A stretch of 64,000 nt of DNA. Source: Adineta ricciae. Its lineage: Eukaryota; Rotifera; Eurotatoria; Adinetida; Adinetidae. The DNA is taken from NCBI GenBank assembly GCA_905250025.1, contig CAJNOJ010000013.1, positions 124,001 to 188,000 on the forward strand, written 5' to 3'. The notes beneath the pieces were generated by a model, which was given only the letters and a program-made list of their open reading frames with translations, was not told the origin of the DNA and made no database searches. This document shows, in pieces, positions 1 to 64,000 of the stretch. Position 1 is the first letter of the stretch. Every line of letters starts with the position of its first letter. The position numbers and the translations under genes were made by a program.

Positions 1-482
1 GATACGCCTCATTCGATGCATAGTACAACGTCAAATGAATCATCAGATAGTGGATACTGTGGTTATGTTGAAAGCTTTCCATGTAAGATTTGCGTTTTAT
101 CTTTGACCTGATTTGGAGTTAATTTGTAATGTTTCTCGTAGATTACTATAAACTTAATCGCTTATACAAAGCATTAGCGATACAAAAGCTTTCAAACAAT
201 GGTAGTCCAACGGGTAAATTTGCAAATCATTCTTCGGCAACTCATCATCAACGACGCCGTGTTCCTCAGCAACACTATCAAAATTTTCAACAGCAGCAGC
301 AGCAACAACAACAACAACATTCAATGAATCCCATCATTCCATCATCAACATCAACATTATCTAGTTCACCTCCGACGCCTACGCCAATGAATATTAATCA
401 ATTTTCACCTTTCTACACTCAACAATCATCGTACCTTCCTATACCAACGACAGTCGCTGACAGTCGTAAATCTAAGTATTAA
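1..482 (+). CDS. 3' end of an unrecognised poly-Q gene (partial)
   Basis: Two exons of a gene entering from the left. Exon 1 covers 1-82; a GT-AG intron of 59 nt (83-141) follows, and exon 2 runs from 142 to a stop at 480-482. The join keeps frame: a phase-1 T at 82 combines with AT at 142-143. The product is low-complexity: a Ser/Thr-rich stretch, a basic RRR segment, a run of about nine glutamines, then Pro/Ser/Thr-rich sequence. I see no folded domain in the visible part, so the family is unknown. This looks like a disordered C-terminal tail of a regulatory or RNA/transcription-type protein, but that is a guess from composition only. Confidence 0.55.
288..318 (+). repeat. CAG/CAA trinucleotide run coding poly-Q
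   Basis: An interrupted CAG/CAA repeat inside the coding exon above. The mix of CAG and CAA codons shows that the glutamine tract is kept at protein level and is not a pure slipped CAG tract. Confidence 0.85.
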
Positions 483-2080
483 AAATCTTTGTACGTTCGA
501 CTGAGTAGGCTAGCTGCATTTTTTTTCTTTCTTTCTTTCTCTTCTTTCTCTTACATGATCAATTATGAAAGCGAACTAACGGTGACAGACGAACTAACGG
601 TGATTCCATGTTTTGAATTTCCGATGATCATGACGTGCAATGTAATTTATTTTTCATATGAGCAGAAGGAAAAAAACGCAGACATGCATCCATGTTCAAA
701 TGTACATACGTTTGTTACTGTTGTTATTATTGGTGTAGTAGCTTTTGGAAATATTTTCCATAAAATTTACTTTAGTTTATCATTATTTTCAATCTAGAAT
801 TGTCCGTTGATCGTTTTTCTTCTTCGTCTAATTCTGAAAACATTCTTTATATATATATATATACATATTTATTTTAACTTGACTGTTATCGTTGATGTTG
901 TGTGTTATTCAAGCCTCTCAACTTCAGATAAGACACGTGAGTTTTGTGTGTGTATACATTTATGTCTCTTTTCTTTTTCTCTCGTATTGTTCCGCTTGAA
1001 AGGACAGTGATGTGTTTACTTCTCTGCTGGCCAGAAAAGATATTCTCGGGATAAGAGCAAGTTCGGATCTAATTCGTCTAGTTTAGTACGCGTTTATTGA
1101 TAACGTTTTTCTCTCTCTTTCTTTCTTCTCTCTCCGTTGATTTTCAATCTATGTAAATACAACAATCAACCATTTTACTTCTCAAAATTCTTTCATTTTG
1201 TGATGCGAAGTTTAGTAGTGGAAAACAAACTTGTTTCGAGATATGTCTTGAAGTAAAATTGTAATAAGTTATTCTTTTTTTCTGTTGACCGGTGACCAGC
1301 TGGATGTCGATTCCGAAACTGTTGTTGTTGTTATTTTTTTTTGTTATGCGCTTGTACATTTCTTTCGACATTAATATAAGAAGAACAGTGCTTAATTGAT
1401 TTGAACAAAGAAACTGATTTTTTTCTATTTTGTTGATTTTTTTTTCTTCTGTTCTTTTTATTTTTTGAAGTTTTAATGGAAAGAAATCCAAGCGTTTAAA
1501 CAGTAAGCGAGAAAATGCATCGAGTGTGATATGATCATATTGTTTTGTTTTTTTGTTATGACATTTGTTATAAATGATTTCGTGGAATAAAGAGAGAAAG
1601 AAAGAGATTTCGAATAAATGCAAACTTCTTCTGCAGACGTCAATAACAATATTTGGCAAATCGCCGAAAAAGACGACTATGGCGTTTAGAATTTATATTT
1701 AAGAAGAGCGAGAACACAAAAGAATAACATTCTACTTTTTATTGACAAAAGAAAGCGCACTAAGATGTTTGCTCGTCGTCGACGACATACAATGAAATTC
1801 TAACAGTATTGATTGTTGAAGTTGATTCTGAAACGAAAAGATAAAAATAGTGATTACTTCGAGATAAGGCGTATGAAAATAAAATTTCAATTCGATTCGT
1901 ACGTCGTACGTCATTTTTCATGTTTATTTATTCATTACGATGCTTTTCTTTCGCAACTGGTCGAGTGTTTTCTTTACTTTGTTGAAATCTTTTTGCGTAC
2001 TAAGAAATCAATACTTGTCATTCATGATGACCTTTCGCGCACAGGCATCAATCGACATAGGAAGTATGTACAAATCAATT
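483..2080. other. Intergenic, no gene recognised
   Basis: AT-rich sequence with T-runs and CT-rich tracts between the stop of the poly-Q gene and the convergent end of TUBGCP2. The open frames here, including one of about 170 codons on the minus strand at 1144-1659, are rich in K, N, I and F, have no domain signature and look like chance readings of AT-rich DNA. It presumably holds the 3' UTRs of both neighbours. Confidence 0.6.
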
Positions 2081-5000
2081 TTACCTATGAATAATGTTTG
2101 TCAATGTGTGCTGTTGTCCGCCACCGGCCGCGCCATGTGCTGGCCCATCTTCTTTCGAAATCGCATCAAGTAGTTGCCGAAGTTGATCAGTAAAATTATT
2201 ATTAAAACTAGCGACAACCGCACCTGGTAAACTATCATAGTCATTGTCATCATCAACGTTGTCCATTGCGTTAGCGAACATCACACATGTCGCCATGATT
2301 TTGTGAATATGTCGCAATAGATGTACACTGGTTAGCATACAATCACGTAGGCAATTGTCGAGAAATAAAATGTGATATTTCAATAATTCGTCGATATTTG
2401 TTACCTAAACAAACGAAAATATCTTCGAATATTTATGAGAAAAAACTGTGTGGGGTGTCTGGGAGAGTATCAAAGAAATCACTTTGCTAACAGAGTCCAT
2501 AGTTCTCGTCGATGAAATTCATGCTCGGCTTAGACTTCTGTGGGTCAGTGATTTGGGAGAATAGATTACGGAAATGAAATTGTGCTTTCGCTTATCTGAT
2601 TTGACGAAGTAAAGCATCGGTTTTGATTCGATTCATACCTTTTTTAAATTATTTTGAAAGGCATGCCAATGCGATTCGATCACTTCGAAACTCATATAAT
2701 ATAAAAGATTTTGTACAAAATGCAACATCTTATGTCTTAGATAAGCAGCACCATTTGGTTTGGTTATGATATTTCGCCGTTCCCGACTGTTTCCACCACG
2801 TCGTCGTCGTCGTCGTCCGCCATTCTTATGCGCGCGCCAGACATTACACAATAAACGTTCAATGTATTTAATATAGAATAAAAACCGAAATAGCATTTGA
2901 TAACGCGTGAGACAATTTCGATTGATCACTAACGAAATTGGCCATTTAACATCATAATCGAGTGAAAAGGATTCTAAGCCAGTTAGCTTATGTTCCATTG
3001 ATTCGTTGATATTCATTGATGAATCAATGTTGATAACACGTTCAAGCATCGATATCAAGTCATAGTGAAACATTTTGATTCGTACGTCATCTTTATAATG
3101 ATCGTCGGATGTTAATGCCAGTGAAACATCGAGTAACGATTGAATTTTGTTTTCGTCAATATCACGCGCGCGTTTTGTCAATTCGTCTTCAGCTGAGTCC
3201 ATGAATTGAACGATATAATCACCTTTATCAATGAGAAAATAGTGTTTCAATGTTTGAAAACGTTCAATTAAATGATATTTGTTTAAAATCAGGTCTAATA
3301 AAATTTCACTTGCATATTTATATGCTTCTTCTAATGTTTCTTCCAAATCTTTCTCGTGGATAGTATATTCCAACTTCTTGTAATTGTTCATCAATAGTTG
3401 TTTGTCAACACGTAGTATCGAGGTGGACATGTCCATGGTCATATCGTCGATAAAATCGAATGCACTTTCACGTATGGCATTTAGATATTTACCAGTGTTT
3501 AAGATCATTTCGGACGATGATTGAAATAGTATGGGAGTGTTGTTACGTTGCAAGAGATAACGACGTGACCAGAACTTATCATTGAATTCTTGTTCGAGAC
3601 TGCTTTCATGGTGAATAATATCTTTGTTTTCTTGAACCATAAATTCACCGTAAGGATCGTCAATTAAACCATTGTGAATCCATGTTTCCAGCATTGTTAA
3701 ATACGGTCTGTAGGCTGATTTAGCAAGAAAAAAACATATATCGTATGCTTGTTTATGACCGGATAATTTCAGTGTTTGTTCATGAAGAAGATCAAGAACA
3801 GCACGGCCAACAGTATTACCCTAGCATAGATTATTTTCGATAGTTTTAAACAAATGCTAACATCTATCTACCTTGTTTAACGTTCTGACAATATTGGCAA
3901 CAACTTCCATCATTTCCATGACAGGTTCTGTATGAAACCATAGGGTTTGTAATGTTAATTGACCTTGTTGTTGCTGAGTTTCGAGTTGACTGACAAATAC
4001 ATAGTATCGCTAAAATGAAATGCAGAGAGTAATGTGTATCGGACGAGTTCTTGAAGATTGGTCTTACTTGAACAACTTCTCTCAGTGCTCCAGCAAGTGC
4101 ATGGTTGATTAAACCATATCTATATTGTAAACGGTCTAGACAAAAGGTTTCAGTATGAAAGTAAATTGGAATTTCGCTCCTACAGCATACCTTCAATGAA
4201 TCGTACGACTAATGAATGATTTGAGCAGAGTGGTACCATTCGTCGTGCTAGATCTCTCAATGTAGCATCTAAAGAAGGAAAAATAATGTGCAAGAGAAGC
4301 TTAATTAATCTAAATGATCAGTATACCCAATGATCGATCGATATGAAACGAACGTTGAGCTTGTTTATCTGTCAGTGAGGGTGTTTTGATATATTTTCCT
4401 TCGATGCCCTACGTTCCATGGATAAGTAACGATTTCAAACTGAATATATTTCCATAAATACTTACCAACATACATAACAGGAGATCTTCTACAATAATTG
4501 CCTCTTGTTCAGCAACTGAAAGTCGTCCAATAGCCACATCCTTTGAATACAATTCATTGAGAGAAGAGCTTCGTGGTGAAATGAACTTACAGGCTCAAAT
4601 TTCTCAGGTGTTGGATAAAAGTCCCATAGAAGACGAAGTCGTTCGTTCAGCCACGATGGTCTACCAAGAAATTCCGTTGAAGTTGATGGTGTTATAGCTA
4701 AAAACAAACAGTTTTTAAACTAATTCCAAATATCTGATTAATCCTCACCTCGACGGCGAATTTCTCCATCCGACATAATCGAACCTGGTTGTGATAAGGT
4801 TGACGTCGGTCGAAGTAAATTATCCTTCATCTAATCAAAACTTTTCACATCGATTCACTCAAGGCACGTTGTGAGCTCACCTCAGCGAGAACATGTGCGG
4901 AGTGTACTTTGCTCATTGTTGATGTAGGACTTGTTGTTGCTGTTGCTGTTGTACGACTTTGATTGTGAACACGTTTCTGCTGAGGACTTGTCATTGTTGT

Positions 5001-5546
5001 TGACAATGGACGAGATTGTTTAACTAATTCGCGTACCTAAAGCATAAATGATATTTTGGAAGGTTTGCTTTACGTCAATCATTACTTCGTGATTATCAAC
5101 AATTTGAGAAAGAATTATAATAACGGAATCTAAATCCCGTACACTAAAATGGCACGGCTGTACATTAAAAATATGATGATTGAACAAATAAACATACTGT
5201 CGTGCTTTTAAACTATCGTAAAGCTCCACGAATTCGTTTGCTGATGCAGAATTTGCGAATAATTTTCGTTTTGCATCTGCTAATTCCGCCTATTTCGACG
5301 TCAAAATGCCTAGTATGATCAAAGTTCTATCATTAGTTTATCTTACTGGTGTGTAAGTGTTCGCCTGCTGATTGGTATTCTTATTAAAATAGTCCACAAT
5401 CGCTTCCGGCGCAAGGTTTGTTCCTTTCAGATTAATACTAAAAGCAATCTTGGATCATAAAATTCATTCCGAAAGTAACTATATTACTTCGATGCTCGAA
5501 CAAGTTCATTAACAAGAAAATGAAGACTATATTCGTGCGCAGCCAT
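2081..5546 (-). CDS. TUBGCP2: Gamma-tubulin complex component 2
   Basis: Core subunit of the gamma-tubulin small complex, which pairs with GCP3 and gamma-tubulin to nucleate microtubules at centrosomes. I can join 13 coding exons (5546-5488, 5437-5347, 5289-5074, 5036-4881, 4830-4749, 4697-4591, 4540-4466, 4408-4327, 4268-4191, 4135-4068, 4009-3872, 3820-2639, 2404-2081) with consistent phases, giving about 885 residues, close to the roughly 900 of animal GCP2. GCP2-like blocks include VEDLL before the conserved N-terminal GRIP core, YRYGLINHAL, LQTLWF, DPYGEFMV, LLDLILNKY, SFSLDYDVKWP, TRYQMLFR, MLHFVQNLLYY and, in the last exon, DNCLRDCML. The big exon 12 holds most of the gamma-tubulin-binding half. 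The intron between exons 3 and 4 appears to be only 37 nt. The start follows the usual short charged N-terminus. Confidence 0.95.
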
Positions 5547-6414
5547 TTTTGTTGTTCAATCCACAAGTGTTCAAGTGATCGATTGCCGATCACAGTGTAG
5601 ATTTGTATTATTTATTTTGTTTATGAATCACCTTTCAAATTCTTCGATTAGGATTGGAGATATTTCGAACAGATGGAGCTAATAGCAAAAAGTAAAAAGA
5701 ATCCTACCAAGGGATTTACATAATCAAACAAATATCAGAAAGAAAAGGAATCTCGTCGTTTCTTTAGTCATACAATCATGGCTTCGATTCAAGTGAATCG
5801 TTTAATTCTTTTATAAAATACAGATATTTTCTCTTCGTGCATTTTCGCAAGGTGCCCGTCAACTGATTGTCATATTCATATAAACCAACTTTGCCAGTTT
5901 CATTTATTCGCTGACTTGGATCTGTATTGTTGTTTTAAATAATTGCAGCGTCATCTATCCATGAGCATTACTTTTCTAATTGACCAATCAAGAATTTACA
6001 TTGAAATAGAATTTTATTCTATTCTCTTCGCTCTCTTTCCTTCTATTCTTTCAATACAAAAAACGGACAGTAACGTGTATTGAGCTTGATCTTCGCGAAC
6101 GTTTTTGCCTAACTTGAGTGAAACTTCGCGTTTCTACGAATACTTACTTATCAAGACATCAAATATTTGTTTCTACTCGAAAGATTTGCCTTGAGAACAC
6201 GAATGTGCCATTGACAATCATCCTCATGTTATCTAATCATCTTTCCAAGTAAATTTCCAACCCAGTCAACCGATATTTATGATTCATCATCGATCAAGAT
6301 CTCTGTGATTTATTAGAATGCTTGAAAGTTTTCTTTTCCAGATCATGAAAGAAATAAAACTGCACTAAACTAAACGATTTCCGGTGACTATTTATTTTTT
6401 ACTAACTACATTTC
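5547..6414. other. Divergent intergenic region
   Basis: About 870 bp between the divergent start codons of TUBGCP2 (minus) and the zinc-finger gene (plus). It should contain both promoters. I see AT-rich sequence without a clear TATA element or coding signal. Confidence 0.5.
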
Positions 6415-8552
6415 ATGGCCACTTCGTCATCAGGTACGTTCGTTAACTAATTACGTAGAGAAGCGAAAACATTCGCCTCGAGGTAATTGAATCGGTATTT
6501 CACATCACACTATGACTCATCATTCTAGGAAATCGGATATACATATGCCATTTCTGTTCTGCTGAACATTCCAGTCGTGCTACATTATACGCTCATCTAT
6601 TGCATTGTCAAACACGAAAAGCTAGCGAAGTACTGAATAATAATCATTCGGAACTTCTCAAACTTCATCAAGACCAATGTGATATTCTTTATAGTAAGTC
6701 GCTCCTAATCTTCCTACTCATTCATTGTTCCAAACTTGTTCTTTCAGTGGTCAAACTTCATCCATCCATACCTCAATTTTCTTTGAATCATTTCGATCGT
6801 CAACTTTCTCCTCATGATTTAAATCTTCAAATTCCTTTATCGAGTTTATATACTCAAGGCTACCTCTCCTCTTCCAAACAGTCATCATTCGATGATCTCG
6901 ATTGTCTCTATAGCAATACACCGATCTACACTCCTTCCAATGATGTCAATGACGAACAGGAGAATTCTCCTTTACTCGATGATAAATCTCTGACATATCA
7001 CGTATACAAATACTCTCGTCGGGAACGTAACCCATCCGATGTTCGTTTAAAACACGCACAAATACGAAGACCAATTCAGTCCAAGACGAAGAATTCGTGC
7101 TCCAAAGATGAGCTTCCTTCGATGTTTTCCTCGTCTACTAATGTGACAATCAATATTCCAACGCAGATTCATGCACGACAAAGACTCGAATGTCCTTCTC
7201 AGCCGATTTCTCCACTTTTATTCTGTCCAAATTTTCATACTTTAGTGAAACTACCAACAAACGAACACTTTGGAAACTACTTATTGGATATTCGAGTATC
7301 TTTTCATTTGTTACATTCGATTGCTAGTCAAGAATTTCAAATAATTGTACATAATACCGATCAACAACACGATTTCTTGAATTCGTCATCAACATTAATC
7401 AATGCACTACGAGATACAATGCTGAGCTACATAACACATTTACCAAATGTTTTCAAACGACATCATTCGCAATCTTTTCATCCTGATGAACACGATCTAA
7501 CGAATCATCATGATAATGAACTATCGATTCCACCGTTGAAAATCCGCCGCCATGATGATTCGTCATATGAGATCGAAAAGCGTTCTACGTCGTCGTCGTC
7601 GTCATCATCAGGAATGTCAATAACCCAGATACACAATGGTCAACACTATGACGAACGTCGTCGTTTCGATACACGACCGATGAAATATTCTTCAAGAATA
7701 AGTGATAATCATCAAAATAGTAATTTTAATGATACTGCTAAACGAGATAGTTTGAACTACTCAGTTGACTCTCCATTACAATGTGATTTGTCCCTTGTCG
7801 ATCATCAACAGTCAAAAGAGTAAGTAACGACGAGTTCGATTTGAAGACAAATCATCTTCTATTTCAGACGAAATAATAGTGAATCATTCCTTTCAAGTGA
7901 AACAAAACCAAAGAAGAGTATCAGTCCAGTCTCACTCAAGGAACATTCCAATGATTCTTTACCGAAATATCAATCGGTTGCTCTTAATGAAGGTGCCCGC
8001 ATTCGCATTGTTAATTGTTCCAATGATAATAACAAGCACTCATCATCGCGTAATCAATCGTTGACAAGTACAACAACGAAATATTCGAATTCCAATGATA
8101 AAGTCGATGAAAACTGGTCTACGAAGTCCACGCGAATCAATACTCGCAAGATATCATCGACGAACTCGAAAACACCTGACATTGCTCAAGTTTCGCCAAC
8201 CTATCAAGCTCAAGCTGTACTTTTATCACAGAATGAAATCGCGAACAACTGGTCAACGCACGGTGTCTTCTATCGTTGTCATGCTTGCTCACACGAAGAA
8301 TTTTTTGTTGTATATTCACGGGAATGTATGCGATTACACATCTCCTCGAAACATGGAAATATGGAAGAAAATTTCAAGCAACGTATCTCGAATTTTCTCA
8401 ATAATCAAGGACGAGCATTAAAAATTTTCCAACATTATCTCAAGTGGCAACAGCCATGGTCAGAAAAAGAAATCGATCAGATTTTTCAATTATCGAATGC
8501 GAATAACAATCGAATCAATGGTATTGATATCGAAGGATTTCGAAAGCTTTGA
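6415..8552 (+). CDS. Zinc-finger protein, two atypical C2H2/C2HC fingers
   Basis: Four coding exons join in frame: 6415-6433, 6529-6693, 6748-7819 and 7868-8552, for about 646 residues. Exon 2 encodes a finger near the N-terminus with a C-x2-C-x12-H-x3-C pattern (starts CHFC). The last exon encodes a second finger that begins YRCHAC and ends RLHISSKH, with a longer than usual spacing between the cysteine and histidine pairs. Between them lies a long Ser/Asp/His-rich linker with a poly-Ser run and basic patches, probably disordered. The intron at 6694-6747 is 54 nt and stop-free in frame, so the frame stays open through it; I treat it as an intron because both splice sites are good. A likely poly(A) signal AATAAA lies at 8749. 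A nuclear role is inferred; I do not recognise the family. Confidence 0.75.
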
Positions 8553-9027
8553 TCTGGTTGTCTGTTTGTTCTCTTCTAGGTGCTCGATAGAATGGGATAA
8601 ACCTTCTAAAGTGATTTGAATTCTCACATTTGCTAGTGCAATTTCTCTCATTCTTATTTTTGTTTGCGATCGATTTTTCGTTCTTTCTTGATTTACACAC
8701 AGTTTCGTCTATTATTTTCACTCTTCCATATCGATCCATGTTATTGGAAATAAATTTTCAATTCCGTCGACTAATTATACTTGTTTTCAATTGGTACTTC
8801 GAATAGATTAGCGCAGATAATCATCAGTGCTCTAAAACAATATATGAGACGTTCACTACGCTTTCATACGAACACTGTCGAATCGAACATTTTTTTCTTA
8901 ATATTAATATAGTCCGAGGATATTTTTGATAGTTATTACACCTGTTTTAAAACGATATGCTTAGCTATTGTATAGTATGTCAGATAGTCGCATTTCCCCT
9001 TTCTGCTAAGAAATCTAGTGATTTTTT
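8553..9027. other. Convergent 3' region
   Basis: About 475 bp between the stops of the convergent zinc-finger gene and the basic-protein gene. It holds AATAAA at 8749 for the plus-strand gene. Nothing else is recognised. Confidence 0.5.
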
Positions 9028-10111
9028 TTACCTGAGAATATCTTTTTGTTGATTAGGTTTGAGTTTACGTCGAATTCGTGCCCATGCATCATTCGTGGTC
9101 TGATCGTCGCGCATCACATCAAGCCATGATGGTTCCGATACATTCGTTTGATGGAACTGTGTCGAGGTTGCGGTGTTGATTTTAGTTGGATAGATTTGTG
9201 TTTGTTGCTGACTGTCCATAGTTTTACGTCGAGGTGTCGACGACGATCGCGAGGAATAGTGAGTTGTAATCGATGATGTACTCAGCGTATCTTCTTCTTC
9301 TTCTACTTCTGACTGTCTTTTTTTAGTTAACCGCGAAGACGACAAATGTTTCGATGCTCTCGAATATTGATGAGTCACTTTAGCTTTCGATTTCTGTTGA
9401 TAAGTATCATTCGAACAAGACGTCAATCTAAAGTATATTGACTTATGAAGTCATTCCTTTTGCTATTCACGAGAGTTTGGGGAATATTTACGTATCTTCC
9501 ATGCGATTATTATTTCGAGCTTGTTCGATAGGTGCGTCAGTTTGATTCGTTGTTCCTTTGATGTTCGATTCGATTTGACTAAGCAGTGTTACCAGTGAAC
9601 GTAGGGTTTCTTCGTTGTCTTCGAATTGCTTTTTAATCGTTGAGTTGGATGGTAGAATCAACTTTTTTGTCGTTCCATTCGTTCGCTTTTTTTGAGTTTG
9701 ATTCGTTTTATATCTGTCGCGAGCGTCGGAATCACCAAAGATAGTGCCAAGAAGACGAGTAAATAGTGGTGGCGATTTTTCGCTAATGCGTGAATAACGA
9801 GGACCACGCTTTTTTGCTCGTTTTGCAATAGTATTATTATTCTTTGACTTTGCCTTTTCAGCTCTAGAGTGCTGGTTTTCTTCGATCGTATAGTCTTTTG
9901 CTGGAGAATGAAGTGGACAGATTGTTGTTGGTTTTGCCGGAAAGTGTTTATCTCGCGTTTCTACCGATGAAAAGTCCATCGTATCTTCATCGAATTGTCC
10001 ACTATGGAGTGATACAATAGAATTTGTTCGAGATAAAATCTGTTCGTGCGATATAGACTGATCTGGAATGGAACCAGCTTGACGTAAATATGAACGAAAT
10101 ATCGTTGTCAT
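9028..10111 (-). CDS. Unrecognised basic, Ser/Thr/Lys-rich protein
   Basis: Two exons (10111-9492 and 9427-9028) join across a 64-nt GT-AG intron with a phase-2 junction, giving about 339 residues. The protein is polar and probably mostly disordered: a Lys/Arg-rich middle (KAKS, AKKRGPR), a short hydrophobic segment FTRLLGTIFG, a helical stretch LRSLVTLLSQIESN, an acidic EVEEEED patch, and a more conserved-looking C-terminal end (SWLDVMRDD...AWARIRRKLKP). The stop at 9028-9030 overlaps a possible CAG|GTAA donor, so a further 3' exon cannot be ruled out, though none is visible. The start lies 147 bp from the divergent SLC25A46 start. Function unknown. Confidence 0.6.
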
Positions 10112-10258
10112 TCGAGATAAGATAAGGAAAATTAGATGTCAGTAGGATTTAACGATATATAAATGAGCAACGAAACTGAGTTAGAGATAAAAACGCGCTT
10201 GTAGATAATCATAACTCAAATGGATTTTTCTCTTTACCTTTTCTTCTAGACAGATGAT

Positions 10259-11770
10259 ATGAATCTCTATCCAGATCTCAGTATGGGTCTTCGACCCGAT
10301 AATCCACCTTCTGGCTTGAATCTTCAATCGCCAAGAGCTCGTATACCATCGCGTCTATCAGACGAGTTTTCACGTTCATCTCCATCCGAAAACGCAACAA
10401 CACCGCAACGACAAAAACTTTCTTTACCAGCGTTTCTTCCCACTCCAAGTCGTTCCATCCAACAACTGCCAGCATCGCCGGCAAGTCTCCTATTGAGCCC
10501 TTTTTTTAAAAAAGATGGCAATGATAAATCATTGAATTCATCATCAAGTATATTAAATAATAACGATGATGAAACAGAATTAATTGAACAGATTGATCAT
10601 TATTTTCATCGACGGCGACAATATTTACAACATAATATCGATGTTTCGCTCAATATCAGTAAGTGGGCTTTGGAAAACATTATTTTCTATTCCATGGAAA
10701 CACTCAGGTAACCTTTGTACGCAAACTCTTTCACCAACCATCGACCTTTCTCTTTTTTTTTCAGACGTCAAGCACAAATACAAAGCGAGTCATCATGTTC
10801 GTATCTTACCCCATTATCCGCCATTCGCATGGTGTATTCTATGAAATATCAACAAGGTAGTGGAGTACTATGGAAAGGCTGTTTTAGTTCGTTGATCTTA
10901 ACAACAGCAGAGACGATTTCAGATAATCTAATCGATGAAATTGCTCCTTTGAACCATTCATCTCTACGAATTAAGCATATTATCCTGAAAGGCATTAGTT
11001 CATTTCTTCTCATCCCAATGTACTCTGTTCATTTACTTCGATCTGTTCAATCCGATTTAACAATTGTCAATCACTGGTCGCCATTAACCATATTTATCGA
11101 GCCTTTTCAACGTTTACTAGGTGTCAAGACGGGCTTTTATGCACGTGCATTACCAATGTGGTATCTTATATCATTGAGTTTGCCTTATTTTGTCGGACGA
11201 CATGTATTGCAATATTTTCTCAATCAGTCTTTCTACAAAGTACGCGAAGAATATTTCCAAAAGCAAGAACATATGAACAAGTCTAGTCGTAATCAATTCG
11301 AAACTATCGATGATATCGAATGTCAACTCATTGACACCATTCCCAATCTAGTCAATAGATCATTTCTACGTATCGAAGCGAATCTATTTTCTATGTTTCT
11401 GTCAAACTTGTTATTATATCCATATGAAACCGTCGTTAATCGTTTATTTGTACAAGGTACGCGAACGATTGTGGATAATCTCGACAAAACCGGTGTTGGT
11501 TGTGTGCCTATCAATACACGTTACTTGGGCTTTTTCGACTGTTGTAGAACAATAGTGGAAGCGGAAGGTTGTCAAGGATTCTACAAAGGAGTTGGATTCT
11601 TAATTCTGAAATTTGGTTTGATCTATGCTAGCGCTCATTGTCTAAAGCTTCTTATCGAACGTTTAGCAATTATCTATACGCAAAATACAAGCGAGTTAAG
11701 CAAATTTCATCATTATGTTCTGTCGAAACAAGAACAAGAACCACAACAAAACACTGATGAATCAAATTAA
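10259..11770 (+). CDS. SLC25A46: Mitochondrial outer-membrane carrier SLC25A46
   Basis: Homologue of SLC25A46 (yeast Ugo1-like), an outer-membrane member of the mitochondrial carrier family that acts in mitochondrial fission/fusion and lipid handling rather than transporting a known solute. Exons 10259-10707 and 10765-11770 join at phase 2, giving about 484 residues. The first 110 residues are a Pro/Ser-rich cytosolic tail, as in the family. The carrier half carries family-specific blocks: LTPLSAIRMVYS, LWKGCFS, LLLYPYETVVNRLFVQGTRTI, PINTRYLGF and GFYKGVGFLI. An AG acceptor-like site lies 9 nt upstream of the ATG, so the 5' leader may be spliced or trans-spliced. A GT microsatellite and AATAAA (11878) follow the stop. 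Confidence 0.93.
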
Positions 11771-11828
11771 ATAGCATCAATATCCATTTGTCCATATCCT
11801 AGTCGTCGTTATCCCTGAAAGCGTGATC

Positions 11829-11846
11829 GTGTGTGTGTGTGTGTGT
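11829..11846. repeat. (GT)9 microsatellite
   Basis: Perfect GT dinucleotide run just 3' of SLC25A46, within its likely 3' UTR. Confidence 0.9.
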
Positions 11847-14256
11847 ATGTTTCCTTATGCAAAACTTTTATATACAAAATAAAATCTATTGTCACAATTT
11901 AAATATTCATAGTAGAAAAGGAAACGTTTTAAGATATTTCTAATGGCGCCGTCAAGTTTGTTCAAACTATTCTCACTACGACAAACTCAAGTTCTTGAGT
12001 AAAATATCACTTATAAAACTTATGGTCTGCATCTACGTTTAACTATCATGTAGGCGGAAACTGCTTCATCATAAGTGCTACTTATACTTAACCTGTATAT
12101 GTATTTCATGCTGTCGCTGTTTCACATCAATGGTCATCAACAAACAGCTGAAAATCATGATCAGATGAACCAAAGCGAATCATAGAATCTGTTGGTTTTC
12201 ACATTACTCTGTATTGATGCAATGTGTAAGATCCAGGATTCCTGCTCTCTTTTTCTCTCACTTCTAATGATAATTATTCTTTATAAAAAGATTGAAACGC
12301 AGCGTGTCAATGCTAATCACTTGTTTCCAGTGGTTATTAGAGGGAAACTTACGATATTTTCTCGATTATATACAGATATAATAAAAATCAAATCAAGACT
12401 ACCGACAAGGATTATTTAGCACTATTAATTAGCGGCTAACCGAATTTCTTTTCCATAGGAATATTCCCCTCGATTGTTAAATATTTCTCTTGCATCAATT
12501 TCAAATATCCGATACAATCGTGTGATTCCTATGAATAATAGATTCTCATCTTTATTAGATGCTGTCATGTACTTTCGTCAGATAATATCTGGAATGACGA
12601 GCAAGATAAAAAGTCGCTCGATAAAATGAATCCTCAATCAATTTTGAAAGCTAATCAAAAATTCAAATGAGTTATTCATCGTTCCATCCGATGCCGATTA
12701 TTCATAGAAGAGCAGACAACAAATCGAAGAGATAGAATACGCTCTGGTGTTCTGCCACGGCAAATCCGTTTGTTCGTTCGAGACGATTTTCAATTAAAAA
12801 TTCATTTCAATCAATAACTCGAAGAAAAAGATAGCAACAAGTTTCCTTCTATTTATTTTCAATACAAAAAGAAAAGAAAAGAAACGTCTGACAAATAATT
12901 ATTTTTACACTGTTGACAAAAAAAAGTATTTTCTTTCGCAAGTGAGCGAATGTCAGCACAGACTGTTTTCCTCATTTTGTATTTCCACAAGTTCAGTAAA
13001 AACAAAAAAAAAGAAGGAAAAACTATTTAGTTGATTGAATCACATCAATTTCTTTCCGTTCTACAAAATAAGAACGACTTGTCAGTGATGATTATCAATT
13101 TTTGTTTTTTCCGATGTACATATAATATGAGGGAAGAGAAAAAAAAGGAACTAATCAAATTACGCTAAACTGTTGATTCAACCGAATCAAAAGACGACAA
13201 ACAAACGAAAATATTTATTGACATCATTATTACAAATAGCAATCACGCGTTGCTTTTTTTTTTGTCGTCATGATTATTCATTGAACAAGAGAGAAAAGAA
13301 CAATTATTTCCACAATGTCTGTTTAAGCAAATCTTTTTTTTTCTCCTCTAGCTGAACTCTGATGATAATACACACGAATGGTTTCGTGATATGAATGTGT
13401 TTCGATGAAAGAAGACAATAAGATTTGGATATAGAAAAAAGTTTCATCTCGCACGAGTAAACATAATAGATAAAAAAAGCAAATGAATATAGACAAATTC
13501 ATCTTAGCAGAATAAATTGTAGAGACTATAGTTTAACTGTTTTCTAATTCTCTTGACTAGAAAAGATGAATGTGAACCGGCAGAACATCTTTTTTACACC
13601 GAGAATATTTATTTAGGATGTTAATCTATATGGAATAGCTCATTTGGGTGTGGAACGTCTCTCCACAATCATCATTATCATCATCAGATGGATTCGAACA
13701 CTGTAATTGGTGAGGATTTTCCGTTTCCTCTCGTCACTGTTTCCTCATTTTGAAGTTGGCTCTGTCAACGAATAATAAGAAAGACATTTGCCTGAGTTTG
13801 AGATAGATATATGTCTTGACTTTTCTGTCATGCGATCCAACATACAGTAATAGGTAAGAAATAGAAGGTTTTATTCTGATTGATCGTTCGATGTAAGACG
13901 ATCTTCTCCTGCTGCTCTTGCGACTTCAATTAGCATGCTTCAACTATGATATAGTATAAGATCACTCTTATCAACAAAACCGAAGGAGAAAAAGAACAAG
14001 TTCATAAACAATTTCATAATGATTATAGAGAAGTTGTTATGTTGATAATCAACAATGTCTTTCTCGACTTTCAACCTATTTATATGAATGATTTGCTTTT
14101 TCTCAATACCAAGTGTGTATCTTTTCAGAGTTTGCTATTGTTATTCTTGCCGTTTTTCATAGATCGGCAATGGCGGAAATCTTGCGCATTCAATTAAAAA
14201 TTCCACTTCATGAATTAAAACGAGAAAAGAAAAGGACAAAGTAGCAGCCGCACATT

Positions 14257-14276
14257 TATATATATATATATATATA
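14257..14276. repeat. (TA)10 microsatellite
   Basis: Perfect TA run in the gene-free region upstream of VAChT. Confidence 0.9.
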
Positions 14277-16177
14277 CATCATCAATTAACCATTTGCACC
14301 TACGGTTGCCGTCAGCATTGTCGTCGAACAAAGACAAACTCTCGGCCAGTCACTCTTCTCTATTCTCACTTTCTTCCAAACTAAAGTCGCATCTCATCAT
14401 TAGTTTTTTCCCTATCATTTTTCTTCTTCTACTTCCTATAGTACTCGTTAGAATGTTTGAGCAAATGATTCTTATTAGAAAGGTAGAACGAGTATACATA
14501 AAGAGAATGTAATAACACAGTTTTTGAAGTTGATGAGGATGCTCGTTCTTGCTGTAGCATAAGAGCGCGTGTTGGAAGCTATTATCGATCAAGAGTTGCT
14601 GCAGTAACAGCAACAGTAGTAGCTTTGCTCCGGATGTAGGATGAACATCACTACTATCCGCATGTGTTGTGATTATTTGTCGTCATGCCTCATCAACGTT
14701 GCAAACTCCGTTTTGATGGGTATTTTTAGGAGAAAATTATCATAGACATTCTCTGCTTTTGATGAACATTTACTAGTTACTGTTTACTATTTCGTCACTC
14801 TTGTTGTTGTTAGTTGATTGTGCCTTAAGAGGTCTTGTTCAGTTGAATATTAGGAGAGATTCGCTCATTAGTCGAGTCTAAATCTTTGGTACTTAAGAAA
14901 GAAAATGTTGTCATTTCCAATCAAGGACATGACTAATAGAAATCGTAGTTATTTTTGTCAAGAAAAATCGAACAAACAGAGAGATAAGACTGATGAGAGA
15001 AGGGAAAAAAGAGGGGTTATATTGAAATTCGATTTATTCGAACGACAGAGATCAAGAAATCAAATCGATCTAAGATTGTGTCTCAGTGTGCGCGGCGGTG
15101 TTCATCGGCAAATCATTCACGCAAAGTTAGATTTGTTCCTTCTATCACATGCATTTCTCAGTCGACAAGAGATTAGAGAAGAAGAGAGAGACAGGGAGAG
15201 AGAGAGAGCGAGCGAATAATTTCATTTTCCATTTGACGATCTACACGGAGACTTGCATCTTCTTCTTCTTCTCCTTCTTCTTCGATATTGTCGCCATCAT
15301 CTTATTTTTCTTTCTAGTTTCCTTCTCTTGGTTTTTTCATTGCTCGACCCAGCAAAGCGATTAATGTCATCATCGCACGATCAACCATTTCTAATCAGGA
15401 TTTAAGCGAATGACGAAAATCTCTGCCTGTCTCGGTTTGTCTCTCTCTTTCTCTCTAGATAATGTTCTTCTTTTTGTAGTTTTCTATTCGTCGTATTCAG
15501 TTGAGATTTATGATGAACGTGCGATCAAATCGACGAATATAATTCGGATCTGTTCTTCACTTGTTCATAGACGTGTTCATGCATAAAATGGCCTGAGCGA
15601 GATAAAAACGGAGATAGAAGGAAACGCTCGTCATTATCATACGCTAACTGAATCGATTCGGTAGCGGAGTAGAAACATCGCTCACTAAATTATGACAATT
15701 GTACATCATCATTATCATCATTGTCGTTTCGTGCTCGTGCCGGCGCTCCTATCGTATAATAGGATTAGGTGATCAGACTGCCGAGATGTATATATTGGAG
15801 AAGCGAGGGTTTCAGCCCCGGAGCATCCTGCATATACGATGTAGAAGAGAGAGAGAGAGAGAAAAATACGAGAGATGATGATAAGACCCGTGCAATTGAA
15901 TCGTATGATAGATCATCTTGAACTTATTTTCTTTGACGTATCCTTTTCTTTTGTATTTCTAATCAACTGTATAAAAGAACATATCTTCATTACACTTCAG
16001 ATTTATAAGAATGACTTGAACTCTTTCCTTTTCTCTTTCACTTTCTGTACTTCTCGATCGACTCTGTGTTTTCTCTTCTATAATCATTCTCAGTTTTTGT
16101 CTGTTCATAGATTCATTCAATGAAAAACATCATTCTATCTTAAATTATAACAACGAACATCTCTAAATTTCCCTACC

Positions 16178-18167
16178 ATGGATGATATTCTACGAGTCGT
16201 TCAAAACCAAATATCCTATGCTTGGGATACTCTTCAAGAGATTATCAACGTCCCTAAAAGGCAACGACGATTAATTATGGTCATTGTATGTGTTGCCTTG
16301 TTACTTGATAATATGCTCTATATGGTTATTGTAAGTAGAAATATAGTCAATTGTTCTCCGATGCAAACGAGTCTTTTCATGTAGGTACCAATTATTCCCG
16401 ACTATTTACAAAGTATAGGAGCATGGTCAACAACGCCAAGTAATATAACAAAAGCGGTGCCATCAACTGCAAAAACATCGAAAATAATCACGACTACTAT
16501 TGCTACTTCCAAGGATGATGATGATAGTGCAGAAGATGTTGCTGTTGGAACATTGTTTGGTTCAAAAGCAATCATACAATTGTTAATCAATCCATTTAGT
16601 GGTGCACTAATTGACCGGATTGGTTACGATATTCCAATGTGCATTGGACTTTGTGTCATTTTTCTATCGACAACAACATTTGCATTTGGCCGTTCGTATG
16701 GCGTTTTATTCCTTGCACGAAGTTTGCAAGGAGTGGGCTCAGCATTTGCTGATACATCCGGTCTAGGTAAGTTAATATTGGTAAATGATTTCGAAAGATT
16801 CTATGCACATTTCAAATACTAGCCATGATTGCTGATCGATATCAAGATGAAGGTAGTCGTAGTCGACAATTAGGTATTGCATTAGCATTCATTTCTTTTG
16901 GATCTCTTGTTGCTCCACCATTTGGCGGTTCGTATGACAGATTTATTTTCAACTAGACTGTTAAAATTATTTATTGTTTCTTCTCGCTCAGGTATTCTAT
17001 ATCAATTCTTTGGTAAACGTGTACCGTTTATCACACTGGCTCTAATTGCCCTGCTCGATGGTGTTCTTCTATTTGTTGTCATGCGACCGAATCGACTTCG
17101 GGAAGCATTTGATTTTTCCAATAACTCGGCTGGCAAACCAAAAGGCACACCAATTTGGCGTCTTCTAATGGATCCTTACATTGCTGTATGCGCAGGAGCT
17201 TTGGCCATGGTATGTAACGCTCTCGGCTTTCGCTCGATTCGAAGTTCTGTTTGTTTTGAAGGCTAATGTTGGTTTGGCTTTTCTTGAGCCAACCATATCA
17301 ATATGGATGCGAGAGAAGATGAATGCAACCGAAGCACAAATGGGTCTCATTTGGTTGCCAGGTTTCATTCCTCATGTTAGCGGAGTTTATTTGACTGTCA
17401 AAATGAATGAACGATATCCAAAATTTCAATGGTTATTAGCAGCTATAGGGCTTGCACTTCAAGGTATCATGTGCGCTTTCGTACCATTCTGTACGAATTT
17501 CGCAACGTTAATGATACCAATCAGTGGAATTTGTTTTGGTATGCGATTTTTTTGCTGCTCATAATTGAACTAAAGCTCATCTATGTAATGTTTTGCTATT
17601 ATTCTCTAGGTAATGCTTTAGTTGATACTGCATTGTTACCGACATTAGCCTACCTTGTCGACGTTCGCCACACATCTGTTTACGGGTATGAATATAGCTA
17701 TATTGTAGATGAAAAAAAATGAAAATCTCGATTTTGTATGTAGGTCTGTTTATGCTATTGCTGATATATCTTACTCGCTCGCCTACGCAATGGGTCCCAT
17801 AGTTGCTGGATCCATTGTGTATGCAACGAATTTTCTCACATTGAATATGTTCATATTTATCAGTAATATTGCGTACGCACCGGTCTTGTATATTCTCAGA
17901 AACTTTTATGCTTATAAACCCATGGAGAATGACGAATTACGGTCATTCGCACATCAACCACTACAGAATGAACCCGATGAAGATAATTACCTACGTTCAA
18001 TATCAAATAATAACTATAATCAACAGAATGATTATGATTCATCATCCAACGCTTGGCCGAAATCGACCGTAGTGAACCAATATCCTCAAATGAGTACGAT
18101 GAACCAACAAGGTGCAGTACATTTCCAATCGAAATCAAGGAACATTGTTGATTATGATGAATTCTAA
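16178..18167 (+). CDS. SLC18A3: Vesicular acetylcholine transporter (VAChT)
   Basis: Proton antiporter of the major facilitator superfamily that loads acetylcholine into synaptic vesicles. Seven exons (16178-16330, 16385-16766, 16823-16927, 16992-17209, 17262-17538, 17610-17685, 17744-18167) join in phase to about 544 residues. It begins with the SLC18 block [20 protein letters not shown] in TM1, then a luminal loop of variable Thr/Ser/Asp composition, [43 protein letters not shown]-like [25 protein letters not shown] and [18 protein letters not shown]. The [17 protein letters not shown] segment resembles VAChT more than the monoamine transporters VMAT1/2. A long polar cytosolic tail rich in Asn, Gln and Tyr follows TM12. 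ChAT starts 470 bp downstream on the same strand. AATAAA at 18523 is a plausible poly(A) signal. Confidence 0.95.
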
Positions 18168-18637
18168 GCCACACCGATCTGACATCGAGACTGCACAGTC
18201 AAGCCGGTGATGTATTTTTATTATATTATTTTAGGGAATTTTCTCTTCTGTTTTCTTTGCTCTTTTTTTTTCTAAAAACTCTGTCGTTCGTATGTTGTTG
18301 TGAATGAGAGTCGGCCTTCTTTTTCTCTTCTCTTCTTTCTGTCATCGTACATTTTATCAATTATTTAGTTTAGTGTCATGATTTCTAAGAACCAACCAAT
18401 ATATCATCAAACATATCATTTGAACTGATGTATAAAGAGACAAATTTGTGTGCCTGTTTTCTCGATGTTCGTATTGACCTACTTCCTTGAATCTACTTTC
18501 GCTCATGCGATTTTGCCTTTGAAATAAATTCCGTGTAGTTTAATGTTGTTCCAGTCTAACATTCATAAACATATGATTTTTTAGATTTTCAGAAGAAAAG
18601 AAAACAGGAAGAGAAGCAGAAAAGAGAGAAGAGAATC

Positions 18638-21600
18638 ATGGAAGATCTATCGTCTCAATTGCCAACATTAGACAAATATATTGGACGTATTAAACGACAA
18701 CAAACTGAAGATAAAGACTGTTCGAAATGGGATGTTGAGGTGAGCTTGTAGAGTACCCGAAGCGAGCGAAAAACATGTCTAACCTGTGTCTATCTCGTGA
18801 TATTTCATAGAAAGGACTGCCACATCTTCCTGTGCCTGATTTGGATGCAACTTTGACGAAATATCTTCGCTGTTTGGAACCGATTCAAAGCAGCGAGGAA
18901 TTCGATCGAACCAAACAATTAGTAGATCAATTTCGTGCGCCGAAGGACATCATTGGCCAACGACTACAAGATATGCTCATTGAGCATGCATCGAAATCTG
19001 AGAATTATGTATGTAGAAAGTAATCTCGATCAATGACATGAAAAGCAAAACACGAAGAAATCGTCTTACGAACTAATCTTTTCTTTCTTCAGGCAGTCGA
19101 CTGGTGGTTAGAAGACATGTATCTTGCAAATCCTCTTCCATTACCAATTAATTCTAATCCTGCGTTTGTTCTTCCGCAACAACATTTCGCAAACACAGAA
19201 GATTACTTAAAGTATGTAATCACATTTGATATTCAACAAATGAAACATGCTTTGTCCGTTCAGATTCATTGCAAAATTAATATCAGGAATATTAGATTAT
19301 AAAGTATTAATCGATGGGTAAGTTGACGACAGGAAAAGAAACAACAATCACGGAGAATGATTGGAATTAAGCAAATCAAATTATGTTCGTGTTTAGTCGA
19401 GCATTGCCAATCGATCGAGCAACTAGCCGAGAAAAAGGTCAACCGCTTTGCATGGAACAGTATTATCGTCTATTTTCATGTTATCGTATGCCCGATGTTC
19501 CGCAAGATCGTCTTATACAAATTCGTAATAGTAAAGTCGTTCATCATCAGGTCGAACATGTGATTGTTGTCTATCGAAATCAATTCTTTGTATTGAGTGT
19601 CGTGATTAATTTTACGCGACTCGATGAAGATGATATTTATTCGTTACTACGACGAATTGTTCGAATGGCTGATGATGATCCCTATGCATCTGATGATGTC
19701 GGCATTTATACATCATTGCCACGACGAAATTGGGCACATATACGAACGGAATTAATGAAAGGTAAAAATGAATTCTGAGGAACTTTTGTGTTAAAAAGAA
19801 TTTTAAAATAATATCTGTTGTTTAGATTCTTTGAATCGAGACTCGCTTGATCTGATCGAACGATGTATATTCATTATTTGTTTGGATCAATCCGAATCAT
19901 CAAATGATTCTGAAGACGATGGCGAGTCAGTTAATTTCAGCAAGGCAACAAAACGAGATTTTGTGTCACTGGGTGAACAAATTCTACACGGCGGAAGAAA
20001 TACGATTAACGCTGCAAATCGTTGGTACGATAAGACCATGCAATTCATAATCGGCACCGATGGTCTCTTCGGATTAAATTATGAGCATTCACCAGCTGAA
20101 GCAATAGCTGTCATTCAGTTGATCGAGCATCTATTTAAATATATGTAAGTCGAGAGAAAAATGAAGATGTCTAATCGATTTCGCGGATCATTTTAGGGAG
20201 GAGAAAAGTCGGGAGAGATTTCGTCGTTCAAAATCACTATGTGAACTTCCGGTACCACATCGATTGAAATGGAATCTAAATAATTTTCTGCGACAAAATC
20301 TATTGGTTGCTAAACAGTCTTTGCAAGAGTATGATTGACTATATTTTGTGATAAATTCCATTTTTCGATATTCAACTTTGCTTTTTAGAGCAATCAATAA
20401 TTTCGACATGCGTATTCTGAAATTTACAGACTATGGTAAAGAATTCCCCAAAGAGCACAATATGAGTCCTGATGCGTTCGTTCAAATGTGTCTGCAATTT
20501 ACTTACTTCAAGTTCGTACACGGTTGATAGTTCCTCGTATAAAAATAAAACAAGTGCCGTTTAGAATGTACAACAAACTTGTGTCAACATACGAAAGTGC
20601 GTCAACACGACGTTTCCATCTCGGTCGTGTGGATAATATTCGAGCGAATACACCGGAAGCACTGCTGTGGGCACGCGCCATGGTCGATGAAACCGGCAAC
20701 ATATCAGCTGCTGAAAAACTGCGTCTGTTTCGGCAAGCTATGCAAGCACAAACTGATCTCATGGTTCAAGTAAGAATTCTACTCAATAGACTGAAAGTCT
20801 TCTTCTCAGATACTATTTAAAAAAAGATGTACATCTTGTGACTAGAAACTTATAATTAAGATAGTTAATTAGTTAGTTTGAATTGGAAAGGCACGGCATG
20901 CAAAGATAGAGATGTCAATAGAACAGGTTCAAATTCGTACTTCTCTTTATGTGATAACCTAATTAATTCTGTCGCGACATACATCGACATTCCCGTGAGT
21001 ACGATGTTAGAAGTCCTGACATAGCCGACGGTTTTCGTAATGAATATGATTAATCTTAATTTATTCATATGAAAATATCTGTTGTAGCACGAAACAACAT
21101 TTTGTACAAGTAAGTATTAACCATCACGATTTGTAGAACTAATGAACTAATCGTACGAATGTATTTCGCTGCTTAAAATTAAATTGAACAACATCTTTTA
21201 AATGATTTATATTTTTTAGAATATCCTCGGCAATGGCATGGACTGTCACAGTAAGTTCCTGAATATTTTCTTTTCGAAAAACATTTCACTATATGATAAC
21301 TTTAGTGCTTGCTTTGAAACAAATTGCACGCGACAATAATCTTCCAATCCCGGAGCTATTTCTTGATCCCGGTTATGCATTAAGTAATCATTTTAGTCTC
21401 TCAACTAGTCAAGTAACAACTAATATCAATGATTCGTTTATTTGCTATGGTGCCGTCGTACCTGATGGTTACGGTTGCTCTTACAATGTTCGTTCAGATT
21501 ATATTCTTTTTTGTATTTCATCATTTAATAATTGTTCAACAACGAATTCTCAAGAATTTGCCGAATCTCTAACAGATACACTCTATGAAATACGTGATCT

Positions 21601-21730
21601 GTGTACACTTGTACAACGTCAACAACAAACAATCGCCCTTCGACGACCATCCTATGCTGCTAAGTTGGTCGCGCAGCAATCTATTTCATCTAATTCAATA
21701 CATATAAATGAACAGAATAATAATAATTAA
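18638..21730 (+). CDS. CHAT: Choline O-acetyltransferase
   Basis: Makes acetylcholine from choline and acetyl-CoA in the presynaptic cytosol. Eleven exons (18638-18739, 18811-19008, 19093-19211, 19264-19317, 19397-19761, 19826-20144, 20197-20328, 20389-20511, 20565-20769, 21220-21250, 21306-21730) join to about 690 residues, a normal ChAT length. Family blocks: LPHLPVPDLDATLTKYL, WWLEDMYL, GQPLCMEQYYRLF, NRDSLDLIERC, ANRWYDK, the catalytic-His block YEHSPAEA (His about residue 367), STYESASTRRF, GRVDNIRANTPEA, SLSTSQV and ILFCISSF. The order and spacing fit choline rather than carnitine acyltransferases. Intron 9 (20770-21219) is 450 nt, far longer than the others, which are about 50-85 nt; exon 10 is only 31 nt. 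The gene ends 66 bp from the convergent SMT gene. Confidence 0.96.
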
Positions 21731-21796
21731 GAAATAAAAATGAAAACTATCACACAGTTCGTTGTCTTGTTTCTTCTTGCCTAGCACATATTATCT

Positions 21797-22887
21797 TTAA
21801 GATTTACGAGCTATAAAAAAGAAGTATGGCGTAAAGATGCCCGTTTGACCGCCACGTAATAGGCCAACTGCTGCTTTCTCGAGAATTTCGAGTGTACCTA
21901 TGGTACCTTCAGCAGCAAGTTTGGTTTTCTCCATAAACCAAACCATATTTCGTGTAAACCAACGGCCGACAGCGGTTGTACGGAAGTTTGCTAATGAGAA
22001 ATATGAATCACCACCAATAAATGGTTGGTACCATGGAATATCACCTTCCGGTATAATTCGACTTTCTTCGACAGTGAAACCAACTGTTTTCAAGTCCACA
22101 ACCAAATCATCGGTTGATTTCAAATCAGGCAGTCCATCACCTTCTTCAATCAAACGCTTCATTTCACGATGATCACGGTTGTCTTTATCGTATTTATCAG
22201 TTATACACCAATCATAACCAACAAAAGAGCCACCTGGTTTCAATACTCGAAATACTTCAGCGAAACACTTAGCCTAAACACAATCATTAAGAAAGAGAAA
22301 ATCGGCACAGCAATTTACCTTTTCTGGTGCATGACATGCGGCTTCGATAACATAAACATGATCGAAAGTATTATCTTCAAATGGTAATTGCATGAAATCT
22401 CCTTGAATAAATTGACAATTAGCCGGTACACCTACAACACAAGATTTCTCCAATAACAAAAAAAAAAAAGACTAAAAAGGTTTCTACCAATAGCCTTCGC
22501 TCGTTGAATTTGATATTGACTAATTGTTACACCAGTGACATGTGCACCACTTAAATTTGCAATGCGTCTCAATGGTCCGCCAACACCACAACCAATATCA
22601 AGTACTTTATCGCCTGGTTTCAGTTGCATTCGCAATGCTAAATACGATTCGTGTCGTTGAATCGATTCTGCTAATGTTTCACCGCGAAATCGATTAGCAA
22701 AATGAAAACTTTGACCCCAACCGTATTCGTAAAAATCAGTTGCTAAACTATAATAATTGCTCACCAAGGTCTTATATTCATCTTTTCGTTTGTCGATCGA
22801 TGTTCCATCTTCGTAGAGTTGATTGTAAGACGAAACTTCTTTTTTCACAGCTTCATTTGAACGATGTATTAACGTTTTCTCTGACAT
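21797..22887 (-). CDS. SMT1: Sterol 24-C-methyltransferase
   Basis: SAM-dependent enzyme (fungal ERG6, plant SMT1) that methylates C24 of the sterol side chain. Three exons (22887-22488, 22431-22319, 22273-21797) join to about 329 residues, the usual length. Visible motifs: [13 protein letters not shown] (residues about 55-67, the SMT sterol-binding region I), the SAM motif [12 protein letters not shown] (96-107), EAACHAPEK in the second exon, and a C-terminal SMT domain with [13 protein letters not shown] and [14 protein letters not shown]. The upstream in-frame extension to 22917 has no ATG, so I start at MSEKT. A TATATATATATA stretch lies about 70 bp upstream. The introns are short like those of neighbouring genes, so this is a resident gene and not bacterial contamination. 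Most animals lack the enzyme. Confidence 0.93.
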
Positions 22888-23330
22888 TGTAAATAACAAA
22901 CAGTTGATTGGGTACAAATTTGTTATGGTGTGACTTTCGGCAGATGTATCTACCTATATATATATATACGCGTTGGTATGGGCAGACCATTAGCTTATTT
23001 ATTTAGTCAAAACTACTGATTCGTCAGGGGACGCTCGAATCGATAAAGAACAACAGTTGGTTGAGTTATGCGGAACGCACAGGTAAAGGAAAGGAATGCA
23101 TGACAACGCACTGAACGCAAAATGGTGACATTTTCCCGGTCGATATGACTCATTCGAAGAGGATATACTTAATGAATGTAACAGTAGAAAAAAATATCAT
23201 AATATCAGTTTATGTTCCGTTAACTAGTGTTAATGGTTGAAACTTATGTATGTTGCATGTGCTTACTAAGAAGAGAAATGTACAAACGAAAGAGAGATTC
23301 TCAAAAGTTTAACAATAAAAGGAGGAAAGG

Positions 23331-23356
23331 TTTTTCTTTTCTTTTCTTTTCTTTTC
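23331..23356. repeat. (TTTTC)n short tandem repeat
   Basis: About five copies of a TTTTC pentamer in non-coding DNA. Confidence 0.85.
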
Positions 23357-23837
23357 TGGCATTGTAAAATCAATAAAGGACTTCGTACGACTGGTAAGTT
23401 GATTTCTCTTTGTTTGATTTGAATAGTGTCAGGAATGTTGTTTTTCTTTATGCAAATGATTGATTTCAGTTTTTCAAGACCGTTTTCTTGCAGGCTATAA
23501 ATGAAGATTTCTCTCTCTATTTGTATTTCAACATTGCAGTGAATCGATTGTTGTAGACATAAATAAAATAGATACGAAGTTGTATATTATACGCCAAAGT
23601 ATGAATTCAGACTAAAAACTGTGGATAGCAAAGTAAGTCGATTACTCTATTTGTCTGCTACGTACGGTAAACAAAATCTGTAATTATTTTTATATTGAAT
23701 TATCTGAACAGATGTTCATAAGGATTCTTTCCTATGTGTTTATGTATGTATTTACGCTTGCACAGAAGACAAGAAGAAGTAGTCTGTTAATAGAGTAACG
23801 AGTGAAGACAAACATTGGATTTATTCATGTGGAATCA

Positions 23838-24110
23838 TCATATAAGCATTTCTTGAGAAGTCTTGTCACTCTCATACTTTTCTATAGAAGTTGAAAGATC
23901 ATTCATTGCCCTTCGAGTTGTTCTTTCATATACACATGATATATCAAATAAATGTTGACTGAGATCATGGACAATATCGGTAGGTTTTGTCACATTATTA
24001 AGTAGCAAACATTCGTTACGTTCATCAGTATGCATCGCCGTCTCATATATCGTCAATCTTCTACATCGATGAAAGTAAATGTATGGAAGAAAGAAAAAGA
24101 CAAGAATCAC
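23838..24110 (-). CDS. Possible small exon, hypothetical
   Basis: An open frame of 90 codons. Its first 20 or so codons are T-rich, but from an AG acceptor-like site near 24061 onward the reading RRLTIYETAMHTDERNE... has balanced, helical composition with heptad-like hydrophobic spacing (VHDLSQHLFDISCVYERTTRRAMNDLSTSIEKYE). It could be the last exon of a small coiled-coil protein of the BLOC/BORC size class. No upstream exon or family match is visible, so it may equally be chance. Confidence 0.25.
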   Translation of the reverse strand: MILVFFFLPYIYFHRCRRLTIYETAMHTDERNECLLLNNVTKPTDIVHDLSQHLFDISCVYERTTRRAMNDLSTSIEKYESDKTSQEMLI

Positions 24111-25035
24111 GTTCGATATATTTATACGGGACGTTCAAACGTAATTTCGAAAAGATTTTTTGCTTATCTTTATACATTCGTTTTATAATCATAGTCAAGT
24201 AGATAAGGTTTCTCTCATTTTTTTTTCTTAAACCTACGCTCTTACGCCTCTTTTAGATTCACTAACTAAAAACAAGTGTTTTGCATCTATTCGTATAAGT
24301 ACATAGAGAAATCACTTCGATTTCTTTTCATGATGTTGTAAAGTATTCTGGCGACTATGAGAGTTTTTTTCATCAACTAGCATAGAAGTGGAAAAGAAGT
24401 ACATACAATAAAACAATCCCCGAAGCACTCAATGTCTTTCACGCGTACATCAAGGCTTTTGCCGTAGAGCAGAATCGGATGCTTTTAACATCAGTCTTCC
24501 GAAACTTTCGTGCAATACACGTATTATCGAAAAACTAACATGATGTATACTGTAGAGATCTCGTCGTAACTCCACTTGATCTGCACAAGTAGCAAGTCAT
24601 ATTTTTGATTATGTACAAAAATGTCACTCATTGGTATACCATATTTCTGAACTAATATTGACTCTTTTTCTGTTGCATGGCATTGTTAGCTAAGTTTCTT
24701 ATCATGCGTCTAAAGCGAGAAAAAAAGAGAAAAACATGTTGTTTAGTTGACAAAACATGATGTTACTCAATTTCTTTGCTCCCTTTCTCTCGCTCTATAC
24801 TTTCTCTTTTATTAATTGATGTGGAGAACGGTAGGTCGGTGCCTGCGTGTGGTAGGACATTAAATACATATTATCGTCGTGAAAGGCGTATTGAAGTGTA
24901 TTAGTAATGGAATGATTATTCATTCATACATGACTTTTATAATCGACATCAAAACAAAAAATAAATCTCTCTTTCGGGACGATTCTAGATGTCGAAATTC
25001 TTCGATTTTATCTTTGGGTATGATCGACAGTTGCA

Positions 25036-28000
25036 ATGAGAGCACTGTTTTTGCTCTACTATTTGTTCGTTCAATCGACGATTATCTACGGTAGGAGGAA
25101 GAGGAAAGTTAAAGCCTATGAATCACCATGAAAAATGCGCTATTCTTAGGTCTCAATCAATATTTGGGTTGCTTTGTTAATCCAAATGAGACACATGATT
25201 CTGAAATAATCATCGGTCAATATGAACAGCTGATTCCTGAACAATGTATTCGTGCATGTCAAGAAAACGACTATAATTACGCTTCTATTCAATATGGTAG
25301 TGAATGTCGATGTATTCAACAGTATGACGAGTTTGGTCAAGTGTCGGATGATGAATGTTATTATTCATGTGTGACATCCGAAAAATGTGGTGGTGACCAG
25401 AATCGAAAGAGTATTTACAATGTCTTGACATCTGTAACGCCAACTCGTACAGGTAGTTTGTTCTGTTCAAATCGAGAATTGATGTTGAAAGAAATGAGAC
25501 ATTTTGCGTTTGTTTAGATTCTGTGTGCTCGAATACATTCAAAGGTTATCAAGGTTGTTTTAATGACGTAATGTTCGCGACGGTGATAGGTGTTGTGGAG
25601 GCGGTGGAACAATGTTTGCTGTATTGTGCTGTAAACTTTAATTATGCAGGCATTAGTAATGGGTAAATCTTTTCCGAATTACAATCATATGACAATTTAT
25701 TGTGATATGCTTTAGTAATTTGTGTAAATGTGGTAATCATGCAAATCAATCTTCCGTAAATCCTACTCTATGCAATATTCCGTGTGGTCGAAATCAAAAC
25801 AACAAAGAAACGGTTTGCTGTGGTGGTTCATATGTACTCAGTGTCTACGACGTTAAGAATTATCGTTAGTATCACGACAGTTTACATCTATATTCGTAGA
25901 GGTATTTCGTATTTCTGAATTTGTTTTTAGCAACTCACTCGTACAAAGAACATGTTCGAGGTACGTGCACGATCAGACTTTGATCATCTATATATGTATC
26001 TATGATATTTTGTTTTTGTTTCAGTGAAACGAGCTGGTAAGAATCTTTGACAGAATGTTCTCTTCTGCTGAGAGTTTACCTCATTCTTAGTTTTATGTTA
26101 ACGGTTTCTTTTTCTAAAATGCTAACTCTACATAAATCTGCTAATTTGTTGTGTCTTCTTCATCGATATAGATTCTGTCAATAACGGATTCCAAACAGAA
26201 ATTTGCCAACCTATTCGACGCTTTTGCTTCTTATAATGCATATCTTCTTCTGCTATGAAAACCAATGACTGTTTGTCCTTGCTTAACAGAAAAAAGAAAC
26301 ACGGTTTATTGCAATTTCTGTGGATATCATTTCATTTGAGTTTACCTCTGGTTACCTTTTCCTTTCTATCTAGATGGAGATGCAACATTTGCTAGTGCAC
26401 AAACAACCGTTTCATCAATGAGCACTGCTATTTATCAATCAAATATGACTTACAATGTTAGTTCTGATCAGGTAACAACACAGGCTACTCTATTCAGCAC
26501 AACAACTGCAAATTCAACCAACAACTTAGTCGTCACATCAGCTAGTACTAATATAAATACCGCTGGATTAACAAGCATTATCCAAAATACTTCGTTATCA
26601 TCAACGGCCGCGGTTTCTTCAACAAATAATTTACAAGTGACAACAGCTACAATCGGAAACACTATTGCGTCTGCCAGTACGACTGCTTTCTCGAATGCTA
26701 CACTGAATGTTGGCACGTCTACGTTACTTCAACCAAATTCCACTCAAGCAAGTAGTGCACCGATCGTAACTACAATTCCGATAACTCAAGCATCATCATC
26801 ACATGCAGATACATCAAGTAGCTCGTCTACTTCTTCAACACTCAGTAGCACAATTGCGATAGGTACTACGGCCATGGCCAGTCTTATTACAAGTGCATCA
26901 ACCGCAACAACGATGGCAATAATAACAACAGCTGGTGTCACGTCGATGTCATCTGCACATGCAGATGCGAGCTCCATTGTTACTACAATCACATCACAAA
27001 TGCTGGTTACAACACAATCGTCAACTTCCGGATTGGTCCGTGACACAAGTATGAGTACAGCTCCATCAATACTCCCAAGTACACATCAAGTAACTACGAA
27101 TCCCACAACAAGCACTACACCTGTGTCAACATTCTCGACTGGATTCACAAGTCAATCAACTATCCAGGTAGACACATCTTCTAAAACATATACCAGTGTA
27201 CTGTCATCAATATCATCCACACTTACAACTCAAACTATTCAAAGCACAATAGTCACCACTACTAATGTGATGCAGACTTCCTCTGTGATATTGACAAGCT
27301 TGTCATCTCACTACACTGGTGTATCACAAGATACTAGCACTGCTATTTCTTCAATTTTATACACATCCGGCCCCACTGTACCAAGCACTAGTTCGTCACT
27401 AGCGCACATCGGTACATCCTCACATACAGACACAAGTCAAATGCTTTCTAGTGCACCCCCAAGCACGACTACGTTAACTACCGTGACTCAGTCAGCAACA
27501 GCAACTTCATTATCATTGCACACCGACACAACTCAACCACACACAAGTGCCTCACTAAACACTGTTTCTACAATGTTTAGCTCCCCCACAACATCGACCA
27601 ATTTATCGACGTTACACACAGATACATCAATGGCATCGCAGTCTGCTATGTCGTCGTCGTCATCATCTCCGCATACTGACACGAGTCAAACAGCTAGTAG
27701 CAGTGCCATAACAAGCACCATCATTACGATAACAGCATCGCCAACACATCTTTCGTCTTCATCGCTACACACGGATCTTAGTTCAGTCAGTAGTAGTATA
27801 ATGACGAGTATTCTACCAACAATTACGTCAACATCGCCTACTTCATTTTCAAGTGGCTCATCCCTGCATACAGACACAAGCCAAACTGCTAGTGTCAGTA
27901 CCATGACAAGTACCGTTATTACGATAACAGCATCGACAACACATCTCTCGTCTGTATCACCACATGCGGATCTTAGTTCTGTCTCCGGTGGTACAGTAAC

Positions 28001-31000
28001 AAGTACTATGGCGATAATTACATCACTGTCACCTACTTCATTCTCAAGTGGCTCATCCCTGCATACAGACACGAGTCAAACTGCTAGTATCAGCGCCATG
28101 ACAAGTACCGTTATTACGATAACAGCATCGACAACGCACCTTTCGTCTTCATCGCTACACATGGATCTTAGTTCAGTCGGTAGTAGTACAATGACGAGTA
28201 TTCTATCAACAATTACGTCAACGTCACCTACTTCATTCTCAAGTGGCTCATCCCTGCATACAGACACAAGCCACACTGCTAGTAGCAGTGCCATAACAAG
28301 CACCGTTATTACGATAACAGCATCGTCAACACATTTTTCGTCTTCATCGCTACACACGGATCTTAGTTCAGTCGGTAGTAGTACAATGACGAGTATTCTA
28401 TCAACAATTACGTCAACGTCACCTACTTTATTCTCAAGTGGCTCATCCCTGCATACAGACACGAGCCAAACTGCTAGTAGCAGTGCCATAACAAGTACCG
28501 TTATTACGGTAACAGCATCGACAACGCACCTTTCGTCTTCATCGCTACACACGGATCTTAGTTCAGTCGGTAGTAGTACAATGACGAGTATTCTATCAAC
28601 GATTACGTCAACGTCATCTACTTCATTCTCAAGTGGCTCATCCCTGCATACAGACACAAGCCACACTGCTAGTAGCAGTGCCATAACAAGTACCGTTATT
28701 ACGATAACAGCATCGACAACGCATCTCTCGTCTTTATCGCTACATACGGATCTTAGTTCTGTCTCCGGTGGTACAGTAACAAGTACTATGACAATAATCA
28801 CATCACTGTCACCTACTTCATTTTCAACTGGTATATCCTTGCACACAGATACAAGTCAAACTATCACGAGTACTAATGCCATGACAAATACAGCTACTAC
28901 GATCACAGCATCTGCAACTCATCTCTCGTCTGCATCATTACATACGGATTTCAGTTCAGTCAGTAGCAGTTCAATGGCAAATACTGTGACATTTACATCG
29001 ACACCGTCCATTTCACTCTCAAGTAGTAGATCTCTGTATACGGATACGAGTCAAAGTCTGGGTAGCTCACCAACATCGCACACTGCTACTTCATCAATGC
29101 AAACTAGTGGTGCATCATCTTTATCTCCAGGAACGTATACTAGTCAAACACTTACTAGTACAGCTGCTGCATTACACACTGATACATCGTCTGCAGTTAC
29201 AAGCCAAACGGTTAGTAGTTCAACACTATCTACCATGTGGTCGAGTCCTTCTTCTGCCTACACAAGCATGTCACACCAAACAAGCACTGGTATTTCGTCA
29301 TCGTTGCATACCGACACAAGTCAAATGGCAGTAACATCAACCATAAATACGCAGACCATAACTTTTACTTCGTCTTCTGTTATCAGCAGTCAAGGATCTA
29401 CATATACAGCAACTGCGGCTAGTTTTAGTTCAACATCAATTCATACTGATTCAAGTCAGATTACTAGCTCTTCATCAATTATTCTTTCAACGCTGACAAG
29501 CTCAAGATCAGACAGTACCTCAAGTTTGCTATTAGCATACACTAGTTATTCTTCAACAGCGTCATCGATGACGGCAACTTCCACTGCTTTTAGTAGCACA
29601 CAATCATCGTTGATGAGCTCAGCTACTACATTTACACACACTTCTGCAGCACCATCTACGTCAGTGTATACACATACATCAACTGTTGTGAGTTCTTCAG
29701 TAACATCTTCGAGTATACTACTGACTTCTTCTACTGGTACATCAAGTATTATTATGCAAACAACAGTTACCAGTGCTTCTTCCCCGTCTCCACATACAGG
29801 TAAGAACAATGAGCAAAATCCGACATTCTCATTTTAATTACCGCTTTTTACATTGACAGATACTACTTCTCAAACAACAGTAACAATAGGAAATTCGGCC
29901 AGTGCTATCACTACTGTCTCTTCTATTGTCAGCTCGCCCAGTTCTGTCGCAACGTCTACTGTTAGTACCAGTCAACACACAGCTTTTACAAGTGCGGCTA
30001 CGTCCGTGACAGCATCAGTATCTCAAACAACCGGACAAACGTCTACTAGTACTAGCACGACTACGACAACAGCGACTTCGCAGTCAAATATTATTGCTAC
30101 AGGTTTGATAGATTTGAAATGATTTATTCCTCAATAACTTTAGGTCGATATTTTTTGTTCTGTTTTAGTAATCAGAGTTTTCGGAACAAAACCGCTTAAT
30201 ACATCGGATTCAAACCAGATAGCTAGTCTCAAGAGTGGCTTAGCTGCTGTTATCACATTGGGTTTCCAGTGTTTAGCTAATCCATCATATTCGCAGTGTT
30301 CATCTTCGTCACGACGTAGACGTCAAACAACTTCTACTTACACTGTAGACATTATCGGAAATATAACGCAGGTGCGTATAGAAATACTGCTGTTTATGTT
30401 TGGAAAAGTTTCCTATAATTATCGTTCATCATCTTTCAGATTTCAAATTCTAATAATCCGCAACTGTATATGATCAATTATACCGTCACTGAAACAAACG
30501 GTAGTGGCAGTGCACAACTAGCTACAGATAAAGTGTACGTTGCTACACAAACTGTGCCACGAGATCAAATAGCGTCTTTGCTTGGTTTCGCAGTTGATGG
30601 TGATTTCGTCAGTAATGGTAAGGCAGCCACTGCGCCGTCCACCACTGATTCTAAACTATGGATTATTGGCGCTGTTCTGGGACCACTTTTTTTCGTCCTA
30701 TTACTCATTGGTTCAGGATGTTTCTTCTATTACAAATGTCGACCAAGACCGTATAACAACAGCAGTGCTCAAGTAATTCCATTTTAATTATCATCACTTT
30801 CTGTTTTCTATATCAGAATGCTTATTTTCTCGTTTAAGGCTGTTTACAATGCTCCACAAGCTCCTAATCCAACACAAGTAAGCTTGTAGAAAGATTACAG
30901 ACAGACGGCCACTGAATGTTTTGTTTTTAAATAGAATTATCAACGGATTTTGAATGAGCCACGAAAAGATCAGCCGACACCTACGACTAATATTCGGCAA

Positions 31001-32271
31001 TTACCACAAAACGATCTTCTCGTTGGACGTTCCACTACGCCACCGCGTCGTTTGCCACCCGTAGAATTACAAAACACTGCTAATGATCGTGCTCCACAAT
31101 CTCCAGTAGTTGAGATACCCATGCAAGAAATACGTCGTCAAAATGATGTCGACCGATGGCGAAATAAACTTCGCTTACAAGAAAAATTTGAAGTAAACTC
31201 TAAAAGAGGTCTTATTTGAAATAATAAAGGAATTCTATTGTTTTATTTTTCAGGAACGTTATTCGGATCCACTAGCAGACCTTGATCGAGCGCGTCGTTC
31301 ATCAGTATCAAACAGAGCGTTAGTACCTAGTAAGTAGACTAAGTGATCATAGTTCATATTGCACAAAATGCGTCATTCTGTGATCTCTCTTTGTAGTTGC
31401 TAATCAAGCAATAGCATATCAATCTGATCCTACGAATGTCTATGTTCGATCAAATAACAATTTAAACATGCATGATCCACCTCGGACAGTACGTCGTACA
31501 CCGCACACAGCAGAAATAGAAGCTGGACGAAACCAGTTACATCGTTTATTGGATGAAGTTTTGGATAAAGTCGAACCTGCTGACGTCTATGATCCTGATT
31601 CAAACACAGAACGACGACGGCAACGTCGTCAACAGCGCAGCATTCATAGTGGCATATACAATCCGAGAAATCCTCCTTCGATCAATGGTAATTATCAACC
31701 GCAGCACATGCCGATTGTGCCGCAAGTACTAGAACGTCCGAATTCAACACTTCTCAGCTTTCATCATAATCCCTACGAAGCAGGTGATCGTGCATATGAA
31801 ATCGAACGTTATGCACCTGTAGAATTAAAACCTAAATATGCGTCGGATGACGTCAGCATTCGACAGCGTTACTCCCAATCGTCTCCTTACTCGAATCCCT
31901 CATTATACAAAAATGATTCTGTATCAAGAAATCGCCCTATAACTGCAGCTGATGTCTACCATCGTCCTCACGGACAACGACAACATCGATTCCATGAAAA
32001 CGAAGTGTATGTTGACACAATATCTAACCCACGCGACGATCCTCGCACTCCGATACAAAATGCATGGGTGCACGAAGACGTTCCTGATCGGCCAATGTTT
32101 CAGTTAAATCCATCCGATGTCAATAACGATTCCTCGAAACACAATGATTTTCACGATGAATACATCATCGCTAAGCAAAGTGTTGTCAATACGAAAAATT
32201 TAATATCATCCATACAAGACGAGCTACAACATATCGTGGCTGAACCACCGTCAGACAGCTATCATGCATAG
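25036..32271 (+). CDS. Large WSC-domain, mucin-like type I membrane protein
   Basis: Fourteen exons join in phase (25036-25090, 25150-25452, 25518-25662, 25716-25864, 25932-25961, 26025-26036, 26374-29799, 29860-30102, 30169-30371, 30440-30772, 30839-30877, 30935-31192, 31254-31329, 31397-32271), giving about 2048 residues. A signal peptide (residues 1-18, MRALFLLYYLFVQ) precedes two Cys-rich WSC domains (YLGCFVN...ECRCIQ; YQGCFND...CKCGN), a Ser/Thr-rich mucin region of about 1200 residues built largely from HTDTS-type repeats, a juxtamembrane module with a basic SRRRRQ site that could be cut by furin, one TM helix (about residues 1595-1618, LWIIGAVLGPLFFVLLLI) and a tail of about 430 residues rich in Arg, Pro and Asp. 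Exon 6 is a 12-nt microexon. The tail and juxtamembrane region faintly recall KIAA1549-type proteins, which I cannot confirm. Likely role: glycocalyx or surface sensor. AATAAA at 32499. Confidence 0.85.
27660..28860 (+). repeat. 195-bp tandem repeat coding a 65-residue mucin unit
   Basis: The block GCTCATCCCTGCATACAGAC recurs at about 27856, 28051, 28246, 28441 and 28636, an exact 195-bp spacing. Each unit codes 65 residues with two half-units, one containing SSLHTDTSQTAS and one containing SSLHTDLSSV. Units differ by scattered substitutions and decay into looser HTDTSQ copies on both flanks. The exact period keeps the coding frame. Confidence 0.95.
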
Positions 32272-32603
32272 AATTCTTTCTTATCTGTTGTACTCTTATG
32301 TGGTGCGATATACATGTTTATACGAATGCTTATTTATGCGGGAAAACTAAAATTCTCTTTCTTCTCTCTATTTTCGCTACATGGTTTGCTTATGTGAATG
32401 CTTAGTTGCTTTTTCCAGGGAATATTTGATTTCTTTACAACGAAGTATTCCTGTTGTTTTTCATAAATCAGTGATCTTTGTTCTTGTATCGTTAAAAAAT
32501 AAATAAATATTTGTGTGTTTTCACTTGGAAGCATTAATTCCGTTCGTGTTCAATCGTGAATGTATAATGAGAAGAGATTTTGAAGGTTAAAATATATTTT
32601 TAT
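32272..32603. other. Convergent 3' region
   Basis: 332 bp between the stops of the WSC/mucin gene (plus) and cyclin H (minus), with AATAAATAAATA near 32499 for the plus-strand transcript. No coding signal. Confidence 0.55.
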
Positions 32604-33899
32604 TTAACAAATAGAATTGGTCATGGCTAAACAGAAGGAAGAAGATATAGATATTATTTTCTTCCGGTGCAATTCGAGTATATTTACTAAATTTCTTGCT
32701 TCATAATCTGTTACAGCTTGAAATTGTTCCAAACGCCGCTTTTTGTATGCTTCTGTACGGGGATCATTGTCAGTATTGTAACATTTCTCCAACTTTTCGA
32801 TTATCTGTTTCACTTCGCTCTTTTTAAATTTCGCTGGTGTATTCACAGCATTGGCAATCACTAAAACGGCAATGATGTTTCATGTTCAACAACTCCAAAC
32901 GTCATTTACATCGAATTGTTTCTTTAACTTGTTGCATTTGAGCTGATTCTAATGAGCCATAAACATGCTTGAGAATGTAGTCATCAATATTGACTTTTGC
33001 CTTCACTGAAGCAAATACTAATGCTGTCAGGGCGATCTAAATACAAATTAGGTTATATTCCTTTGGGAAAATATCCACTTAGATTACCTGCGAGGGAGGA
33101 AAAAGAAAATAGACATCTGTTAGTAATGTTTTATCGAGAAATTCATAGCCAGTAACACGTAACTGATCAGCATCGTTGACATTTTCACGTAAATAATGAG
33201 TCTAATTTATTCAAACCGAAAAATTCATGAGAAAGTTGTCTTTGCTCAATGTCGTACTTTCAAATCAATAATTAAACCTTCGAATGGTCGATATGCAGTA
33301 TGTACAACCAATTGGAAATGAAGTTTTTCAATTAATAGAAGTTCATATGATAGAAGTATATCAGCTGTATGATTGACATTTGCACTTTCTTTGATATTGG
33401 CAACAAACTCTTCCATTGATATTCTTAATTCTTCCGTTTTGCCAGTTAAATATATACAGATTAGACTAGAAGAAGAAAAAAAACGTTTGCTTATCGAAGA
33501 TCGTCATTTTTTACTAGATATCTCTGGGATGATATTCCATGACGGAATTATTCAAATAAAAGCGTTTGAAATATTGCATCGCCACAGCCTAGAAAAGGAG
33601 TATTTTTCACACACGCGTAGATTTTTCAACATACAATGGCCATCTTTGTCATTGGCGGTCGAAACTTCTCACAAAAATCTTTCAGTTGGATTTCATAATA
33701 GCGTATAACCATAGCTTCTTCTTCCACAGTTAAACAATCTCGCGATACCTATTTGATTTCAAGAAACACATTGAATTCATCGGGATTCATTCGAACTTAC
33801 ATGTTTTTGCACATATTCAGCATTTGTCTTCGCACGTAGATCTTTCAACTGCTCGACAGTGAATAGCCATTGAGTGTACTGCGTACTTAAATGATACAT
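32604..33899 (-). CDS. CCNH: Cyclin H, CDK-activating kinase subunit
   Basis: Regulatory subunit of the CDK7-cyclin H-MAT1 kinase of TFIIH, acting in transcription initiation and CDK activation. Seven exons (33899-33801, 33748-33635, 33588-33515, 33465-33258, 33201-33088, 33036-32910, 32860-32604) join in phase to about 330 residues, matching the family. Signature blocks: EEEAMVIRYYE, YFKRFYLNNSVMEYHPR, LTGKTEE, SYELLLIEKLHFQLVVHTAYRPFEGLIIDLK and FPPSQIALTALVFASVKA (second cyclin box). The ATG at 33899-33897 follows the TAG stop of NUDT22 (33902-33900) with no base in between, and that TAG is preceded by a pyrimidine-rich tract, so it reads as a splice acceptor. Confidence 0.94.
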
Positions 33900-33914
33900 C
33901 TACAAAAATAATCG
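33897..33914 (-). promoter_or_regulatory. Putative trans-splice acceptor shared with a stop codon
   Basis: On the minus strand the sequence reads ATTATTTTTGTAG then ATG. TAG is the in-frame stop of NUDT22, its AG is a good 3' splice site, and ATG starts cyclin H. With no upstream room for a cyclin H 5' UTR, the simplest reading is spliced-leader addition at this AG. Inference from sequence; not shown by transcript data. Confidence 0.5.
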
Positions 33915-34843
33915 AGAATAAGCAGACACAGTCGCGTGACAAGCTGGTGTTATCGAAATAGATGTTGAAGAAAGGTTCACAAGATCAGAAATGTTCTCTA
34001 ATGGCCAAAATTTCAATTCACTAGATTCGAATGCTTCGGTATGCGTTTGAAGATCATAACGTTGTTGCAATTCATTCGATGACATGGATGTTCTAGAAAA
34101 GCAACAATTGTATTAAAATTATTTTTCGTAACATTCATACCGAAGACAAGACTCAACAGCAGGTCGACCGTGTTGATTTAAATTACGCGTAATTATAAGA
34201 ATGAAGAAAAATGAGTCAACGAGAAGCGTAGTTCGATCAACATTCGTCTCATCGACACATTCAGCAATGGTTGATAAACGAATTTCGTCGATAATATCTT
34301 GTTTCGAATACGATTTCGCATTTCTGAAACGACAAAAGTTAATAGACTTTCATTCAATTCTTGAACTTACTTCGGTTCGGGATGACCACCGGGTAAATCA
34401 TAAAGATTTGGTGAATCTACACAGTTAGAATTTCGCTTTATCAAAACGATCTTATCGTCCGAGGTTATCAGTAGACATCCGACACCCAGAGGATGTGAGA
34501 GATGATCTTCAGTTATATATTGACGAATATCATTCGATAATTTTTGTTGTTGTGTGCAAATAAACGATTTGTAATCAGTTAAGCCAAGTTTGAGCACAAA
34601 TTCATTGGTATTTTCATCGGTCGTTTTCGTTTCAATGGAATGTAATCGAAACTTGGATTCATTGAAGAGAACGCGCCCTGGTTTTGTATCAGCTAATAAT
34701 TGATTCCATCTTTCATCTAACTTTTCCTGAATATCATCCGGCAACGATTTCGCGTTGTACAACTCAGGATTGAAATCAATCAATAATTCATCGAATTTCA
34801 ATGGTTTGTTCAAGTTTAATATATCAACCCAAGTTGAAAACAT
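33900..34843 (-). CDS. NUDT22: Nudix hydrolase, NUDT22-like (UDP-sugar hydrolase)
   Basis: Homologue of NUDT22, which hydrolyses UDP-glucose/galactose to UMP and sugar phosphate. Three exons (34843-34371, 34323-34141, 34092-33900) join to about 282 residues. The match covers the family-specific N-terminal half (FRLHS, LKLGLTDYK, SHPLGVGCLLIT), the DLPGGHPEPK start of the Nudix box, and the remainder of that box in exon 2 (DEIRLSTIAECVDETNV), which is atypical as in the family. The C-terminal residues (AYSRLFL) are also the polypyrimidine tract of the next gene's acceptor. It lies 107 bp downstream of MRPS18A and abuts cyclin H, all on the minus strand. Confidence 0.88.
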
Positions 34844-34950
34844 TTATATACTAAAAACAATGAATTCATAGATTAGAGTGTTGCTCATTTTATTTTGTAA
34901 GTGTAACTATCTTTTATTTAAAAAAACAACAACAAACAAACACACGCAAT

Positions 34951-35681
34951 CTACGGTCCGAGATAGTGACCTTTCTTTTTCAATACTTCATATTTCTCCC
35001 AATAAGAATTGTATTGTTCGAATTCAGGTCTTAATGTTGGATCAACAAGAAGCGGTTCACGTTTGGTGACAGCAACAGTTGGATATGAAATGAGACCAGT
35101 CATTCGAGCTTGACGAATCAACGTATGCAATTTATCGTTCTGTTTCGGACATAAACCGGTGATCTCAGGAGGAAGAATAGTGCCATCTTTTCGAAGGTAT
35201 TGTCGAAGAACAAGAACATCCTTAACGACAAGAATACGATTTGAAAACATTGAAATCACTCGTTTTCTCATACAGTATGTTGAATGTGAATAGAACGACG
35301 ATCGAATTTACACCAAAGACATACTTGTTCAGGTCCGGATAATTTCAGAACATTCTTTTCATTGTCGTCAATATATTCTCCTTCATACTAAATACAATCA
35401 AGCAAGTCATAATTCGTAAGAAATTCATTTAAACTTACGGTAATTACATTGCCTTCAACTTTTTCTGTGACTAAAATGAAACGATGGGATTTTTAGATAA
35501 TATCACTCAACAAAATCTATCGAAGTCGTGATCTCATCGATTCACATGTTGTGAGCTTAGTCGATGCACGAATCTTCTTACTTTTCTTCAGTCCGACTGT
35601 CTGTGTCAAATGAAATAATCGTTTTGATGATGCTAAAACGTTCGGATTCACCAATTTAACTACGGACAAGAACTTCAACAT
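34951..35681 (-). CDS. MRPS18A: Mitochondrial ribosomal protein S18A (mL66)
   Basis: Mitoribosome component of the bS18 family. Four exons (35681-35582, 35470-35439, 35387-35274, 35220-34951) join to about 171 residues. The N-terminus (MLKFLSVVKLVN, basic, no acids) fits a mitochondrial presequence. The core has VCLWCKF (a Cys pair), DVLVLRQYLRKDGTILPPEITGLCPKQ and LIRQARMTGLI. The TILPPEITGLC form and the preceding EGNVITYEGEY block favour the S18A paralogue over S18B or S18C. TTTTGCAG stands directly before the ATG. Confidence 0.85.
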
Positions 35682-36177
35682 CTGCAAAAGAAATCTTTCG
35701 TCGACTGTATTTAATTATTTGTTAATATTTGTCGGGTAGAAATAAAGCAAAACAAGATATCACGATGTTTAATAAAATAAGGATTTGAAAAAAAAAACAT
35801 ACACATCAACAAAAACGTATTCTCGGAACATTCAAATTTAGAAAGGAACTTTCCAAACAGTCATACTCACTCAATAGGATCGTGATCGAAATCTGAACAT
35901 GGCACAAAAAACAGACGTAAGAACTCATTTTGCATGTGCATATGTATTTGATCAATGATATGTACTAAGCCAACTATACAGATATACAAATAAGCAAGAA
36001 AAATGAGAAAATGCTCGGTATATACGTGAAATAGAAAAGAAGACAAGCATTCTCGGATAAGTTGAAATCGACAAAACAATCATTTGAATAAATAGAAAAG
36101 ATAAATCGTCGTTTGTCTCGTCTATATGGAATGAAAATGACACAACACTGTTGGAAATGGATATGATATGCATATTT
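35682..36177. other. Short intergenic region
   Basis: About 500 bp between the Munc18 stop and the MRPS18A start, both on the minus strand. Open frames here are AT-rich and without domains. Confidence 0.5.
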
Positions 36178-39141
36178 CTACTGTTCATTAGGATCTCGTA
36201 ATCTCATTTCAAGATTACGTAGGAACCCTTTTGGAGTTAAGATATGATCACTACCTAGAAAACAACGAATCAAAAACAAGTTCATCCGACTGATTCAACT
36301 AAAGTCACTTACCGATGAATACCTCCCATTTTTTCAGATTACTTTGTGTTACTTCATACGCACAACGAAGTTCATTGTAAGCAACACCACCGAGTATGAA
36401 AACAATTAAACGTGGACCATTGTAAGCCGCAACTTTACGGCCGTTCATCCAACCACCAAAGCCTCGTGAACTAAAAACAAACAATCAAGTCATGCGTTAA
36501 TTCTTCCATTCTACGAATACCTCTGAGCTGAATACGCAGCTGTCGGATTTCTTTGGGTACTGATTGATGGAAATTGTCGAATATCGAGTTTATCCTCGAT
36601 GACATCCTTGACATTGAACATAAAAGCGAATATTTGATATCATTAAGTTATTTACCTCCATGATATCTTTGACATAAGGTACCCATCGAGAATTAGTATA
36701 CGTCGAATCTGAACGTTCTTTTCTGCCCAGCGGAATGTTTTTCCGACGTCCAGCCTAGTATGAGAGTGACCATTGTTTCCTATCCAGAATACACAAAGAA
36801 TCACATACTCGATTTTGATCTTGAGTAATTTGCAAATTGAGATATTGTAGATTTGTAATTAAAGTTTTCTTTGGAACCGGAATGATTGCATGACTCAATA
36901 GTTTATCCAAGTTTTCTTCCGTAACACCTAAACACGAAACGAATAAATCGAATAATTGCATTTCTTGAGATCAAAGAAAGTAAAACCAGCAAAAACGATC
37001 CTCCTAGTCTCTCCATACCGTACATCTCAGGCGGTGAACAACAATAAGCTAAAAGCTATCACATACGAACAACATCTATTCTCTACCCCCGGATCGACTT
37101 ACCGTTTTTCTGTAAAATATATAGCATTATGACACGTATTTTATCGTCGATAGCAATGGATGTATCGAGTAACAATGGCACAATATTACGCATATGATCT
37201 TTGATACGTTCGCCTTCGGGATCAGTGCCCATTGCTAAATTCTGAAAGTATGGAGAGCAATTATTAGATCACTGCTCAGTTGATTTTCAGACAATGTGTA
37301 TCATGTACCTGTTCAGCGGAACATAGCTTTTCCACTGCTTCTCGATTGTATTTGTTCATACATTGCTCAGCAATGATGAAATGAAGTGCATACGCATTCA
37401 ATTCTTTTTGATACTGCGGCATTTTCTTGATCATTAATCTACATTAATTGTGCAGTGTTTAGTAAATTCAATGAGAACAATACTTACGAAAGCTCTCTCA
37501 TGGTTGTACGTTCTCCACGTTCGGCATCTTTAACACGATTTTGCACTGCAAAATCTTTGATTTTCTTTGTAATACTCCTACCGATCGGTTACATTAATTC
37601 ACTACTGAATGAATAACAAAAATATTCAACAAACTGTGTCACAGCAGCAATATGTTGATGACGTAGTTCTGTCCAAAGTTCGTCGTTCTCATCTAAGATG
37701 ACTTTTTGCTTTTGTCCAGTAGTACTGGCTTGATCACTTGTAGGTGTCTGAACATCATACTCGAAAACATCATTGTCAACCTTTAATAAATCATATGTCA
37801 TTGCTTGATATGTCAATTCATGAAGTAATGGTGATACGGCGTCAAAACCACGATCCAATAACAGTAACACAGATTTCGCTTTATCAGCTCCCTTCAAAAA
37901 AATACGACAACCAGAAGCGTATATCATTTTTCTTTGTTGAATTCTATTACTTCGCCCATGGTAGCGTCATCAGCTTTATATTGATCTAATTTCTGTTGAA
38001 CAGCATAAGCAAATTCAAGCATTTTTTCATTCTCGCTATTAATAAGTATAGAACTGTTTCAGGAGCGAATGAGAGAAAGGATCTTCCTTACCCTCGATAT
38101 CGAATATTAGGATATTCGCCAAGTGTCGCGCATAATGTAGCGATTTGTTCGGCAATAGCATCAAGATGTGCGTTACGCAATGATGTCGACGTTGGGTTGT
38201 ACGCAATGTAAAATGTATCTGGTGAATCGAGTGTGAATACCTTTCAACAACAGATGTATAAACGAGTGAACAAGCTTTTTCCTTCTACCTGACGTTCGTA
38301 AGGCAAAAATGCGATATTCACTTCACGTAATGTTTTGATGTATTTCGCGCATTTCGATTGAGTTAAACGTGTAAATAAATCTGCATTGCATGCTACAACA
38401 GAACATCGAAAGTTCTCAATCAGAATGTCAAATATTAATATATTCAATCGAATTATGCTACCAACAATCGTGTTTTAGAACGAATCAAATGAAAGCAGCA
38501 GATCAATCAATCACTGTCATCGACAATCAACTGACTATATACATAATGAAGTCGTCGAAAAGATACCTCAGATAGTGACAAGAATCTGCGTTAATATATA
38601 CTTTAAGTTCAAATTAGTAGTTCAAACTTGACTTACCTTCAGTGAAGAACACGTGTGCAGCTTTATACTTAGGTAACAATGCATTGTGTTTATCGAAATC
38701 ATTCATAAGCTCAGTGACTGACTAAAAATATAATATGTTATCAAAGGAAGAGCCGCAGCGAAAAGTCAACAGTACTTGTTCATTCGGCTGGATGAAATAC
38801 ACGGCTTCTAGCATTCCGAGTGGTTCGCGTTTTTTCATAATATCTTCTACGACTTGAACAAACGAGAAGGTCTGATCGGAAATCAAGCAGTCGGAAAACG
38901 ACACCTACTTGTAATTCCTTCCGACATGATGTCATGCATTTTACAAGAGGCAGAAAAAATTCTCGTTGCTAACCGATCCATGACCAAAACTTTCCAGTCA
39001 TTCTTATCTTTTTGTTTGACTGAATCACATCGCAATATTTCAGTGATTAATTCTAAGTGAAAATTGAAATTTAAGTGCTGTTAGTCGATCGACTGGCAAA
39101 TTACTTGTTCCAACTAATTTCTGCAGATTGGATGTGGACAT
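36178..39141 (-). CDS. STXBP1: Munc18/UNC-18 syntaxin-binding protein
   Basis: Sec1/Munc18 protein that clasps syntaxin and templates SNARE assembly in synaptic vesicle fusion. About 16 small exons can be followed from the start (39141-39105, [12 protein letters not shown]) to the stop at 36180-36178, giving a protein of roughly 590 residues. Conserved blocks in order: [191 protein letters not shown] and SDHILTP. The pattern fits the neuronal STXBP1 branch rather than Sly1 or Vps45. Munc18 and AKAP1 are divergently transcribed. Confidence 0.93.
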
Positions 39142-39622
39142 TTTTGAAGAAAAATTGAGATCGAAAACTATTGAGTAAACATATAAGAAAAATCAAAGAA
39201 AACGAATGAATAATATCCGATCTAAAAGAAAAACAATTTGCCTACGGATTGATTATGAATCATAATAATAATATTGTATTTGTTCAATTAAACATAACTA
39301 AACTAGCTGAATCAGTTCGATCTCTCCCAGCAAATCGTCTTAGTGAGGATTTTAAAATATCTGTATGATATTTGATTTAAATTACAAATGCAGTTTCTCT
39401 TTCCGAGACGCTTTTCATTGGCAGGATCAAATATCCAATAGTAGGAGACGATTGCTTCGTTCGTTCGTTTGCCTCCTATCAGTATTTTTCTGTTTACCGT
39501 CGTACGTTGCCGTGTGAATTACGAAATCATCTCATATGACTCATGTAAAAAGAATAAGAAAAAAATGATTCTTTTTCTTTCAATTCTTTTCATCTTTGTT
39601 TCTCTTCGTTTTTTTTTTGTAG
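39142..39622. other. Divergent promoter region Munc18/AKAP1
   Basis: 481 bp between divergent start codons. A T-run plus GTAG lies directly before the AKAP1 ATG and could be an intron or trans-splice acceptor; an upstream 5' exon of AKAP1 could lie here. Confidence 0.5.
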
Positions 39623-41623
39623 ATGAAGAATCAAAATTCGATTTCGAAGCCGGCTGTTATCATCAAGCCTCCTTCGTCTGTATCAGCAGTGCCGTCGGCG
39701 AAAAAAGACAAGTTGCCATTGGAGAAGAAAATGAATTTGGAAGCGAAACAACAGCAAAATCCGACTGATAACGTTACTTCACCCAACAATGACCCCGCAG
39801 TAAATACGAATGAACTAGCAGCAGCAGCTGAAACACCTTCGACACCGCTCACTGATAAAGTAATGGAACTTATTCGTCAGGATATAGAACTTTATTTGAG
39901 AGTGCCCACTCGATTGATTAATTACATTAATCAAAGCTAGTGAATGAATGGAGAAACGAAATGAACACATCAGTTTTGTTTTGTTGACTGAATAGATCAG
40001 TGATGTTTATTATCTGTACGAAAGATGACTTGAGGCTGTAATATCCATTAGAAATGATGGTTTCATCATACGAGAAAAGAAAATCTTTTAAATAGTCGAC
40101 AAAAAAGCACTCTTATACGCATGTCCTTGACATTGTTCTATTTTTGGTTTGCTGGTCGAATAGAAATCCATTAGATGATTAGAAGATATTAATTTGCAAT
40201 GCATGAACTTTTTCTTGTTTAGGAAGCGAAAGAACAAGAGATAATTATTTACGAATTTCACTTTCCTGTGGAACTATGCGGTCGTCTTATTGGTCGACAA
40301 GGTGTTCACGTGGATTACATTCGACAAATGACTCAAGTTGATTTAGTTGTACGTGACGATGCTGTTTCGTACGAAAAGCAAGTCGTGGCTTTACACGGTT
40401 GGGCACTATTATAACTCTTTAAGAAACTTCTTTCAATGAAAACTACAAATCTAGGTCGCCGAGTTGATATTGAACAAGCAATTGAACTCATCGCTAAACG
40501 TTTTCCACCTGAACGTTATCCTCAAGTTGCTTTCAAACCTATTAACAAGAAAATCGTTCTACGACAACGTCCACCCGAACGTGTGCCAATTCCTCAGGGT
40601 GTTGCTCAAGTATGTTCATACCTCTTAACGTAATTAAACAAGCATAACTGACATCTTCCTGATCTAGCTCAATCTTCCTGATGGTATACCTACAGAAGTA
40701 CTTGTTACAAGTGTTGTTTCCTGTAATCACATATTCGTACAACAAATTTTACATCCATCCTATGCTGAACTTGCTCGTCTTGATAATTCTATGTCAGTTT
40801 TCTATCATCATACTGAAATGACGCCACCTCTACCTCGACCTATTCAAAGTAATTATTATTCATTTCGAGATTATAAACTCATCACTCAACTATTTAGCGG
40901 GTGTTATATGTGCAGCGCCAACACAAGCAGGTTGGTTTCGAGCATTAATCACAGTATATAACAGTAATGACGACATGGCTATGATAAAATTTCTCGATTA
41001 TGGAGGCTACCTCTATGTAGATGCAAGCTCCTTACGTGTTCTCAGGTAAGCTGGATTAGCTTGAAGAATAATTGAAAGACAAATAATGATGATTGATGTA
41101 GACAAGATTTCATGGTTATCCCATTTCAAGCAGCTGAAGTCTATCTCGATAGCGTTGTGCCGCCGGGTAGTGAGTACTATTTGACTTACTTTTCTGAATA
41201 GCTTTAATCGGATGAAAAACATGGAATTTAGATCAAGAGGATTTTACACCGGAATCCATCGAATTAGTCAAACCGACGATTCTCGGCTCGTGCTTTAAAG
41301 CGCTGGTTACTGGATATCATTATGATAATACACCATTCATTCAATTATCGAAACGCTTAGATTTTGTAAATATTTTCACATTGAGACATTCGATTAACAA
41401 GGGAAGCTGATCTTCTTTTTGTTTCTAGCAACGTCTCGTGAATATTGATATACAGAAGATGATAAACAGTCAACAGCAAACGTCGACTGCACATGATTCG
41501 AACACAACGCACAATGTACCTACTACTACTCCAAATTCAACTGGTCAACCGATGACAAATCAATTTCAACAATCCGTATCGGATGTGTCGACTTTGTCAT
41601 CAACAACCAATTCAGACAGTTGA
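39623..41623 (+). CDS. AKAP1: AKAP1-like protein, KH plus Tudor domain
   Basis: Homologue of A-kinase anchor protein 1 (Drosophila spoonbill), which tethers PKA and mRNAs to the mitochondrial outer membrane. Eight exons (39623-39859, 40223-40397, 40455-40609, 40668-40848, 40898-41045, 41102-41166, 41232-41365, 41429-41623) join to about 429 residues. A polar N-terminus is followed by a KH domain (FPVELCGRLIGRQGVHVDYIRQ, with the GxxG loop as GRQG) and an extended Tudor domain (LPDGIPTEVLVTSVVS, HIFVQQILHPSYAEL, GVICAAPTQAGWFRALI, FLDYGGY, IPFQAAEVYLDSV). The visible N-terminus shows neither the mitochondrial anchor helix nor the PKA RII-binding helix of vertebrate AKAP1, so an upstream exon may be missing or the protein may lack them. 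Confidence 0.88.
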
Positions 41624-42510
41624 ATGTATCATTTCCTACGTGTCTTTTGTGTTCTATTCACCGGTTTTGTTCTCTCGCTACCAAACGAAAAAAGAAAACC
41701 ATACGTGATTATTGCGCGTGCTTTCTCTACCTGTTTCTTTTTCTTTATTTCGTTCTGGATGGTTCTTTCTTATGATCACTGTTTGTTTATTATTGTTTTC
41801 ATTGTATTGAGGATGATAATAGATTCATCATGCTGGCTTTGCTTGTTTTCTACTACACACTATTTCATCTATCTTCTTACATTTTTCTCTCGATTTGTTT
41901 TGTTACAAGATAACGTTGCGTATCTTTGACTTCTTCTTTTAAACATTTCACTGTTCTTATTTTGCTCAACAAGATAACAGCAACAGAAACAAAGCGAAAT
42001 TGTGAATCAGTCTCACACGGATAAGCAGAACGGTTCGACATTTCTCTGTCGACAATCAACGACGTTTCATGTGTTCTATGAACTTGCTTTCACATGTTTG
42101 ATTTCTGTTTTTTATGGTACAAAAATAGAACAACATCAAATCGATAGGAACAAACAACACAAATGAAAAACAAATAAATCATTTCGTAAAAACTCAACTG
42201 TTTTATGAATTCCTATAATACGTATGTGTATTATTTCAAATGGATATTCATGATGTTTTTCCTTGCGTACTTGTATGGAATTAGGTTCTCTCGAGGTTCG
42301 TCGATGTTGAGCAGTTGATTGTCGGATGATGGATAGTGTGGTTTTTCAGAGAAAAAAAACCCGTGAACATAACGAAACACCTCGATTTGGTTTAGAATTT
42401 TCTCCAGAAAGCACCAGATTCGAAGAACAACACGACAAGTTTAATACAGACTGTTTTCTCTTTTGAACATTTTCAACTAAAATAACTAGTTTTATTAGAT
42501 GAATACTTGA
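41624..42510. other. Convergent 3' region
   Basis: About 890 bp between the AKAP1 and SK-channel stops, very AT-rich with T- and A-runs. Open frames are of low-complexity composition. Nothing recognised. Confidence 0.5.
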
Positions 42511-45336
42511 TCACACGGTATTTTGTCTTTGAGGACAAGTCACAGATATTGTAGGTAATGTTTGTTGAATAGAATTCAATTGTGTTTGAACACGCGATTC
42601 TAAACGTTCCCATAGTCGACTATTTTGTTCATTAACCGCTGATACCATCACATTAGGCAGATTTTCAATTTGAGACTACAAATACGAAGTGATAATATGT
42701 ATTCGTTAATCAAATTAAAGATGATTTATTCCTCGTATGTCATAAATTATCTTTCTTCGTTGTCTAACCTCGCCGGGTACATGTTTTCAGTTAGAAATAG
42801 GTCATAGAAACGCTCTAGTGCCGCTCATAATTCCAAAACGTCAATTTTTGCCGCTCGGGAAAAGATAATTAATGTGGAAGACAAAATCTGCCTTGAAGCA
42901 ACACTCTCGCGTATCACTATACAATACCTGTAGAGATAGAACTCTGGAATCTAATTCATGAAATTTGCTTTCGAGAACTGTTTGGTTCGATAACATTTGA
43001 TTAACAATATCATAGACTGATGATTGCAACTAGAAAGGAAGATAAATCAAAGTTAGAACGTGGAGTGTACGAATGGAATTCTTACCCGAGCAATGTCTGA
43101 TACAGCATTAACATTATCAGTTAATTTTCGTTGGTCTAATTTCACTTTTCGAAGACTAGAAACCACGACAAGAACGAATAGCATCGTTTTCGAAAGTCCG
43201 ACTTGCCTATGAATTGCTTGAAGGAATTTTCGTTGATGTGTCCTCACTTTCGAGGCATTGACAACTTTAACAAGTTTCGTGTATTTATAGATTAACCATG
43301 TTTCACGTAGAACATTGGCAGCTGCATTTTTCAACTAGAAAAGTCAATTCTCTTTCGACGAATTTCTCTCTCTCTCCATACATACTCTCTTCGTCAGTTG
43401 TGTATCCATCATAAAATTGTGAACGTGCTTTTCCGCACGTGTTAACTCGAGTTTTCTCGCCAGCACAGCAACCATCGTTGCCGTACACGAAACACCCTGA
43501 AATAAAATTCAGATTATTGCTTTTATTTTTTCAATAACAGCCTTGAAACTGTAGACTTGTTTGAGAACTTCGATAATTGGAACATATCATTATCAAACAC
43601 GTTTCGAATGGAAAACAACTTGATTGATACTGACAGAAGTGATACATTTGTTGTTATTTTTCCTCGTATTAATGATTGTTTTCTGTGCTTTACACTGATT
43701 TCTAGTGCTTATTAACTGCCTACACATACTCATGTTTCGTATTCCTAATGTATTTACATTGATTTGAAGTGTCGGCTAAATTCGATTATTGCTCTTAGTG
43801 AATATTGAAGACTAAGATAAGATTTCAGATACTTCGATAGATATGTCGAAAGAACAAAATTAATCTTTCCATGTCAAGCCTAGTCATGTCTACTATTGAA
43901 ACTTGATTAATGTTCTTATCAAGACTAATTCGTTTTTGTTATACATCCAGTAGTGTCGATTCCAGCGGATTGCAAGTAGATCAGTCTAATGAGAATCGAC
44001 AAAACCATTTACGAACGCATTCAATTGAAACTTTTATATCCAAATTGTCCTCGAAGGGGACGTTTCAGTGAATACTGCGACAGTTTCTGGCTAAAAAAGA
44101 CGACTCGATACTAACCGTTAGACCCGACACGACACAAATAGCTCGACCACAGTAGGTGTTGGGTACGATATCTCCATAGCCAATAGCAAGAAATGTGACA
44201 GCAATTAACCACATTGAATTCAAAAGGTTTCCATGATGTTTGGGATCATGATTACTAAAGAAGAAAAGATATCCCATAGAAAGAATTCATTACAAATTTG
44301 TTTTTACCTTTCGCACGCTCTCAATATCCAACTAGCAATAATAAAGAGTGAAAGAATAAAAACAAGTAGAACTGTTCCAGGACATATAGTCATTAATGTT
44401 TTAACGACGAATCTTGTGTTAAATTTAATACGGTTAAACGCTCCAATACTTCGTGATGAAGCATCTAAATCACCTCGAAGTGTTATTAAATCTACCGAAG
44501 AACATAACAAACCTGTAAATAATTTGCTGTGTAGAAGCATAACACGACATATTAAATAAAGTCGAAAGAACATGGGTAACGAAAGTAAAATATCTACATA
44601 GACTGGAACTGTTTTCATTAATGAAGGATTATCAGCTTTATTCGACATGTGTGTTGTCCAGTTAAATGTTATCGATCCCGGAATTGGGTGAATTGCACAA
44701 ACTAAGAGAAGTTTTCGTTAGAAATTTGTTCGTACGGTTGAGAACGAAGAAAATCATTCTTACTTGACACTTCAGCACCAATTTGTAGGACACGTTGCCA
44801 TGTCATTGCAATTCTCCAATCATCCAAGCAATTGTCAATCATGAATAACTAGGCAAAACACAAGCAACAGAGTTAGAACGCGAGATTTTCATCGGAATCC
44901 ATCGCTTTACTTTGACTTCGAGTGCATGATAGAAAACAATCATAGCAACAAGGATCAATGTCGACAAAGTTATAAATGATTTAAGAAGTAATGAGCACCA
45001 GTTGTTCTAAAATTGAAAAGTCATCTTATTGATCAATCTGACGTTATTTCAACACGCACGATATCACAAAGTTCAACTTCTATTTTAGTCTCGTTTTAAT
45101 CAAGAAGATATTAATAAATTTCTAGTGCCTTTATTAATGTTGTCTCAGGTATCATTAGTAAATGTTGTTTTCCATATTTTGTCATCATTAACATAGATAG
45201 ATACTTTTGTCTGCGTGAGAAACACGTTCGTCATCTGAATAACTGCGACATTGATTGTCAAGACAAAAGAAAAGCGAAAAAGAAAACGTGAAATGATTAG
45301 CATGTGGAAAATATGCTCGAGGACAGCAAGTGTCAT
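42511..45336 (-). CDS. KCNN: Small-conductance calcium-activated potassium channel
   Basis: SK-type channel gated by calmodulin; it sets after-hyperpolarisation in neurons and muscle. Eleven exons (45336-45205, 45006-44911, 44848-44764, 44701-44513, 44464-44308, 44254-44116, 43496-43386, 43334-43207, 43155-43086, 43029-42928, 42675-42511) join to about 457 residues. Landmarks: [19 protein letters not shown], the S4 block [55 protein letters not shown], pore helix and filter [16 protein letters not shown] (GYG about 245-247), [25 protein letters not shown], and the calmodulin-binding helix [15 protein letters not shown]...KFLQAIH, then a coiled coil. The N-terminus before S2 (exon 1, S1) is weakly conserved and short, so the start is tentative. 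One intron has a GC donor (see findings). Confidence 0.88.
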
Positions 45337-45514
45337 CCGTTTCACTTTGCTTATTCGACATTGAAAAGATCATTCTGACGTGTAAAACATCATTAAAGTT
45401 ATCTTAATTGACACTGATTAAGCAACGCTGTCTTTATCTTTTGATCATGAAACTCGTGTCCAGATAGGCGAGGTGTTATTTAACGATAGATATGTGTGTC
45501 TATATATACGACAC

Positions 45515-47197
45515 CTAGACGGGTTTAGTATTTTCGCATCTGACAAAGCTCATGTAGGTACGGAAAATGAGTAACACATGTAACCGCATGGATATTGACA
45601 AAAAAATCGAGATACAATTGTATTTTTCTCTTTTTCTTCCTATTCCCAATTTTCGATGAAGAGGAAAAAAGAATTCAAGTGATCTTAGCAAGAGTACTTG
45701 AATGCATTCACTAACGAACCACTTTTGTAATCTCTTTAATATATATAAACANGAATACGAACAACATTGTGGTGAATGTTGATCAATTCGATTGATTTGA
45801 GTTGTTGTTGTACTTCGATTTGCATGTAAACTGTTTTGAAGTAGGAGTAGATTGTAGGCTGAGTTTTGTGCATTTCTTTGTTGAGCATTCTTCACATCAG
45901 CGAACCGAAGAGATGATCCACTGATACCACAGAGACCAACACATTCACCAATGTCAAGTTGTCGGGGATAAATAACAAAGTTCAATGCATTATTACCTTG
46001 ATCGAGATCGATAGTCAAGGGTCGCCGACAACATGGACTTGTCGGATGACAACCACGAGCTAAACGTGGTACAGCATCGCGTGTACCTCGACGTCCGGAT
46101 GACGATGGAAAGATCTTTTCACCATATTCAATTAACATGTAAGGTAATTGTTGTGATTCTTTAGTGCTTTCTTCTTCAGTGCTCGAATGTACAGAAGTTC
46201 CCTTAGATCGCTTTGCATGATACTGGCGATAATAGTATCGATTCAGGGATGAAACTTGAAGATCATGATCGATGGCAAGTCCGTACCAAGGCATGAGAAG
46301 TTGTTTGTACAGTTGTTGAATGTTTGGATCTTCACTGCTGGTATCAATAGTTAATTCAAACCAATTATCGTTTAATTCTCGAACTTGAGCTATGAATAGA
46401 CGTGTTGTATCGGTGAGACCTACTGGTGGTTGTACAGCTGTATCGTTTGATGTTGGTCGAAAGATTTGATAGACTTGAAACATATCAGGTGAGATTTTAT
46501 GGTGATATTCATTGAGATTGAAATAGCTCTTCTTCACGTATAATCGTAACTGAGTGATCAGTTGGTTAGTTGGTAGACTTTTTGATTCTTTGGCGGACTT
46601 TGTGAACCGAAAACAATCCATTTGTTGAAGATTCGTGTCCAAAATATTTAATTTGGCTGACAATTGTTGACGGCATGTATGGTTCAAAATGAAATCACCA
46701 GGTAGAATAGCGCGTTCAGCAGTCGGGTGAATTTCTTCTTGAAGTTTCTGTTGATGTAAATTATGTTTTTCTTCATTTGCATGCGCATGTATATGCTCTT
46801 TCGATTGCTCTCCCAATTGTTTAAATATCGATGTTGGCAAGCCTATGTCATCGTTGACATTCACTGTTACATTAGGAGCTTCTTTTAAATTCAATCGGTC
46901 GAATAAGAGACGAGTGAATAGCTCGACTTGTTCATCATTAGCTTGGTGTTGTGATATAGTTGATGCTGTATTGGGCAGTTCTTTCACATCGCCATTCCAA
47001 GACTGTTCATTGTTGATTTCACGTCGTTCTTTCACGTCTGTGTAGACGTCTTCACTATTGAAAGTTCCAGATGATGGTCGATGAGATTTTGTAGATATTG
47101 AATATCGTCGTTTCTGAGGAGCTCGATTTCGAGCTTGGACAAAGGAGCTTGAAAGAAGTAAAAGAACAATACTGACGAGTATAAATCGTGCTGGCAT
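45515..47197 (-). CDS. TGF-beta superfamily ligand precursor
   Basis: Secreted growth-factor precursor. A signal peptide (MPARFILVSIVLLLLSSSFV) is followed by a prodomain of about 360 residues and, after a basic RRGTRD...RLAR cleavage region, a mature domain with CHPTSPCCRRPLTIDLDQ, FVIYPRQLDIGECVGLCG and SPQCCS. The CC pair before RRPL resembles the nine-Cys TGF-beta/activin/myostatin class. The frame holds an ambiguous base (N at 45752). A GT-AG intron of 48 nt (45758-45711) seems to surround the N; with or without it the frame stays open to the stop at 45515. The expected C-terminal Cys-x-Cys is not evident in that reading, so the 3' end of the model is unreliable. Subfamily not assigned. 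Confidence 0.8.
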   Translation of the reverse strand: MPARFILVSIVLLLLSSSFVQARNRAPQKRRYSISTKSHRPSSGTFNSEDVYTDVKERREINNEQSWNGDVKELPNTASTISQHQANDEQVELFTRLLFDRLNLKEAPNVTVNVNDDIGLPTSIFKQLGEQSKEHIHAHANEEKHNLHQQKLQEEIHPTAERAILPGDFILNHTCRQQLSAKLNILDTNLQQMDCFRFTKSAKESKSLPTNQLITQLRLYVKKSYFNLNEYHHKISPDMFQVYQIFRPTSNDTAVQPPVGLTDTTRLFIAQVRELNDNWFELTIDTSSEDPNIQQLYKQLLMPWYGLAIDHDLQVSSLNRYYYRQYHAKRSKGTSVHSSTEEESTKESQQLPYMLIEYGEKIFPSSSGRRGTRDAVPRLARGCHPTSPCCRRPLTIDLDQGNNALNFVIYPRQLDIGECVGLCGISGSSLRFADVKNAQQRNAQNSAYNLLLLQNSLHANRSTTTTQINRIDQHSPQCCSYXCLYILKRLQKWFVSECIQVLLLRSLEFFFPLHRKLGIGRKREKYNCISIFLSISMRLHVLLIFRTYMSFVRCENTKPV

Positions 47198-47468
47198 CTT
47201 GCTTGAGTTTCTACTGTCGCAATATCGTAGACGTACTTGTAATGTTCCAAGAGAAGTTACGTGTGTAAATGAAATTTACTTGATGAGTATATGGGTATAT
47301 ATAGTGCTTCTTGAAATGTGAGAGGCGTTTTCTTCGAAATGAGAATCGGTTGTAGAATGAACGATATTAATAAATAGTTGGAGGTGTGTAGGTGGTGTTG
47401 GCGATCATCTGTGTTTTTGGTTGAGCAAGAAATAGCCAAGAGTACACCCAACAGAGAGTAACGGAGAA

Positions 47469-47490
47469 AGAGAGAGAGAGAGAGAGAGAG
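47469..47490. repeat. (AG)11 microsatellite
   Basis: Perfect AG run upstream of the TGF-beta gene. Confidence 0.9.
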
Positions 47491-48106
47491 TTGGAGAAAG
47501 ATGGTGATGATGGAGCTAATGGTGAACAACAACACAACAATGAAATGCACTGAAGAAGGAGCAGAGGGAGAAAAGGAGAGAGAGAGCGAGAGAAAATCTG
47601 TGCAATAGTTATCTGGTCAATGCATTTTTTTTTCTCTGATTCTCATTTTTTTTATTGCTTTTTCTGTGCCTCTCTTTCTTCCTCCCTCTCTCGTCTTATA
47701 TGTTGCGTTTGTCTTACTCGTACTTATTCTTTCAGTATAAGAATGGCATTGGGCGTCGAGGCAGTCAGCAGAAAAAGACATATGAGAAGTAAAAATGAAC
47801 AAAAAAAAAGAAAACGATGAAGGAGAAAAATTGAATGAAAGAACGATGAAAACAAATTCAAAAGATTTACGACGAATACACACATGCAGTTCATTTTCTG
47901 TTTGTTAACTTTTCTTTCTCGAAAACTTATCAAAAAGGACATTTTTATTGATCGGCTGACATATGATCTAATTATTTCTAAGGTCAACGAATAATATAGA
48001 CATATTTCTTATACAAAATTCAAATTCAGAATTTTACACACCGTTAACAAGTGTGTAGTGGTTTTATCGTGAAGTAGGACACCATTTCAATAGAGGACGA
48101 TGACGA

Positions 48107-48343
48107 TTAGAAAAAATTTCTCTTCATTGTCAGATATTTTCGTACATTATCTTGGCTAGGTCTTATTGTTGGAAGATATTTTATTTGTATTGCCGCATCA
48201 ATGATGTCAGCAAAATCAAGAACAACGAAGATTCTTCTAGAAAAAGACTGTTTTTGTTCTTCAAATAGGTCAGCGTGATTGAGGCCGACGACTATTACTT
48301 TCGGACATACGCCTTCTGCACCATCAATAGTGCCAATAGACAT
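48107..48343 (-). CDS. Hypothetical 78-residue ORF
   Basis: ATG-initiated frame with balanced codon use: an early PKVIVVGLNHADLFEEQ segment, then RRIFVVLDFADIIDAAIQIKYLPTIRP and a basic end. The alternation of hydrophobic strands and charged turns looks protein-like, unlike most frames in this AT-rich gap. No family recognised; it may be a gene fragment. Confidence 0.3.
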   Translation of the reverse strand: MSIGTIDGAEGVCPKVIVVGLNHADLFEEQKQSFSRRIFVVLDFADIIDAAIQIKYLPTIRPSQDNVRKYLTMKRNFF

Positions 48344-48837
48344 AGGTCAAGTTCTTCTTCATTCTATTCTTTTTTCCCTGCTTTTGTTTATTGATGGCTG
48401 CAATGCTCACTGCTAATGAGAATAATTGAGGTCAAATGCAATGTTGCGCGCCGTCGGCCGATGGTCGGCGTCTCTTATTCTGTCAAGAACAATTGTTCAC
48501 CATCGTTCTCTTTTCATATAAACATCTGTGAGTAATCTGATTTTCCATTCGAAGATAAAGTAATGCTTGACCAAAGCAATACTTCTCTACGTCATAACAA
48601 TAAATCTTCTGGTCATTTCTATCAAACAGGAGGTGAGATCGAATACTGAAGGGCAATAATCATAATTGATTCTCTAATGAAAAATAAACATATCGAAAAG
48701 AATATACGCGAACAGCGCACGATCGACTCTCAGATCAGATTACGGATCGTTTCAATTCTTCTCTTTGCGATCTTGATCAAATCAAAACATTGCTATGGTT
48801 TTCAATGACCTCATGCATGAATGAAGCTTTTACTTAC

Positions 48838-51800
48838 AGAGTACGCGTAATTCAATATCTTTGCTGACAACATGATCATTGACGCCATTCGATGCTCGAC
48901 ATTCATAATGTCCATTTTGATGACGACTAACATTAATTAAATGATATATACCATCGGTATCGTTGGCTAAAATTTGATTGTCTAATCGAATTTCATTCTG
49001 ACGATCTTTGCCATCTCTGTGTCGACGAAACCATGCTATATAGGGTGTAGGTCGGCCTCGAGCTTGACATTTCATTGTTACATTATCGTGTTCGGTTACA
49101 ATGATGGGCGATGATGTGGCATTGTCAATAATCATCGAAATTTCTAAAGAGATATTCATAGAAATATTCTTTGAACTTAAGAATCTTTTTTGAAGAAATA
49201 CAAATAGAATCAAGGTGCAATCTATTCTCATGGTTATGCATATGTTTATTGTCTTGCTTAGTAATTGTTACGCATCATTAAGCAATAGAGGTTTTGTAGT
49301 ATAAAAATCGAAAACAAGTTTTCGTTGTTTTGTATTCGTAGCGTTTCTTATTCTCATACATATACAATGGCTGGTCAACTATCGGTAACCATCGTCGAAG
49401 CTAAAGAGCTTCACGATGAAGATACCTTCACGGGTTCGAACGATGCTTATGTAGAAGTTTATCTCGACGACGATTATAAACAACGAACAGCAACAATTTC
49501 CAACTCCACCACGCCTCAATGGAACGAAACATTTCAATTGTAAGTCGCACCATCTCTATTCTATTCTACAAATATTTTCGAATACGAATAATTCTAGTCG
49601 TGTCGAAGCAAATCAAGATCATCTACATATAAAAGTGTACGATGATGATGGTGCAGCCGGCCGAGATTCAATTGGTTCAGCTAAGATCAAATTAAATACG
49701 GTAAAACAATCAGGTTCATTCGATGATTGGGTAAAACTACCCAAACTGATGGGTCTCAAATCAAACGGTCAAGTTCATGTTCGCATGACTTTCCGTGCTT
49801 AACGATCATCTGAAAGTTTTCTAAACTGTGTGAATAACTAATTTCTAAGAATATGATAACACAGTTTATTTTTAAAATAAAACTCTATCTTTGTCATGAA
49901 CATCCTTACGTGCATATATACAAATCTAAAATCTCGCGATATTTTCGCTCCCGGTGATGGTAGACTCTCGATCACTCAAATAATCACTGGTTGTGCATTG
50001 AGTATTTGTTGACAATACTGTTCGTAATCGACGGTTTCTTCGAGCTTTCTTCGTGATAAAATTCGACGGAAAGAATTGCATAACAATTAACGCATAACAG
50101 AGGCAAGCTGCAATAATTTCGCACACTAACGAAGCAATTTCATAAGGTTTTTCGCGTCTGGTTATGTGAATCCATTCAGTAGCAACCGATGCTGTGACTG
50201 TAATCACAAATACGTATAAAACTGCTTTCATTCGTACACCATTGAAACGATGATATGATTCAGCGAAAAAATCGAATAATATATAGAATGCGATATTATC
50301 CCTTGTCAACGTAACTAGACGAGTATCGAAAAACACAGGAATGAAAATCGCAAGTATAACTTCCAAGCGTGAAATGAAATGAAAGAGGTGTTCTTGTTTC
50401 ATAGCGATATGAATATGAAGACCACGAGATTTACCAAAGACTCGACAATAAATTAAACAGGCAAAGTAAATGGAATCTACTACTCCCCAAATAGCATACA
50501 GAACAACGTGAAATATATCGTTCTTTCTGGAATATGATATAATATGACCTAATGTTCCAACTTCGGACAATATCCAAAGAGATAAATGATAGAAAAATCG
50601 AACATAACGTGATCGAAACGGTGCACAGTATTGCAAATAAACAAAGACACTCAATATCGATGAGAGTAAACCTTCGTAACCTGTATTGACTTGATCAGAT
50701 GTGTGATAATAGAAAACGTCGAAAATGTATGCAGCTTGAGCTAGAAATGGTAGTATACCAGTCGTAAGAACGAAAAACCGATCATCAGCTCGATCTTTAG
50801 AAGATAATGATTCGTCGGAACCACTTCGTCGCATTAATATAGGAAATAAAGCTATCAGTTAAAAAAGCCGGTTATTTTATTAAGATACTATCTGCACTAG
50901 ATAGTTATTACCTACAGCAATCAAGCGTGACTATCAAAATCCTGTACGATTGTGTATGAGTCATGAACGTATAAGCAAAGTATGTTCGAATGGCGACACG
51001 TTTGTCGCTGAATTTCAATCTTTGCCTAATGCAAAACTATTTGTCATTTTTTGAACAAGTTGCAAATTATCCACAGTTAGTTAAGTACATCTGCAGCACA
51101 ATTCAGTAAAATAAACATGTCATATGTTTTCGATTTTCTCGCACTATAACTCCTAAATTGCACGCAACGATCCAATCATTTTAGCACAAGTGATTATTCA
51201 ACAACGATTAATAGTACGGAAAAGTGGCGGGCATCGTCTAAACTGTCCCTTCACATCACTACGTTCCAATTCATCTCATCTCTTTCTTTTTATCATACAG
51301 TTCACGTCTAGTTAATTTCCTTTTCCACACCAGCGTAAGCGAATCGTTTTGATTTTTTTTTCTCTTCATCGAAGACAAGTTAATGTCGACGATGATTGAC
51401 AATCTGATTCTTTTTGTCTTTAACGATGAATATCAATATGAAAACAAATACATGACTAATTATCATTTAACAATGAGCACGATTGTGTACTTCTTCTTCT
51501 TCTCCTTTGTCATATTTATCTAAATCAAATCACACGCTAACAGATCCTAATTGATCGCGCACATCATCACTAGCGTGCTTGTCTATCAGCTGAGCATCAA
51601 AACGAAGATCTTCTAAGCAATAGAAAATGACTGACGACGAACAAAAGGACACGCTGATAGTCGTCGCACGTTATATTAGTGAAGAAAAAGGCGTTGAAAA
51701 GCAATTCCGTATGTGCATGTCTCTATTTCTGTTTCATGTGTATACACATCGATGCATTGTATGTAGACAACAAAATGTCATCACTCGTTCAAATGTAAAC

Positions 51801-52624
51801 ATGCTCTCTCGGTTCAGTTCACTTCTGCCATATATTTGCCAGAGCTTCCTGATCATCATCATTTACCGATTTTCTTTATCTTTATTGTCCTAACCACCAT
51901 AACATTAAATACATTAAGTAGCAGCACGCACACGTCTCTTCTTTTGCCTCCATTTCATCTTCGATTCGTCTGGCATTCACTTAAACGAAGAATCATTCGC
52001 ATGCTCTTCTTCCTTTTTCTATTATAAACAATTCTAATAAATGCTCAGTAGATGTAGAAATGATCAGAGTTAGAAATGTGTTGAGCATCCCAATTCGAGC
52101 GTGATGCTTAACTTTGACAGTTCGAATAGACATTAAACACATCCATACGAGCAATCCTCCGGAATGATGATTTCCGTTTAGAGAAATCTCATATCTAGTC
52201 GAGCAGGTGCAGAATATGATCATGCACTTTGAGAAGCACAGTCGAAAAAGAAAGTATTAACAAATCAAATCTTATTTACCTTGGACATAGAGATGAATCA
52301 ATGCTTTTTGTGGCGGTTGAGTATTGACTTCGCACGTATAGATACCCTCGTCATCAGCTTGGACATCTGTTATTGTTAATGTATATTCGACATCAGTACG
52401 TTGAACATTCAAACGAGAATCAGATATTAATAAATCTTGATTATGTGCTAATAGAGAATCGGCATTATTTGATGCGTAATTTTGTCGAATCCATATTAAT
52501 TGATGTGATGATGAAAGTGATAAATCAAGATTACTATGGCCGAATGTACATGTTAATATCGCTTTGTGTCCACTTGTTACTGTTACATTCGAATGCAGGG
52601 CTTCGATGATCGATTGGTTTTCAT
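48838..52624 (-). CDS. Immunoglobulin-domain cell-surface protein, lachesin/IgLON-like (partial)
   Basis: Two phase-1 exons each encode one Ig domain: 52624-52280 (HKAILTCTFG, LIWIRQ, LTITDVQADDEGIYTCEVNTQP) and 49143-48838 (DNVTMKCQARGRPTPYIAWFRR, GHYECRASNGV). Joined, the first ends LYVQ and continues E-ISMIIDNATS, as in lachesin/IgLON and Dpr/DIP proteins, where domain 1 leads to a linker and domain 2. Those families act in neural cell adhesion. Neither the signal-peptide exon nor a third Ig domain or membrane anchor was found, so the model is partial at both ends. The 3.1-kb intron between the two exons hosts two other genes. Both exons end with good GT donors. Confidence 0.7.
49367..49802 (+). 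CDS. Small single C2-domain protein
   Basis: Two exons (49367-49539, 49598-49802) join at phase 2 to about 125 residues, essentially one C2 domain: LSVTIVEAKELHDEDTFTGSNDAYVEVYLDD, STTPQWNETFQ, LHIKVYDDDGAAGRDSIGSAKI and VRMTF. The Asp residues in the DED, NDAY and YDDD loops are the expected calcium-binding positions, so calcium-dependent membrane binding is likely. It lies inside the large intron of the Ig gene, on the opposite strand. AATAAA at 49876. Function beyond lipid/calcium binding unknown. Confidence 0.85.
49926..50834 (-). CDS. Intronless multi-pass membrane protein, unrecognised
   Basis: A single uninterrupted frame of 302 residues, unusual here because nearly every other gene has introns. 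After a Ser-rich N-terminus come several hydrophobic segments (for example FVLTTGILPFLAQAAYIF, LSSILSVFVYLQY, FFYHLSLWILSEV, VVLYAIWGVVDSIYFACLIY, VILAIFIPVFF, VLYVFVITVTASVA, IIAACLCYALIVMQFF), suggesting about seven or eight helices, and then a basic Ser/Thr-rich tail (KKARRNRRLR). The topology could suit a 7TM or TMEM protein but I see no GPCR signature. It sits in the large Ig-gene intron on the same strand. Absence of introns could mean retroposition. Confidence 0.75.
   Translation of the reverse strand: MRRSGSDESLSSKDRADDRFFVLTTGILPFLAQAAYIFDVFYYHTSDQVNTGYEGLLSSILSVFVYLQYCAPFRSRYVRFFYHLSLWILSEVGTLGHIISYSRKNDIFHVVLYAIWGVVDSIYFACLIYCRVFGKSRGLHIHIAMKQEHLFHFISRLEVILAIFIPVFFDTRLVTLTRDNIAFYILFDFFAESYHRFNGVRMKAVLYVFVITVTASVATEWIHITRREKPYEIASLVCEIIAACLCYALIVMQFFPSNFITKKARRNRRLRTVLSTNTQCTTSDYLSDRESTITGSENIARF
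51627..51708 (+). CDS. Possible first exon of an unidentified gene
   Basis: An ATG follows AATAGAAA and opens a polar, helical reading (MTDDEQKDTLIVVARYISEE) for 27 codons up to a good donor (CC|GTATGT). It looks like a genuine coding exon, but every following acceptor I tried leads to low-complexity sequence and a quick stop, so no gene can be completed. Confidence 0.25.
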
Positions 52625-55310
52625 CTAAATGTTCAAGATCCTTTCTTAGTTTTATAATGTTCATCAACAAATGGTTCTTTCCCTGAAGCAAGTGTCACCA
52701 TTGATTTGTTGTATTAAAGAACAATATACAATAGCGAAACTCATCATCCATGCAAAGGAGCAATGACAAAAAGAAATGGACAAATACTCTATAGAAAGAT
52801 CGAATTAGAACTGAATGATGCGCGTTATCCCCAATCAAATTAGTCAGTTCGTATTCTTCATCCACTCGCAACTCGTAACAGACATCCCCAAATGAGCTAA
52901 TGTCTGTCCATCTATGTGTGTATGTGATGGAATGCAAATCGGTGTCACATCGGGAACAGCACTGTTCAGAAGCGGTGCGCACAATTTCTCATTCTCTTTC
53001 TTTTTTTATTTGAATAAAATAAATCTCTTCAGAGATTAAATGAGAAGAAATCAGTTTTGCATAATTGTGGATTACTTAAATAAAACAGAAGAAATTCCTC
53101 TCTATTAGACTATTGTGTTTCTTATTACTGGCCATTGTCCACGGTAATTACAGCCAGATGATCCGTAATGCTTGTGCTAGGCAACATCCGGTTAACATCT
53201 TTTGTAATGATCATAATGATGATGACGGTGATATGACATAATCTCTTTTCCTTTCTATCAAGGTAAGTACGTTTTGCTCTCTTCCTCTTTTCAATCATAG
53301 CCGACAGGATAATTCAACACCACTATCAAATATACAAAAGAAAACATGCTGCGCGTCGTATGTCGACTACTCTTGTCCGATTCTCAGTCACAAATTACGA
53401 CAACAAGTGTGTCGATAAATGGGTAATGACAATTGAGATTACTAAAGAATTCTACAGATGGACAGCGACAAATATCTCATTTTGTATGAAGATATACACA
53501 TATACAGAAGATGATATGATTTATGCAAATCACAGCTGAACTTGAACATTATCACGACGTGTGTATGTATATGATAAAACGGTCGTTTACATCATCACCA
53601 TAACCATACATTTATGTATATGTGTATTGGATTTATGACATGGGAAGAGTTTTGTATCTCATCGTGTCACTTTTATATTACTCGAATTTGATCACAGGCA
53701 TGTATGAAAAAGCTGAAATCGACATTTATTCGCAACTGACTTCGATCTTACGTAGGATCATTTCAAATAATGTTTAGGATCGTCTTACCGTGTGTGGGAT
53801 TGTACGAAGATGCTTGAGTAATGAGAAGATAACTAATGATCAATATGCCGAACATTGTCAGTCGATATAAGGAGAACTAATCGTTGTTGTTTTAAGTTGG
53901 ATGATAAGAAGAAACAATTGAAAAGTACTGCTAGTTACAATGTCCACTTAAATGAAGAGAGTACTTGAATGTTGGTATGATGAACCACCATTGAGAGAGA
54001 ACAACGAAGGAGGAGAATGGGATGAGCTTATATATAGTGCGTAGTGCTTCCTGCTGCTACTGCCATTGCGCGTTATGCGGTTGTAGCAACAACAAGAGAA
54101 AATTTCTCTCCTCTCTTTCTCGCCCTTCTTCCTCTTCTTCTTCTTCTTCCTCTCTTTCGTTGTACATGTTGGACTTGTCCAGAAGAGAACAGTTATTACA
54201 TTCAGATAATAGCTTAAACTGCCTGTTTTTTTTTCGTATCCTACATGCCATGAATAAAAGTCTCAAAATACCGACTGATGCCTTTTCTATTTGTCATGTT
54301 TTGCTCTTCATTAGGCAAATCGATACTTTACGAAAAGTGTAGTCGTTGGATAAAAAAAAATGTTCACCTTCGAACTTTGATACATCGGTTGATAAAGATT
54401 ACATAAAATCATTCGATATGGATCAAAGATAAAGTGAATATTTATTACAAAAAGAAAACTCAATCACAGTTTGAAATTGAATTTTTTTTCTTCTATATTA
54501 GTTTTCATTTGACATTGAACAACAATTATTTGTTTTAATTCATCAAATAGAAATGAAAAAGAAAACAGAGAGAACGCACCTCTCTCTTCTGATATTTTTT
54601 ATATCACGCAGAAGGTAATTATGTTGTGATAAAAATCTCAAGCAAATGTCTGTTTCATTTATTGATCGATCGTATCGTAATCAAAATAAATCAATTCTTT
54701 TACAAGATATTTTTCTATTATCGTACAATTTACACACTTGATCTTCTCCTTGAATGAACATCGACATCAGATACGATAGTTGAACAAGGCTAACAGAGAA
54801 ATTCAAGCAATCCATTAAGTGCTATTCAAATTTGTCATCATTTGTAGCATATTATCTGATCAACTTTTTTCTACTAATAACTTACGCATAGCTCAGAGCA
54901 AGTAAAACGAGAACTTATCTAGTCGATGATGACAACATTGAAGAAATCTCCTTCAACTCGCCCCTTTCTCTAACAAACAGTAATGACTCATTCGGACGAA
55001 CAGCAGACATGGTGTGATTCTTGCGTTTCCTTGAGTATCATTTGAAAAGGAATGTCTATTCATACTCGAAACTTATCTTTTCATTTATACGTATATGTAT
55101 ATACACAAAAGATGCGTTTTCTATCATTCGGGTTGTATCAATACATTGCACAGGTCGAAAAAGAAAATCGATGAATATAAATGTACAAACAAAAGAATAA
55201 TAGTCGACAGATGTAACGAAAGAAGGCAAACAATCATTCAATAGGATGTTCGAAGAAGAAAACATGACTTGAAATGACGAGACTAACACGTGAAATTGCC
55301 AATATTATCA
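52625..55310. other. 2.7-kb region without recognised genes
   Basis: AT-rich DNA upstream of the first Ig exon and downstream of INSIG. It includes a TTC-rich tract near 54130. It may hide the signal-peptide exon and promoter of the Ig gene, but I cannot point to them. Confidence 0.45.
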
Positions 55311-56144
55311 TCATTCGTTTTTTATATGTTCGGAATCGATTTGAATCGTTGTTATGACTGTCGGATGAGATAAGAGTTTCGTGATTTGTATGGTTAAAAT
55401 AGCACCGGCGAATGTCAGACAGGGTACACATGTTTTTAAATAAAAGTCTGAATGGGTGTATCTTTATAAAAACAACAATTTAGAATAATACATTGTCCAT
55501 TAAGTTCAAATCGAATTACTTACTGTAATGCACCAGCGCGTAATAGAATCTCTGTGATCAACGTTAAAATCAATGCTATTGCGAGAGAAAATGTAAAATC
55601 GAATCTCGTACCATCAAAATACCACCAGAATGCTATACACAATAGAGTAATTATAATGCTAAAATGGAGATCACTTGGAAATGGAATTTTCTTCGAAAGC
55701 GAAAAAAAAAGAGAGTCTCGTTCAAATTCTTGTGTTTCAACTGATTAACTTACAGCACATAGATGGTTTATACCGACGAAGATGACTAGTGATTTACAAA
55801 TTTGAGATTTTTGTATTGAATCATCATTATATACAGTCATAGATGTTTGATCGATAGATGTAGTCAGTAATGGATAGAGAAAGCCCACGAGTGCTAGTGA
55901 AAGAAAAACAAAAGCAGATAGTGATTCGTTGTGTAGTTCTAAGCGATTTACCAGCGCTAAGACCACAGATAGAAATGAGACTCAAAGACGGGAGTGTAAG
56001 CATCAAACGAGGTGAATTAAATAATAATAATTTATGTTCATATTGAAATGTCATTAGTACAACAGCTAATGTACAACCAAAAACAAATAATATCAGCGAG
56101 CGTGATGAACTCGACGAAGATGTGCGCAGTACCACTGTTGTCAT
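55311..56144 (-). CDS. INSIG: INSIG ER sterol-sensing protein
   Basis: Insulin-induced gene family: six-helix ER protein that retains SCAP/SREBP and promotes HMG-CoA reductase degradation when sterols are high. Four exons (56144-55952, 55893-55754, 55690-55524, 55461-55311) join to about 216 residues, as expected. The clearest blocks are RSLILFVFGCTLAVVL (TM1), GFLYPLL, CKSLVIFVGINHLCAKI, the long hydrophobic ITLLCIAFWWYFDGTRF, LITEILLRAGALQYTHSDF and KTCVPCLTFAGAI, in INSIG order. The loop between TM2 and TM3 (TTSIDQTSM...) is divergent. It lies 380 bp downstream of THUMPD1 on the same strand. Confidence 0.88.
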
Positions 56145-56524
56145 CGATGTTTTCGTAAAATATAGATTGGCCTGTATCTAGATAGTAGATCGTAAAAAAC
56201 ACTTACAAAGATATGTAGACTTTATATGTAAGTCGATAAGTCAGTTTAGACAGACCAGAATGGCGTGATCGTAAGATGCTTACCCTTTTGTCTACGCCCT
56301 TCATTGATACTCCCATAAGGGTAGAACGAGAAAAAGCGAACGCAAAACAAGGGAAAGGAAAGAATATATTTCAAGTACTTTGGTCGTGACCTAAGGATCG
56401 TATATGTAGTACCAATACATAATGTTTTCCTTTATACAAGAAATTCAAAATAATAAACAAAAAAGAATTGTGTCCTTTTCTATATTTCGTTCTTGTTTAA
56501 GTATGACGAAATAAATCAGGTCAG

Positions 56525-57514
56525 TTATTTGTCTTTTGTTTCTTCTTTATCATCATCAACTCCGTCTTCTTCTTCTTCTTCTTCTTCTCCATCATCGTCA
56601 TCGTCATCGAATGTGATCTTCTTCTTTTGCTGTTGCTGTTGTTGTTCTTCTTCTTTTTCTCCTCCTTCTTCGACTTTCTCTCCAACTGTTGTTGTCAAAT
56701 TGATCGATGCAAGATTGTACTTTTTAAACAGCTCGTAGTGTTTTACGATAGAAATTAGTATAACATTTCTAATTACGTGCAACAAGATCAGTATCTGAGG
56801 TTTTTTATAATCACGCTTAAGAGTTGTTCCATTTAAATCTTCTGCCTTTCTAGAGATTAGATCGCTGATAAGAATCTCTTCTAAATGACTCGATTTCACT
56901 TGCGTATTGTTGGATTTTTTCGCTTGCACATCAAACCAAATCGTATTATCCGTTAGATTATCATTTCCATCGATAAGTGATAGAATATGTTCGACGAATT
57001 CTTTCCTAATAATCAGTTTTCTTAAATCATCATCGTAAGCTTTACATACGAATGCAATTGGTAATAAACGTTCGATATAACGACTATGTTGTTCCTTAGT
57101 TTGAATACTCGTTTGAAAGATGTTTTCGATTAATTGATTCGTGGACGTTAGTGATAATGTTGTATTGACGAAAAATGAATGCTTTGTACCAGATTTGACG
57201 ATTCGAAAGCGACGAACGGCTTTCTTTGTTTCATTTAATTTCATTGTCTCGCTTTCTAATGCGGAGTCTAAGTCGTTGAGGTCGTTGACGTCAAGTTGTT
57301 TTTCCTCGACGAATTCCGGTCCGAATAATTGATCAGCGAAACGATTTAGCAAATTGTAAACTTCGTTACGAACAAAGGATTCTTTCGATGCGGTGAATGT
57401 GATGAAAAAGCCATGTTGTCCTATTTGAATCATGTTGTTATTCGAAGAATTCGGATTAAAATTCCTATTTTGATAGTGATTTCGACGAGGATTCTGATGC
57501 TTTACACGACCCAT
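56525..57514 (-). CDS. THUMPD1: THUMP-domain tRNA acetylation adaptor
   Basis: Homologue of THUMPD1/Tan1, which presents tRNA to NAT10/Kre33 for N4-acetylcytidine formation at position 12 of tRNA-Ser and tRNA-Leu. A single exon of 329 residues. Family blocks: GFFITFTASKESFVRNEVYNLL, GPEF, RRFRIVKSGTKHSFFV, RYIERLLPIAFVCKAY and IVKHYELFKKYNLAS. The C-terminal 60 residues are extremely acidic with poly-Gln, poly-Asp and poly-Glu runs coded by simple trinucleotide repeats (56565-56650). I start at MGRVKHQ because the open frame upstream of it has no ATG; TTTTGAAG immediately precedes it and resembles an acceptor. It is 189 bp downstream of RBM39. Confidence 0.9.
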   Translation of the reverse strand: MGRVKHQNPRRNHYQNRNFNPNSSNNNMIQIGQHGFFITFTASKESFVRNEVYNLLNRFADQLFGPEFVEEKQLDVNDLNDLDSALESETMKLNETKKAVRRFRIVKSGTKHSFFVNTTLSLTSTNQLIENIFQTSIQTKEQHSRYIERLLPIAFVCKAYDDDLRKLIIRKEFVEHILSLIDGNDNLTDNTIWFDVQAKKSNNTQVKSSHLEEILISDLISRKAEDLNGTTLKRDYKKPQILILLHVIRNVILISIVKHYELFKKYNLASINLTTTVGEKVEEGGEKEEEQQQQQQKKKITFDDDDDDGEEEEEEEDGVDDDKEETKDK

Positions 57515-57703
57515 CTTCAAAAGAACAAACAAGAAATTGTTTTTTCTCTTTCAATTCATTTTTTAATCCAGTAACACACACGCACAGATAGATTTTTGCT
57601 TTTATCGAAAAACATCTGGGTGTACGAAGAAAACAAAAGACAAACAAACAAAAATTTCGTCCTGTTCTCATCGTTTTGACCGATGATTATGTCTACGAAT
57701 TCT

Positions 57704-59506
57704 TCACGACGAGGGTTTTAGAAGATTAGTTGCTGTACTCGCAGCAGGAAACAATTTGTGATACGATTGCGTTGGAATATAATTACCAACAACGGTTCGA
57801 CCAGAAAAGAATCGTCCGTGAAGTGCATTGACTGTGTTGATCGCTAAAAATCAACAAGAAATACTTTTTTCTCAATTCAATTTGGTGAACTTACCGCTGG
57901 CAATAGTTGAACATTTAACATAAACATTGCCGTCAGGACTTTTCTCGTCCACATAGATATGCACGACGCCACCATATTTGTTACATTCGTCGATCACTTC
58001 ATCTTGAATTTCTTGTACCCAGTGAGGATTTCCAACTTCATTAGCTGGATTAAACATGTTTGAAAGCATGAAGCATTGTGTACCAACAGCTGTGACAGTT
58101 GCTAATTGTTGAGGATTTGGTGGTTCAGGAACACGAACTTGCTGAGAATTAGATGCATGCATATGTGCAGCTTGTAATGCATCCATCGCATGTTTAGGCA
58201 TTTGTAAGCCACTGCCTTCACTGAGTTTAGCCATTAGCGCTAAACGTCCAGTAGCGCCTAGATTAATACCACGATGGTCAAGATCATCAGAATCGAGATT
58301 GGATGAAGAAGAGAACGCAGAAGCAATACCAGTTGAATACTGAGGTAGACTAGCACCGGTAGTAGCTTCACCAGGTCGTTCTGTAACATGTCCAACTTTC
58401 ATCGGTCGTCCAGCTAGCTCAAAACCATTTAGATTTTCCATGGCGCGTTTTGCATCTTCGGCATGTGCAAATTGAATAAATCCTAGAAAACAAGCAATCA
58501 ACCTAGCACATGACTTTTTCTTATCAAACTTACCATATCCTCTCGATCGGCCTGTATCGGCATCTTTCATCAGTGTGACGTTATCGATTCGTCCAAACGG
58601 CTCGAATATTCCACGTAGCATATCTTCGGTTATGTTGAAATGCAACGATCCAACATATACTTTCATTGGTCCATGTGTGGGTATAATAGATGCATTCAAT
58701 GCTGCGGTACCATTATTCAAAAGAGCATTTTGAGCAGCAGTCGCTTGTGCAGCTTGAGCCGCCAGACGATTCTTTTCTGCATTGGACGGTTTGATAATAA
58801 TTGGTATTCCGAGAACTTTTTCTCCTGAGAGAGCGAGAGCTGCTTGAACACAAGCTAAATCACGAAATTCAACGTATGCAACACCTTTTGATCGCCGTGT
58901 TCGAGGATCTGTGATTAAGCGAACGTCGCGTACTTTACCAACACGTGTGAAGAATTCTTCGAGATCACGCGGGCGAATCATTGCTGCTAGCTGCATACCT
59001 TTAAGAAACAAAAAACACGGCGTTGCATATTCGGAATCGATCTCAGTAAAACAGTTTTGCTCGTTCTTACAAAATACAGTTCGAAGATCGCGTTCTTCTG
59101 GTGTTAATTCCGGTGATTTCTCTCGACGACCAGATTTTGATGACGCTGCACCGCCGTCTCTTGCCTGTGCTCGTTTATTCAATGTTTGTGCTAATTGATG
59201 CAATTCTGAAGTCGTATCTCGGCGTTTTCCACTGGACAACACAGGTGGTGATGGTTCGCGTGGACGTCGTTCGATTGGCGAGCTACTACGTTTTGGTGAG
59301 CGACTTCGTTTACGTTCATGTTTCTTGTCACTCTTGTGTGATTTGTGATGTTTATGATGCTTGTGTTTCCTATGCTTTTTATCTTTATCTTTATCCTTAT
59401 CTTTTTTATCCCCATTTGTATCTATAGTATCTTTCTGTTGGTTTTTCTGTACATCTTCATGCATCCTTTCTTCCAGCATACGTTCGATTTCCATGTCGTC
59501 ATCCAT
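57704..59506 (-). CDS. RBM39: RNA-binding splicing factor RBM39 (CAPER-alpha)
   Basis: U2AF-related splicing factor and transcription coactivator. Four exons (59506-59071, 58998-58534, 58482-57895, 57843-57704) join to about 542 residues. A short acidic start leads to a KDKDK/HKHHK and RS-type region (SRSPKRSSSP), then RRM1 (RTVFCMQLAAMIRPRDLEEFF), RRM2 (MKVYVGSLHFNITEDMLRGIFEPFGRI, near-identical to other animals), the linker GRPMKVGHVTER and LGATGRLALMAKL, and a C-terminal UHM (CFMLSNMFNP, IDECNKYGGVVHIYV, GRFFSGRTVVGNYI). Introns 1 (72 nt) and 2 (51 nt) are both multiples of three and stop-free, so the frame reads through them; conserved joins show they are introns. An AG acceptor lies 3 nt before the ATG. 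Confidence 0.95.
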
Positions 59507-60805
59507 TTCCTAGGTGAAAAAAAATCGAAGCACTAGATTGGCGTAATCGAAAAGTAACTTTTACCTCTGTAGAAAAAAATTCGATACAGAGAAAAAAGAG
59601 AAACGAAATCCTAGAGAAAAGAAAATGAGCACGATCAGACAAGGAAGAGATTCTAACTTGATTGTAGAGCATGAGTACAGACTTTTCCACTCCTAAAATG
59701 AGAAACTATGGTGTTTTGTACAAACATAGAGACTGAAGTATCTGTTTGTGTGTACGATTGATCTTGTAGTACGTAGATGAATTTCTAAATAAGGACAAGC
59801 GTCTAAAGACAGCAGTTATCTTTATTGATAATTTCAAAGAGGAAATCTTGCAATTTCAGAAGATTTTCATGAGAAGGAAAGCGTAAAATGAAATCGAATA
59901 CTTACAATGTTCTTTGTAGATGGATCGAATTTAAAAATTGAAAATGATTATTGAGTGATTGACAACGATGGAAGAGAAATCAAACTTTTATTTTAATAAT
60001 AAAGAACGAACGATTTGATAAATAGTTTGAGCTTTTCGGTTGGTATTTGTTGTGACTAATCAAAAAAGTGTTTCTTGACCAGACGGAGTGCGCCATCCTA
60101 CAGCGACATCTGATGAGTAAACTTTCATTTCTTGTGAGTATTCGAAAATCTATTTTCGATTGCTCGTAGGGCTGACAGTGCATTTGTCTCTCACCAAAAA
60201 TAAAGGGTCATGTTTAAAAAAAGAAACTGTCTCAAACGTACTCTCGAAAAGTACGGACTATTCAATGATAATATGTCGTTTTCTCGCAAATTTTTTGACA
60301 ATGTTCGTGTTGTGCGAAAAATCTTTGCATTCAAAAGCTTGTATAGTTCTTTGATGTACATGTGTGATATGGCGATTTTCTACGATTCGTAAAAATGCTC
60401 TCTGAAGTTATCCAATCACAATTTAACGACGTTTGTTCGCAAGAACTTTTTGTTTTTGTAGAGTGAAGTGTACTTCTGAACAATAGTTCTCAGCATTTGC
60501 AAATATCAGTGAACGTTTTCTTCGAATACGTATCTCAGAGCATGATCTCTGTATCTCCGTGTTTATGAGGAGGAAAATGAAATTTTGAATGACAATCTTT
60601 CTTCTATTGTTCTAGATTGACATAAGCAGTTTTTTACTTGAAAACTTTCTTTCCTACATCATACTTTTGAAGAATATGATTCATCTGACCTATGTACTTT
60701 GTTTGTTGACTTGTTGATAATTAGAACGAAGCGACCAAAAAGTATTTCAAATAGAAGATTTCGTATTTCTTAACTCAAACAGAGGACATTTCATTCAACT
60801 TATCC
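59507..60805. other. Divergent intergenic region
   Basis: About 1.3 kb between the divergent RBM39 and SDR16C starts. AT-rich, with only short incoherent frames. It should include both promoters. Confidence 0.5.
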
Positions 60806-61954
60806 ATGGCTGATTTATTTGGTTTTCTACGTTTTATTATCAATTTAATACTATATCCATTTGCGCTAGCATTCCTCTTCTTTTACCGCTGTCTACAATG
60901 GTTAGGTTTACAACCAACCGCGCACAACTATCATGATAATATCGTGTTGATAACAGGTTCAGGCAATGGTCTCGGACGAGAAATCGCCTTAGCATTCGCC
61001 AAAGCTGGAGCATCATTAGCACTTTGGGATATTGATGATGTCGGTATGTTAATCTAATCAACACTGCGAAGAAAAGTTGCGAAGTGTATTGTTTATATTT
61101 ATAAATAGGTAATAGAGAAACTCAACAGCAATGTTTAGCCATATTACATAGTCAAAATTCATCAAGTCGCGTGCGAGTTTATCATGTTGACGTAACACGT
61201 GCAGCTGATGTTTATGCTTGTGCTGAACGTGTTCGTTACGATCTCGGACAAGTCACCATTCTTGTCCCGAATGCAGGTTATGTTAGCGGTCGATCCCTGC
61301 TAACAGAATCAGATTCTGACATCGAACGTACTTTTGGCGTCAACTCGCTCTCACCTATTTGGTTAATTAAAGCATTTTTACCGTACATGTTAGATGCCAA
61401 TCGTGGACATATCGTACTTGTTTCCAGTGTACTTGGTAATGAAAAACCTTTCTTTTTTTGTAAAAGAGATTTTTCGTGTTTTCTGTCTAGGTGTTCACGC
61501 TTCTCATGGTCCGATAACCTACGTTTCATCGAAACACGCTAGTGTAGGTCTTAGTCGATCGCTACGCATGGATATTCATGCGACGCATCCCTACTCTCGG
61601 GTATCTGTTCATTGCATATGCCCGTATATAATGCGTACAAAAATGTTCAACCCGCTTACAAATCATGTTTTATTACAGTCAGTTGTTCCCATTATTTCCC
61701 CTCGCTATGTAGCTAAGCAAGTACTCGATGCAATTGAATGGCGACGTGATGAAGTTATTCTGCCATATCATTTGAAATACATTGCTTTCGTCGCTGATTA
61801 TATTCTTCCACGCTGTTTGACGGAATGGTTCTTATTCAAAGTATCAGGCCGACGACCGTTAGATGCATTTCACAAAGATAATGAAGAACTTACACGAGAA
61901 AAACGAAAGAAACATGCACAAACAGTGCAAAAAGAAAATATTGACTTGATATGA
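60806..61954 (+). CDS. Short-chain dehydrogenase, SDR16C family (RDH10/SDR16C5-like)
   Basis: Membrane-anchored NAD(P)-dependent oxidoreductase; family members oxidise retinol or reduce retinal/steroids at the ER. Three exons (60806-61043, 61109-61435, 61491-61954) join to about 342 residues. An N-terminal hydrophobic anchor (LFGFLRFIINLILYPFALAF) precedes the Rossmann motif TGSGNGLG, an acidic residue after strand 2 (WDIDD, NAD preference), NAG (VPNAGYVSG), the catalytic Ser (LVSSVLG) and YxxxK (YVSSK). The C-terminal part PIISPRYVAKQVLDAI and LPYHLKY matches the SDR16C/DHRS3 group. The exact substrate cannot be read from sequence. AATAAA at 61989. Confidence 0.88.
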
Positions 61955-62138
61955 TTCGCCAAATTTGTTATTTTATTTTTTTAGGCGAAATAAAAAAAAA
62001 CTCGCAATAGATGCAAACAAGCCTCGTTTTCTTTATTGAAACGATTCACATCGAACTGAATCAGTGTCCAATGTGCATCATTCATTAAGACAAATTACAA
62101 TTGCATATTGATTATCAAAAATCATAGGAAAAAGGATT

Positions 62139-63985
62139 TTACAATTTAATCTGTAATTCCGGGAAGATTTCGCTCATAATCAAAACCATCAGTTTCTAAA
62201 AAGAAGTTCAACTAACATAAAGTAAAACAATGAAATTCGTTCTTACATGACATAGATGTTTGTTCAACTGTACATCTTGAAAAAGTTCAAACAAACGTTC
62301 AGCGCCAAGTCGGGCATTATCCGAACCGAATATCAATGAAATTGTTTCTAAAACAATGTGAATTTTCCTTAAATTAGTATTATCATTTCGAATATACCTG
62401 GAATATTTGTTAGCAGTTGTCGTTTAGCTTGTTGTCTTCGTTCAAGTTTCTCCTCATCGGTACGTGTCTGCCTTTCTGCTGAAGGTGTCGCAGGCCAAAA
62501 TGAGTCTCGAAACATAATCAGACATTTGACAACGGATTCTTCTTGGAATAAACTAACAATAAATCGACGAACTTGTCGATTAATTGTACTACCATATGTA
62601 ACGCGGATGAATTGTACTAATGTCATACGAATTAGTTTAAGCAAACCACCTTGTTCATCGAATAGAATATCAATAAAAGCATAGAATGGTTTGGCAATCG
62701 AGTCAGCGCGTCCTTCGAGAAAGCGTACACTAGGAAAATGAGAAGAGCATAATTTTAGAACAATCCATACCAAAATGATTGAAATAACGTTTGTTTCATA
62801 CCTGTCCATTTCCAGTAGTTCACTAGAAGCTTTGTCTGAACGAAATTTGTCACTAAAGTATAGATGAATCCACTGATTCTTCTGAAACTAAGCATATATG
62901 ATGACTTACAAGATATGTTTACTGGAATTTGAATGTTTCTTTTTAGCTGGTATTAAATTGGAAGACTGTCTGTCATTATCAACAATGGATGGATTTAAAA
63001 ATTGATAAACAAGTTCAAATGAGGATATATGTTCGTCGAGTAATATCGCTTGTAAAAATGTTTCTAATTGTTCAGATATTTGTTGACACAAAGCTTTATC
63101 ATAGAGTAACTGCGAAAATTGACGATGACGGGTACGAAAATAATCGATGGTTGGTAAAGACGATTGTAACTAAAAGGAAGGATCTATTGTTTTCCAGAGA
63201 GAAGATATACACACGAACTTCTTTTAGTCGAAAATAGAAATGTTGCCAAGCATGAATACTTCGTGTAATCACCCAGCCAACTTGATCTTGTTCGCTGTTC
63301 GGACTACGAATTAATACCGCTAGGCAGGATCGACCATTCCCGATCTTAAGAAGAAAGATGTTTTCTTTTCGACGCAGACTATACACAAACCACATCGGAT
63401 AGAACTTGCGCTTGCCATTGACCCAAAAATGACCACCATAGGTCAACGTTTTCTAATAGACATTCTAACGTACTGATTTCTTGATTCAAATCAGCACAAT
63501 CGCGTTCGACGGATGCTAAAATCTAGTATAGAAATTTTGACCAGAATGCACATTTCTCAGGATAGAAAATATATACGAACGGTAGCATCGAATGTCGCAC
63601 CTTCTTTTGCAGCTGTTAGTGCATATTGCTTGTTTTCTAGTTGGTTTCGTAAATCAGCTAGGCGTTTTGGTACGCTCTGTGATGGTTCTTCATTGAGTGC
63701 ATCTGCTTGCTGTGATGATGCACGACTTTCATTGGATTCATCATAATTTTCGTCAGCTGTTATGGGCGTTGACCAGCCGAGTAATTGCTCTTTCAAATCA
63801 ACTAAAAAGATCAAAGCAGAGGTTTGTATTGAATGTATAAAAGGAGCTCATACAATCTTGTAAATTCGACGGATTGAATGTTCGACACAAGGCATCATAT
63901 TGCTTCGAAACGAGGAACGATGCGTAGTAATCTCGTTGTAACACTCGATACACAACTGATTGAGCATGAAAGAACGCATCTGGTT
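62139..63985 (-). CDS. SNX25: Sorting nexin 25 (C-terminal part; runs off the window)
   Basis: Endosomal PXA-RGS-PX-nexin-C protein. The window holds the end of the RGS domain (first exon SEPDAFF...QRDYYASFLVSKQYD), a coiled-coil linker (KRLADLRNQLENKQYAL; SVERDCADLNQEISTLECLLEN), the PX domain (CLAVLIRS, GWVITRSIHAWQHF, then an exon with LQSSLPTIDYFRTRH and QQISEQLETFLQAILLDE) and the nexin-C domain (YAFIDILFDEQGGLLKLIRMTLVQFIRVTYGSTINRQVR, MFRDSFWP, RQLLTNIPETISLIFGSDNARLGAERLFELFQ, KLMVLIMSEIFPELQ), ending at a stop at 62141-62139. About nine exons with small introns. The 5' half (PXA and most of RGS) lies beyond position 64000; the last visible bases are the intron acceptor. Confidence 0.88.
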
Positions 63986-64000
63986 CAGACTAAGTGCAAG

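Follow-up and report, generated by a model that had tools for sequence, protein, structure and literature searches.

Can three nucleotides end one gene and, at the same time, provide the splice site of the next? The question is raised by a junction on the minus strand of a 64,000-nucleotide stretch of the genome of the bdelloid rotifer Adineta ricciae (here called the window), where the stop codon of a NUDT22 gene runs straight into the start codon of a cyclin H gene. A preliminary description of this DNA took the TAG to be both the NUDT22 stop and a spliced leader (SL) acceptor for cyclin H. From the arrangement of the sequence, we consider it probable that cyclin H belongs to a three-gene operon and receives an SL immediately in front of its ATG.

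In this arrangement, an S18-type ribosomal protein gene, NUDT22 and cyclin H would be transcribed as a single pre-mRNA (Table 1). The SL RNA would be trans-spliced at the AG with which the NUDT22 stop codon ends, and the last NUDT22 codons would double as the polypyrimidine tract. The resulting cyclin H mRNA would begin with the SL followed at once by the ATG, and thus the leader, which ends in ...AAGAG, would be the whole 5' UTR and would supply the purine at -3. NUDT22 itself would be supplied by pre-mRNA that escapes the cut.

Table 1. Features of the NUDT22-cyclin H junction and its surroundings, in window coordinates
Feature	Position	Strand	Basis or remark
S18-type ribosomal protein gene, upstream cistron	34951..35681	-	Pfam Ribosomal_S18; start inferred, exons only partly modelled
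Proposed NUDT22 acceptor, AG ends at 34851, 7 bases before the NUDT22 ATG	34844..34870	-	10.19 bits
NUDT22 gene, 3 exons (34843-34371, 34323-34141, 34092-33900), 282 aa	33900..34843	-	Spliced model, GT-AG introns
Junction CGATTATTTTTGTAGATG: T-rich final NUDT22 codons, TAG stop, cyclin H ATG	33897..33914	-	Read directly
TAG, stop codon of NUDT22, with the AG proposed as SL acceptor	33900..33902	-	9.26 bits, 17-intron matrix
ATG, cyclin H start	33897..33899	-	Aligned with solved cyclin H from the first residue of each (MYH)
Cyclin H gene, 330 aa, 7 exons separated by 6 introns (46-56 bases)	32604..33899	-	Spliced model
First AATAAA downstream of NUDT22, within intron 4 of cyclin H	33206..33211	-	691 bases from the stop
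AATAAA overlapping the cyclin H stop, likely its poly(A) signal	32599..32604	-	Signal at 2

Two conserved genes in contact

Direct reading of the minus strand upholds what the preliminary description reported of the junction, namely its coordinates, the TAG that ends NUDT22 and the zero spacing to the ATG. The coding end of NUDT22 is ...CGA TTA TTT TTG TAG, and the cyclin H ATG adjoins it with 0 bases between, so that two same-strand genes meet without intercistronic sequence, as in a zero-gap operon. The gene identities given there likewise agree with matches to solved structures. The closest solved relative of the NUDT22 model is NUDT22 (5lor, E 1.5e-24), with residues 56-279 of 282 aligned; a Pfam search with this protein returned zero families at E 0.001. 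The cyclin H model matches the Pfam family Cyclin_C_2 (E 1.1e-18), and its alignment with solved cyclin H (E 1.5e-58) opens at the first residue of each protein (MYHLSTQ vs MYHNSSQ). This alignment from the first residue identifies the ATG at 33899 as a conserved start, and a conserved start makes it unlikely that the zero spacing is an accident of modelling.

The two frames are in phase across the stop codon (...SRLFL*MYHLS...), and readthrough would thus produce a NUDT22-cyclin H fusion. The phase is exact, as a fusion would have it, but this is no evidence because zero spacing forces it, and conservation of the MYH start favours a free N-terminus. A transcript in which the cyclin H ATG directly follows NUDT22 exon 1 or 2, a candidate that we ruled out, would be out of frame (remainder 2 for both). 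We regard a readthrough product as extremely improbable.

The T-rich tract before the stop is made of codons in ordinary use, with TTA and TTG accounting for 32% and 21% of Leu codons and TTT for 60% of Phe codons. Built from common codons, it requires no special selection. What is unusual about the junction is its context, with two conserved coding regions in contact.

A strong predicted acceptor within the stop codon

We scored acceptors with a matrix built on 17 introns in this gene cluster, taken from predicted gene models (one of ten additional acceptors was not found and was left out). The AG at 33900 reaches 9.26 bits, above 15 of the 17 intron acceptors when each is scored with itself left out. 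The earlier view of this AG as a good 3' splice site is borne out by this score, and we consider the predicted site good, with a rank that rests on few introns in predicted gene models. Across the window, an equal or higher score is found for 25 of the 3,400 minus-strand AGs and for 21 of the 797 minus-strand TAGs. Besides the missing intercistronic sequence, the junction thus has another mark of a zero-gap operon, a strong (predicted) acceptor at the downstream gene.

The TAG might instead be just a stop, placed against the ATG by chance or by a sequence error, while the SL joins elsewhere, for example at another AG in NUDT22 exon 3. TAG is an ordinary stop and the T-rich codons are common; moreover, no ATG starts in exon 3 past 34057, so that from an acceptor further upstream in that part the first ATG reached would again be that of cyclin H. 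An earlier matrix of 8 introns did place the AG at 33996, inside NUDT22, at 7.8 versus 7.64 for the AG at 33900. With the 17-intron matrix, however, the AG at 33996 drops to 0.16, and all other AGs from 34092 to 33900 score at most 3.73 bits against 9.26. A merely fortuitous contact, with the leader joined elsewhere, appears highly improbable to us.

Spliced leader genes in the genome

Allowing up to two mismatches, a search for the 23-base rotifer SL found 44 copies in the genome versus 0 for the reversed pattern. The first base is T in all 44 copies, versus G in the published leader, and the rest is identical in 41 of them. A GT donor lies directly 3' of every copy inspected (copies from 30 of the 44 places). 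The genome thus holds genes for the 23-base rotifer SL RNA with GT donors, which makes SL trans-splicing available to it, in keeping with the SL-type junction of the preliminary description.

Apart from base 1, this SL is the one given in Table 1 of PMC3795323, and it matches, with the same exception, the leader of bdelloid SL trans-splicing (Adineta ricciae, Philodina). PMC1925144 reports the SL on more than 50% of transcripts in two bdelloid species. Because T stands at base 1 in all 44 listed copies, the encoded leader may be 22 bases long, and the first G of the published sequence may come from the cap.

The SL RNA genes often occur as divergent pairs, with leader starts about 130 bases apart (loci L010-L037, for example contig C6 235175-235350). 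U2 snRNA genes (Rfam 143 and 142.4 bits) were also found inside the 3-kb SL loci, in two of the six that were searched (L021:1037-1232 and L033:1041-1236).

A candidate three-gene operon

The gene upstream of NUDT22 carries a Pfam Ribosomal_S18 match (E 6.1e-13) on 35271-34954, and we infer that this S18-type protein is mitochondrial. Its stop lies on the same strand, 100 bases from the end of the proposed NUDT22 acceptor. The S18 ATG comes directly after an AG at 35682 that scores just 2.72 bits. The tight same-strand spacing, 100 and then 0 bases, makes S18, NUDT22 and cyclin H look like one operon. A Sec1-family gene (Pfam E 2e-24) lies further upstream on the same strand; its stop is 496 bases away from the AG that precedes the S18 ATG, and it may or may not be part of the operon.

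Protein searches with NUDT22 and cyclin H returned a single locus, plus three weak cyclin matches of 24-25% identity. At the DNA level, the window from about 22000 to 45000 has a collinear homeologous segment on contig C1 (421260-441490), with pieces of 66-85% identity. This DNA comparison gave no hit to any of the three genes in the segment, and right after the Sec1 end on that contig, the 2,351 bases read hold no trace of the S18-NUDT22-cyclin H block (best tblastn E 0.29); 923 bases of gap (428,677-429,599) lie outside this search. Judged by this comparison of sequences, the three-gene block appears to behave as a unit, in what is a single instance.

A second operon-like pair is found on the minus strand of the window at 57515-57706, where an RBM39-like gene precedes a gene that matches THUMP weakly (18.6 bits, under the Pfam cut-off of 20.6). 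Here, 189 bases separate the stop from an AG that touches the ATG.

The 3' end of NUDT22

Counting from the first base of the NUDT22 stop codon, the nearest A[AT]TAAA downstream lies at 691 bases, and the next, at 1,298, is that of the cyclin H end. Other minus-strand genes have their first signal at 35 bases (S18), 2 bases (cyclin H) and 407 bases (Sec1-family). For three further frames, the ends of which are not firm gene ends, the values are 307 (RBM39-like), 703 (gamma-tubulin-complex) and none in 1.5 kb (THUMP), while on the plus strand the first signal comes at 229 in one frame and at 695 in another. The missing near signal fits a dependence of the NUDT22 3' end on the junction, but it is weak evidence because other gene ends in the window likewise lack a near signal. 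The C. elegans SL1-type operons differ on this point: Williams et al. reportedly described, in 1999, that in nematode SL1-type operons a poly(A) signal immediately precedes the site of trans-splicing, whereas the end of NUDT22 has no A[AT]TAAA close by.

The preliminary description had foreseen NUDT22 poly(A) sites within cyclin H. The AATAAA in intron 4 is compatible with this, although the indication is weak, other ends being signal-poor as well. It had further suggested that one pre-mRNA may give NUDT22 or cyclin H but perhaps not both. That is one possible outcome, and it is not forced by the sequence, since NUDT22 would keep its entire frame, stop included, if the cut falls after the AG. 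Whether the NUDT22 fragment serves as an mRNA would depend on 3'-end processing.

A bolder idea, which we put forward tentatively and hold to be rather doubtful, is a switch of one codon. Trans-splicing at the stop codon would make the cyclin H mRNA together with a NUDT22 RNA that ends exactly in UAG. This RNA might be tailed there, giving two messages, one without a 3' UTR and the other without a genomic 5' UTR, or it might be lost, in which case each pre-mRNA would yield either a Nudix hydrolase or a CDK7 cyclin.

RNA that runs uncut to the cyclin H signal would carry six introns past the NUDT22 stop, with the first donor 99 bases on. Such an RNA could be a bicistronic mRNA translated by termination and reinitiation at UAGAUG, with no splice there, and the contact between stop and start would suit that mode of translation. 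However, introns downstream of a stop attract nonsense-mediated decay in many animals, and six cyclin H introns after the NUDT22 stop make a layout prone to it. In addition, the genome has an SL system and the junction a strong predicted acceptor. In yeast, UAAAUG bicistrons are translated by 80S reinitiation, which longer spacers of 10, 30 and 50 bases lower (PMC11952965), but this case required an activated strain. We consider reinitiation at the NUDT22-cyclin H junction very unlikely.

Relation to known zero-gap operons

With the SL joined directly to the cyclin H ATG, as we prefer to read it, we judge the junction to be a variant of the known zero-gap SL operon and not a new mechanism. In Ciona intestinalis, published descriptions have the genes of SL operons directly abutting and resolved by a single SL (PMC2760879, PMC7986045); with SLOPPR, 1,128 operons are given at a 1-base limit versus 1,172 at an inferred 84-base limit (PMC7986045). 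The zero gap is common to both systems, whereas by those descriptions the abutment in Ciona is one of annotated mRNA ends, and here it is one of coding parts, with the proposed acceptor in a stop codon. SL1-type operons of C. elegans (mes-6/cks-1 type) have no intercistronic sequence; by the definition in PMC12582326, polyadenylation of the first gene takes place right against the SL acceptor of the second. The RP S14-PCNA operon of the chaetognath Spadella is an SL-resolved pair like the one proposed here, with 3 bases between poly(A) site and acceptor (PMC2481426), although its spacing is measured between mRNA ends, not coding sequences.

Rotifer operons are entered as 'ND' in Table 4 of PMC2481426, and no bdelloid rotifer operon appeared among the literature matches listed. 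A search of the open-licence literature, covering parts of the texts, found no description of a stop codon that overlaps an acceptor without a UTR on either side.

If the SL joins at 33899, the genes would be packed as tightly as is possible for an SL operon, with one trinucleotide acting as stop and splice acceptor and with coding sequence acting as polypyrimidine tract. Such a junction would raise directly the question of how the 3' end of the upstream message is formed, and would draw attention to operons in bdelloid rotifers. Gene predictors are prone to fusing zero-gap pairs of this kind, and such fusion is reported for Ciona (PMC2760879).

Stop and start codons in contact across the genome

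The 12-mer TTTTTNTAGATG occurs at 383 places in the genome versus 403 for the reversed pattern, and hence is not enriched. All 100 of the 383 places that were listed were examined, including NUDT22-cyclin H and window 39623, and 40 of 100 listed TAA-ATG places (694 in total) served as a control. Assessed from open frames and by eye, the other 99 places include no clear instance in which the end of one gene is fused to the start of another. Both sides have 25 or more open codons at 9 of the 100 TAG-ATG places, NUDT22-cyclin H being one, and at 2 of the 40 controls; at the eight remaining two-sided places, coding on both sides was not apparent by eye. Thus, NUDT22-cyclin H does not represent a regular junction type in this genome, and the exact fused form probably makes up a few percent of the TTTTTNTAGATG places at most.

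Frames of at least 55 codons from the ATG are found at 22 of 100 TAG-ATG places versus 2 of 40 TAA-ATG places (Fisher p 0.014); the remaining two reading frames give 16 of 200. The difference is 27 of 100 versus 6 of 40 at a cut-off of at least 40 codons (p 0.19) and 40 of 100 versus 13 of 40 at one of at least 25 (p 0.45), and frames after TAG-ATG and TAA-ATG show no difference in length distribution (Mann-Whitney p 0.55). Because the cut-off was not fixed beforehand and the excess depends on it, the evidence that gene starts recurrently have an AG right before the ATG is suggestive only. For open frames that run into the TAG, the corresponding counts are 16 of 100 versus 1 of 40 at a minimum of 40 codons (p 0.04) and 36 of 100 versus 13 of 40 at a minimum of 20 (p 0.84).

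Genome counts for TTTTTCAGATG (434, vs 304 for TTTTTCAGATC) and for TTTTTNTAGATG (383, vs 333 for TTTTTNTAGATC) were rejected as proof of start-codon acceptors, because the base rates of ATG and ATC differ. Nine pairs among the 100 places are copies with 92-96% identity (alleles or repeats), and a tenth similar pair is the overlap of two sampled stretches. In one homologous pair (L075/L127), TTTTTCTAG followed by ATG is kept in both copies, which at 94% identity is weak evidence of constraint.

Most long frames after TTTTTNTAG in the sample have just a short open frame into the TAG, and TTTTTNTAG sites therefore seem also to serve genes other than zero-distance downstream cistrons. Cyclin H might be such a gene, with a promoter inside NUDT22 or an upstream cis-spliced leader exon, so that the AG at 33900 would be an acceptor and there would be no operon; the acceptor and the start would appear identical in that case. 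The tight same-strand cluster of three genes, spaced by 100 and 0 bases, speaks against this, and we consider a separate promoter or leader exon for cyclin H unlikely.

Several individual loci were observed alongside this survey. At L109, a coding-looking upstream frame seems, by eye, to end about 87 bases before a gene start of the form TTTTTNTAG plus ATG, a likely operon-like arrangement. On the plus strand of the window, a 105-codon frame (39623-39940) has its ATG directly after TTTTTTTTTTGTAG (12.97 bits); it gave zero Pfam matches at E 0.01. Just 17 open codons run into its TAG, and so this place looks like a trans-spliced gene start, not a zero-gap junction. Also on the plus strand, 26418-29837 holds a frame of 1,139 codons that is Ser/Thr-rich, repetitive and mucin-like.
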